DNA of 64,000 nucleotides from Nymphaea colorata (taxonomy: Eukaryota > Streptophyta > Magnoliopsida > Nymphaeales > Nymphaeaceae), in contig NC_045151.1 in NCBI RefSeq assembly GCF_008831285.2, positions 8,864,071 through 8,928,070 on the forward strand, given 5' to 3'. The notes beneath the pieces were generated by a model. That model was not told the origin of the DNA. It ran no database searches and saw only the letters and a list, made by a program, of their open reading frames with translations. Shown in pieces: positions 1-64,000 of the stretch. Every line of letters begins with the position of its first letter. Within the stretch, counting starts at the first letter, position 1. A program made the translations under genes and the position numbers.

Positions 1-1580
1 TTCGCTAGAGTGTGTTTTTACCTGATATGCATGTTTGTCTTGTATCCATTGTTTGATTCAAATAAATCGGAAATAGTTAGATTAGAGTTTGGTTGGTGAT
101 GAGCACATATTAAGTGACATTCAGGTCCCACGTTTAGAAACCTTTTGGTAATTGTGCCTAGGTTTGCGAACTTGCATGAATAAGTTGTTAGAATAAGAAA
201 CAGCACATTTTAGACTTATATCTTCTTAAAATTTAACCACAACCGAGAAAAATTGTGTGAAAAATTAAGTGGGAAAATGAATACGTGTATGTTTTGTTTC
301 AGTGAATTTAATGAGTAGTTATGCCTAAGTATTATATAAGGTGTGTAGATTCACCCGGAGAAATTTGACTAAGAAATGTTTGGATGCTTGCCTAGTCAGT
401 ACTTGAGGCCTAGGCCTACTTGGTTCATGTAAATTTGAAAGACAATTGGTTTGAGACCTACCAACCCAAATCTGGCTGCATAAACCATATAGAAAGATCA
501 AGAAGTATCAACATTTCACGTGATGAGATGAAAACAATATAAAGTATCCTTCATTCATAACCTTCTTGACTCAAGCAAGCAGCTCTGAGACATACTTTGT
601 GTCTAATGCTTTAAGACCAAGTGGTCTAAGATCCATTGGTTGAAACTTTGCTACAAAAGTCAGGTAGAAAGCTTAACGGATCCAGATGTTGCTCAAGGAA
701 AAAAAAAAGAAAAAAGAAAGAAATGTGCATGTATATGTAACGCAATTTTGGGCTTATACGTATAAGGATAATAATATTGTTTGACTCGCTTGTAAATAAA
801 GCAACATTACATCCTTCACAAATGTACTGCAAGTATCAGCATGAATCATACAATGAGACTTAGTATACTTCCATTTATACATTCCACTAGATCAGCCTTT
901 TCATTCTTGGAACATTGCTAGAGACCCTGGCAAGACCTCATGCTTCAATTAACCTTATTCCTTTTGGTCAAACTCGAACCCTAACTACTCACCCATGTCA
1001 ATACCCCTACAATTGCAAAGCAACATGACGATATGCAACAAGATGACTAGGAATATGCTCAAGCTTGGATGAGTCCATGTTGCTGCTCATGCCGAGATTG
1101 AAGCTGGAAGCACAGAATTTATCTTTGTTTACCAATGTATAGAACTAGATTAGAAGTTAATCCCTTGAAGTAGAGTAGCCAACGTATGGAAATTAAGACA
1201 AACAACCAACAAGGTCATGAATAAGCAGATACTAGCACAAAACTGATTGTACCTGTTAAATTTTTTATAAATGAGTTGAAAGGATTGCCAAACAGTCTCA
1301 AGCGTAGTGGCACAATCCATCAGGTGCAACTCTCTGCCCTCAAGCTTTACATAGAAAGTTTGGGCTTAATGGTAGTAACTGAATAGCTACCTTGCCAACC
1401 CCTTCTGTTCTCATATCTAGGCAAGTTTGTCTATCTAGTTAACTTAAACAAGCCGTTCTGTATATGTGTATTGATGAAGCATGAAATTTGAAAATTTTAT
1501 ATCATTGTTTTTCATTCATTTCATATAATTATAGGTTAAAGTCCTCATGTTCAAGTATATTTCACTTAAGTGGTTTTGCA
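1..1580. other. Intergenic DNA downstream of the NTM1 gene, no gene recognised
   Basis: AT-rich sequence with only short, unconvincing open frames. No conserved domain, RNA gene, LTR or inverted-repeat end is visible to me. Confidence 0.5.
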
Positions 1581-1994
1581 TGGAAATTGCAAAAATATAA
1601 AGTTCAACCAGGCAAGAACTAGTGAATTCACAGCAAAACCTAGTTGTCAATGCCTAAGATCCAGAACCTCAAGTTCAGGAAGCCTTTCATGCAAAATCCC
1701 CAGTTTCCTTGGGATTTGTGCCACTATTTTTAGAAAATCCCATAGTGCCCTGAAATCATAGTTTTCCCTCTTTCTAATAATCCTCTTGGAAATTGCAAAA
1801 ATATAAAGTTCAACCAGGCAAGAACTAGAGAATTCACAGCAAAACCTAGTTGTCAATGCCTAAGATCCAGAACCTCAAGTTCAGGAAGCCTTTCATGCAA
1901 AATCCCCAGTTTCCTTGGGATTTGTGCCACTATTTTTAGAAAATCCCATAGTGCCATGAAGTCATAGTTTTCCCTCTTTCTAATAATCCTCTTG
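1581..1994. repeat. Tandem duplication, 2 x ~206 bp
   Basis: The block beginning TGGAAATTGCAAAAATATAA at 1581 restarts at 1787 and runs to 1994. The two copies differ by only a few substitutions (for example AACTAGTG versus AACTAGAG), so the duplication is fairly young. On the minus strand each copy can be read as a short leucine-rich stretch (IPRKLGILHERLPELEVLDL), which resembles an LRR. The frame is not open beyond the unit, so it may be a decayed LRR-gene scrap or chance. Confidence 0.85.
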
Positions 1995-4131
1995 AGGTGC
2001 TACCCCTATCTCTCTCCTTTCTTCATTAAGGGCCATGTAACTTCCGCTTTCTTAATCTTAAGACATTTCGTAGGAAACAAGTGGAGCTTTGGGCGGCATC
2101 AAGGTGGTACTAGATTCTTCTTCAAAGCTCAGATTTGCAAAGAGACTGCATCAGTGTCTTCTTGTCAACCGATCCATTGGATATTATCTGGAGATATATT
2201 CCTTTTTCTCTTTCTTATAGTTAGCAATTGTTTGGTATTCAACATTTTTATTGTTCAAGATTATAAAAATATGATAGTTTACTGTTGTTTTAGTTAGCAC
2301 AGTGTAGCAGGACCAATTTTAGTGTTGTAGTTTAAGCTAGTTTACATCTGGATTCGATTTTACCATTATAATCTGAAGATAGGGCCATTCTTCCTAGACT
2401 AGCTTGATTAGCACAATTCGCTGCTTTCTGCTTGCCTATTGTTTACTAAATATGTGTGTTTGCTTTCATTTTCACGTGACTTCTGCTTGTATTGTTTTAC
2501 TAAATATTTTTGTGTACTTTTCTTTTCCAGGAGTTTCTTTAATGAATGTGTTAGGTTAGGCATATTTTGTTGTAAGTTTTAAGAATCTAATTTGTTTAAA
2601 GAGTTAGACTTGACCAGGGGCTGAAAACCTGTTTCTGCCAAGATTTATTGTACGTTCTCGGATTGATCCCAACCCTTCCCGTGCTCAAATAAATCTATCG
2701 TTTTTAGGGTGTCGTCAAAATTTTGTATAAAGTCTTGTTATTTGAAGCACTCTACTTACAGATGGATCTAACATGAGCCGATTTTTGTCAGATTTAATTC
2801 TGGATCTTGGAAGGTTTGTTTTACTTGTTTCTTAGATCTTTCTGTTCTCCATAGAGTATAAATTGTTAAAGAGTACTTTTTTACCTTAGGATTTGATTTC
2901 CTCGAAATTTTGATTTTTTTTAAATTTAATTTGTTTTAGGTGTTTAGTTTTGGTTTATGTCGGAACAGGTTCTATGTAGCATGTTTTTTAAATGTGGTTG
3001 GGCAAGTTTTAGTTAGAGATGGTTTTGTTCTTGTAGTATCTAAAAAACTTACTGAGTGTAGATTATAGGGAATATCAGCAGTCATTTTTGTTTGATTTGT
3101 TTCTACTTGGAACCGACCCATGATTTCTATTCAGAAAGAAGCAGAAAATGGTATTCCTTTTTGCTCGTTTAATAATTCCATCAGAAGCAAAGAGATTTTA
3201 TTGACTTATGGAATTGGGTTTTTTCATGGTTTTTTATGGCATAGATTAGGCTGTTTAAAGCAGAAATTAAGATTTATTTAGCAATCATTTCTTTAAATTT
3301 ATCAGTTCTAACTTCTTTCCATTCTTTCTTGACATATCATATTCCAGATGGGTTTTAGTAATTTTGAAGAGTCGATTCGATCTGTCATCCTACTTATCAA
3401 AAGTAGGCATTTTCTGCTTTTTATCTTGTTTCTGCTATAGTAAAGTAGAGTAAGCTCTACTGTCTTGTTCCACATGTGGTCAAACGAAGCACCTGTGTCT
3501 TCGGTCTTCCAGGCCAGTAGTTTATCTTTGTGACTTCGGCTTAGATAGGCAATGTTTTCTTATTTTTAGGTATAGCAAGTCATGTTTCTCAGTTAGAGTG
3601 AATTTTCCTAGTTAGATCAACGGTGTGTTAGTAAATCTAAGTTGGCATTTTCTGTCCCGAAAGGTCCTTGTTTGCCGTCTGCGGCATGCTGGTGAGCTAG
3701 GAGGAACCGTCGGTTCTTGGTGTGCGCTGCAATTGAGTTGGACATTACCAAAGTGTACTAGACTCGGTGTACAGCTTAACTTGGCCTGGAGGTTATATTA
3801 AAACATGAAAAACCGCTCTACATTTTTGTAGGATATTAGGTCATTTTATTTAATTGCTAAAGTTAAAATTATTTGTTGCTCTTACTTTTGCTTGCACCAT
3901 TGTAATAGAGTTGTTTGCATGTTTATTCAAATTTTGGTTTTACTTTATCGCAATAAAGAGTGCAATTTGTTTGAGATACAGTCTCTTTCGGTCAATTACC
4001 TAAACTCAAACCCAGAATTATCACCGTCAATTAAATATGATGCAAGATTGGACTTGCTTTTTATTCAAAATATTATTTTAGAATCTTTTTGCAAAAAGTT
4101 TAGTACCATTAATGGGTCGAACATCAACCTG
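1995..4131. other. Intergenic DNA, no gene recognised
   Basis: T-rich, non-coding in appearance, with no long open frame in any of six frames and no transposon ends I can identify. Confidence 0.45.
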
Positions 4132-4156
4132 GATAGATAGGTAGATAGATAGATAA
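4132..4156. repeat. GATA microsatellite
   Basis: Short imperfect GATA/GGTA run. A poly-A tract follows at about 4261-4277. Confidence 0.8.
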
Positions 4157-4601
4157 GCTGCTAGGTTAGAGTTCGTTACAGCATGACCTTGTGAAGGAGC
4201 GACCTTTGAGAACGCATTACCAAGAGAGTTTCACTGGAATGTAAAACCAAGTAGAAATGCAAAAAAAAAAAAAAAATCATGGTAATTATTTAAACAAAAC
4301 TCTTTTTCCTTATGGGCTGTCCGAGTTGAGTGACAGATGACAAGCCTACTATTGGATGTTCAACAGCTTTCATCAATCATTAAGATGTGCACTTTCTGTG
4401 TGGATTAGCTAAAAAATGAGAAAATGGGACAGCTGAATACCAGTTTGTTTACAATATATCTAAAGAAATGAAAATGTTTGCAAGAATATAAGCAGAGAAA
4501 ATCGATGCTGGTTAAATGAGCAGTCAATTTTCACCTCCAAGTTGCACAAGTACGATGCCATCCTGTCTCTCATACATGAAGCAAGAAAAGCCTTTGAAAA
4601 T

Positions 4602-4727
4602 TCATAACCTAATAACAGCAGGAGAATTGGTGTGCTTCTTCCTCTTCCCACGGTGGCCCCTCGGTTCCTCAGCTGCCAATGCATACATCCTCACAGGAAA
4701 TAACTCCTCTGGAAATCCCTTTTGTTC
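4602..4727 (-). CDS. NTM1: NTM1 exon 8 (residues 235-275 and stop)
   Basis: Acceptor TGAATGCAG, then [20 protein letters not shown], a basic tail and TGA at 4602-4604. The conserved [14 protein letters not shown] segment closes the methyltransferase fold. The 3' untranslated region probably extends to about 4450-4500. I cannot place the polyadenylation site. Confidence 0.92.
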   Translation of the reverse strand, partial: EQKGFPEELFPVRMYALAAEEPRGHRGKRKKHTNSPAVIRL

Positions 4728-7700
4728 CTGCATTCAAGAAAGTAAGATTGTCAGTTTTGTTTGCTTATTGTCCCACAAATAATTTCTTTTGCTCAAGTGC
4801 CATATAGCCCTTCTAGAAAGACCACGAGAATAATCAATTAGCATAGAAATGAGTCAACATGCATATATGTCGGTTAAAATTCCCTCAATTCATGGGAAAT
4901 TGAACATACAGGGGTCAGGATATGTGGACTTTAGAATGTCAAAGATCCATCAGTACCAAACGTATGACGGGGTTTGGAAGATGGAACGAAACAAATCCAT
5001 GTCAAGAGAGTAAATATCAACTTAGAGCTTTAAAAGAAACAATGCGATTTAGACCTTTGTCTTGTACAAATACAAATCAGCTTGCTTGAACAGTTGCTTG
5101 AAGTATGAATCAGATCTCGTGATACTCTTATCCTCCTTATCCAACACAAAACCTGTGAATTACATTGACCAAAGAAGTGACATAAAGGAACATAATAAAT
5201 ACATTCTTAAAGAAAAGAGAGAGAAGAAAATAAGCCAATCGTTCGTGAAAATAAGTAAAATGACTACAATAACATGCATTGCATCCCTTGTGCCCAAGTG
5301 ATCATGATGAACCATCAGTTGTACGCATATTAGTTACTTTATTCACTTCATTCATGGTAAAACTGTAAATGATAATTTGTCTTGAAGATGGTTCCAAATG
5401 TTAACTTTTTTATTTGTCATCAAAAGCTTTTTATAAATATCTCTTAAATTTGGCATAAGAGTAATTGGTATGGTACTTACCATGAATATACTCCAATTCC
5501 ACGCATATCTTTACATCTTGATGGACTACAATTTGGAATTTAGTGCCTTGACATACTAAACATTTCACATTTTATATCAGCTATTTGAGCACTTGACAAC
5601 TTATCACACAGAGCAGACTAGAGTCCATTGCTTTCCAGAACAAGCGTAGCTACACTTTACAACTTCACTCTATTCAGGTACTTTGTATACTTAACTCTGG
5701 ATCTGACATTGTCAAGAAAAAACATATATATTGCCCAAGGACTGATTATTTAACTCTACACATATAGTGTTAAGAAGTGAAGTCATATGGGTCTGGATCC
5801 AGATCCAGATGTAGATATTCAAGGTGTATTTGATGCTCTCTTACATTTGGGAGTCTTACTAATGGCAGTCTTGTAATATTGTTTTCTTATATGATGTATT
5901 TTAGTCCAAGAGTAATTATGTTTTATAAATATGAGATTTAGGGTTAGGAGGTGGTTCATTCTACCACCCTAGCCATTCAAGCACCCCTTCTTCTCCTTCA
6001 TTTCTGTTTCCAGCACGTGATCTGTCGTTGATCATCAATACATCTGATATTCTCAATTTTAATAAGCTATCATAGCACATAGCACAAAGAGATCCAGTGT
6101 GTTTCTCCATTCAAGAAATTGGCCCTATCTATACTGTTGAACTTTCTCTGGTCTTCTAGTCTTCTCCCTGTCCTTATTTCTGGGTTATCTTTTATTCTAG
6201 AGTTAACCTTTTTTCTTATAGTCTACCCGTCCTTATGTTTCTGCTGCCTCTTAGTCTTTATTCTCGGTACAATCTGACTCTGTCGCCAGTCTTTTTGGGT
6301 TCCCTATAAAAGGAAGTATATCATCATCCCTTGCATCTCTTGGTTCAGCATTATATTTCTGAGCTATTGCTATTTGACGTCACCTGCTATAGTTGTTTGA
6401 TGTTACCTTTATTTCTCCTTGTACAACCGTGTATTGCTTCTTTGTGGTTTGTCAACCAATTAGCAAAGGAAACTAAATAGCGAAAACCTATTGTTAGACG
6501 TTAAATTAGGCATCCTGGATCAGGGCAGATTGCAGCAGTTCTGCCCCTCTGTTTTCATCTGCTCATTCCCAAAAAAAAAGGGGAAAGAATTTTGGTATGT
6601 TGGCAACGCCTTTCACCAATATTGCTGATTGCTTGAGAGACTCCTCATTTTCTTTCTCTTTTCATAAACACCTCTTGTTTTCCTTTGTCTGTGACTTCTT
6701 GTTTTTCATTCCCATTATGGATTTTCCCCCGAATTCTGGTCCATCGGTAGCTTCCTAAATCAGCTTGTTATTGAAAAGCTCATCCATATTAATTTTTGTG
6801 ACAAATACTCTGGTTTATATGGAGTCAGGATCTCAATGACCATCTGGATGGTTCTGCTCCCACACCACTACATTTTAATGTGCAGGAAACCCAAGGACGA
6901 GAAGGGTGCCACATCTTCCAAATTCATGAAGAACCCAAAATATATTGTTTGAAGAAAGTGTGATCAATTTGTGATTGCCTATATCACATCCATGCTCTCT
7001 TAAGAGGTGTTAGCTACTCCCACAGATGACTACATAACAGCAGATCTATGGAAACACTTGACTCAGACTTATTCTCAAATTTCAAAGGCACAAATTTTGT
7101 TCTTGAAGGAGTTCCAGAATCAGAAGAAAGGTTCAACAACTGTGATGGAGTACATAGGCCATCTGAAAGGAATTACTGACCAGTTGGCTGTTATTGGTAG
7201 TTTGGTTTCCAACAAAGACATAGTGCAACAGCTCGTCAATGGTTTAGGACCTGATTTTGACATGCTTACTACTGCCCTGCGGTGTTTCCTTCAGCCTATG
7301 TCATATGGATGCTTCTAAATGGCAGCCACACCCTTGTCGACACTAGTGCTGGTGCTGGTGGTTCTCCAACACAGACATCCGGTTTTGTTAGCTGATTCAG
7401 GTCAAAGCTGACCATTTTAAATGTGCATATAACTAGACTATCTCTAATACAAAAAAAATGATATATAAATATAGATAAATAAGGCTACTAAATAGTTAAA
7501 TAACTATGTCACAAATGATTTATATACATATATATACACATATATATATCATCGCCGCACCCGTAACTAAATTTTTTTAAAAAAAAAATCGCAGCACCTA
7601 TGCCCATGTTTGCACCTGCACCACACACTCATGTGACAGAGCCCTTTGCTACCCACTCTTGAAGATCTTCAAGTGAAACTTCTTCAACATGACAGTACTA

Positions 7701-10700
7701 TGAAGCAGAAAGCAGAGGAAGAGGATTTCACCACCAATTCTCATTCAATGCTTGCTACAGAGGACTCCACAGGTTATGGATGAAAAAATGGAGGGAATCA
7801 AGGTAGGAGAGGCCGAGGTCGGTTTGGAAAAGGAGGGCATGGCATTCTCCCTTCACCTAGCATTCTAGGTAACTACAATGCAGGGAATGAGTGCCCACAT
7901 GGTTTCAATGTAATAAAAGGGCATATGTGAAGGCAGATTGTTGGTTCAACCCTCAAAACAAAGGAAAGGTGAATAAGAGAGAAAACAAATCAGTCAATGC
8001 TCAAGGCACAAAAGGGCTGCCTACAGAAGTGCTTCTTGTTGTCAGTCATGTCACAAATGACAGTCAAACAGAACAAGCAAGGGAGGTGGTATGTTGATTC
8101 TGGTGCTGCCACACATTACAAGTAATAAAGGTAAGTTGTCTCATTTATCTTCTTATTCTGAAAGAGGTAGCATAGAAATAGGAGATGGAGGTCACCACTC
8201 CATCACCCATGTTGGAAATGCACTCCTGTGTCTAAGTCTATACTCTCTTTGCCCAATGTTCTCCTTGCTCCCAAGGTAAAAAAAGAACGTTGTTTTTGTA
8301 CTAACTTATAGACAATGTGAATTCTTTTGTCGAATTTACCCCCCTCCTTTCTTTATGTTAAGGATCTTCAAATGAAGAAGAAGTTCGTTGAGGGGGAAAA
8401 ACAAGGAAACATGTACGTCTTCAAGGAGAAGCCTTCCATCCCAGTTCTTAAGTTGGAGCCACCTATGCACTCTACATTGTTGTCTTCATCCTCTGAGTCA
8501 TCCGCCAACCATGCTTGTTCGTTTGGGGCTTCTGAGTCTTCTTATTGTAATAAGCCAAATGTTTGGCATAGTCGTTTGGGTCATTGCAGTTGGGGTTTTA
8601 TTGAGAAATTTGTGAGCAATCATCTTATTCCCAAATCCAGTTTATCCTTCTTTTCGGAAAATAAAAGGTGTTCTGGTTGCAAACTTTTAAGAGCTATGTA
8701 TTTCCTTTCTATGTCATTAATAAAAGAGCTTCCAAACCATTTGAAATTGTATGTTCCGATGTTTGGGGGCTCAGCCCTATTTCTTCTTTATTTACAAGTC
8801 ATTATTATATGATTTTTATTGATTCCTATTCTTGATATATCTCGATATACTTCATGAAACATAAGTATGAAGTGTTTCCGATCTTTCAGCTTTCTATTCT
8901 ATGCTCAAAACAGTTTTCTTGTACAGTTGTGCATTTGCAATGTGATGAAAGAGGAAAGTATACATCAAAGGTTGTGCATTTGCAATGTGATGGTAGAGGA
9001 GAGCATACATCGAATCTGTGGCTATGATATAAATGATATCCTTTTCTATGTTAATATCATGCTTTCCCTTTTTCAAAAAAAGAAACACGATGTCTGTGGC
9101 TATCTATGTGACACGGATACGGCAATCTGGGTCACGTACCGGTGTCGACACTCCGACACACGGATCCCGACACTTGGACACGGCAGGATATGTTTTGGAT
9201 AGGGTCTGGGTTAGACCCGATCCGAACCACTTTCATAACCCGATTTTCTGTTTTAACCCTCGATTTCGTTTTACGCTTTACCCTCGACGGTCGACCTTTA
9301 CCCTCGACTCCTTGCGGCGACAGCAGAGTTCGGCAATGGCGGGCGATAGTGATGGTGACGAGCTCCGGCGATCGACGGCAACATCCGGTGGCATACGGCG
9401 GCAGCCAGCGACAGACAGGTAAGTTCTTTTTTTTTTCTTTTCGATATGATAAGTTAGGGTTTCATGCTTCATTTGGGTTTTTTTCGTTTGGGTTTTTCTT
9501 GCCGATTTGGGGATGTTTTCGTTTGAAGATTGGACGGTTAATCCGTCGATCTTGATCCTATTATTCAATGCTATGTGTGATATTTTCTTTTTTTGTTTGA
9601 TTTGGGGATTTTGCCGATTTGGGGATTTTGCCTTAATGCTTGTAAGGTGCCTGTTGCCAACAGTCACTAGAATGTGCCGGATGTTTCCTGCTCTCATTGA
9701 GGACTGTTTTACATTATCCAGAAATAAATCTGCATATTTATACTTTGTTGTATTGTTTTATTTCATGTTATGTTTGTTACTTTCTTTCCTATGACTTATG
9801 AGATTGTAAGAGTGAATTACTAATTTAATGTTTTTTTCATTTTATTATCATTTTTTATTTTTTAGAATATAATTATCGCTGTGTCCACGTATCCTAAAAT
9901 TTTGAAAATTGCCGTGTCCGCGTACCCGTATCCGTACCCGTACCCATGTGACATAGGTGGCTATGATATAAAGTTCCAATATTTATGTGCTTGTCTATAT
10001 AGTTAGAGAGAGAAAAAGAAAAACTGAGAGAGGGAAAGAGACAAACCACTTCGTGCAACATTCTCCTTCACAACAAAGAAACCCCCTGGCTTAAGGCCAA
10101 CCTGGAAAGACGAATAAAAGAAACCACTTAGATGCTGAAAAGAACTAAGCAGCATCAATAAAGAATAAGAATAAATCACCGAATCTAATTCTATACTATT
10201 AAAAAAACACGCATTCACAAGTCAAAAAGGGGGTTTCAAGCTTCTCCTTTCTGAACATTAATATTTTAAAGGATGAACATGGAGCTAGAGAAAAATTTAC
10301 ATATGAACACCTCTTTGGTAGAAACTCATATATGCCACATGAAATGCAAAATAATAATAATAATAAGTGCCATGGTGTGACAATTTTCAGGTCAAGTTGA
10401 ACTGCGGAATCGCAATCTCTTGCTATACCATCTTATATTTAATGTTTTTCCACTTAATGAATATATAAATTTGTATTGCTTCATTAACAGACAATCTGAG
10501 TGTTGGGTAGGCATATCAATGATCCAAAGGCAATCATTTTCGAAATGTAAACTGATAAATCATATTACTCCTTGATGAATCTGCAAAAGAGTTAAGACTG
10601 TACATTCGTTATCCAAGGATGTGCCCTGCACTACTGACTTTATTCATAAGAACTGCTGAACCACGGTAGCTGGTTATATTAATGATTTCCCAACATACAT

Positions 10701-13700
10701 AGTCTTGAGCGTAGAAAAGGCTTGGACATTAATACCATACATAAGCAACATGGATGACAAAAGAAGAAAGCCTTATTAACTAAAAAGACTTGTGAGACCA
10801 AACAATTAAGCCATCAAACTATATACAGAAAACCATTAAAGAAAAGATAGGGTAATGTACGTCTTGGAATATATGAGGCCTAGATTGTTGAATTGGACAA
10901 ATCTACTGGGCACAGCATTTGTTACAAGACAAACAAAAAAAGAAATACTCAAATTTGACTTGTATGCCTGCAACTCATTACAGTGGGCATTACTTAATAA
11001 TGGTCGCTGCAAGAAAAAGGAGATGGAGATCTCTAATTATGGCATAGGAGCAGCAACAATACAAACAGGAGGGGGAGGCTCAAAAGTAGGCTCCTGAACT
11101 CAGTAGATGGTTACTTGTCCAGCTTCTTATCAGTACCACGAACTTTGGTGAAATGATCCTAATCTTGAGTAGATTCCTCGTTCCTCCTAAGGAGCAAGCA
11201 ACTGTTTGTTTTACTACTTGTAGTTAAGCCAGAGCGTGACACTGAGCTAGGTGCTCTTCAGAAATCTTACCAAGCCTACGAATTTAGCAGGATCATGTTG
11301 GGGAATGTAAAAAGTTGTCCTTTGTTCAGATATTCTTAGTTTTAAATTTTCCTTTTGCCAATTTCTGACCCTTATGCATAGACACTGTACAGGCACACAA
11401 GTGAGGTTGCATTTGGAGACTCTTCACTTAATGGTAGAGTTTGGAAGCAGTGGATTTGGCCAGAATCTGCCATCACCCCTCTGCACTTGTGCTGTCTGTC
11501 AGGTACGCGGTATTGATTATGAGCTGATCCTATCCAAAGATCTGCTCATGTTTTAGCTCCCTACAGTGAAATTACTATTGCTCCTCTAGAAGTTCATTTG
11601 ATTTCCAGTCTTCCAGTTGATGGCCCCCTTTTTATCATACCTCCAATATTTTTGCCATGATATCCAGTGATGGTTCAGCATTGCCTGGTTTGATTTCCTT
11701 TACTTCAAGCATCCAGCATACCTTATTAGATGTAATTCAAGGAGCATTCAAGCTTATAATGGCCTGTTTGGCTGCTTCGTGTCATTATGAAAGGCATGAC
11801 AGATTGACTGGGAAATGACATGATCACCAGTGGGTTCATTTCTTTGAGGACCCCATGTTATAATTGGTACCACATCACATGGATGTGTGGTGTGGTGCGA
11901 ATGAGAATGTTTGTGCGACAAGGACATATATATTGTCCACAAACAACAAAATTAACAATTAGCAAGCTATGATTCTATAAATGATTGAATAAAAAAGGAA
12001 GCAAATTGCATGTTGCCACACCCAAGCTGCACCAAGCCACACCCCAGATGTGTTGTATGGACACTTCAAAAAATAGGAAGTGTCTGTATTGGGCCATGTC
12101 TGACACCGACACTTGTAGACACTTCTGAGATACTACATTTAGGACTATGATACTGCCCTGCAGGCACATCACTTTTTTCTTTTTTCCCTCTTTCCAGCCG
12201 CCTCCCCTTTTTTCCCTCTCACTTCCCTTTTCCTTTTTTTTCCGCTCTCATTTCCCACCTCTTCTTTTTAGGTCACACCTCTCTCTCTCTCTCTCTCTCT
12301 CTCTCTATTGTTGTCCTTTAAAAAGAAGACAGGTTTACAAGTATGTTATCTCTCTCTCTCTCTCTCTCCACCCATTGTCATCCTTCAAAAAGGATGACAG
12401 GGTTCTATTGTCCTTTTAAAAAAAAGATCAGGAATCATCTTTTAAAAATAATTTTTTTTATTATCTACTTAATCAAATTTCTAATTCGACTAAAGTAACC
12501 TTACTATAAAAAAATTTACAAATGTAAACAAATAAAGCTATTAAACAGTTAAAATTAATTAATTATTTAACAGTTTTTAAATCAGTATTTTGCCATTTTT
12601 TGCTTGTAAAATTTGTTATTTGTCTATAATGTATGTATGTTCCCAGTGTCTAATGTTTTAAGGTCTGTTGTGTCCGATACTCATACCCATGTTCGACACT
12701 AACACCCATGTTCGTGTTACTAGAATTGATGCTCAAAAGTCGCCGCTCATATTTATTATGGATTAAATTAGTTTGTAGATGACCTCGTGAATGACTTTCT
12801 CTAGTGTGCCATCATTGTTCATGTAATTGTTCCTCTCATTTTCTTCAAATTTGCCCTTGGACTTATATTTTTGCTGCAAATTTTTTTACTTCATATGCAT
12901 AATGCCTATAGACATGGATCCCTTTACGCCCTACCTAGCCAGTGTTGTATGCCTCAAGGCATGTTTCCAAAAAAATGCCTCGAAGCCAAGGTATGAGGCG
13001 CAGCCCACACTGAAGCATGCACCTCACCTACAGTGGCAAGCCATGGCTGATGCTCTCTCTCTCTCTCTTGGTAGGTATTATCGACTTGGTAGGTATTATC
13101 GATTGAGGGCAGGGCCAACCATGCCCCTTATCTCTATCTCTCTGTCTGCTGCCTGTTTCTTTTTGTCACTACAAAAATGCAGGTATGAAGTGAAGACATT
13201 GACAGCTTTCAGCATATTTTTTGAGCACTAGTACAACTCATTGCCTAGTTCAAATGCTTGAGGATATCGCCATGATACATTTGCACCCAATGTTGTAAAA
13301 CGCGTATCGTAAGCCGTATCGGTCGGGCTTTAAGATACGCCGTATCGTAACGTATCGTAACCATATCGTAAATTTTTTAAAAAAATTATTAATAAATCAG
13401 AAAAAATTTAAAAAAAATCGGAAAATTCATAAAAAAATCAGAAAAAATTAAAAATAATAAATTGTTCATAGAAAACATGTTTGAGATAATGATAGACTTA
13501 TTATTGCTATAAACTTATGTGTTCATCATTCATAAACATCAAAATTCATAACAATAATACAATATCATTCAACAAAGCATAAGGCCATAAGCCATAAAGT
13601 GATAAAGTCATAAATGATAAAACATTCAATCAAGTGTTCAACAACCATAGATTCATAACTCTTAAGTTTTTGATACATATAAAATGAAAGCACTCTTGAC

Positions 13701-16700
13701 TTGACTCTCATTCATGATTCATCATTCATAATCTTCATCATCTTCTTCTTCTTCTTCATCGTCAAGAATTGGAAGATCTTCACCAACATATTCAGCACCA
13801 GCACCAGCAGTAGCAGACTCTCCTTCATCAACAAAGCCTTCTGTTGCTTCAACTTCAAGGTTGAAGCATTCAAGATCTTCATCATCAAATATTGTAGCTG
13901 GTTCTTCTTCAATCCATGGCTCTAGATCGTCAAAATTTTCCAAGCTGATAGGATCGAACTGAGATGTGTGTTTCCTTGCTAATGATTTTTCTAATTCTCT
14001 ACATTAAATAAGAGAAAATTTGTTAGTATATAATTTCATATAAATATATTGTACAAAAAATGTAAACATTAATTAAGTTATATGCCTATATTACCTTTGT
14101 TTCAACCTCATATTATATCGAACAAAGACAAGGTCATTCAACCTTTTATGTTCGAGCCTATTCCTTTTTTTGCTATGGATATGTTGGAACACACTCCAGT
14201 TCCTTTCGCATCTACTAGCACTGCATGTCTGGCTGAGGACTTTGACTGCAAAACGTGCTAGGTTTGGACAATCAAACCCATACCTATTCCACCACAAATC
14301 TAAACAAAAATATAACAAATCAATGTGAAAGTTTTAAAAAAATCAAATGTAACAAATGCAAAGTAAATTAAAAATTTCTATGTATTTACCTGGACGCATC
14401 GTTGTTCTGGCTCGAACGGCGGCAGGTAGTCCCATGTTCCGAAAACAACTATCATATAGATTCAACTCATTGTGCACAACATCTTGTTCTGTAGAATCTT
14501 CCACTAACACATTAATACAATCTAACAAACCATGCATGACTTCTCTGTCCTTCTTAAATGTAGGAGAAAATCTAATTGCAGGATTTAGATAATAAGCTGC
14601 TGCATGAAGAGGTTGATGAAGCTGTCCAATCCACCTTTTATCTATAATCTTCCATATGGGCATATATAACTTTTTCTTTTCCTTTAAGTTGTCTCGAATT
14701 GCCTCTTTTGCTTTGTCCATAGCCTCATATAAGTACCCTATGGAAGGTCTGTCCTCGCTGTCAGCCAACCTGAGAACCTTAACTAATGGAACACAAACCT
14801 TCAATAGCTTCACACATAATTCTCAAAATACGTTATTGAATATAATATCCACAACTAAAGAAGCATTTCTTTTATGAGCATGTGGATATGCAGCCCATTC
14901 TTCACTAGCAAACATCTGTCTCAAAGGAGTTCTTTGTTTCACCACACTCTGCACAGTCAATACATTTGTGGCAAATCTAGTTTGTGCAGGTCGTATTAAT
15001 TCAACTCCTTTTGTAAATTTTCTCATCAAACTCAATACATATACATGATTATAGATAAATTTTGTTACCTCTTGACATTGGTCAATGGCTGATTTCATAT
15101 CATGCATCTCATTAAGATCTTGAAGCATTAGATTAACACAATGAGTGGCACATGGACTCCAATAAAATGTTCTATACTTTTGAAATAACAAATCTCCTGC
15201 AGCTCTATAATTTGCAGCATTATCTGTAATAAACTGTACAATGTTTGTAGGTCCAACTTCTTGTACGACATTATCAAAAACATTGAATAAAATCTCAGCA
15301 GTCTTAGGAACATCAGACAAGTCAAGAGATTTCAAGAACATTGTGCCTTTAGGGCAATAAACAAGAAAATTTACAAGTGTTCTTGACCTTGTATCAGTCC
15401 AACCATCTGACATAATGGAGCAACCTGTTTCCTTCCAACATAATTTCAACTCATCGCAATGCTCAGACACTTCTTTGACTGTATCCTGAAGAATTTTGCC
15501 CCTCAACTGATGATATGATGGCATTTTGAATCCGGGGCCTATAGAAGCAATTGCATCTGCCATGGCTTGGAATTGAAAAGAATTAGCTGCATTGAATGGA
15601 ATACATGCATCATAAAACCATTTCCCTACCTGCTTTTGTGCATGATATAGCATATCTTTAGATGTCATAGCAGCACGAATCTGCGGCTGACCACCTGGGC
15701 TGGTATATGAAGGAAAAAAACTCTTAATAGAGCCAACACTAAACCTACCAGTAGGAACTCTACCACTAGGTGGTCGCATACCACGCCTGGCCCTAACATC
15801 TGTTGTGCCTCTCCTCTTCCTTCCCGTTATGCCAGATCGACCTCCTTCATACATAATCCCTTTTCCTCTACGATCTCTACCTCTTGAGGTCTCCAAATCT
15901 GTTCTTAGACTGCTATCGTCTTCATCATCACATTCATAAGCTTCTTCCTCTTCTTCTTCATCTTCCAAAGGCACATTATAGCCTACATCTGCATCTTCAA
16001 TTTCTTTTTGTATTCTCTTTTGACGTAAAGCATGAAGCATATCTAAACATTGTTGACGCACAAATGGAGGCAAAGGTTTGTTTGGTCCTCCAACACAAGG
16101 AGACGCATCTTTGGAGGTCTCTGCCAAATGGTGTTTCATTCTAATAATCCCTCCTGAAAGTGTATTCCCACAGAAGCCACATTTGAGTTTCAAACGGTTA
16201 TTCTCCTTCACCCTTTCGCACCATTGCCATGTAGGATCCATATCTTCAAAAAAAAAAACGAAATCCTATGGTAAACTTAATGAAAAACACTCAAAGTCTT
16301 CAAATCTACGATTATACGGTAAAAAATTAAGAATACATGGTAAGAACATGAGATTTCATACCTTACGAAGAAGAAATGTCTGAAATGAAGAAAACCCCTT
16401 TCCTTCCCACGAAAATCAAGCACCCACGCACAAATCGACCACTTAATCTTCGATTTGACGATGAAAATCAAGTTTTTCACGGTGAAAATGAACGATCGCC
16501 CTCCCTCACGGCACTATCCAAGCGTTAGAAATGAAGAACGGAAGAAAAATTTGAAAAAGAAGCCGAATAAGTAGGTCTCGGCCCCCTTTTGCGTTTTTAG
16601 GCCGTATCGTACGATACGGGGTGTATCGCCCCGTATCGTACGATACAGGCCCTGTATCGTACGATACGTGCGATACAGGGCCGATACACCCCCTTTTTAC

Positions 16701-17831
16701 GATACAGGGGGTGTATCGTACCGTTTTTTTCAAACGAGACGATACGTATCGTACGATACGGGGTCGTATCGTACGATACGTACAACATTGTTTGCACCTA
16801 TGTCACATGGACACGGAAAAATGGGCCATGTACCGGCGTTGACACTCCGACAAGCGGATCCCGACACTTGACACGGCAGGATACGTTTTGGATCGGGTCT
16901 GGGTCAGAACCAATCCGAACAACTTTCCTAACCCGACATTCTTTTTAAGTTTTAACCCTTGATTTCTTTTTACGCTTTCACGCTCGACCTTTACCCTCGA
17001 CGACTTGTAACAGGCGAAAGCAGAGTTCAGCAATGGCGGGTGATGGCAACGGCGACGAGGTACGGCGATCCACGGCGACATCCGGTGGTGTCCGGAGGCA
17101 GCCGGCAACAAACAGGTAAGTGTTTTTTTTTTTCTTTTCAATATTAGAAGTTAGGGTTTCATGCTTCATTTGGGTTTTTTTTTGTTTTGCATTTGCCGAT
17201 TTGGGGATGTTCTCATTTGTGATAAACAATGTTTTGTTTGAGACTTTCTTTCTTATGACTTATGAAATTGTAAGAGTGAATTATTAGTTTAATGTTTTTC
17301 TTATTTTATTATCATTTTTATTTTTTAAAAATATAAAATTCGCCGTGTCCGCATATCCTAAAATTTTGAAAATTGCCGTGTCCGCGTACCCGTACCTGTG
17401 TGACATAGATTTGCACAAAATGTAGACAAAGCAATGATTATAAGTGCATTTATATATGGACATGCTCGAGTTTTGAATTTGATGCAGAAATATGTAGACA
17501 ATAAGAAACGTTTACAACCTGCAGTTACATGTTTTGTTAATTCTTATTTTACTTTGTGGAGTACTCTCAAAACAAAAGATCATTGAAGAATATATTTTCT
17601 CTCTGGAGTTTCAAGATAGTGATTATTATGCTAAAAATGTCAAAGGTAATGATGTAATGTGTATTGTTACTCAAATTGAAAGGTTTTTGGAGGGCAAGTT
17701 CTTACATTATTAAAGTCATATTACCTGTAGTGAAGGTGATGAGTTGTTGCTTCAGACAAAAAACCAATTATGAGATTTTTGTATAATCACATGAGAATAA
17801 CACGCGAAAATATAGCTTATAATCTGGACAA

Positions 17832-17879
<48 letters not shown>

Positions 17880-20800
17880 AATTAGAATAATTTATGTTTC
17901 TAGTTGGTTCTTTGCAATATTTAATAGTTAGGAGGTCTCTTTAAACATTCCTCTATTTTCTGTAAATCTCTCTTCAACCCTAACCTCTTTATTATGGAGA
18001 TTAGGGTTAGTGAATGAAGTTACGTTTTCTCTCTCTAAGGCTGCCGGCTGTAACATGGTATCAGAGCCGGCGATCTCCACCCTTCTCCGCCGGCGGCTAT
18101 CGTGATTTTCCGGCGACCCCTTCTCCTCTTCCTCTCCCATCTCTTCCCACTTCTTCTCTTCCTCTATCCTTCCTTTCTCTCTTCTCTCTGCTGATCGAAA
18201 GATAGTGAAGCAGCGTGAAAGGGGAACCTAATCACATGTGAAAGGTATTTGTGATTAGGTCCCCAACGTGGATGTACTGGAGCGTAAGCAACTGCGTGAG
18301 TTGCAGTGGAAAGTTGTAAGCCAGATCTAGCTTCGTGGATGAATAGCAGCACATGGACTCCATTATTATTCAGATCTAGGCCCATGGGAAGCGTAGCTGC
18401 ATGTGGATTCAGTTCAGATCTGGGCTCGTGGAAGATTAAATGCACGTGGACCATATTCTTATCATATTTTTTATGACTGTGGAAAAGTGGCTGCAAGTAG
18501 AGTAGCTGCACATTGGGTATATTTTTTTATCAGATTGAATGTCTGTTTTATAATCTAGTGGACTGATTTGGAACAACAAAGTTTTTTTATATGCATATGT
18601 GGATACGTAGAAGCCTGGTGGACTGTTTTGAACAACAAGTTCATATATTCCTGTTCATTTATTGATTGTTGTGATTGGTAGACTGATTTGAACAACAAAG
18701 TTTTTTTTATATGCATATGTGGATACGTAGAAGCCTGGTGGCCTGTTTTGAACAAGAAGTTCGTATATTCTTGTTCATTTATTGATTGCTGTGATTGGTG
18801 GACTGATTTGCTGAGCAGCAAGTTCACAGAAATTCTTTTTAAGGACTGCTTTTGGTGCAAGAAAAAATATATATATATATCTGCTGCCTAAGTTTTCTCA
18901 AGTTGATTGCTGCACGCTATACTCTTGATTGTATCATAGTGCAACCAGATTAAGATCACATTGTCAAGTCATGCACTATGGCCGCTGAAGGCAAGACAGA
19001 GACACAATATGAGCATAAGAACTAAGGCAATCTCTTTTCTTATGGCTCTACTGTAAAGTTAGATGCTCCTAAGTTGGAAGACAGATGTTGGGATAAGCTT
19101 GGTCGTCCTTCCGCTATACCCCTAGGAAAAGGTGTTGCATCTAAGCAGGGCAAGAATTCATTACAGTCTCCTATTGGATCCATCCAGGCAGCTTCATCAG
19201 TAGTAGAGGGGTCTTTACCTTCTTTCAATCCTGAGACTGTGACTGTGAATATCAAACAAGTCAGAGTATGAGGAGTTCTTAGCACACAGATCTACTCAAC
19301 CGTCGGCCTCTACAGTTATGATAGACAGTGCTATGTCTGTTGATACTGCTCCACATGATACATGTACTACTTGGATTATTGATTCAGGAGCATCGAGACA
19401 CTTTTGTAGTAGGCCTTCTATGTTTATCGTGCTACACTCATTACCTCAAACACGTCATGTGAGACTTGCAGATGGTAGATGGTCTCCTATTATGGGTTAT
19501 GGAGATATTAAGATTTCTCGGTCTATGACAATTTCTAATGTGTTATATGCTCCTAAGTTTCCCACTAATCTTTTATCAGTTGGACAATTGATTAATGATT
19601 TACATTGTCGAGTTACATTTGACTCCGGTGTATGTTCATTTCAGGACTTGCAAACTGGGAAGACGATTGGTGGAGGCTATGAGAAAGGGAGCATCTACTT
19701 CCTGTCTAATTCTGTAGGTATTGCAGTCGTCTCGACTTCTTCATTGTCCTCCTCCTTCCAGTGGCATCTCAGACTTGGTCATTCATCTGTCTCCAAGCTC
19801 CGTCACCTACTTCCTCATCTATCAGTTCTAGAGTAGTTCCAGTGTGAGGCCTGTCAACTTCGCAAGCACACTCGTAGCAGTTATTCATCGAGTCTTAGTC
19901 CGTCCAGTTGTGAACTATTTGATCTTCTTCATGTTGATGTGTGGGATCCTAGCAGAGTTGCTAGTAGGTCTAGATTTTGTTATTTCCTCGTCATTGTTGA
20001 ATGTTGATGATTATTCTCGAGTCACTTGGGTTTTTCTTTTGAAAGAAAGGTCTGAGGTCATATGTACTCTCAAGAACCTTATTATTGAAATAAAGACCCA
20101 GTTTGGTATTCTTGTTAAAAGCGTTCGCACTGATAATGCTCTTGAGTTCAAGGCATCTACCTTAATGAAATTTTACTCTGATAATGGCATTTCTCCTCAG
20201 TTTACTTGTCCCCATACCTCCCAGCAAAATGGAGTAGCGGAGCGGAAACATCGCCAACTTTTAAATGTGACACGCTCCCTAATGCTTCATACTAATCTAC
20301 CTGTATATTTTTTGGGAGATGTCATCCTCACTGCCTGTTACTTGACCAACCGTATACCCTCATCCTCCATTGACAACAAGGTTCCCATTAAACTTGTGTA
20401 CCCACAACGATCCTTGTTTCCAGTAGCTCACAAAGTATTTGGTTGCACATGCTTCATTCACATACTTGGACCCACACATGATAAATTGAGTGTCCAAGCC
20501 ATTAAGTGTATCTTTATTGGCTACTCCAGAAATCATAAAGGTTACAAATGCTTTGACCCCTTGACTCAAAAGGAGTATATCAGTGCGGATGTGACATTCT
20601 TTGAGTCTCAACCTTATTATAGTTCCTCACCTGCCTCTACTAAGATGCCATTGTCATCTTACCCACTACCTATTCCTCCTATTCCTTTGGAGTCATTCCC
20701 TTACGAGTCTCCTTCTGGAGATTCTCCCGTTGTAGTGTCCAAGTTTCGTGATCCTCCGCTGGTCTGCACACGTCGACAGGACCCTTCTCATGATCCTTCC

Positions 20801-23800
20801 CCAACCGCTTCTCAGGAGGTAAGTACATCTGAAGTGAGTATACCTAGTCCATCTGATCTCTGTCAGGACTTACCTATTGCTCTTCGTAAAGGCAAGCGAC
20901 AATGTACTCTGCATCCTATATCTCATTTTGTTTCTACTGACGGTGTTGGTAAAAGTATGCAATAGTTTATTCAAGCTCTGGCGGCCCATGCAGTTCCTAC
21001 TTGTCACCAACAGGCCTTATTAGATACCCAATGGAGACAAGCTATGCAAGAAGAGATGGATGCATTAGTTCAGCAAGACACTTGGGAACTTGTTGATCCT
21101 CTTCCTGGTTGTGACATTGTTGGCTCCAAGTGGGTATTCACAGTGAAATATAATTCTGATGGTTCTATGGAAAGATACAAAGCTCGGTTGGTTGCTAAGG
21201 ACTACACACAGACTTACGGGATTGATTTCTTCGAGACTTTCTCTCCTGTTGCTTGGTTGGGGACCATTCGTCTTATCATCTCTGTGGTTGTACGCCATGA
21301 CTGGCACATGTACCAGCTTGATGTCAAAAATGTTTTTTTGTATAATGATCTCGATGAGACTGTCTATATGCAACAACCACCACGGTTTGAACGACAGGGG
21401 GAGTGTGGAAAAGTGTGCAAACTGAAGAAAGCTATTTATGGACTCAAGCAGAGTCCTCGTGCTTGGTTTCACAAGTTCTCTGAGGTAGTCTCAAACTGTG
21501 GCTTTGCGAGATCCCCTCTTGATCATTCTCTGTTTATCAAGAAGAATTCCAGGGGTATGACCGTTCTAGTGGTTTATGTTGATGATATTATCCTGACAGG
21601 TGATTCCGATCAAGAAATTTCTCATACAAAGTTGTTCCTTCAAAAACACTTTGTGACGAAAGATCTTGGTCAACTACGATATTTCTTGGGAATAGATGTG
21701 GCTCGCAACAGGGAAGGTGTAGTTTTCTCTCAACGAAAGTATTTTTTGGATTTATTGCAAGACACCGGGATGCTAGGAGCTAAACCGACCAATCTACCTA
21801 TGAATCCACGCATACATCTTCATGATGACGAATCAGAATTAGTCGATTGTCGATCATACAGGTCTCTTATTGGAAAGCTCCTCTATGTTACCGTGACCAG
21901 ACCAGACGTTAGATTTGCAGTGGGGAAACTAAGTCAATTTATGAAAAGACCCAGGAAAGTTCATTGGGATGCTGCTTTAATGGTGGTCAAATATCTGAAA
22001 TCATCTCCTGGTAAAGGACTTTTGTTCACAAAAGGCAAGACCCTGGAGGTGGAAGCCTATAGTGATGCTGACTATGCTAGCTCAGTCGAAGACATGAAAT
22101 CTACCACAGGATTCTGTGTATTTGTGGAGGGCAAACTTATATCCTGGAGAAGCAAAAAGCAAGGTGTGGTGTCAAGATCTAGTGCAGAGAGCTATGGCTT
22201 AAACTGCCGCTGAAATGACTTGGGCTAAATCCATGCTATCTAGTCTAAGTGTGTCGATTATGCTTCCCATGAAGATGTATTGTGACAATCGAGCAACCAC
22301 ATACATTGCGAATAATCCAGTTTTCCATGAGAGAACTAAACATATTGAAGTGAACTGCCATTACATTCAGGATCTCGTTCAAGGAGGAATCATAACCACC
22401 ATTCATGTATCATCAAAAGATCAAGTTGTAGATGTCTTCACTAAAGCTCTTCCTATTAGTGACTATTCTAGATGTTGTGACAAGCTGAGCATGATTAATA
22501 TGTATGCTCCAGCATGAGGGGGAGTGTTGAATTAGAAGAGTTTATGTTTCTAGGTGGTTCTTTGCAATATTTAATAGTTAGGAGGTCTCTTTAAACATTC
22601 CTCTATTCTCTTTAAACATTCCTCTATTTTCTGTTGATGTACTTTGTAAATCTCTCTTCAACCCTAATCTCTTTATTATGGAGATTAGGGTTGGTGAATG
22701 AAGTAATCTCTAAGGCTGCCGGCTGTAACAATTATAACATGGACTAGCAAGTCCCACTATAGTACAAATATAACAGGTATGTTATTGATAATAACCCACA
22801 TGTGTAAAAGAAAGGACATGTTAAAACAATGGAGGCACCTAAGAGGTCGTTTGATTGCTGTTCATTGGGACAGGACAAACAGGACGTTCTGTCCATTACA
22901 CCACTATCCTGTTCTCATGGACAATGGTGTCCTTTGTCCACCGTTTGATGATTTTAAGAACAAAACATTCTGTTCTTCTTGTCCGGCGTTTGTTTCGCGT
23001 GTGTCTATTTTGTCTGTCTTGTCTGATGTTTGTTTTTGTTCTGTCGATGTTTGTGTCTTTATGTTCCAATCAAATTGTTAGATTTTTTTTTAATTCAATA
23101 CACAAGTGGCCTTAATGATAAGATTTTGACTGATTTCCATAAGTGTTTAGGCAACTAAAGATCATGTTATTAATGCTCATGTGAAATTTAATACAATCAA
23201 TTTACCCACACTAAAAATATATGCTCGTATACATATGATGAGCACTAGCGTGAAGCATGCTCCCTTTAATCTTAATAGAAGGACTTGTTTTAGTTAAAAA
23301 AGAATTATCACAGGACAACAAATAATAAATTACGAAGAAGAAGGAGTGGTTTCTACATGTTCGTCGCTGAGTCACTTTGTCATGAAAATTGAAGCAGAAA
23401 TACATGGTTATTCCATGATATAAATTTACATCACATAATCACCACTGAAACCTATTTGGCACCTGAGCTATCTGGCTTGTGGTAGATAAGAAGTCGATAG
23501 AAATGAGCTGGAAAATTCATAAGAAAATGATGATGAATGTTGAACCTCATCCTCCTTCAGTTGGTTTACTACATCACTCATGTGTGGCCTTGAATGAGAT
23601 GGTTGAGAGGTGCATGACATGGCTATGTCTGCAACTTTCCAAATGGAGTTCACATCATATTGTCCCCTCAGCTTAAGGTCTGCATCACTGGATGTTCCCC
23701 TAGTTAGTCTTGGTGTTACCCACTGAACTATATGAAAAGGCTCTCCAGATACATCAAACATTGGAGGATATCTAGTCATGAGCTCGAAGAAAACCACACC

Positions 23801-26800
23801 GAAGCTATAGACATCGCTCTTCTTGGTGACCAGGTCTTCTTGGTGACCAGATTTGTACTGTAGTACCTGCAAAATCTGTTACTTTTGCTTCCATTTTTGC
23901 ATTTAAAAGAATATTTGATGTTTTCACTTCCCTGTGAATGATTGGTGGATTACATCCGGAGTGTAAGTACTCCAATCCTGCACTAAAAAGAAGGTCAATT
24001 TTTCAAGAATTTCAGTTGATAACGAGGAAGTATTGATAAGACAAGAGGGCTCCCCGATGGAAATAATGGAGAACTAGGACCTCTTGCAATGCTCAGTGCA
24101 TCCTGAAGTCTCTGCTCAACCATGTTAGAAACGCAGATGTGCTAGCCTTTCCTGCAACAGAGGAAACTTAGTATATAAAAATTAACTTGAATCGCTTTTT
24201 CAATTTGTGTTAGTTTGAAGTTATTTCCAACCTCATAGACTTCTCTACTATTTATGATCACTTCAAACTAATAAGATATTAATCCTTTTTTCAAGGACAA
24301 ACTGAGGTTGGAAAGACCCCTACCAGCTTATGCCAAGAGATGTCAATCCCTCTATTAAGGTGGATGGATCTCTTGTTGGCAAATGGAAATAAAAAATTTA
24401 TTAACAACAAACCCTTCTTTTTCCAGCATCTACACATTATTGTCACCGGTCAGGATTCAACGAAGTTCTTAAGACCAGCAATGGTATGGTTCATGATTTC
24501 AATATCATGAGGCCACCAATACTGGACTGATTACAAGCCTAATTGGCCAATATGACCTACCTGAGAGCAGCTGCCTTAGATCCCCCCCACTCATGTTCTC
24601 ATAGAGAAGAATCAGACGTCCACCTTCCTCACAGTAGCCAACAAAGGGGACTAAGCATTTGTTGTGAAATGTAACCAGTAGCTTCACCCAAAATGAGCTA
24701 CAATTCAAAGTCACTAAACATATGCAATATCAACTGAAAACATAGTGAAGCCAAAACAGACCTTTGCCTGCAACTCCTTGGTTCCTTGTGACAGTGAATT
24801 CTTTAGCACCTTGACAGCAAGTTCATGACCATTTTTAAGTCGTCCATAGTATAGACTGTCAGGTCCTCCTTCACCAATTACTTTCTCAAAATTGTTGGTT
24901 ATTTTCACTATCTCTGCATAAGGGAAACCAAGCTTGATTTCTGGTTCTAGAAGAACCACTTTAGGTTTACCATTGCATTCCTAGAGAGATGCGGGCAGTG
25001 ATCCATTCAATTGATTGAGAGTCAAGTTTCTGCTGCATATTATGCACTTATAAGCAGCTGAAATTCGATGCAAGATTAATCAGGTGAAAATAAAACTGTA
25101 AGGTTTTTGCCGCAGTTGCAACAATTACAAACAAGCTTCTCAAAGCTACATCCTGGTGAAAACCACACTTGATCTGTACTTACAACTGCTTCAGATTGGG
25201 AAGATTTCCAAGGAGTTTAGGAATGCCTCATTCGGTATCCCCTTTCAAACAAATCTACATCCTTCTTCAAAGAAAACCCTTGAACCACAGAGGGCAAAGA
25301 AGATGCCAAAGACGGAAGGAAAAGAAAGAGAACATGCAACATAGGGGTTTGAGAGCTTAAGTTTCCCTGCAACGCTTGTAGGAGATGCTGCGTCGGTTCA
25401 CGAAGAAGAAGAACACCATAAAACCCCTCTGCTGCCGCCGGAAATGCATGCTTAAAATGGGCGGAGGGATAGACAAGGGTGGAAAAAACGAGCAGAGAGA
25501 GAGAGAGAGAGAGATTGAGTTTACCTTATCACCACTGCCCAGGAGCCGCTGGAAGATGCTCTACTGAGGAGCTTCTTGAGGACGCCCGCTGAGGAGCTGC
25601 AAGCGATGCGGCAAGAGGAAACGAATAGACTCTGTCCGGCGGTCGCCCTCTCGCAGAGACGGAAGAAAACGAGAGAAACAGAAAGGATCGGGCGACGGAG
25701 GAGAAGGAGATAAACAGGAAGGCTAGGGCAGCTCGGGGCGGAGACGGAGGAGAAAGGCAGCGTAGACGGGGGTGGAGATGGAGGAGAACTGGAGAAGGAG
25801 AAAAAGACGATGACGTCGAGGGCTCGGGCGCTCTGGGTTGTCGGGGGATGGAAGAGTTCTGTCCGTTTCGAGGGTTAGCTCGGAACGGCATGGAACAAGA
25901 AAACTATTTATACTCATGTCTAGTTGTCCGTCGTGTCCAGCCTGTTCGGTGGACAGCGTTTGATCAAATATTTGATTAGACAGGACACGCGTGTCCTGTT
26001 CCGCGTGTCCTGTGGCCATCAAACGACCTCTAAGAGTATCTGGATCCAGATCCTGAAGTTGACATTCACATTCTAACATATTACTAGCCTTATCAGAGTA
26101 AATACAAACTGCAACTAAGAATAAAACAAGCACCATCAAACATCACATAGAAGAATAATTTTCTGAAACACAATTTTCTTTCTTTTTCTCCTAATGCTTG
26201 CCAATCCCTCATTAAATATCTAAATGTTCCCATTACACCCTTTATGAAAATGTACCTTCAACTAAGCCAAAGTAGTGAAATCATCCTAGCACCTAACAGA
26301 ACAAGTCCAAAGTCCATGCTTCCTACATGACAGAAATTTTGAGAAAAGATGCAACTTATGTCAAGTAAGTCAAAGTGAAATTATTTCAGAAATAACAGTT
26401 AAACATTACAGGACAAAGTCCATAGTCCACACTTTTGTGGTCTATCGAAATGCAAACACTAGATAATGACATCTAACACTGATAGGTTGGCAGCAGTAAA
26501 TATAAAAGTTAAAAGAACAGTAACCCAAAAACCAACTATAATCAACTTTTTAAGCAAAGTCACCTTTGCTCGTCTGAAGAATGAAACAAAATCATCATCT
26601 GCAAGCTGACCTATGCACCATTGGACCCATATAACATCATACCTTCCAACTTCTGGGGTGAAATCCTGTCATAGAAACTAAACTTTATAGTCAGTGACAG
26701 ACCTCACATTAGAAAAGATGATCAAGAGAAAGATACACTACCTGCAAAGACACACAAAAGAAGTTCACAGCCCTGTGCATTTCAGAATCTAACTCCTTTT

Positions 26801-29800
26801 CCACAGCTAAACTTTGACGAGCCGTCTCTAGGAAATGTGAAACTGGTTCAACCAGATCAACCTAATCCAAATTATATTGTACCATAAACCGTTTAAGAGA
26901 AAACAGCACCCCGGAGCTTCCAAAATTCAAGAAGAACAAACCCAAGAAGGAAAAGGCAAAAGGACACATAGTAGTGAGGAAAAAAGCCAACAAAACTATA
27001 GAAAACAGATCAATTAGTAAAAGTACTAACTGATTTGGGAGTGAATACACAGCTTCTGAGAGAAAATACAATAACTGCCGAATATTAAGACATCTTTTCT
27101 TCAACAAAGGTTTTTGGCTAACTGATTTTGGACAAATTCAGCTGTTGAAGGGAAATACAACGGTATAACTGCTGAATATGGAAACAGCCTTTTCATCCAC
27201 GTTTCTGAAAGTTCAACATTTGAAGATCTGGCATCGTAAATTCTCCAACCACTGGAGATGACCACAAGGTAAAGATGAGGACATAACCAGCAAATGTGGT
27301 TAGAAAAAGAAACTGGACATGATAAGGTTTCATTACCAAAGTTACATTTTTTTTACGAAAAATGTTGTTTTAACAAAGAGCAACCAAAGGAACTGGAACA
27401 CTAAGTAAAACTAGCAAAATAATTTACCAAATAACTTCTTTAGATGGTCTTTTCACATAAAAATATCAAAAAAAAAAAAAAAAACATTTCCAACAAAGCA
27501 ACAAGAGATGCCCTTCAGCAGCCAACCATAAAAATGCAGGAATCAGCAAGAAGTGTTAATCAGAAACATCATATCAAAAGCAAGCAAATGGGGAAAAAGT
27601 GTGATATATCTGTTGTTACCTCATTAAAATACCTAAGGAGAAGATTCTTTGTAACTCTTCCAATACCAGAACCACAATCTACACAAAATGTTACGCACTG
27701 GTCAGGACCTATAAAAAGACCTAATATGACCAATAAGACACTACCAGCTGAAAATGAATATAGGAAGTTGATTACTCAAATTTCAACCCATTTTTCAGCA
27801 GACTTGATTACCATTTGCCATGATAGACATTCCCCATTGCACTAGAAAACACACACAAAATGAGACACCCTAGCAAGTCCATTTTTGCCAATATGAATAT
27901 TTCAACCAGAATACCTGATCAACTAAAGATCATCAAGAGGAAATATTTACTGAATAACCTTGGCAAAAAACCTCGGTTCATTGATGCTTTCATTTGTAAC
28001 TGTAGAAACACGAAAAATAGGAAAAAGAATACGATGAACACGATGTAACGTGGAAAAACCCTCAACAAGAGGGAAAAAACCACGGATGAGGAAGAACTGG
28101 TGCCCACTAGCAACCAGACTCTCTCTCTCTTAAGATTTCATTCACACCCAAAAATTAGGGTTACCAAGATACAAGTAGAGTCTCAACAGGCCTAAACAGG
28201 AGCACACACTGGACCGGGTCCAGACCCAAACCCGTACATTAAAACACGTCAACACTCCCCATCAAGTTGGGCATACAGATCAAACATGTCCAACTTGGAT
28301 ACATTTCTCTCAAATGAAGTTGAAGACAAGGCTTTGGTCAGGACATCAGCTCTTCAGATCTCATATAAGGAAGTACAAGTTCTTTAGCATCAATTCTTTC
28401 TCGAATGAAATGCCGATCAATCTCAACATGCTTTGTTCTGTCATGAAGCACAGGGTTGTTGGCCAAGTTGATTGTTGACTTGTTATCGCAATACATCTTC
28501 ATTGGTTCTTCAACTTTTATACTAATATCAGTCAACAATATTTTCAGCCACAAAAGCTCAGAAACTCTCATAGCAACAGCTCTGCATTCTGCTTCAGCAC
28601 TGGAACAAGAACAAACGTCTTGCCTCTTACTCCTCCACACCATGAGATTCCCTCCCAAATAGATACAATAGCCAGAGGTGGACCTCCTAGTGTCAATACA
28701 GCCTACCCAGTCTGCATCTGAATAACCTTCAATCCCAAGAGCGTCTTGCTTAACATACAAGAGACCTTTGTCAGGATTCCTCTTCAAGTAGCATAAGATC
28801 CTGTCGACAGCCTTCAAGTGAGCATCCATGGGAGCATGCATGAACTGACTCATCACATTCACAGCAAAGGTAATATCAGGTCTAGTGAGAGTAAGATAAA
28901 TCAACTTCCCTACAAGACATTGATATCTTCTTTTGGCCTCTTCACAGAGAGGCTCCCCATCTCTAAGACTTAGCTTATGGCCAGCATCTAGAGGAGTAGA
29001 AGCTAGTCTACACCCCAGTTTCCCGGTCTCCTTTAACAAATCTAGAGTGTACTTCCATTGATTGAGCACGAGGCTAGTCCCAGACCTAGCAATTTCAATG
29101 CCAAGGAAATATTTCAACTTACCAAGGTCCTTGAGATCAAACTCGATCGCCAACAGTTTCTTTAACTTAATTATTTCATCTTCATCATCACCTGTAACAA
29201 TCATATCATCAACATATACCAACAAAATAGTAACCTTTTGCTCATTTCTCTTCACAAAGAGTGTATGATCTCCATTCCCTTGATGGTATCCACATTGTCT
29301 CATGACAAGTCTAAGTCGTTCAAACCATGCTCGAGGAGATTGTTTGAGCCCATATAAAGCTTTCCTTAGCTTGCAACATTTTCCAGGTTCCTCATATCCT
29401 GGAGGCATACACATATATACTTCCTCTTCAAGGTCTCCATTGAGAAAAGCGTTCTTGACATCAAGTTGGTACATCTTCCACTCCTTCATCACAGCTAAGG
29501 AGATAATGACTCTAACAGTCTTCATCTTCGCAACAGGAGCAAATGTCTCAAAGTAATCAATCTCATATTTTTGACTAAACCCCTTGGCCACAAGAAGAGC
29601 TTTGTATCTTTCAACACTTCCATCTGGTTTGTACTTGATGGTGTAGACCCACTTAGATCCAACCAAGTGAGCCGCCTCAGGAATCTTTACAACTTCTCAT
29701 GTCATGTTTCTTCTCAGGGCTTCCATCTCTTCTTGCATTGCATAAGTTCACTTGGGATCACTCTGAGCCTCAGCAACATTCCTGAGAATCATAGCCAAAG

Positions 29801-32800
29801 AAAGAGAAGATACAAAACATTTGTAGTTCTTGCTCAGTCTAGAATATGAAACAAAGTTACCAATAAGATGTTGAGTACATGACCTGACACCCTTTCGCAG
29901 AGCGATGGGAAGCTCTTCACTTGCAGCAACAGTCTGACTCTCTTCTTCAACAGGTTGCTTTTGAGCACGACTTGGGTCATCCAGGGAAGGACTAACTGGA
30001 TTGGGAGTAGAATTCTCACCACCTGTCATCTCATCTGTACAGACTCTTCGCCTAGAGTAAACTTGCCCAAACAGACGATTGCATTCCTCTTCTGCCCCAA
30101 TAGAACACTCTCCATTTTTCTCCTGTTCAAGCACCTCAATAAAAGGACCAATAGATTCACGCCTATAGTCCAAAAAATCTGTAAACTGAATTTCCTGACT
30201 CGGAGAATACTAAGAATACTCTTCCTTTGACATAAAATTCTCCCCCTGAAGAGGATTCTCACCAAAATAGGAAGCATGTTCAAGGAAAGTGACATCTTTG
30301 GTAACATAGGCGCGACTAGTGGAAGGGTCCCGACACTTGTACCCTTTTTGAGTGGGAGAATAACCTAGAAATATGCCCTTAATAAACCTTGGATCAAGTT
30401 TTTTAATGTGAGGGCTATGATTGTGAATAAAGCAAACACAACCAAAAACTCTGAGTGAAAGAGAGAAAGGTTCACGACTCCCCAGTAACATAGAATGAGG
30501 CGTCTGCTCATTCAACACACGACTAGGCAAACGATTTATAAGATATGCACTGGTCAACACAACATCCCCCCAATACCTTTTTGGAACATGACATTGAAAA
30601 AGAAGAGCCCGAGTCATATTCAATAACTGACGATTCTTTCGTTCAGCAACTCCATTTTGAGGAGGAGTATAACTACAGGAAGTCTCATGAACAATTCCCC
30701 TTTTTCGAAAGAAGCTATCAACAGACTGACACATATACTCACGAGCATTGTCAGATCGAAAGGTCTTAACAGATGCTCCATATTGAGTTTTCACATAAGC
30801 AATGAAAGTCTCTATGACAGTAGGAACTTCACTACGGTCTTTCAACAAGTAGACAATCGTGTTACGGGAACAATCATATATAAAGGTGATAAAATACTGA
30901 AAACCATGACAAGAAGGAATCCCTGAAGGCCCCCACACATCAGAATGAATCATGGCAAATACCTCATTAGACCGATGGCTAGACAAAGGATATGAAGCTC
31001 TAACATGTTTGGCCAAGTGATAGACATCACAGGACACCATGGTCATGTCTAACCTGGAACATAAATCAAGAAACAGCTGTCTAAGAAGTCCAAAAGGCAG
31101 GTGTCCAAGGCGCTCATGCCACCGGAGAATCAACTGAAGGGAGTCCTCTCTGTTCTTCGTTGCTTGGCTAACTGTCGTCATAAGAGCCTGAGCAGCACGC
31201 ATAGGTAAACGATATAGCCCGTCAGAAGCCAGACCAATCCCAATCCTCTTCCCTGTCACCAAGTCCTGCATAACACAACGATCAACAGAAAAGATAAGTT
31301 CACAATTCAACTCTTTCGTGATCTTGCTGACCGACAAGAGGTTCAAGGGAAGATGGGGAACATGTAGAGCATTGTGGACTAAGAACTTGTTCAAAAGTGA
31401 GAGACTCCATTTCCTAGCCATAGAGATAGACGACCCATCGGCAAGCATGTGGTGAGTAGCGCCACTGTCGATGATCCACTCGCCCATACGGGAATCCGCC
31501 ATCACGTCGACAGAACACCCAAATTTCTTCCTGAACGATGCTAGTGGCGCAGAATGAGAGAAGCTGCAGACGCTGGGGACGACAGCCAGACGACGTAGCT
31601 GATGATCCAAGGCGTGAGAGCACAGGGACCGTCAGGAGAAGTCCTCAGGCGCAACTCAGCTTCAGGCCTGTCGGAGAGGGCTTCACTTGAAAAATCGTAT
31701 AAAGTCGTAGACATCTCCAAAAATTCTGAAATTTGGACCACAGCAAGAGCACGAGCCAAGGAGTGGACGCTCCAAATTTGGGCTGAATCCAAGCAGTCAA
31801 CACTCAAGACGTTGAGCCTAGAAGTCGCGGGTTGCCTGTCGCCCGCTTCAGGAAGACGCTGCCGATTTTCGCCAGATTCCGTCCGTCGCCTCCAGAAATG
31901 CCATCTGTGGTCCGATCGACGTCAAACTTGGTGGAGAGGATCACCTGGATGTTGGGAATCGAATGGCACCAGAATCATCAAAATCCAACGGTTCGATCGC
32001 CGGAAAAGTCACCAAAAACAGGGACTGGTCGGCGGTAAAGCAGAACAGTGTCTGATCAAAACAAAACAAAAGAATCAGGATGGCGTCTATGTCACACGGA
32101 CTCTTCAAAAAGGGTGCAACACCCGCGTCAGTGCAGTGCGAGTGTGGCTCTGACTCGCAACCCAACTGCACCCTACTGTTAGAATGTATGTATTCCTATA
32201 TATACATATATATATCTATATGTATGTATATTACATATATTAGTGTGCTAATATATGTCATATATATATATATATAGATATGTGTATAGTTTAGGGTACT
32301 TAGGTCATGCTTATAATTTTCTATTTCTTTTTGTACTTTTTCCTTTCTTTTGTTTTTTATTATTTTTTAGAGGAGAACTAGCTGTTGGGCCTGTCTCCAA
32401 CGGCTAGATTTCTAGCCGTTGGAGATGGCCCAACAGCCATCTCCCCTCCTCCTCTCTTCTATTCTTGTATTATAAATAAGGGACTGTAGTCCCTTGTTTT
32501 GTTATGGATTTTTAGCCACTTCTTGTAGTGTTTATTGGAATCAATATATGTTCTTTGTTCCTCTTGGGTGTGGCCTCTTGAGTATTACTTTGTTGTGTTG
32601 GAGGAAGCTTCAAGTGTGACATTATTGAAGCATTAGTCTTGTTTGGGCCTGATTTACATGGAATCAGAGCCACGTTTTGGCTATTCATCTTGCTGTCCTT
32701 CAGTTTGAAGTTTCAGCTTTTACTCCTTTGGAGCTGTGAAGCACTCCAAGTGTTCGACGTTATTGCTGGCTGAGATTTGACACAAGAAGGTGCTGTTTTG

Positions 32801-35800
32801 CTGGCCTCTTTTGGTGATTTTCGTGACATGATTTAGCTCCCTTGGTGGTGAAGATTGTGGTTGTTTTTGGCACGTAAAAAGCTTTCATTTCTTGTGGCTG
32901 TTTTCTTCATTTTTTCGCCATCTCAAACATACAAGTTTTACACAAGAAGAAGAGTGATTGGTTTCTTTTATTGCTGAGATTTTATCCTTGCCGTGGACTT
33001 CTTTTCACGTGGCAGCTAACTTCTTCATAACTTGTAAGTGGATCTACCTTGTTGATTGTGCTCATGGATGACAAAGTCTCTTCTCTTCCATTTCCCAAAC
33101 TCTCATCAACAAATTATATACAATGGTCTAGAACTATAGAACATTTTATTCGTAGTAAAAGACTTTGGGGACTAGTTGATGGGACAAAACTTGACCCACA
33201 ACTAGTCCCTACTAAAGTTGTTGATGAAAGAGCTATAGAATTGGACAGAACCAAAAAAGAGAAAGTAGTGGCTGAATACAACAAGAAATGAAAAGAATGG
33301 AGTGTTGGTCATCACAAAATTATTACTTGGATCTTGACTTGTGTTGACAATGCTACTAGTGGGCAAATCTCTAAATTAAATTCTGCCCTAGAGGCTTGGA
33401 GTATCTAAAGAAAACTCATACCATGAGAGATGTTGCCTACATGCATAATGTTCAACTCAAAATTCACAATCTCCAACAAGGAGATAGATTTATTAAAGAT
33501 TATGTGGTTGAAATTGATCAATTGTATGATGAATTAAGTATCTTTGAACCACATTGGACACAAGATCTTGTTCTTCGAGAAAAGCAAATACAACGTGACA
33601 AGTTTTATAAGTTTATCATAGGTCTTAGACCCGAAGTTGATGGTGTTAAAACTGCGTTGCTCCATCGTTCTAAAACACCATCTATGAATGAGGCTATTGC
33701 AGAGCTTCAAACGGAAGAAAATCGACTTTGTCTTGATAAAGAAAAAGTCAACAATGTTCTTGTCACATCTAGGTCAGGGGCCCATTTGAGACCTTATAAA
33801 CCTCCTCACTTCAATCATACAAATGAAAGAGCAAGAAGAAAAATTATTTGCTATCATTGTCAAGAAGAAGGACATACCAAGCCTAGATGTCCAAAACTTA
33901 GAATCTTTGACAAAAGAAGCAATGTTGCGGCTCCAATTCAAGAAGAAAGGAAAGAAGCAAGCTCATTTCAACTTGATCAACTCATAAGTGCTCTTCAACC
34001 CAAGCTCATTGAAGCTATTCAGCCTTTACTGAAGGGAGAAGGCACACCTTCAACATTGGGCGCTACCGTGACATCTACTTCTTCAAGTAAGTATTCTTGG
34101 ATTATTGATTTGGGTGCATCTTTTCATATGACTCCTTGTGGATCCCTTCTCACTGAATGCACTAAAAATGATTCTTATTCTTTTGTGAAAATGGCGGATG
34201 GTACTTCTCTTGAAATTGATTTTATTGGAAATCTTGACCAAACTTTTGGATCTAAAACTTTAAAAGTACCTCAAGTAAGACACATTCCCAAATTAAGCTT
34301 AAATTTATTATTCATTTCTCAAATAGCCGACCTTGGTTTTGATATAATCTTCTCACAATACAAATGTTTGATACAGGACCGTGTATCCAAGAAGACGATT
34401 GGGGAAGATTATAGAACAAATGATCTCTACTACATAGAGTTTTTGGACCTTTCAAGACCATCTTGCAATATGTCCAAAGAATGTGACATTCAAACTTGGC
34501 ATCAAAGACTTGGACATTCCAATCTAGAAAAAATGTCTCATCTTCCCTTCATGAAGAAATTTTGTCAAAAGAACTTTTATTGTAATGATTGTATTAAGGC
34601 AAAAATGAAAGTCTTACCTTTTGTTAATAGAAATTTTATTGCTCAAAAAACTTTTGATTTGGTGCATTCGGATGCGTGGGGACCCGCTCCTATTATGTCA
34701 AAAGGAGGATTATTGTACTATGTGATCTTTATTGATGATTATTCAAGGCATACTTGGGTTTACTTTCTCAAACACAAATCAGAAGTATTTACAAATTTTA
34801 AGAATTTTTACAACATGATCTATACCTAATTTGGCTCAAACATCAAAGTCTTTAGAAGTGATTCGGGAGGAGTATTTATGTCAAATGAATTTCAACAATT
34901 TCTAAAAGAAAAAGGCATTGTTCATCAAAGATTTTGTCCTAACACTCCACAACAAAACGGAGTGACCGAGCGTAAACATAGGCACATTATTGAAACAACT
35001 AGAGCTCTTCTTTTATCCAAAAATGTTCCCAAAAACTTTTGGGCTGAAGCTGTTTTGACTTCAACCTATTTAATTAATAGAATGTCCACCAAACTTTTGA
35101 AACATATTTCTCCTTTTGAAAAACTTAACCATGTTAAACCTAATTACAATAGACTTGAAGTCTTTGGTTGCAAATGTTTTGTGTTAAGTGACAAAGACGA
35201 TAAGCTTTCTTCCAAAACTATTTGTTGTGTTTTTATTGGGTATTCTGAAACTCAAAAGGGTTATAGATGTTATGATATTGAAAGAGATAAAGTGTATGTT
35301 TCTAGAAATGTGATCTTTTTAGAAAATGAAGATGATTTTAAAGATGAACCTAAGAAACTAGAATTATACTTTTCTTTGAACTAATGATATTGATGATGAT
35401 GATATTGATGATGATGAACCCGATAAAGTTGAAGAAGTTCAAATTGAAGAAGTCAACAATGATAATCCTACTCATATCAATCCTCCAAAAGAGATTTTAG
35501 TGTATAGGAGAAGAGATCCCCAAAATCAAGAAATTAATCAATCTCTTCCTAGGAGATCCAAAGGCACATTAGGCCACCTCAAAGATTTATCTCTTGTGAG
35601 TCTTTTTCTCCAAAATTTCGAGCTTGTCTTATGGCACATCATTCTTTTTATGAGTCATCTTCTTACCTTGAAGCTAAAGAAGATCCCCATTGGATTGAAG
35701 CCATGAATCTTGAGCTTAAAGCTCTTGAAAGCAATGAGACTTGGGATATTGTGTCTCTACCAACAGGGAAAAAGACTATTGGTTGTAGATAGATCTATAA

Positions 35801-37193
35801 AATCAAAATTAGAAATGATGGAACTTTAGAAAGATATAAGGTCAGACTTGTTGCTAAGGGATATGCTCAAGAACATGGGATTAATTATTAAGAAACCTTT
35901 GCTCCTGTTGCTCGCATGACTTCTGTTAGAACTCTTATTGTCATTGCTTATATTAAACATTGGACTATTTTTCAAATGGATGTTAAAAATGTCTTCTTAA
36001 ATGGTCACCTACAGGAATAAGTTTTCATGCATGCTCATCCTGGTTTTGATCTACCTCAAAACAAAATTTTACATCTTAAGAAAGCTCTCTATGGTTTAAA
36101 AGAAGCTCCCAAGGTCTGGTTTGACAAGTTTAGTAATGTCATGTTTAATCAAGGTTTTCAATCATGTTACTCTGACATGTTTGTAAAAACCACCTCTGTA
36201 GGTGTAATTGTTTTATTATTGTATGTTGATGATATGGTTATTACTGGGAGTGATGATGAAGGGATCATAGAGGTAAAACATTTTCTTAAAAAATGCTTTC
36301 AAATGACTGATTTGAGAAGACTAACATATTTTCTTGGAATTGAAGTTGCTTGTAGCAAACAGGGTTATTTGCTTTCTCAAATGAAGTTTGCTAGTGAATT
36401 AATTGACAGAACAGATATCTCAGATGACAAAGTTGTGGATACTCCAAAAGTACTAGGAGTAAAAATGAAAATTGATGATGGAGAGATATTAGAAAATCTC
36501 ACTCCTTTTCGGCAAATAGTTGGTGCTTTCTCTTATCTCTCCATCACCAGACTTGACATTGCTCATGCCGTGCATGTTATAAGCCAATTTCAACAAAGAC
36601 TCACCTCAGTGCACATGGGAGCGACAATGCGCATTGTGCGTTATGTGAAAAACACAATCAACAAAGGACTATTTCTATCTTCCTCTTCTGTATTAGAATT
36701 AGTTGCTTATACAGATGTTGATTGGGGTGGAGATCCTAATAATAGGCACTCCACCACTAGTTTTTGTGTGTTTTTAAGTGATTTCTTAATTTTTTGGCGA
36801 TGCAAGAAACAGAATAAGGTGTCACTATCATCAACAGAAGTTGAGTATCGTGCAAGGGCAACTACAACAATAGAGATAGTATGTATGGCTCAAAAGTTTA
36901 TTGAAAGATATGGGAATTCATATCACGAATCCTGTCAAGCTTTGTTGCGACAACAAAAGTGCAATCTATATTGCTAGCAATCACACCTTTCACGAAAGAA
37001 CAAAGCATATAGAGATGGATTGTCATTATGTTCGTGAAGAGTTCCTTCAGAAAAACATAGATCTCTCCTATGTTCCCTCTGAATATCAACTAGGAGATTT
37101 CTTTACCAAGGCTCTTGCTGCTGCCAGGTTTCAATTTCTCCTTAGCAAACTTTCAGTTATCACCCTGTAAGTTTGAGGGGGGATGTTAGAATG

Positions 37194-37233
<40 letters not shown>

Positions 37234-40200
37234 TGTGCTAATATATGTCTTATATATATACATATATATAGATATGTGTATAGTTTAGGGTACTTAGGAC
37301 ATGCTTGTAATTTTCTATTTCTTTTTGTACTTTTTACTTTCTTTTGTTTTTTATTATTTTTTAGCGGAGAACTAGCTGTTGGGCCTGTCTCCAACGGCTA
37401 GATTTCTAGCCGTTGGAGATGGCCCAACAGCCATCTCCCCTCCTCCTCTCTTCTATTCTTGTATTATAAATAAGGGACTGCAGTCCCTTGTTTTGTTATG
37501 GCTTTTTAGCCACTTCTTGTAGTGTTTATTGGAATCAATATATGTTCTTTGTTCCTCTTGGGTGTGGCCTCTTGAGTATTACTTTGTTGTGTTGGAGGAA
37601 GCTTCAAGTGTGACATTATTGAAGCATTAGTCTTGTTTGGGCCTGATTTACACCTACGTTATTCCATTTTTAAAAAAAAAAATCCCCCTTTTTTCCTTCT
37701 CTCTCTCTCTCCATCACTTTCTTTATTTGTAGTAATAAAAGTAAAAAAAAAAAGACAAATTAAGCTAAGAGACAACCATATAATTATATATATTTATATA
37801 TATTTATATATATATACCCTTGGCACACTCCAGCACCCAAATTTTTTGGGATGTGCCGCACCAACACCAGCATCTGCACCTGCACTCGCACCCGCACCCC
37901 ACATCCATGTGACATAGGATGACATTGTAAAGTAGAAGGCCAAAGAGGAGCTTCTTGAAACACATAGATTGCCCTGCCTGGTCCCCTCAATGAAAATTTT
38001 CTTCATGTAAAGGTCATTGACTTGCACAGAGGAAATGGTAAATTCAACTGAAGCATGATGATCATCTATCAGTTTAGAAGTAGAGACAAAGTTTTTCTTT
38101 ATGTAAGGGGCATAGAGAATATTTGAAATGAAATGGTCAAAGGAGGGTATACGTATGACAAATTTCCAACCCAAATGACAAGACGACGAGTGCCATCACC
38201 AACGACAACATGACCTCTACTAGGGTCTACATCATTTGTCACGTAAGTTGCCACCGCCCAATCAACATACCACTTTAATAGTCATTTTGTTTCAGATTTA
38301 GTTTAGCAAGGATGGACAGCAGGATTTCCTCGACTTCCTTGGAATCTTTGTTGCTCGCTTTCTCCTCTTTGGAATCTGCTTGTTGATTCTTCCCTTTATT
38401 TTGAGGGTTGAATCAACAATTGGCCTTAATATGTCCCCATTTATTGCACTAGAAGCAGGAACATCGCTTTGTCCTTAAGTAGAGGTATATTGGGTTGGGC
38501 AAGATACCATGACCCATATGTCTACCAATGCCATGTCTGCCTCATCCACTGATAGCTACCAAGTAGCTATTGACCTTCCTCTCTGTTTAGGTCTCTGTCT
38601 TAAGCACACAAGTAACACAAAGCCAAGCTTTGGTAGTAATCTCACTCATTCCTTCTAGGCGTTGGTCCATCAAGTGCATCCAAGCCCCCTATCGCCGCTT
38701 CCACCCGATTCCAATGGTGCTCCACAGCCGCCATCGCGTCCCTTGCTATGATCCTCCCCACCATGGTGTCTGCGCTCTGATACCTTGATAGCCCCTGCTA
38801 ACTCACCAACCCTTTACAAGAAAACCCAAGATGACACACACACACCCACACCCTAATTCCATATTAGGGTTTATTCCTCCAAGAGGTAAGACACTCTCAA
38901 AGCTGCCCCCACCTGATCTGGCCTACCGAGCCTATTTATGGAGGTTATCAGGTCAGTCCAATGGACCCGACCCGTGATCCCATATCCGGTATCTAACATC
39001 CACTATTTACAAGCTGGCCCTATCTTTGTCCATAAGGAACACCTAAAAAGTAAACATCTTGAGTGGCCAACTGTGATGAAGAACTTTCAGAAAAAACCTT
39101 CAAGATCATCTCATGTTGAAAAAGCTTGTCCTGCAGCTTTTGGTACGTAGGGAGAACAGGAAGGCACAATAAAGATGAAACTATTGTGTCATAGTTGTGC
39201 CCTATTCCATTTGAAATTCACGGCACATCCTATGGACACAAACTGATTAGTAACAGTCTTCACCTTGTTGAAATATTCCATGATGGACATTGAATCCTTC
39301 CTCAACATCTAAAATTCTCTCTTGATAGAAACAACCCTGGCCTGTGAAACCTGTGAATAAATTTGGGATAATTGGTCCCAAACTTTTGCAGCAGAGCAAG
39401 CATCAGGGATGTCAACTAGGACTTCCTATGACAAGGTAGATGTGATGTAGGAAATGATTGATTAATCCGCCTGGCTTCTTAACCTGTTTTGTGGAAGATT
39501 CTCATTTGCCATTATTTTCATCACATTGAATAAGAGCTGGAATTTTCATATAAACGATGCAAGAGACCTTGACTCCTTAAAAGGAATGATCTGCGTTTTC
39601 CATGCCAAAAAGTTTGAGTTATTCAATTTCTTGGAAATGAGTTAAGGAAATTAGAAGAAATACTAGAATGAGAACCAAAAAGATCCATGGTAGGAATATA
39701 GAGGAAGGACAAGACAGCTGCAGAAGACAGAAAAAGAGAGATTGGATAAAAGATGTTTTTCAATTTCAGCATCCTACATGGACATGATCCTTTAAGATAG
39801 CATGCCAGTGCCACTGTCACTCATGTCAAGTTTCTCAATCTATCCAACGTAATTATAATCAATCATAATTTCAAATAAGCAATCTAGTAAAAAGATATGT
39901 AAAGTTTGAATATTACCAAGGGAAACTAGATGACGCTTCCCAGGAGGACGGTTGAACAAAATCTCACCAAGGAAACTTTCACTACCTTTCACATCGCATT
40001 CGTTGACATGCCCATAGCCACCCAAAACACCATCCACAGAAGCCTCTATACCCTGTTAAACAAAAATTGCCAGTATCATCATTATCTTAAAAAGGCAAAA
40101 AACTAGCTGCTGCCAAAAGATGACTGTGGGTGAAAAAAGATGGTTTATCAATAAGAATTTTGTTAATTTTGATGACAATATGCTATGCTGTCAAAGATTA

Positions 40201-41290
40201 AACTTTCTCCTTTTCTTGGCTTGTGAGCCATCATTAGACTTTCTCAGGCTACTAAAGCTTATCATTTGCTCTATATCTTTTCTATGTTATATTTTTAACT
40301 AAATTGTGTTCCTATTTGAGCCTTGTCAATACTCCTCATGGACTAGAGTCACTAGACAAGTTATCTTAGTCCTCATCAAGTTATTGAGGGACTTTTATAT
40401 AGTCATTTGTATTTCCTGTTTATGCCCTGAGCTGCCAAAGGTGCAGGAAGGGCAAATATGGATCAGATTGTTACCCATTTCTCCTTCTCACATTTCCCAA
40501 TCACAAGAGTCCATCAAGGTTGGCAGAGTGCTCTATCAATACACTGTCGTCTATGTGATACCAGATGCATGGTCCAATTTGCAGGGCAACATGCATAGGT
40601 AGTGACCTGCTCTCATTTTCTGCCCCGGCAGGTTGTTTCTAGGAGACCTGCAACTTGAAGATGCTTATGCAGGCCTAGGCAGTCAACAACCTAGACCTTT
40701 TTGTCAACAGCATAGATTCCTTTTCTCTTCCTTCTTCCCCTTCCAAGGCAGATTATTTTTCTTCTTTCTTTTCCTTGCTCTTTCTTGTGCTGCATGTGAT
40801 TATTATTATTATAAGTGTGCACTTGTGTGTCTGTTGGCAATTATAGTTCATATACTAGTATACTTTACTATACATTATTTACACTTTTAGCTGCTTTATA
40901 GCACACAGAAGCACACATGCATAAGCATTGGTACTTTTCTTGTTTATTAGAATTATAATAGAAGGTAGTTTTACAAGAAACATTGTTAACAAGGAATTTG
41001 TGATTATGTGTGGAATTTATGTTCCTCTTTCTCTTCAATTAAACCAGTAATTTTAGGTTTTAGTTTATGCTTTTAGGTTTTACAAATTGCAGCAATTGTA
41101 CGCAATTAGAAGATTTTTCATGCTCTACATTGAAAATCATTGATGTTAAATTATAGACTTGCTCTTTTTATGTTATATAAATTTTAAACTTTCATTATTC
41201 AATTTCGTTAACTTTAATTTTTCAATGTATTAATCATGTTAATTATCATGGAGGGGAATGCTTAAGGGGTTAGTGACTTAGTGGTGTCAG

Positions 41291-41322
<32 letters not shown>

Positions 41323-42533
41323 TGCAGTGTGTGTGTGTACTACCACTGCATGGATACTCAAATTTAACTTTCATTCTGCATTGACGGACTTTCAAGTCAT
41401 ATTCTAGTTTAATTTCCATTCTGCATGAACTGACGTACAAGTCATACTAGAAACTTCATACTATACTCACACAATATCGATGTGGCGAAGATTTATCCAT
41501 GTGTAGGTAAAGCTCTAAACCCCAAAGAAAAACTCTTTCGTCGCATAAGAAACCATTAGCTGGTCAACTGAATATTTTCCTCCACTTATCATTAGTATGG
41601 CTTCCTATTGCTCACCGATTAGTTCAACTACATATATCTGGATCAAAACCATCAAAATAAGCACCTATCCAGTTGGATTCCACGCTGACGAGAATCACCT
41701 GCGCCGTTAAAAATTTTACGTGCAAAAATACTTTTTCAATCAAGACACTATAGGTGGTGCCTCTTCCCAAACATCTTAGTAATGCAAATCATTCCCTAAA
41801 TCTCTCCGCAGCAAAAATTCATTTTAAAAAACGAACCACAATCTCTCTCCTTCCACTTGCAGATGCAAAAGTTGATCCTTGATGCCTCTTATAGAACAGG
41901 TTAACAAAGGGAGAGATAACCGTCTAGAGAGAGAGAGGGGGGGTCTACTCTTCGATACAGGACTTGAGCGTCCAAGGAGGTGCGGACGCTAACTCAATAT
42001 GCATTCTACGCTGAAACTCAATGAGACTGCTTGACTGATTCTTATAAGTAAGAGTATTAACAAAGTATAACAAAAACCAACAGAAGCAAATCCCCAGATT
42101 TTGAATCCAAACATCGAGGGAATGTCTTCACTCCTAGGGAAAGGGAAAAAGGACGACAGAGCAAAAAAAAAGACATGAGAAATCAAAAGTCCTGAAAAGC
42201 AATCTGGACACAGAACCCCTCATATGGACCACCCCTACTCCGAGGAAGCCACGTCCCAAAACCCAAACGAACCCCCATAAATTGCGAACTTGAAAGAACA
42301 ACAAACAAGACTGTTTTCGAATAAGAAAACAAAAGGAAACACAACAACACCAGTAATAGCACTCCTGCTGGAATCGGCAAAAAAAGCGTCGGGAAAATCA
42401 CCTCCCAGTAGGAGACGCCCTTTCTGTACCAGTCCCTCTTCTTGGCGGGGTCGTCCTCTCCAATCTCCTCGCTCCACATCTCCCTCGCGCTCTTGAACTC
42501 TCGGCCGTCGGAATCCGCCCCGCAGACGTCCAT
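4602..42533 (-). CDS. NTM1: Alpha-N-terminal protein methyltransferase 1, eight-exon host gene
   Basis: Predicted AdoMet-dependent methyltransferase of the NTMT1/TAE1 family, which methylates the alpha-amino group of proteins starting X-Pro-Lys/Arg after Met removal. Exons (minus strand, 5' to 3'): 42533-42402, 40052-39917, 27678-27620, 26861-26742, 26665-26564, 10101-10047, 5152-5055, 4727-4602. Every junction is GT-AG and the phases fit. The joined frame is 275 residues, the normal family length, with no stop or frameshift. Visible landmarks: AdoMet-binding DCGSGIGR at residues 90-97, acidic VDLVEP after strand 2 at 110-115, [11 protein letters not shown] at 160-170, and [13 protein letters not shown] at 185-197, whose Asn197 sits where the family places its catalytic Asn. 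The basic C-terminal tail (HRGKRKKHT) could aid nuclear entry. Start is the ATG at 42533. Introns 2, 5 and 6 are filled with transposons yet all exons look intact. Family assignment comes from memory of the protein family, not from a search. Confidence 0.93.
5055..5152 (-). CDS. NTM1: NTM1 exon 7 (residues 202-234)
   Basis: 98 bp, acceptor TTCACAG, donor AAAG|GTCTAA. Encodes (G)[17 protein letters not shown] and on to LYLYKTK, the conserved SITRSD segment of plant members. Confidence 0.92.
7296..7641. mobile_element. MITE R3 (CTATGTCA-ended, hAT-like) inside copia E gag
   Basis: Left end CTATGTCATATGG at 7296, right end CTCATGTGACAGAG at 7641. The ends are imperfect inverted repeats shared with R1 and R2. 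Copia E gag reads across the insertion point. Flanking 8-mers CCTTCAGC and CCCTTTGC match at 5 of 8 positions, consistent with a decayed 8-bp TSD. Length 346 bp, close to R2 without copia D. The right subterminal region is rich in GCACC units, as in R2. Confidence 0.65.
8926..9015 (+). repeat. 45-bp in-frame tandem duplication in copia E integrase
   Basis: GTTGTGCATTTGCAATGTGA occurs at 8926 and again at 8971. The unit is 15 codons ([15 protein letters not shown]) over the second-Asp region of the integrase core. The copies differ by several bases. Confidence 0.85.
9104..9956. mobile_element. R1a, non-autonomous hAT-like element, 853 bp
   Basis: Begins CTATGTGACACGG and ends CCCATGTGACATAG, imperfect terminal inverted repeats. 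Flanked by a perfect 8-bp TSD GTGGCTAT at 9096-9103 and 9957-9964, which fits the hAT superfamily. Subterminal regions carry repeated CGTGTCC and CGTACCCGTA units. The interior is GC-rich with a short conserved open frame ending at a splice-donor-like CAG|GTAAGT. R1b (16798-17408) is a shorter relative. A third GTGGCTAT at 9018 lies just upstream, so local duplication preceded or accompanied insertion. Confidence 0.88.
9336..9418 (+). other. Conserved mini-exon in R1a
   Basis: ATG at 9336 opens [19 protein letters not shown] and continues to a CAG|GTAAGT donor at 9418/9419. Unspliced, it stops at once with TAA. The same 28-codon frame and the same donor occur in R1b with 22 of 28 residues identical. 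This probably is the first coding exon of the autonomous parent element, the rest having been lost. Function unknown. Confidence 0.5.
10047..10101 (-). CDS. NTM1: NTM1 exon 6 (residues 184-201 plus one base)
   Basis: 55-bp exon, acceptor TTTCCAG, donor AGTG|GTTTGT. Encodes [18 protein letters not shown]. It lies 16.5 kb from exon 5, beyond copia A, the hAT nest and the Pack-PIF element. Confidence 0.92.
10102..12046. other. NTM1 intron 5, 3' part, no element recognised
   Basis: AT-rich intron sequence with a short AAT microsatellite near 10350. No protein similarity or transposon ends recognised. Confidence 0.5.
12047..12721. mobile_element. Possible degenerate R-family element (R4)
   Basis: Left edge ATGTGTTGTATGGACAC followed by GGGCCATGTCTGACACCGAC resembles the R1b start (CTATGTCACATGGACACGG, then GGGCCATGTACC). 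The right part (TGTGTCCGATACTCATACCC, CCCATGTTCG) resembles the R1 right subterminal repeats. No TSD is recognisable. Contains CT microsatellites at about 12279-12305 and 12350-12368. Confidence 0.35.
13305..13372. repeat. hAT-1 left subterminal GTATCGTA repeats
   Basis: GTATCGTAAG, GTATCGGTCG, GTATCGTAAC (twice) and CATATCGTAA lie within 70 bp of the left end. Family knowledge says such subterminal repeats are transposase-binding sites; that role is inferred here. Confidence 0.75.
13722..16241 (-). pseudogene. hAT-1 transposase gene, three exons, one nonsense codon
   Basis: BED zinc-finger hAT transposase. Exons: 16241-14390, 14299-14095, 13998-13722, with donors CAG|GTAAAT and AAAG|GTAATA, acceptors TTTAG and TGTAG, and consistent phases. 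The frame is 777 residues, interrupted only by TGA at 14825-14823 (codon 473), where related transposases usually carry Trp. N-terminal BED finger with Cys21, Cys24 and His37/38; an acidic [17 protein letters not shown] linker; then a DUF659/RNase-H-like core with MSDGWTD and ITDNAANY, bearing the first two catalytic Asp; then [10 protein letters not shown]-terminal CERNWSVF and NDLVFVRYN of the hAT dimerisation region. Ends in an acidic tail [13 protein letters not shown]. As sequenced it would make a truncated protein unless the stop is read through or is a sequencing error. Confidence 0.88.
16601..16790. repeat. hAT-1 right subterminal palindromic array
   Basis: At least five copies of CGTATCGTACGATAC or close variants in under 200 bp, several perfectly self-complementary, interspersed with GGGGTGTATCG and CGATACACCCCC. 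The density is much higher than at the left end. Likely transposase-binding sites and able to form cruciforms; both are inference. Confidence 0.8.
16798..17408. mobile_element. R1b, non-autonomous hAT-like element, 611 bp
   Basis: Begins CTATGTCACATGG and ends ACCTGTGTGACATAG. TSD ATTTGCAC at 17409-17416 and, across hAT-1, at 13279-13286: an exact 8-bp match. Its first base plus the flanking 7 were duplicated when hAT-1 inserted (TTTGCACC). Colinear with R1a but lacks about 240 bp of the central AT-rich part. Shares the GC-rich block with the mini-exon. Confidence 0.88.
17033..17115 (+). other. Conserved mini-exon in R1b
   Basis: ATG at 17033 opens [19 protein letters not shown], ending at CAG|GTAAGT. 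Positions of start, length and splice donor match the R1a copy. Most substitutions between the copies are conservative or silent. Confidence 0.5.
17832..17874. repeat. TA microsatellite at the copia A insertion point
   Basis: About 20 TA units directly abutting the 5' LTR. It probably expanded from the TSD region and hides it. Confidence 0.9.
17875..18055 (+). repeat. Copia A 5' LTR (181 bp)
   Basis: TGTTGAATTAG...GGCTGTAACA. About 25 bp shorter than the 3' LTR, lacking one ATTCCTCTATT-type duplication and a GATGTACTT segment. Confidence 0.93.
18056..18067 (+). other. Copia A primer-binding site
   Basis: TGGTATCAGAGC directly follows the 5' LTR. It is the usual plant copia PBS, complementary to initiator tRNA-Met. 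Confidence 0.95.
18561..18830 (+). repeat. 120-bp tandem repeats in the copia A leader/gag region
   Basis: GACTGATTTG restarts at 18561, 18681 and 18801: two full 120-bp units and a partial third, diverged by a few substitutions. They occupy the place where gag should be. Confidence 0.85.
18977..22517 (+). pseudogene. Copia A gag-pol remnant
   Basis: Gag is reduced to a trace (ATG 18977, stop after 15 codons; [10 protein letters not shown] near 19080). Protease active site [11 protein letters not shown] at about 19372-19404. Gag-pre-integrase [10 protein letters not shown] ends at in-frame TAG 19834. A frameshift near 20000 leads into the integrase core ([30 protein letters not shown]) to about 20620. 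RT from 21044 has [20 protein letters not shown] and YVDD at 21575-21586. RNase H ([14 protein letters not shown]) reaches 22213, a frameshift follows, and [20 protein letters not shown] closes at 22517. Not functional as sequenced. Confidence 0.9.
22525..22730 (+). repeat. Copia A 3' LTR (206 bp)
   Basis: TGTTGAATTAGAAG...GGCTGTAACA following the polypurine tract. Contains an internal duplicate TTTAAACATTCCTCTATT absent from the 5' LTR. Confidence 0.93.
23468..25230 (-). pseudogene. Captured LRR receptor-like kinase fragment (malectin/LRR-I type)
   Basis: Reads on the minus strand in exon-like blocks. [17 protein letters not shown] with donor GTAAGT at about 25230-25180; [14 protein letters not shown] near 25020-24980; juxtamembrane and N-lobe [20 protein letters not shown] at about 24920, with degraded glycine loop and intact [21 protein letters not shown] at about 24640; [11 protein letters not shown] at about 24100; [10 protein letters not shown] and catalytic loop [13 protein letters not shown] near 23930 (HRD changed to HRE); TDFAG instead of DFG near 23875; [20 protein letters not shown] at about 23800; tail to stop at 23468. 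Closest in my recall to IOS1/SIRK-like kinases. Frames are disrupted and two catalytic motifs altered, so kinase activity is unlikely. Confidence 0.82.
25905..25912 (-). promoter_or_regulatory. TATA-like box near the right end of Pack-PIF
   Basis: TATAAATA on the minus strand, 118 bp inside the right terminus, upstream of an open frame starting at 25891 ([14 protein letters not shown]). It could drive the captured fragment. Purely positional evidence. Confidence 0.4.
26034..26563. other. NTM1 intron 5, 5' part
   Basis: Intron sequence between the Pack-PIF element and the donor of exon 5. No other feature seen. Confidence 0.6.
26564..26665 (-). CDS. NTM1: NTM1 exon 5 (residues 150-183)
   Basis: 102 bp, 34 codons, after a 76-bp intron. 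Encodes [20 protein letters not shown] and on to SFFRRAK, with donor AAG|GTGACT. Confidence 0.93.
26742..26861 (-). CDS. NTM1: NTM1 exon 4 (residues 110-149)
   Basis: 120 bp, exactly 40 codons, from acceptor TTGGATTAG to donor CAG|GTAGTG. Encodes [15 protein letters not shown] through VNFFCVSLQ. Confidence 0.93.
26862..27619 (-). other. NTM1 intron 3 (758 bp)
   Basis: AT-rich intron without recognisable insertions; includes a poly-A tract near 27470-27484 on the plus strand. Donor GTAACA, acceptor TTGGATTAG. Confidence 0.7.
27620..27678 (-). CDS. NTM1: NTM1 exon 3, AdoMet motif I (residues 90-109)
   Basis: 59-bp exon between acceptor TTTGTGTAG and donor GAG|GTAACA. With the preceding G it encodes [20 protein letters not shown], the glycine-rich AdoMet-binding loop. 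It is 12.2 kb from exon 2. Confidence 0.93.
28001..28254 (-). repeat. Copia B 3' LTR (254 bp)
   Basis: Reads TGTTGACGTG...TTTCTACA on the minus strand. The low edge was set by comparison with copia C, where similarity stops at the same TGTAGAAA. Confidence 0.85.
28338..31610 (-). pseudogene. Copia B pol (protease, integrase, RT, RNase H)
   Basis: Protease [13 protein letters not shown] near 31480, followed directly by ADGSSIS. Relative to copia C about 22 residues are missing just after the active site. Gag-pre-integrase [12 protein letters not shown], then integrase with [18 protein letters not shown] and [12 protein letters not shown], down to 30210 where a stop interrupts. A linker frame 30173-29748 carries [17 protein letters not shown] and RNase H form a 442-residue open frame 29666-28338 with [25 protein letters not shown] at 29216-29205, [10 protein letters not shown] and [15 protein letters not shown]. 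Long open stretches suggest a moderately young copy, but gag loss makes it non-autonomous. Confidence 0.9.
32177..32658 (+). repeat. Copia D 5' LTR (482 bp)
   Basis: TGTTAGAATG...CTGATTTACA. Contains a TATAAATA box near 32473 and an inverted repeat CCAACGGCTAGATTTCTAGC...GTTGG at about 32397-32420 able to form a hairpin. Confidence 0.95.
32659..32671 (+). other. Copia D primer-binding site
   Basis: TGGAATCAGAGCC immediately after the LTR; one change from the canonical TGGTATCAGAGCC. Confidence 0.93.
33064..37170 (+). pseudogene. Copia D gag-pol remnant
   Basis: Gag from ATG 33064 ([18 protein letters not shown]), stop at 33289, frameshift near 33395, then a 477-residue frame to 34829. That frame has zinc knuckle [14 protein letters not shown] at 33849-33890 (C-X2-C-X4-H-X4-C intact), protease [10 protein letters not shown] at about 34107 (DSG changed to DLG, so inactive) and [13 protein letters not shown]. 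In-frame TAA at 34827 interrupts the integrase, which resumes with FRSDSGGVF and [12 protein letters not shown] to 35384. RT is broken by stops around 35790, 35890 and 36018. YVDD at 36222-36233, RNase [14 protein letters not shown], then a frameshift and [20 protein letters not shown] to 37170. Confidence 0.92.
37184..37652 (+). repeat. Copia D 3' LTR (469 bp)
   Basis: TGTTAGAATG...CTGATTTACA after the polypurine tract at 37175-37183. Nearly identical to the 5' LTR. Confidence 0.95.
37926..39700 (-). pseudogene. Copia F gag and front-pol remnant
   Basis: Minus-strand remnant of the copia E family. Gag start [18 protein letters not shown] near 39688. UBN2 gag with [20 protein letters not shown] at about 39600-39540, [18 protein letters not shown] at about 39385 and [19 protein letters not shown] at about 39290-39230. 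Glycine-rich [14 protein letters not shown], a decayed zinc knuckle with CNKWGHI near 38450, then [18 protein letters not shown] and GNLCVSRS up to the MITE R2 border. RT and LTRs are not seen. Interrupted by G (38550-38998), across which gag reads through. Confidence 0.72.
38550..38998 (-). mobile_element. G, one-LTR mini-retroelement, 449 bp
   Basis: Exact 5-bp TSD TCCAC at 38545-38549 and 38999-39003. On the minus strand: an LTR-like unit 38998-38786 (TGTTAGATACC...GGGGCTATCA, 213 bp), then PBS-like GGTATCAGAGC (38784-38774), then a ~220-bp leader with a short ATG frame ([19 protein letters not shown]), ending GGTAGCTATCA. A second full LTR is absent. Could be a TRIM/SMART-type element with a deleted 3' LTR or an aberrant integration. 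Confidence 0.75.
39917..40052 (-). CDS. NTM1: NTM1 exon 2 (residues 45-89 plus one base)
   Basis: Acceptor TTTAACAG, then [18 protein letters not shown] and on to HLVSL. Donor is CTTG|GTAATA, phase 1. The conserved GGYGHVN segment is diagnostic for this family. Confidence 0.93.
40053..42401 (-). other. NTM1 intron 1 (2349 bp)
   Basis: No transposon recognised. Contains an AGT microsatellite (41292-41322) and short open frames without family resemblance. Donor GTGATT, acceptor TTTAACAG. Confidence 0.7.
41292..41322. repeat. AGT microsatellite, ~10 units
   Basis: Perfect run of AGT triplets followed by a short GT run near 41328-41338. Confidence 0.95.
42402..42533 (-). CDS. NTM1: NTM1 exon 1 (residues 1-44)
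   Basis: Encodes the N-terminus with [14 protein letters not shown] and ends RKGVSYWE followed by the donor GTGATT. The ATG at 42533 gives the expected N-terminal length. The open frame continues five codons upstream but no upstream ATG exists in it. Confidence 0.92.
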
Positions 42534-42775
42534 CTCGTATACATGCAAGGGCTCAAAATTCGCCGGAGAATGGTGCCGCTAGTTGGACAGACCAGATCTT
42601 TGTCGGGACAGGCGGGTCCCAGAGTACACCGCAGTAAAACAGTTCGTAGGTCATCGATTGCTGCCGCGTCTCCTTTGGGCGGATCCTCGAGACAGGAACC
42701 ATACCCAAACCTGTACCGCCAGACTTGAAGGACGAGTACGCCCTGCCGGAGATAGCCAAACCCCCTCAACGATCA
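42534..42775 (-). promoter_or_regulatory. NTM1: Probable 5' untranslated region and promoter of NTM1
   Basis: The ~240 bases upstream of the ATG are GC-richer than the surroundings, then composition drops sharply near 42780. I see no clear TATA box, suggesting a TATA-less promoter. The exact transcription start cannot be read from sequence. Confidence 0.45.
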
Positions 42776-42779
42776 TTTG

Positions 42780-45523
42780 AACTATGACAGTTTATTAATG
42801 TTTGATAAATTTGTCCTCGTTATTTGATAAGTTTAGGCTATGCTTGGATGGATTTAAAACAAAGTATTTTTTAGATGGAAGTGAAAGGAAGAAAAAGGAA
42901 GGGAACATTGATGGGGAGGGAAAACAAAGAAGGGAAAGAAACCGTTACAAAAGTTTATTTGGATGGAAAGGAAATGAAATATAAGAAACCATGTTTGTTA
43001 GGTGTGTAAAGGGAAGCACATGAAATGAACTAACTTAATTGACCAAAATACCTTTAACACCTCATATATTATAAATTTTAATAGTTATCTCTTTCTCATT
43101 TGCTTTTTCTCTCTCTCCTTCTTCCCACTATCTCTGCAACAAGCTATCACATTGGCTAGGTTGCCCCTCCTTAGCATATCAAATTGCAATTTTTAATGGC
43201 ATAAAAGAAAGTCATGCATGTGATCTACAGCTAGTTAATCAAAATTAGAATTGCACATAAGCATAAAAATGCAATATATAACTTGTGAAATAAGTATAAT
43301 GTTCAAAAAAGTTGAACCATGACCAACCAAAGCCTGATGTTACACTATGCCAACCCCCGCTTTGAGTGTTCTAATTAAAATTAAAGCAAGGCTAAATCTT
43401 CAAGTTGTTCTTGAATTTAATGGGATCAAAACAACTGATGCTGCCTTTCTATAGTACCATATCTCTGCTATAAAAGAAGACAAACAACTGAAATCAAATG
43501 ATATCTATCAAAATAAAAAGGTCCAAAGAAGTTGTAATCTCATTTGCACTTAAAGAAAAAAAGGGTCGCAACATGAAATTTCATCATAGCTTTTATCCGC
43601 TCTCCCTGAAAAAGTGTTCAAGGCTGATTTTTGCAAGTATAAAACCAGCTCTATTTCTACTCCCATATGCTAACAAAGAGGGAGATCTCCCCTGTTATGC
43701 TGACCATACTTCTCCTCCTTTCCTCCTTCATATGTGAAGAGTTGCTTCTACATCATCCCTTAAAATCCTGAAATGAAGGAGATATAATGGTATGAACAAC
43801 TTCTTCTTCTTCATCATTATCATCTTCTTCTTCTTCTTCTTCTTCTTCTTCTACTACTACTACTAAATTTATTAAATGGTTTTTATTTCTCTATGAAGCA
43901 TGCATGAGTATCCTTGTCTCATTCAACAATCATTCTTCTTAGTTTAGGATGGTGGAACTTCCAAGTCGTTTATGTGATTCATAGGCCATTAAATAAAGCA
44001 AGAAACAGCAAAAGGCTATGCCAAACAACCAGCTGCAACATTAGGAACTTCATATGGAGAGCACCATAAACAAATAAGAGAAACAAGTATAATGTTCATT
44101 GAATGTCTATCAACAAACAAAAAGTGAAAAATAATTTTTAAAAATTCAATTTGAAGAAGGGACAATCTTTTTTGGTATTATCTAAAGAGAATTGCATTAT
44201 AAAATATGTGCGAATGTTTGTAAATGACAATGAAAAGGACATGTTAGTGTGCGACATTTGTAATTTTGTGAAGGTATAGACCAAGGAAGCATTTTGACTT
44301 TTGAACATGCTTGATTTGCATCAATGGTGTTGTTTTGGTTCAAGGTTTATTCAATGGATTCCAGGGAACCAGGAATTCAAAAGTAAATGTGGAGGACGCC
44401 AACAATGTCAGCGCATGTCTTTGCCATTAATGCTGTAAATAGAAGCAGAGTGGTAGCTGAAAGGCATATGCAGAAAGTCTAAATCCTGCAACCTAACAAA
44501 GTTGAGAACTTGCTCCATTAAATAAATTGAATCACTATCGTTACCTCTCAAAGTGCCCAAATGACAGCTGTTGGAGGGCAATAATGAGCTCCTAAAAAGA
44601 TGTGGTGCATTTTTTAACATGATAATGTGGTGAAGGTCTACCTAACCACAGATTCCCAATTTGGAAAAGGTCACTGAGATGAAGGGGAAGCATGCCACTG
44701 ACATCCTGCCATGGTCTTAACTCCTTCCTTTCATTCACTTTTCCAATCATATGGAAGAATATCCATATGGGGATGACTGAATTAATGGTGCGACAACACT
44801 AAAATATCAATATGGCTGGTGGCTAGTGGGGACAAAGATAAAACAAGTGCTGCTACCACCTTCCGAACATCTTGTGTCTTCACCTAGTCATCCATTTCTT
44901 TTTCTTTTTTTTATCTCTCTTTGGGTTAGCTAGGGCCGTCCACTATGTCTTCGGTCGATTCTTTGATCACAATCAACATGTGAAGCTCAAATCATAGTTG
45001 GGATTTTTTAATCATCCATGGCAGAGAAAAAGAGGGCAGAACCCACTGCCTCCCATGCAAAAAAAAGCCGTGGAGGGGGGACCTCCCATGCGTCCAAAGG
45101 CCAGATGGTCTCCCACAAGGGCCTTCTCAGACGGGGTGGTGAGGGCCCTCTATGATAGGTCCTCCGACCATTGGAGGGCTTGTTCCCTTTTGATGGAGTA
45201 GTAGGTTGGAGGCCTCCCTTTGTTCATCAGACAACCATTTCAGCCGACCAAATGAGAGAGAGAGAGAGACCATACCTAGTTGTGAAGGAGGAGTTGCAGA
45301 AACTCTCTATGATGCATTAATTGGAGGAGAAGCACCAAAGTGGTAGAGAAGCCCTGCGATTCGTTGAGAGAACCAGCTTGGCACGAGGAGAGATGTGATC
45401 TCCTCATGCACACACAAGGACATGATGAAGGACTTAATGTGGGTAGATGTGACCTTTTCATCAACAACCTCTACTTTCCTTCAAAATATCTCCAATTTTG
45501 GTTGGCTTCCAAATTCTTCATTT
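42780..45523. other. Upstream intergenic DNA, no gene recognised
   Basis: AT-rich with low-complexity purine stretches (42860-42980) and a CTT/CTA microsatellite at about 43801-43866. No coding sequence or transposon ends recognised. Confidence 0.5.
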
Positions 45524-45745
45524 CTACAGGATTAATGTGCTCATGTACCACTGTGCTGCAATTCCTTCTAGGCTCCTAAGAAAGCATCGAAAGAAAGCTC
45601 TATGATTGTTATGGAATTTGTAGCATTCTGCAAAGAACATAGCCAAGTGCTCCTTCGGGTCTCCATGACAATCAAACTTGATAATTTTTTTTAAGCTAGT
45701 TTTTGATGTGGTTGTCATTTTCGAAGCTCTCGTAGAAGTCTTCAC
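45524..45745 (-). pseudogene. Ty3/gypsy gag fragment
   Basis: Short frame with DCHGDPKEHLAMFFAECYKF and RCFLRSLEGIAAQWYM, matching the core of plant gypsy Retrotrans_gag domains (typically GDPxxHL...F..SL.G.A..WY). Upstream on the minus strand a lysine-rich low-complexity region precedes it. No protease or RT follows, so the element is truncated on the low-coordinate side. Confidence 0.65.
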
Positions 45746-46569
45746 ATGTAAAATTTCTTTTGTTTTGCCTTTGAGCTAAACTATGTTCAACTTCTTTTTA
45801 ACTTCTTGGAGTTTAATTTTCTAGAATGTTCTTTTTTTCTTTTTCTTGGGAGTCTTTTTGTTCTTCCTCACTACTTGACGCCGCAGTAGTTTTTTTTAAA
45901 AAATCAGAGCTGCTTGAGGAATATTTTTTTGTCCTTTTCTTTTTCTTTTTGGCCATTTTTGCCTGAGGCTGCTCTTCATTGAACATGATCATGTACTCTC
46001 AGAATTTTCTGTATTCCACATACTCTAGATCATTTGTCTCCATCTTTGGAAATGTGCTTGAGGAGGGTTTTTTTTTTCCCTTGTCACTTGCATGGGGTTG
46101 TTCTAGCTCCATCTCTAATATTCTCTTTTTCATGTTTCTTGTTTCCACCTTAAAAGGTTGTTCACTTTGCAAGAAGAAAAATCGAAGATGTCAAAATTTG
46201 ATATTATGAAAGATCATTTGTGTAGATAATAATGAAGATGACAAATTTAATTGCATATTGCAGCAAATGAAAAGTTCTCTCTCACCATGGGATTTACTCA
46301 TGGTGGAGAGTTAGAAATGGGTTAGGCCAGCTGTTTTTGAAAGGGACATGGCCTTGGGGCCTTTTCCAAAAAATGATTCATGAGTTCTCTTTTTTAGAAA
46401 ACCGGTTTATGCATGAATAGATGCATTAACATGTACATTTGATCATATTTTTCCTAGCTGGACATCATTGCTAGCTATAAAATAAAAACAAAATAAAACC
46501 CTCCCCATGAATATGGAACTACAATGACAACAAGAAGCAAAATGCATGAAGAACAAATTGAAATTGCTC

Positions 46570-48695
46570 ATACCTTGTGGTCGGCCTAGGTGATTGAGGC
46601 TTCTCTTGGCTGGTTCACAAAATCCAGCAATCCTAAACATGAATCTATGCCAAATCCGAGCTTAGCAAGGCTGAAAGAGAGTTATTCTTTGCAGGAAATT
46701 TCAAGGATGATGGGGATTTCCTTGTGATGAAAATCCTAAACAAGGGTCATCTAAATTCCGGAGCTTAGCAAGTTTGAGAGCAAGAGTTGGGAATGAGAGA
46801 GAGAAAAAGAGAGAAAGGGAGAAAGTTGGGATGGCGGCTTCTTCTTCTCTTCTTCTTCCTATTGCTGGTCTTGGCTGCAACTTGGCTCAACTTGCTTTTG
46901 GTTGCAACTTAGCTGCAACTAAGAGGAAATGTTAGAAAAATCTCAAATTATCATCCCCCCACCTTGGCTCTCAAGGTGGGTTTATATAGAGATGAAATTA
47001 AAGAGGAAAGGAGAGGAGGTAGCTGCACAGCTACCACTCTAATTCCCTCTTAGAGCATGCACAAGTCTTGGGGAATCTGCCCCCTTTTGAGCTGGTAAGT
47101 TAGAATAGGTCCAGCTAGGTGTCAAGCTGGAATTAAAATTGATTTAAATTTTTAGAAAATAGGCTGTGGTTGCTGCCACCTCAACCAGCCTCCAATTCGA
47201 CCAATGAATTAAAAAAATTTGATTTTTCATTGGCCCAATCCATGATCAATGGATCGTTGATTTGAGAAGGAAGATTAAATAAGTTTTAATCTTCTTAAAT
47301 GACTCCAACCAAGCATACCTAGCCCACACACTTGAGCTGGCTGTGCTCGGGTAGGTCTGATCAACCATAGTCCATACCTAGTCAAGTCTAATTTGGATCA
47401 AAGTTTAGATTTCAAACACCTAGTTTGGCTGAAAATCTTGATGAAAATACCTTACCTTGGGTTTGAATTTTTGAAATTGAGCATGTTAGGTTCGAACCTA
47501 GTGAGTAAGCTCTAAATGTTATGAATTGCAAATTCACGCATGATAACTCAATTTAATTTTGAAAGACTTGAAAAATCTTGTCAAGTTTGGTTTGAAAAGG
47601 GACATTTTATCCATGATTCAATTTGAAAATGGATTTAATCGAATCAAATTTCAATATAAAATATTGATTTTCAATTTGCATTTGATTTGTACACTTGGCA
47701 AATCCAAATGTGTATTTGATTTGCATAGAAAAACCAAATTTGGGTTCGATGAATTCAATTTGATCATGGGAGGACAAAATTGTCTAAATTTGATCAAATT
47801 TGACCAATTGACTAAGAGCTCATCATTGCGAGTGAATCTAGACTTGGTTTGAGGTAATTTGATGAATTCGAGCTTAGAAAGCACTTGGTCATGATTTGAT
47901 TGAGCTCAATTTTGATTTTCATTTTGATCAAATTTAGTCAACGTGAACTTGATCTAGTTAGGGTCCATTCCTGGCCAGTAGCTGGACCATGAGGTAGACC
48001 TACCTTTAGATTGGTTTGACTAGGCTGAGCTCAAGTTTACTGAGCTAAGTGAGGGTGTGGTGCCACTTTTGGGTGCACATAGGCTGAACTTACTTGCCTT
48101 AAGTAGGATGGTTAGAAGCAATCGTAGCTTCTTTGGAACTAAGGCCTTTCTTTAATTAGAGAGTTTTTTTTTTTTTAATTAATGAAGAGAGAAAGAAATA
48201 AATCACTCTCTTTTCCCATGAAGTTCAATGATGATCTTACCCAATTTCAGTAAAAATGATGGATTTTCAAATGAAGTGCGATATTTTGAAAAAGAAGGGA
48301 TGATGCATGGCCTCCTGGTAGGCTTTAGCCATGCAAGCCAGTGGGGCCCACATGTGGACCCACTTGGCAACTTAGATCCTAAATCAGATCCTGTTTCCAT
48401 ATTTGAATCCAGATTTGGATTTTGAAATTAGATATGAATTCCAAATGATGTTGCAATTGGATTTTGATTCAAATCTTAATTTGGATCTAATTTTAAGTAC
48501 TTGATTAGGATTTGGACTTGTAATTCTGCATTGGGATTTGTGCTACAAGTTAAATTCATGATTCAAACATAAATTGTGCTTAGATTCAAAATTTTCTTTG
48601 GAATTAAAGTTTTTTACAATTATTTTGTGAAATTATTTTGTAAGATTTTGAAATTGCTTCCATCAACTGAGATGGAAAATTTTGGGATGTTAACA
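46570..48695 (-). repeat. Probable long gypsy LTR (about 2.1 kb)
   Basis: On the minus strand begins TGTTAACATCCCAAAATTTT at 48695, a start typical of long plant gypsy LTRs, continues through AT-rich U3, and has a TATA box TCTATATAAA (46990-46981) followed by a CT-rich R/U5 region. The 3' boundary is uncertain. It is correctly placed upstream of the gag fragment at 45745. No second LTR in the window. Confidence 0.5.
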
Positions 48696-48829
48696 ATCTT
48701 TATGTTGTCAAGGAAGTTCTATCATTTGAAGAAATCCTATGCATAATCCAGTTGTATCAAAAATTTCCTATCAATACAATCTTCACATTTAAGTATATGC
48801 CATTATTGTAGAATTTTCAAACATTTATT

Positions 48830-50040
48830 GAGGCTTTCCAATATCATACAAGTTCTTCATCTTTTTACACAAGTTTTAGATGTACACATGCTTTCTAATT
48901 TCACATTTCATAGGTTTTTCAAAACTCGCACCCCAATGCATACAGGTTTTGCCAAATTTGCACCTCAGTGCACACATGCTTTTCAATTTTGCACTTTAAA
49001 GGATACAAGTTTTCCAAATTCACATTTGAATGCCCACAAGTTTTCCATCCACACATATGTTTTTCAAATTTTACACACCAATGCACAAAATTTTTTCCAA
49101 TTTCACACCTACTAATTTTCCAAGTTCACATTTTGCACCTCGATGCATACAGACTTTCAAAATCTTGTACCTCAATGCATACAAGTTTTCTAATTTCACA
49201 AGTTTTCCAAATCCACACATCAGTGCACACAAGTCTCCTAATTTCATACAAGTTTCTTGCTTTCTCACATAATTTCACACTTCAGTGCATCCAAGTTTCA
49301 CAAGTTTCAAAATGATTTTGTTCTTCAGCGCAATGTTTTAGTTCTTCGGCACAAAATTTCTGCACTTTAACACATACAGTTTTACAAAAACATGCATTGA
49401 TATAAGATTTCACACTTTGGTGCCCCCAAGTAAATGTGCCTTGGCATAAGATGTCACGTTGTGGCGCACCCAAGCAAACGTACCAGCTCACACAAGTTTT
49501 AAAAAATCTTGTGTTCTGGTATAAAAAATTTGCACTTTGACGCCCCCAACTAAACATACCTCAACATAAGATTTTTGCACTTTGGCGCACACAAGTGAAC
49601 GTACCAGTGCATAAACTTTTGTACTTCAGCATACACAAGTCTCTTGCTTTTGTGTAAGATTTTCACGCTTTTGCACACACAAGTAGACATGCTTTGATAT
49701 AAGATTTTGCACTTCAATGCCTCCAAGTGAATGTTCCTTGACATAACATTTTTGTGCTTAGGCACAGACAAGTGAACGTACTAGTCTACATAAGTTTTCA
49801 AAGTTTGTATTATAATATAAGATTTTGCGCTTTGACACCCCCAAGTGAACGTGTCTCGTCAAAAGATTTTTATGTTTCGGCCCACACAAGTGAACATACC
49901 ATTGTGTAAGATTTTCGTGCTTTGGTGCACTCAAGTACACACACCTCAACATACATTTTCACACTTTGGTGAACATTTCTACACTTTGGACACATTTTTG
50001 CACCTTGGTGTACATTTCCATATAAGTATTTCATGTTTGA
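48830..50040. repeat. Degenerate minisatellite, two unit types
   Basis: From about 48830 to 49320 the sequence iterates variants of TTTTGCACCTCAGTGCACAC + AAGTTTTCCAA (roughly 30-45 bp). From about 49320 to 50030 it iterates variants of CACTTTGGCGCCCCCAAGTG + AACGTACCTTGACATAAGATTTT (roughly 55-65 bp). Units are diverged and uneven in length. The antisense strand yields several Cys/His/Lys-rich open frames that are a by-product of the repeat. Confidence 0.7.
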
Positions 50041-50058
50041 TAAACATTCCTTACAAGT

Positions 50059-50296
50059 TGTAGAAAGATGGAAAAGAAACAAGAAAACAAATTTAACGTG
50101 GGAAACCCTCAACACGAGGGAAAACCCATGGAGGAGAAATCTGGCGCTCACTAGTAGCCAGACGTTCTCTCTCATTCAATTTTCATTCACACACCAAAAA
50201 AGGGTTACATGGGTATAAATAGAACCCAACAAAACCACAGAGTGGATCAGATCCAAACCCAGAACCAAAGATCCAAAACAGCCAAACACGTCAACA
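50059..50296 (-). repeat. Copia C 3' LTR (238 bp)
   Basis: Aligns with the copia B LTR over its length, including the AACGTGG(G)AAA(A)CCCTCAACA block and the terminal CACGTCAACA (plus strand). Confidence 0.85.
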
Positions 50297-50446
50297 CTCC
50301 CCCTCAAGTTGGGCATACATATTAAACATGCCCAACTTGGATACATTTCTCTCGAACAAGGTCAAGGACAAGGCTTTAGTTAGAACATCAGCTGTCTGAT
50401 CTTTGGACTTCATGTATGGTAAGGCCAGTTCTTTAGCATCAATTCT

Positions 50447-51951
50447 CTACTGGATAAAGTGACAGTCAATCTCCACATGCTTTGTTCTGTCATGTAACAC
50501 AGGGTTGTTGGCCAAGTTGATAGCTGACTTGTTATCACAATACATCTTCATTGGCCCTTCAATCTTTACACCAATATCAGTCAATAATACCTTCAGCCAA
50601 AGTAGCTCAGACACTTCCATAGCAACTACGCTATATTCAGCTTCTGCACTAGAGCGGGAGCAAACATTTTGTCTCTTGCTCCTCCATACTATGAGGTTCC
50701 CTCCCAGGTAGACATAGGAGCCTACCCAGTCAGCATTAGAATACCTGTCAATCTCAAGAGGGCCTTGCCTAACATATAGGAGCCCTTTGCTGGGATTTCT
50801 CTTTAAGTAACACAAGATCCTGTCGACAGCCTTTAAGTAAGCATCTGTTGGAGCATGCATGAACTGACTCATCACATTCATAGCAAAGGTAATTTCAAGT
50901 CTAGTGAGAGTAAGATAGTTCAACTTTCCAATCAAACGTTGATACCGTCCATTGGCCTTCTCACATAGAGGTTCTCCATCCTTAATACTAAGCTTGTGTC
51001 CAGCATTTAGAGGAGTAGAAGCAGGTCTACACCCTAGTTTTCTAGTCTCCTTTAGTAAATCTAAAGTGTACTTTCGTTGATTCAACACAAGGCTCGTGCC
51101 TGACTTAGCAATTTCAATACCAAGAAAATATGTCAGCTTGCCAAGGTCCTTGAGATCAAACTCGATAGCCAATAGCTCCTTTAATTTTGTTATTTTGTCT
51201 TCATCATCACTTGTAACAATCATATCATCAATATAAACTAATAAAAGAATAACTTTATGCTCCTTCCTCTTTACAAAGAGAGTGTGATCTTCATTTCCTC
51301 GATTATAACTTTGTTGTCTCATAACTAGTCTGAGACATTCAAACCATGCTCAGGGAGGTTGTTTGAGTCCATATAAAGCTTTCTTCAATTTACAACATTT
51401 TTCCGGTTCCTCATATGCTGAGGGCATACACATATACACCTTCTCTTCAAGGTCTCCATTGAGAAACACATTCTTAACATCAAGTTGATACATCTTCTAC
51501 TCCTTATCATTGCTAAAGAGATAATAACTCTAACAATCTTCATCTTTGTAACAGGAGCAAAAGTCTTCAAATAGTCAATTCCATATTTCTGACTAAACCC
51601 CTTGGCCACAAGGCGAGCTTTGTACCTATCAACACTCCCATATGGTTTGTACTTGATGGTGTAAACCCATTTGTATCCAACTAGATAAGCTGCTTTAGAG
51701 ATCTTTACGACCTCCCATGCTTTATTTCTGTTCAGAGCTTCCATCTCTTCTTGCATTGCATGAATCCACTTGGAATTGCTCTGAGCTGCAACAATAGTCA
51801 TGGGAATCACAACCAAAGAAAGTGATGATATAAAACATTTGTAGTCCTTGCTCAGTTTAGAATATGCCATGAAGTTACCAATAGCATGTTGAGTACATGA
51901 TCTGATACCCTTCCTAAGGGCGATGGGTAGCTCTTCAATAGCAGCTTTCAT
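50447..51951 (-). pseudogene. Copia C RT and RNase H remnant
   Basis: Frame 51951-51385: [56 protein letters not shown], then frameshifted. Frame 51322-50447: LLVYIDDMIVTSDDED (YVDD changed to YIDD), ATPLNAGHKLS-type region, RNase H NADWVGSYVYLGGN with a deletion relative to copia B, and MYCDNKSAINLANNP. Broken and non-functional. Confidence 0.88.
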
Positions 51952-52110
51952 CTAAAACTCTTTTTCAACTGACTCCTCTCGAGCACAACTTGGGTCATCC
52001 AGGGAAGATGTAGCATTGGGATTGGGAGTAAAATTCTTTCCACTAGTCACCTCATCTATACACAATTTTTGCCTAGAGTAAACCTGCCCAAACAAGTGGT
52101 TATGTTCCTC

Positions 52111-55100
52111 CATTATCACAAAAAACACCATTTAAAAAAAAAACAGTAATAAGACATGTTTTTTTCCCAAAAATAGTAAAAAAGAAAAGACGCGTATAAA
52201 ATGCATTTTATATGTGTCTTTCACGTTTTTTTAAAAGGCACGTGATTAGTTTTAAAAAATGGTACCACATGTAATATTTATAAAAAAGTTGGTTTATTTT
52301 AAACTTGATCGCCCCTTTTAATGGCAAAAATGCATTTTTAGATAGGAAAAGAGGGCCTAGGTTAAAATTGATTCCTCCTTCACGTCTCCTCCTCGTTTTC
52401 TCATTCGACTGAAGAGTGGAGAACGTTTTGTCATTCGATTGAAGAGGGGAGCCGCTGGACGGACATGCGGTGACAGTGAGAGGGGTCAGTCGACGGGAAT
52501 CGCTGGCGGCTGACGGGAGTCGAGCATCAAGGGTTCGGCTCTGTTTTACAGTTTACAATCATTCTTACTTTTGTTTTGCCTACTTTCTTTCTGCTGCTAC
52601 TCTTTTTTCCTTCAAACTTCAAAGCCATCATCATTCTGGGTTCCGTTAGGATTTGTTATCCTTTTTATTAGTATTTTGAGGTTCGTAATCGGGGAGCTTT
52701 ATTTAGTCTAACTAGTACCTATATCTTCAGTCAATGAATTTTGTCTTAGAGCACGACACGTTGAAAGTTTAATGAGATTGTAACTTGATTGACAATTCTT
52801 TTGAACCATGTGAACTGCTGGGATGTGGCCAGGGAGCAGGGTCGGCTATGGATGGGGTCTTGCTGGCCCGATTTACGGCTGCAAACTGCCCAAGCCTGAA
52901 TTAGCCAAGTGAATCTCAATGTCCGATCTCAATAGCATTAATAGTCAGGTTCTGCCATTTCCCAGTTTAATTGGCTATAATGAGCTGGACCTTCTGTTTG
53001 TTATTCGGTCTAAACATTATTGTGCTAGGATATGTTCATTTGCAGACTTGCTTTACAGGGTTCCTATGGAAAAGTATTTCATGTGCATTATATTATGTTA
53101 AAAATAAAGAATTGCAGAATGCTAAATTTATAATGCAAAATTTTGTCTAGCTATTCACAGTAGACGCCTTTGGGGTTCATTGTCATGCTGAGAGAACATG
53201 TGTAAAGTGTTGTGTTTCTTCCTTTTTTTTCTTTTCTGTTGCTTAATTTCTTCTTGCATACACGACGCACTTTGATGATATTTGGTTTGTTTAGGGTTTA
53301 TAACTTTATATGTCCTGTGGCTTGAAGCCTTGAACTAAGTTCTTTGATTCTTTCTTAATTTGTTAACTTGTTGAATGGTTTAGGTGGTGGCGGTAAATCT
53401 CTAATCATGCCTAAAGGCAAAGACATATTCTGGCAACATCCAGAATTAAATGAAGAAGGAAATTTGATTTGCAATTTCTGTGGAGAACAATATGCAGGAG
53501 GAATCACTCAGTTTAAGTATCATTTATGAGCCTCCTATGTCATGATGTTTCTATATGTCATCATGTGCTAGAAAATACCAAACAAATGGCACTAAAATCT
53601 TTCCAAGGTATTAATGAGAGGCCTACAAAAAAGGAAAAAATGCAAAGCTACCCAATAAGTTCAAGTGGAAGTGGAGCATATTTAGGTTCGTCCAGTTGAA
53701 CTTCAAACTTATTGACTAAAGAAGGAGGACAACATCAAACAATTTCAAACATGTTCAAAGAACAAGAAAATGATAATATTGATAGGCTCCTCTTTAAAGC
53801 TATGACTATAAACAATCTACCATTCAACTTACTTCGATCGAATGATTTCAAGAATTTTGTTGTTGCTGTTTCACAGCATGGCCCAGGATACTTCCCACAA
53901 AGTAGTGAAACAACGAGAAGAAGGCTACTAGATGATACAAGGAAAGAGGTTGAAGCATATATTGAAGAAACAAAAGCTATATGGGCACAATATGGGTGTA
54001 CTATTATGTCAGATATTTGGAAGGATACAATTAGAAGCAGATCATACATAAATTTGTTGGTAAGTTGTCCAATGGGTATGATATTTTGGAAAGCAACACA
54101 TTAGAAAAGGTTCCTAAAAATACTTATTAACTGAATTTGATCTTCAGCTATTGAAGAAATAGAGCCAAAAAATGTTATACAGATTGTGAGAGACAATGGA
54201 AGCAATTACAGAAAGGAAAAACTTATCCTTGAAGAAAGGTATTCAAATACTTTTACTACATCATGTGCTGCTCATTGCATTGATTTAATGCTTGAAGATA
54301 TGCATACTTTGGAAAGTGTAGCATCTATCATGACAAAAGCTAGAAAAATTGCCAAATTCATATACAATAAGCAGCAAGCTTTAGATATAATGAGGACTTA
54401 CACAAAGGGAAAAAAGTTGAAAAGTCAGGTGCAACAACGTTTGCTTCTCATTTCATTTGTTTACATTCTATTTTAAAACAAGAAGAAAATTTGAGGTTCA
54501 TGGTTGCCTCCAATGATTGGAGACTTGTAGAAGAAGTGGAAAAAGATCATGCAAGAGAGATTACATTTCTTATTCAAAATGAAGATTTTTGGAATATGAG
54601 AAAAGAAATAATCATGTTTGTTGAACCATTGGTGAAAGTATTAAAAATAGTAGATGGAGAAGGAGCCACTATGGGATATTTGTATGAGGCTTGATAGAGC
54701 TAAAGAAGTTATAAAGACTGCAAGTAAGGACAACAAGGAAAAATATATGCCATATTAGAAAATAATTGATTGGAGATGGACTTGTAACTTGCACAATCCA
54801 ATACATGTTGTAGCTGCTTTTTTAAATCCTTATTTATTTTGGAACAAAATGGTAAAAATGGATGAAGAAGTTCGTGAGGGTTTGGACATAGTGACAAGGA
54901 AACTTGTTTCTTATGAAGACTATTCTGAAATAGCTATTGAGTTGGTCAAATGTCATAATAAAGATCCTACATTGTTTTCCAAGGGATTAGCCATGACTGT
55001 TATTTGCACATCCACATAAGTGTCTCACTTTACTAGTTTTTCTATTTATGCAATCAACATTCATTATTGGTTATGCACTTCTTCTTTTAATTTTTGTTTT

Positions 55101-55841
55101 GTTTTTTAATTATATTAGGGATTTGGTGGGAGATGTTCGGTTCTTCTGTTCCTATGCTTGAAAGTATAGCAATCAAAATTTTAAGTCAACCATGCAGCGG
55201 ATCAGCCTGTGAATGAAATTGGAGTGCATTTGATGCTGCTAACATGAAGAAAAGAAACAATCTTGCACCATCAAGATTAACAAATTTGGTCTTCGTTAGA
55301 ATGAATATGCATTTGCAAAGCAAGGCTCTAGAATTGAAGAAGACCAATGCAAATCCTATCTACATTGAACATGTGAACCCATTTGCTGAAGAAGAAAATT
55401 TAAATACTGAGACAACAAACTTGTCTTCAGATTCAAAAGAATAAAATATTGATGGAAGTGGAAGACAAAGAGCTTCAAGGCGTACAAGAAATGAAGAAGA
55501 TGACTCCACTTCTTGGGATGAAGACTAAGACATGTTTTCTTTTCACTTTCCAAGTGAAGAATGACTTCATTTGTGTTGTAAAGCCATGAAGGCAATAAAC
55601 TTTTGTTAGTTATGTATTTGCCAGACTGTTAGTTTTCATTATCTAATTTTAATTTGTTGCTTATCTAGTCATTTTTCAATGTTTTTTTAATTTCTCATTT
55701 ATTTTATTTTTATATAATTATCAAGATTTATTTATTTATTTTTTAAAAAATTACTGTTTTCTCATTTTATTCCCGAGATATACAATTTTGTCGTATTATA
55801 CCTACCTTTTTTAATACATGTACACGTTTTTTGTGACAATG
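52111..55841 (+). mobile_element. hAT-2, decayed hAT DNA transposon, 3731 bp
   Basis: Terminal inverted repeats CATTATCACAAAAAAC at 52111 and GTTTTTTGTGACAATG at 55841. Flanking 8-mers TGTTCCTC and CATTCCTC agree at 6 of 8 with two transitions, consistent with an aged 8-bp TSD. Comparison with copia B, whose corresponding sequence is continuous, supports the breakpoints. Contains a GC-rich 5' region (about 52370-52540) and a broken transposase. Ends are homologous to the MITE at 61611-61926. Confidence 0.85.
53407..55528 (+). pseudogene. hAT-2 transposase remnant
   Basis: Acceptor-like TGGTTTAG precedes; ATG 53407 opens MPKGKDIFWQHPELNEEGN and a BED finger with CNFCGEQYAGGITQFKYH, ended by TGA. 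Later blocks in other frames: NLPFNLLRSNDFKNFV and GCTIMSDIWKDTIRSRSYIN (DUF659 core) at 53712-54104; VRDNGSNYRKE and SCAAHCIDLMLEDMHTLE at 54186-54476; WNMRKEIIMFVEPLVKVLK to 54694; NPIHVVAAFLNPYLF at 54789; and KKRNNLAPSRLTNLVFVRMN with an acidic tail ending TAA at 55526. Same architecture as hAT-1 but with many stops and frameshifts. Confidence 0.88.
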
Positions 55842-55925
55842 CATTCCTCCTCAGTTCCAGTAGAACAACCTTCATCCTTCTCATGCTCAGGAACATCTGT
55901 AAGTTACTTGACTCTCTTCCTTTTT

Positions 55926-56677
55926 TTATTCCAGAAAATCTATGAATTGAATTTCTTGACTCAGAGAATACTTTTCCCTTGACAGAGACTTTTCCCCCTC
56001 AAGAGAATTCTCAACAAAAAAGGAGACATGTTCCAAGAAAGTGACATCCTTAGTGACATAGACACAACCAGTAGAGGGATCAAGACACTTATACCCCTTT
56101 TGAGTGGGAGAATAGCCTACAAATACACCCTTAATCGACCATGGACCAAGTTTTTTAACATTAGGATTGTGATTATGAATAAAGCAGACACAACCAAAAA
56201 CACAAGGTGGAAGAGGAAAGGGTTGACGACTCCCTGGTAGCATAGACAAAAGAGTTCGCCCATTCAGCACACGACTAGGCATACAATTGATTAAATATGC
56301 ACTAGTGAGAACAACATCACCCCAATACTGTTTTGAAAGGTTCATTTGAAACAAGAGAGCCCTAGTGACATTAAGTAACTGACGGTTCTTTCTCTCAGCT
56401 ACCCCATTTTGGGGAGGAGTATAACTACAAGACGTCTCATGAACAATCCCTTTTTTTGAAAGAAATTATCAACAGATTGACACATATACTCATGGGCATT
56501 GTCACGCCGAAAGGTCTTAACAGAGCTTTCAAATTGAGTCTCCATAAGAACAATGAAAGTCTCTATGATATTAGACACTTCACTACGGTCTTTCAATAAG
56601 TGTTGCGAGAGAAATAATCTATAAAGGTAATGAAGTACTGAAAGCCATGATGAGAATGAATTCCTGAAGGTCCCCAC
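55926..56677 (-). pseudogene. Copia C integrase remnant
   Basis: Reads [36 protein letters not shown], then a frameshift and the chromodomain-like C-terminal region [20 protein letters not shown] and [16 protein letters not shown]. The FRSDNA motif is altered to FRRDNA. The [10 protein letters not shown] motif spans the frameshift near 56400. Confidence 0.85.
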
Positions 56678-56855
56678 ACTACATGTTTAGCAAAATGACA
56701 TACATCACAAGATATCATATTCATATCTAAATTAAAACATAAATCAAGAAATAACTATCTCAAAATTTCAAAAGGGAGATGACCAAGACGTTCAAGCCAA
56801 TACAAGAACAACTGAAGGAGATCCTCTCTATTCTTCTTTGTTTTTCTAACCGTTG

Positions 56856-57530
56856 TCATAAGAACATGCATGGTAAATGATATAGCCCTTCAGAAACCAA
56901 AACAATCCCAATCCTCTTTCCTATCACCAAGTCCTGCAAAATACAACGATCAACATAAAAAATCAGTTCACAATTTAACTCTTTCATAATCTTGCTGACT
57001 GACAAGAGGTTCAAGGGAAGATGAGGAACATGTAGAGCATTGTGAACTAAGAACTTGTTTAAAAGTGAGAGTCTTCTTTTGTCAGCCACAGAGATAGAAG
57101 AACCATCGACAAGAGAAACTCGTTCCTTCCCTGAAGAAAACTTATACTCATGAAAAAACTTAGGATTGCCGGTCATGTGGTGGGTGGCACCACTGTCAAC
57201 AATCAACTCTCCCATACAAGAATTACCTTTTTCTCTAGAAATAACGAGGACACTATTAACTTTCACATCATCTGATGCCTCGGTTTGACTGGTCTCAATC
57301 TGATTTAGGTGTGCACAAAGCTCACGAATATGTTCAGCAGAGATAGGTGTTTTTCCTCCATTAGGGTTTGTGACATCAAAAATAGGCTTCTTCCCACTAG
57401 AAGACCTCCCACGACTATTCTTCTTTTGAGGAGGCAAATCCCAACAAAAAATCCATGGTATGACCAGTTTTCTTGTAGTGAGTGCATTTTCAAGGAGGTC
57501 GGGTAGCATCCATAGGAGCTCGGCTAACAA
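56856..57530 (-). pseudogene. Copia C protease and gag C-terminus
   Basis: Remnant CCHC region (HYKKTGHTMDFCWDLPP spread over two frames near 57480-57420), NPNGGKTPISAEHIRELCAH, then protease [18 protein letters not shown] near 57200-57150 and [20 protein letters not shown]. Unlike copia B, the residues after the active site are retained. Confidence 0.85.
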
Positions 57531-58251
57531 GGGCAGACCTCTCAGTGTATGAGATATGGGCCTCTTTCCTCCCTATAAGAACAAGGCGTCTTTGCTCTTC
57601 AACTTCAACATGAGAGTAGGCATCTTCAATGCTACACAGTTCCTCAGAATTAAGAATATAACTCCTTATGCCTCCGAAATCATCATTCAGCCCTGCTAAG
57701 AATACAAACACTGTGTTCTTCCATTCTTTGGTCCAATGACACAACTGGTCCTGTGGACAACTCCAAGCATAATCAGAGTAGTAGTCGAGCTCTTCCCACT
57801 TTCATTTCAACATCGCATAAAAATCAGCCATGGAAAGTTCCCCTTGTCGTAGGGCATAGACATCCTTCATTAACTGATACACGCGAACATCCTTCTTCTT
57901 TTGGCCATACATTTGTTCTAAAATGCACCACATGTCTTTGACAGTCCTCTTGCGAAGAATAAGAGGTTGAATATAAGAAGAAACAAAGTCAACAATCCAA
58001 GTCTTTACTTGATTGTCTTCAAGAAACCATGTATCCCATGCTGGGCTAGTCTTAGGTGGTTCAGCCTTCTTCCCATTGACATAGGCAATTCGGCCTCGAC
58101 CAGCAATCCCCATAGTGATAGCAGTGGACCATTGAAGATAATTTTCCTTAAAGAGACGAATGGTGGTAACCTGAATTGGTATATTTTCAGTTCTAGGGGC
58201 CTCAACCTCTGCCTGGTTAGTATTAACAGTAGAAGAGGCTAATTCCACCAT
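57490..58251 (-). pseudogene. Copia C gag
   Basis: Gag N-terminus IPIQVTTIRLFKENYLQWST, WIVDFVSSYIQPLILRKRTV and VYQLMKDVYALRQGELSMAD to 57802, then after a frameshift FLAGLNDDFGGIRSYILN and the segment to 57490. Typical copia UBN2-type gag. Confidence 0.85.
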
Positions 58252-58651
58252 CCCAAAGCAATAACTTAACAGTCAATGAGCTAAGAGAATATGCCAGTGA
58301 TGGACAACAGCATAGCAACGAACAACCAACAACTGTGACATAGAATAATACCAAAGAGAGAGCACTTGCTAAAACGAGAACAAGGAGGCAAAGGAGGCAA
58401 CACAACAGATCAGTCACGTGATTGCAGAAAGAGGTCGGGCGACGCAGCTTAGATAGACAGTGTTTGCAAGCATTGGAAGCTTAGGTAGATGACAGCAATC
58501 GGACGCCATGCAGCAGGTGGAAGCTGAGAAGAAGACAGAGGTTTGGAAGATACTGCCATCGACCAGAGCAGGGCCTCACTGATCAGGCGACAGAAGATCC
58601 TGCGCCACAGCAGAGAGCAGCAACAACAGGAAGTGGCAGCAACAGGGAGTA

Positions 58652-58926
58652 GTGACAGTGGATGGAATGTCTCTTGAATGGCATAGTTACAAACAAGAAA
58701 TTAATATATACCCTCAAACTCAGAGGCTAATTGAGAGAGGTGCTTCAGCCTATCATTCTAGTGTCACTTGGTCAGAGCCTCTACCGACTCTAGAAAACGT
58801 AGAGGTGGTAAAACGCTCTCCTGACGTTATTCCTAAATATTTGTCAAGCATGCCTCAGGCAAAGAGACAGAGTTTGTTATTGATGTTCTTCCTGGCACGG
58901 CTCCAATTTCTAAGGTTCCTATGGAC
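58652..58926 (+). pseudogene. Ty3/gypsy protease-RT junction fragment
   Basis: Reads GMSLEWHSYKQEINIYP and LIERGASAYHS, then VEVVKRSPDVIPKYLSSMPQ and, in a shifted frame, TEFVIDVLPGTAPISKVP, the hallmark start of the plant gypsy RT. The fragment ends abruptly where hAT-4 begins. Confidence 0.75.
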
Positions 58927-58934
58927 ACTATCGG

Positions 58935-60590
58935 TTTATCACAAAGCATGCGTTATTTTTGCAAAAATTGTGAAAAAATGTGCAAAAACGAAATGACAAA
59001 TCAAAAAATGGAAAATGATGTGAAAAAAAAAAAAGTTTAAAACGCATTCTTTTCACGTCTTTCGTAGAACGTGATTTTTTTTTTCTGGTAGTGGCATCAA
59101 TTATAATTTCTGAAAATTTTGTCGACGACGGAGGAAAACGAGTCAACCCAACCACCATTTTTAGGATTAACGATTTTCAGAATTGGGGGAACTCAAAACC
59201 CAAGCAATTTTCGACTTCGATGGACACGTGCATTTTCCAGCACCCAGCTGACCTCTGACTATCCGACCTCGTTCTACACCGGTGTTTATCATCGACGCCC
59301 ACTTAGGTAGAATGTGCATTGGATTTTTTAGTCGATTTGCACGTGCATCGGATATTTTAGGTAAGTAATACTAAAATATTCAAGACGTAGCTTTTTGCTT
59401 TTTTTTTTTTTGGGTTTTATTTGTGCATTGGATTGTCTATGTGTTAGAAACTCTTTGCCCTGGAAACTTTGGATTTTCTGTGCCTTCCGTTTCTTCTGTA
59501 CATTAGAAACTTAGAAAGTTAGACTTAAACTTCAAATATTCAAGTAGACTAACTTAATACGTACTATTTATTTCTTCTTCTTTTTTGTGGAATCTTGATT
59601 TTTTTAGTTTGATTTTGGATAGGAAGTTAATAGTTTGTGCATAGCTATTAGATATCTGTATCTTCGGTTTTTTTAGTTTGTAAATACTTAATAGTACTTT
59701 ATATGGTTATTATTTCTGGTTCTTTTAACAATCTGATTCACTAACAAGTTGCTTTAAGAGAAAAAGCTTCATCGTCAGCATTATCATGTGTACATGACCT
59801 GTTTAACTTGAATCAGATGCTTTGCTTTCGGTTCATATATGAGTTCTCCAATTTGTTATTGTAGGCAAGGAAAAGACAGCAGTTTAATTGACCAACATTG
59901 TTATGAAAATTTGTTTTGAAAATTTGTTTTTTTTTCGATAGAATCTATATTTTGTGCATAGATATTCGGCTAAGGCCTGATTTGTAGTTGTCTTTGTAAG
60001 TTTGTTTTACTTTTATTATTTATGTATGATTTTTTTAAGATGAAATGAGATTTATATTTTATTGGTTCTGAACCTCAAGTGCTTGATACTTGATAGCTAG
60101 ACTTTAAGAGGGAGGGCAAAATGCCTAGATCAAAGAGTCTACTTTGGTCACATGCAATTCAAAATGAAGGGAAGTTGATTTCAAATTTTGTTTGGAGCAA
60201 TATAGAGGAGGAATTACTTGATTCAACTATTATTTGGCTGGAATTCACGACAATGATGTTCTTGCATGTCATAATGTACCTACAAATATCAAGCCAATGG
60301 CAATCAAAGCTTGTAGAATTATTGAGGAAAACACACCAAGGGGGAAATGCAAAGTTGAAGTGGATCACACTTACGTAGGTTCATCAAGTTCCATTAGCAA
60401 TTTTTTCTGCAAGACAAGGACAAAAACAAACAATTTCAGGCATGATCAGGAAAGTGGAAAAGGATTTCATTGATAAGTTTTTTCTTAAAGCTATTGTAAT
60501 GAACAACTTACCTTTCAACTTGCTTCGATTACTAGATTTCAAAAATTTTGTTGTTGGTGAAATAACAAGGAAAAAAACTACTACATGAAA
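58935..60590 (+). mobile_element. hAT-4 remnant (hAT-2 family, left part)
   Basis: Left end TTTATCACAAAGCATGCG resembles the hAT-2 end CATTATCACAAAAAACACC and is followed by the same AC/T-rich subterminal style (TTTTCACGTC, GTGATTTTTT). ATG 60121 opens MPRSKSLLWSHAIQNEGKLI, parallel to hAT-2 MPKGKDIFWQHPELNEEGNL. A later block has NNLPFNLLRLLDFKNFVVGE, after which similarity stops near 60590. No right end found. Confidence 0.6.
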
Positions 60591-60649
60591 CAAAGACTTG
60601 ACAAAACTTGACGCAATTTGACTTGGTTGACTATATCGTTTGAACTAGA

Positions 60650-62142
60650 CATGATGATCTAAGACAAAAGGATAGATGAGTGGACTTCATTCTACCATTT
60701 TACATATTCAGGAGCATGCTTGGATCAATGGCAAGGTACAAGTGGACAAATGATTCTCAACATTATTGGGTGCAGATGTATATTTTGGACCACTCTTTGG
60801 TATCCAACTCGCACTCCACAATGGCTCTCTGTGGTTCAATTTTCTGGGCATGCCTTTGATGCTATGACAATTGTCTGATGCAATGCTCTATATAGTAGTC
60901 AATTGTGAAAAATGGTCCTAGCAGAAGACTTCCTCTAACTGGATTGTAAGTGTATCTTGATTTGATGATTTCTTAGTCAAAGAAGTCCGAAATGATGGCA
61001 CAATCGTTCACTTCCTCCATCTTCACACAGTTGTGCTCTACATTGGATAACTAGCCATTGGTGTTTTGAAAATGACCTGATTATGGCCCCACCTGTTTGT
61101 AAAACCATGCTTGTAATGCGGAGACACATTAATTTGGTCAATCATTAGTAAATGAATGCCACTGCTGCCATTGCTATGGACACATGATGGACTTTGATGT
61201 GCCCTCATTTTCTGAAGAGGTGAATTGTGTGGAAGTCCATTATGTGAGCTTCATTGTTGAAGAAGGTGAGACGCACAGTGCAAGTTGCCATAGAATTTTT
61301 GTATTTGTCTACAACACTTTTAGAGAGTGAAACACGATTGACATATTGGGAATATGTTTCTCCAAGTTCTTTCAATTGGAGGTATTGATATCGATCTTTT
61401 TCTAGAAATGACCAACTACATTTTCCCAGAGTTTGTGAATCACTTCTAGAGTTTTGACTTGAACTTGATTGACAAAGAATTGGTTCTCTTGGGTCACCTT
61501 CTCACTTGGGCAAACATACAATGTATTCATCTGGGGTGATTGTCATTTCACCTAAGGAAAACCAAAATGTATTAGTCATTGAGTTTCATCTTTTTCTACA
61601 TGGATTAGGCCATTGTTACAAAAAACGTGTATGGGTATTTACGGCAAGGACTTTCTTGGGTATAATACAGCAAAGTTGTATATCTCGGTGAATTTTTTAA
61701 AAATTTAAAATATTTAATAAATCTTGAAAAAAAATCAATAAAAAATGAAAAAATGGTAAAAAACAACAAAAAATGGAAAACAAACATATAATACGGGTAT
61801 TATACCGTTTTTTGTTTTTGGTTTTTATTTTTAAAAATGTGTTTTTTTCACGTTTTATACGACTGACTTGTATTTCACATTTTATATGTGTTTTTTTTTT
61901 AATAAAACGTGCTTTTTGTGACAATTCATTAGATTACCGTTCATAGGCTGCATGACAAAATTGACTACCTCTTCGAGACCGCAATCTTTTAAGTGGTCCG
62001 AAAACATACTTTGGAACATTGGGTGCCATGAAAGATACCATTGAGGTAGGTAGACTCCACTTGGGATTATGCGAACCCCAGATCGACCTTGACATAACCC
62101 GAATAGGATATGGTCATAGAGAAAAATGCTTTCCAAGTTCAT
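60650..62142 (-). pseudogene. Decayed plant-mobile-domain (PMD/MAIN-like) coding remnant
   Basis: On the minus strand 62142-61930 reads SMFSDHLKDCGLEEVVNFVM, and beyond the MITE IHVEKDETQ, then FPxGEMTITPDEYIVCLP at about 61590-61500. The order (GLxxxxx..., HxFxxPxGEMTITxDE) is that of plant mobile domain proteins, found in MAIN/MAIL genes and in some transposons. A further stretch DRYQYLQLKELGETYSQYVN is near 61410-61350. Stops and frameshifts abound. Recognition is from memory of the motif and moderate. Confidence 0.5.
61611..61926 (-). mobile_element. MITE of the hAT-2 family, 316 bp
   Basis: Plus-strand left end CATTGTTACAAAAAACGTGT, right end CGTGCTTTTTGTGACAAT. Its left 110 bp matches the reverse complement of the hAT-2 right end (shared GTATAATAC, CAAAGTTGTATATCTCGG and AATAAATCTTGA blocks), and its right part resembles the reverse of the hAT-2 left end. 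Flanking 8-mers GATTAGGC and CATTAGAT share ATTAG. It interrupts the PMD-like remnant. Confidence 0.75.
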
Positions 62143-62604
62143 CTAGACAAAAGAAAGCTTGGTTTGATATTGACATAAATTGACCCAATACAGACTCGAG
62201 AAGAGCATGACATTGGATTTGGACATGGACTTGAAGATAATGTAGGACATTTCATTTTATACATTCAAGTAAGCAATTGAGGATAAATCAAACAGTTGAT
62301 AATACATTTCCTAAGACTCTTGCCTATATGCATCATTTTAAAAATTGACCTTGGAACCTACAGAAAATAAATGGGTCGATTCATCCTGTTTTATCCAAAA
62401 TTTTGAGGTATGCCTATATACCAAATCTAGGAAACTGGCATAGACTTTTCTAAGGCTTTTCTAAATTTGGGCTCTTTAGTTCTCCTTGTTCACCTATTGA
62501 CATACCAAGACTATTGTTTATTTTAGTACTAATGGGGAGACTTCTCAATTCAATTGGGTGGTTTAGTTGTAAGACTATATTTTGGACTAATATTCTTGAA
62601 AACC

Positions 62605-62716
62605 CTGACAACATGATGACTGAGACATGATATAGGTGAAGATTGTTTTTGAAAATTCATCTGACAACATGATGACTGAGACATGATATAGGTGAAGATT
62701 GTTTTTGAAAATTCAT
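62605..62716. repeat. Perfect 2 x 56-bp tandem duplication
   Basis: CTGACAACATGATGACTGAG begins at 62605 and again at 62661. The two 56-bp units look identical, so this is either very recent or an assembly artefact. Confidence 0.9.
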
Positions 62717-64000
62717 GAGGAGATACGAAATAAATAGATCATTGCATACATTCTTAAGAGATAGATTGAAAAATTGAGAGAGCATATATAGGCTCCATAC
62801 AACTCATAAATCAAGGAAAAGTAGGACAATTTATATAACTAAGGGAACAAAAAATCTCTTTAATTAGTCCTAAATGCATACAAATATGATGCTACGATGC
62901 TGGTAGGTATTGACATGAAAGGTTCATGCAATTAATAACCGACATTGTAAAAATGACTTATATATGATCCAAGAAATCCTTAGACGAAAGATAATGTGTC
63001 CCATCATGGTCGCCATCTATTTTCAGCCCTCCCATCCTCGGGGTGCCGATTAGGTGCGAGAGTTATGCGAAATAGCAAAAATTTTAAATTGAGTTTTGAG
63101 AAAAATTTTAAGAGAAATGAATCCACCCCTCAGTACGAAGTTCAACCATTCTTATTGCCTTTAACAGGAGTAATTGGGCCAAAGACTAAGTATTTCTCGG
63201 ATCATGTATCATTTGATGTAATTCTATATACTCATCCATAGAGGGTTGAAATTGAAAGTGAAAGTTCATTTTGAACTTGGATTTGAACAAGTGATTCTTA
63301 GCTTGTTTTAGGTAAATTGGAATGAAATTTGATCAAGTTGTTTAAAAAATTGACTTATTTTGATAAGCTATTTGAAAGAAATTGAGTTAATTCTTTGAAC
63401 AAAATTAAAAAAAAATTGAGCAATATTTAAATTAGAGACCACTGTTTTTGTTGAAATGTGCCAATCCAATTGGATTTCAAAATAGCAATGACATTGAAAA
63501 TTGACTTGGATCGTGACTTTGATCCAATATTTTGGAGTTTTGCTTGATGATTTTGGCAATTTTGATTTAGAATATTAGATAGAAAATTAGAAATTGGATT
63601 GAAATTTTTGGGATTTTGGAGGTCGAGATCTAGTTCTTTGTTGTGAAAATTCAATATCATCGCATGATTTTGGATTGAAATTGAGATCAACTTGTGATCA
63701 AAGTTTTTAGGAAAATGGCCACATTCTTAATGAATGTGTTAATTTAGGACAAAAGATAGTTAAGTTTTCTTAGCAAATGGATTGATTTTGAAATCTCTTT
63801 TTACCAAACACATGATTTTGTTCTAAGAGATATGAACTTGATTTAAAATAAGTTCTCTTTTGAGAGGAGAGTTGAAAGCAAGTAAAACTCACCCTTTTGA
63901 TGAAATGAAGATTTCAAAATGTTAGAAAACATGTTATTTTCAAACGTGTTTTGGCCAAATTGGGGAATGATGCTTGTATCTTCTTTTAAAACTAAATGAG
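62717..64000. other. AT-rich intergenic DNA, no gene recognised
   Basis: Iterated GATTTTG/AAATTGA-type wording similar in texture to gypsy LTR/leader sequence at 47-48.6 kb, but no boundaries or coding motifs found. Confidence 0.4.

Follow-up and report, generated by a model that had tools for sequence, protein, structure and literature searches.

Evidence for a Pack-type PIF/Harbinger element of Nymphaea colorata that carries part of a receptor-kinase locus

In a 64-kb stretch of the Nymphaea colorata genome (hereafter the window), pieces of a receptor-kinase gene lie between two short inverted repeats at positions 22843-26030. Is this 3.2-kb segment a transposon that has taken up host DNA and moved with it, and if so, where did the DNA come from and how was it joined? 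A sequence-only reading of the window had proposed a gene capture by a PIF/Harbinger-type element. We conclude with high confidence that the segment is a non-autonomous, gene-carrying (Pack-type) PIF/Harbinger element.

Ends, family and copies of the element

The left terminal inverted repeat (TIR), GAGGTCGTTTGAT (22843-22855, plus strand), is matched exactly over its 13 bp by the right TIR (26018-26030, minus strand), and a TAA target-site duplication (TSD) stands on either side (22840-22842 and 26031-26033), as the earlier reading had claimed for both features. At up to one mismatch, the two element ends are the only matches in the 64-kb window, where 0.07 are expected, and 0 of 100 shuffles reached two matches. 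Genome-wide there are 317 exact copies of the 13-bp end versus 11 of the reversed pattern used as a control; TAA or TTA directly precedes 266 of the 317, and 34 of the 41 close convergent TIR pairs carry matching duplications (binomial P = 1.3e-5).

Family members with coding capacity point to the superfamily. A 7.1-kb related element, L025, has the same ends, a TAA TSD, and Myb-like and DDE_Tnp_4 proteins (PF13359, E = 3.2e-18; PF12776, Myb/SANT-like, E = 2.1e-7 over 41 residues). In another element with the same 13-bp TIR, L058, all three protein pieces are present (Myb and two transposase pieces). PIF/Harbinger elements are recognised by a 3-bp TTA/TAA TSD, by short TIRs common with transposase-encoding elements, and by relatives with DDE_Tnp_4 and a Myb/SANT-like protein; the window element has the first, shares its TIR with L025 and L058, and finds in L025 a relative whose predicted proteins supply the third. 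Proteins of such relatives would recognise the ends and move the element in trans.

The element itself consists of about 0.24 kb of left and about 0.8 kb of right family DNA around about 2.1 kb of cargo. Its left terminal part (22843-23084, plus strand; element positions 1-242) is 81% identical to the complete element L055, and positions 1 to about 200 are 82-91% identical in most of the listed family copies. The right internal and terminal part (25223-26030, minus strand) is 73-77% identical over most of its length to L012, L013 and L014, which match no other part of the element except for the left end in L012. A tblastn search (E 1e-5) with the Myb and the two transposase pieces of L025 found no match inside the element, in agreement with the claim that the 3.2 kb hold no transposase. 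Two marks of a Pack-TYPE (Pack-PIF) element, the lack of a transposase and host gene DNA between the TIRs, are both present.

The third mark, movement of the cargo with the element, is provided by a search of the genome for copies with the same ends, which the earlier reading had proposed as a check. On C9, a second complete copy, 93% identical, holds the entire cargo between exact TIRs and has a TAA duplication of its own; over 1 kb its flanks show none of the similarity to the window copy's flanks that a segmental duplication would bring. Since this complete copy exists, the 3.2-kb unit moves as one; the sequence comparison indicates that it has moved as a whole. A third copy on C5 has no right end in the sequence stretch examined. 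Divergence among the copies is K 0.016-0.026, and that between copies and donor is K2P 0.12-0.15. The order of events is capture before copying. When the flanks of the window copy were joined (63 bp from the left and about 146 bp from the right) and used to look for a paralogous empty site, they matched only their own two sides.

The captured kinase DNA, its donor and its joints

Alignment with the parental kinase gene, also proposed earlier, located the donor and the breakpoints. The donor is a malectin/LRR-I kinase locus on C6, and the element aligns to it (L011:5529-2368) in three blocks with 82%, 88% and 91% identity. Donor domains include PF12819 (E = 4e-39 and 9e-23) and PF00069 (E = 9e-15); matches of the LRR ORF to LRR_4 (E = 9e-4) and LRR_1 (E = 0.0045) stay below cut-off, and a transmembrane (TM) segment was seen by eye. 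The malectin-like domain, LRR, TM segment and kinase that define an LRR-I (malectin-like) receptor kinase are all found in the donor locus. As further support for this donor, an apparent 1-bp frameshift in its C-lobe recurs in the window copy and is absent from the paralog L007, the sole outgroup; in the window copy the C-lobe frame is open again.

The captured DNA (23085-25229) represents the 3′ half of the donor locus plus about 0.4 kb downstream, with its sense strand on the minus strand. Read in that direction, it contains an LRR-region fragment with an intron (24958-25229; 91% DNA identity to donor L011:2641-2368, the one window ORF tested having no Pfam match), an N-lobe exon (24714-24980; 85% to the donor N-lobe, its ORF likewise without a Pfam match), a kinase exon (24505-24729; 88% to the donor protein, PF07714 at E = 0.003, below cut-off), a catalytic-loop exon in which HRD is changed to HRE (23805-24002; PF00069, E = 6e-8) and a C-lobe exon (23471-23878; PF07714, E = 1.7e-6). 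By Pfam and donor identity, the LRR, N-lobe, catalytic-loop and C-lobe pieces described from the sequence are thus genuine. The retention of introns is borne out as well: the alignment to the donor covers introns in addition to exons. The notion of one captured fragment is real but needs a correction, namely that two donor segments, of about 0.24 and about 0.65 kb, are absent from it.

The first skipped segment, the activation loop and the following intron (about 0.24 kb), is missing at a joint with 3-bp microhomology at 23870-23872. The second, the TM exon with its flanking introns (about 0.65 kb), is missing at another 3-bp microhomology joint at 24958-24960. Both internal joints are common to all three copies. 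The right joint between cargo and transposon has 4 bp of microhomology within 25223-25229, and 3-4 bp of microhomology are seen at all four joints of the element, with a rough chance of 1.6e-5; this figure takes the sequence as random, the joints were placed by hand, and a T-run blurs the left one. Precise intron loss or an RNA intermediate is rejected for the two missing segments because each takes an exon together with an intron. Insertion into the donor, rather than loss from the element, is rejected for the coding parts because both the activation-loop exon and a related TM exon occur in the paralog L007.

We infer that repair at the element, guided by microhomology and switching templates, brought in the cargo; such a process would account for the outer joints and for the skipped donor segments alike. 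The main competing account is that two PIF elements flanked the kinase gene, lost their inner ends and moved together by their outer ends, as in the local hopping of Pack-CACTA. Such a model is put forward and discussed for PIF elements in the Pack-TYPE paper (PMC8903248), and a fusion of neighbouring insertions would need no RNA to bring along introns and flanking DNA. Against it, no family TIR occurs at up to two mismatches in the 7-kb donor stretch, no inner TIR relic at up to three mismatches near the joints, and two internal donor segments are missing at microhomology joints. Moreover, four loci, each on a different chromosome and one contributing twice, make up the interior of another family element, L053; a single local fusion would not produce such a mosaic. 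We therefore regard the fusion of neighbours as unlikely, yet worth keeping in view, and favour repair by template switching. Microhomology is not upheld as a family-wide signature, and this counts against the repair account: in L053, neighbouring tiles either abut or have up to 23 unexplained bases between them, without overlap, and the joints of a further element, L049, are not clear.

Promoter, cargo fate and other cargo-carrying members

The sequence-only reading had assigned to the fragment a TATA-like box of its own near the right end. The box is present, a TATAAAT 119 bp inside the right end and reading into the cargo (25906-25912, minus strand), but it belongs to the transposon family, where a TATA-type box is found in 25 of 28 right ends versus 4 of 28 left ends. 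In relatives, the same conserved promoter at the right end is directed at the transposase gene; here it is predicted to transcribe the kinase remnant in sense. The kinase, carboxypeptidase and bL28 pieces of the family are sense to the promoter; pieces of L042 that derive from L068 and L069 have the opposite orientation, judged by their longest ORFs, and therefore no orientation bias of the cargo is claimed.

Could the packed kinase be a working or co-opted gene under selection, for example a truncated decoy? Its sense orientation behind a conserved TATA box and an N-lobe frame open in all three copies would fit. All three copies, however, have HRE in place of HRD and lack both the activation loop and the TM exon, so that the captured copy does not offer the HRD, DFG and activation loop expected of a functional kinase. 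In addition, the glycine loop of the N-lobe is altered in the window copy, the C9 copy has a stop in the C-lobe, about 17 bp are lost from the C-lobe of the C9 and C5 copies, and the donor itself is frameshifted. We consider a selected function very improbable. A protein made from the cargo would have no catalytic residues, no activation loop and no membrane anchor. The cargo is therefore most probably carried along as a passenger; the most it could supply is RNA with similarity to its parental gene cluster. A chance arrangement of two independent MITE-like insertions, or of a coincidental repeat, around a never-mobile kinase pseudogene, in part the objection that the earlier reading had itself raised, can be dismissed: short members with the same ends do exist (120 bp at C1:18656479 and 232 bp at C6:7226489), but the C9 copy, with the same 3.2 kb, exact TIRs, its own TAA duplication and non-matching flanks, refutes it.

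The interiors of four other family elements were searched (L053, L042, L049 and L044). Besides the four-locus mosaic of L053, L042 has at least five source loci, L049 a single carboxypeptidase locus, and L044 a mixed interior. The case for L044 as a clean host capture is weakened by its long outside match on C4, which has a family TIR about 0.4 kb away and is therefore probably a sister element; a 0.97-kb block of L044 matches a locus, L073, that has no family ends. L067 was likewise taken as a sister element and left out of the source count of L042. Further pieces of L042 (87-96% identity) are also present in stretches of C10 and C9 beside family ends, and so may have been exchanged among family members rather than captured afresh each time. 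Among 20 interior ORFs tested from other elements, only bL28 in L042 exceeded its Pfam family cut-off; matches to Peptidase_S10 in L049 (E = 5e-4) and to Glyoxalase in L047 fell below theirs. Of the eight source-locus ORFs, Peptidase_S10 (two ORFs) and L28 passed and five gave no match.

Rice Pack-MULEs similarly hold gene fragments between TIRs, from several loci per element and with introns kept. They belong to the Mutator superfamily, with longer TIRs and a 9-bp TSD, in contrast to the 13-bp TIRs and TAA/TTA TSDs described here. It is tempting, if still rather doubtful, to view the present PIF/Harbinger family as a comparable serial assembler of gene fragments, in which the conserved right-end promoter points into the cargo slot, template switching joins pieces of as many as five host loci, and recent transposition leaves copies 98-99% identical.

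The claim that gene capture is much less often described for PIF/Harbinger elements holds in part. Our literature search found few papers on the subject and none on captures by PIF elements of Nymphaea colorata; precedents exist in grapevine (2008) and in maize and rice (2022). The Pack-PIFs of maize and rice (Gisby and Catoni, PMC8903248) are non-autonomous elements with PIF-type TIRs, mostly TTA/TAA TSDs, a host fragment and several copies, much like the element here. An example given there, Zm-Pack-PIF cluster 18, has an average element length of 535 bp and captures of 163 and 58 bp, unlike the present capture of about 2.1 kb from one locus with introns, for which donor and joints are resolved. 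For grapevine, Benjak et al. (PMC2528002) reported transduplication by PIF elements: extra regions of up to 3.5 kb in Pifvine-3 match grape exons and introns, some in multiple copies. That extra DNA forms a long 5′ region beside ORF1 and the transposase, whereas the window element has no transposase and another member of its family is a four-locus mosaic. Turmoil-1 of C. elegans also belongs to the Harbinger superfamily and contains host coding pieces; its captures sit in 760-bp inverted repeats of a transposase-bearing element (PMC2572040). Because PIF gene capture has been published before (Benjak 2008; Gisby and Catoni 2022), the window element is a new, well-resolved example of an established phenomenon.

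The value of this example is that one case yields the donor, the recipient, the breakpoints, the order of events and a family background with other captures, including a four-locus one. It allows the acquisition of host DNA by TIR transposons to be tested by sequence, since the joints expected from template-switching repair differ from those expected if neighbouring insertions fuse. With a conserved promoter directed at the cargo, the family also suggests a route to transcription of captured fragments. If the family does act as a serial assembler, it would be a steady supply of promoter-equipped chimeric transcripts.

The element and its donor locus

The element occupies window positions 22843-26030 (G000:C14:8886913-8890100; 3188 bp). 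As the sequence-only reading had it, exact inverted repeats of 13 bp close both ends, and TAA lies immediately outside each of them. At up to one mismatch, the window holds no further 13-bp end beyond these two (0.07 expected). Ty1-copia-like polyprotein ORFs, recognised by eye in translations, lie on either side of the element, at 19249-22213 (plus strand) and 28338-29696 (minus strand).

That reading had also proposed a captured fragment of an LRR-I receptor kinase with introns, and alignment bears this out. Element positions (EL, counted from window 22843) 243-2387 align with a single C6 locus, L011; the three aligned blocks have 82, 88 and 91% identity and cover introns as well as exons. 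The cargo corresponds to the gene's 3′ half: it begins in the LRR region, extends about 0.4 kb beyond the last exon, and has its sense on the window's minus strand. The donor is assigned to the LRR-I type on account of Malectin_like matches (E 4e-39 and 9e-23), a kinase domain (E 9e-15) and a weak LRR match (LRR_4, E 9e-4, under the cut-off); its transmembrane (TM) part was recognised by eye. Its neighbourhood (C6:1.34-1.48 Mb) carries related kinase copies, 67-84% in pieces longer than 100 bp and at most 89% in shorter ones.

Two donor segments are absent from the element: one of about 0.65 kb spanning the TM exon, and one of about 0.24 kb with the activation loop and the intron that follows it. 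The activation-loop exon is present in L007, a paralogous locus used as outgroup, as is a related TM exon; these segments were therefore lost from the element rather than gained by the donor. Splicing is ruled out as the cause of the gaps, each of which removes an exon and an intron together. The donor has one base fewer in the C-lobe than L007, producing an apparent frameshift (L011:4840-4860). The window copy shares this 1-bp loss and has a further 2-bp loss, which leaves its C-lobe frame open again; at the same site, about 17 bp are missing from the copies on C9 and C5. With L007 as the only outgroup, the shared frameshift favours as donor the C6 locus or the direct ancestor of that locus, and the kinase may already have been a pseudogene at capture.

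The same alignment with the parental gene, proposed earlier as a check, maps the capture breakpoints at both outer joints. On the left, family DNA extends to about EL 242 (81% to the family element L055) and cargo begins at EL 243, with GATT(T) in common, blurred by a T-run. The right joint falls within EL 2381-2387, where the end of the cargo and the start of family DNA overlap in ATGC. The internal joints have TTG and ACT in common. Three or more common bases at all four joints have a rough chance of 1.6e-5, random sequence being assumed and the joints placed by hand; such microhomology is suggestive only. No relic of a terminal inverted repeat (TIR) was found near the joints at up to three mismatches.

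Copies, family and promoter

The search for other copies with the same ends recovered a complete one at C9:7776069-7779281, with exact TIRs, TAA on both sides, 93% identity to the window copy from end to end, and 1-kb flanks showing no match to those of the window copy. By this comparison, the element moves as a unit. Another copy starts at C5:5105073 and matches EL 1-563 and EL 706-2266; the 1846 bases fetched beyond the matched part contain neither a right end nor a family match. Both internal joints are common to all three copies, so the segment loss preceded copying. When the two flanks of the window copy were joined and used as a query, no paralogous empty site turned up elsewhere in the N. 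colorata genome.

The exact 13-mer occurs at 317 sites in the 408-Mb assembly (159 + 158), against 11 for a reversed-pattern control, and is preceded by TAA at 119 and TTA at 147 of them (266 of 317). Pairing of the listed places (100 of the 119 and 100 of the 147) gave at least 41 convergent pairs up to 15 kb apart, including two cases in which two pairs share one partner. Of these 41, 34 have a matching duplication (binomial P 1.3e-5 versus one half); both counts are lower bounds, covering exact ends at listed places only. Twenty-seven further complete elements (L034-L060) were taken from the 34 with 100-bp flanks, the other seven being the C9 copy, four elements longer than 5 kb, and a pair with lengths of 120 and 232 bp. 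L025 (C10:1239515-1246601, 7087 bp) is bounded by both family ends and a TAA duplication and is 88% identical to the window copy over EL 1-181; among its ORF pieces are matches to Myb_DNA-bind_3 (E 2.1e-7) and DDE_Tnp_4 (E 3.2e-18). These features place the family in PIF/Harbinger. Among the 27, tblastn found all three L025 protein pieces in L058 and a single transposase piece in L054; the remaining 25 gave no match. The transposase of L025, like that of L058, is read inward from the right-hand end.

The right side of the element (EL 2381-3188) is family DNA. L012, 1812 bp long and with a TTA duplication, matches most of this stretch at 73-77%, as do L013 and L014, and all three lack a match to the kinase part. 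About 0.5 kb of the stretch (approximately EL 2381-2880) is also present in longer repeats in which no family ends could be recognised (L027-L031, from C6, C13, C1, C313 and C5), four of which match each other across most of the 2.9 kb fetched. The TATA-like box near the right end had been ascribed to the kinase fragment itself. A TATA-type box was sought in the terminal 250 bp on both sides of 31 elements (the copies in the window and on C9, L012, L025 and the 27). It was found in 25 of 28 recognisable right ends, at 96-119 bp, and on the left in 4 of 28, at 220-243 bp, these ends being not independent since the elements are related. The box therefore belongs to the transposon and faces the cargo.

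Interiors of other family members

Thirteen of the 25 surveyed elements lacking a transposase match have at least 0.9 kb of interior without a match to any other of the 31 elements. The genome search covered four of these interiors (L042, L044, L049 and L053). That of L049 came from one source locus, C11:7440591-7443717, in four blocks; the locus carries Peptidase_S10 pieces (E 5e-15 and 7e-13). Four loci, on C12, C5, C10 and C8, account for the five tiles in the interior of L053 (C8:19829584-19833068). A 62-bp C5 stretch is used twice, flanking a 1-kb C12 piece on both sides, as expected of template switching. No family ends were found in the 1.4-2.5 kb fetched per L053 source locus.

Pieces of L042 match five loci, on C8, C2, C8, C11 and C3. 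The first C8 locus corresponds to a ribosomal protein bL28 of plastid type (Pfam E 3e-18; in PDB, L28 of 4v61, E 6e-36, and plastid bL28c of 5mlc, E 1e-34). L067, the sixth match, is a sister element, and some of the L042 pieces recur in further family members, on C10 and C9. The L044 interior is mixed, a probable sister element explaining part of it. Second copies at 98-99% exist for L042 (2594 of 2727 bases in one piece), L044 and L053; the genome search found none for L049. The second, 99% copy of the L042 chimera (C3:13222530-13227819) sits within a longer element that has a matching target site duplication and apparently contains a further insertion.

Order of events and function

In the cargo, K2P distances are 0.016-0.026 between copies and 0.12-0.15 between copies and donor; under equal rates, the age of the capture would be several times that of the separation of the copies. 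The transposon ends (window 22843-23084 and 25223-26030) have diverged two to three times as much as the cargo among the three copies (K2P 0.042-0.082, 249-1041 sites). Transitions make up 80-90% of the differences in the ends, versus about two thirds in the cargo, an excess that would fit methylated cytosines in the ends.

In the window, C9 and C5 copies alike, HRD has become HRE and the activation loop and TM exon are lost, and the C9 copy has a stop in the C-lobe; kinase activity of the three copies is therefore very unlikely. The cargo is likeliest a passenger, and it may be transcribed from the element's promoter.

According to Benjak et al. (2008), additional DNA of as much as 3.5 kb in grapevine PIF elements matches both exons and introns and is in part common to multiple copies, and Pack-PIFs are described from maize and rice by Gisby and Catoni (2022). 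Because every testable defining feature of Pack-PIF-type capture was found in the Nymphaea element, it is a further case of this already described kind. Its contribution is that the donor and the joint structure are resolved for one element, and that the family combines multi-locus mosaics with a conserved promoter, predicted from its TATA box, that faces the cargo.
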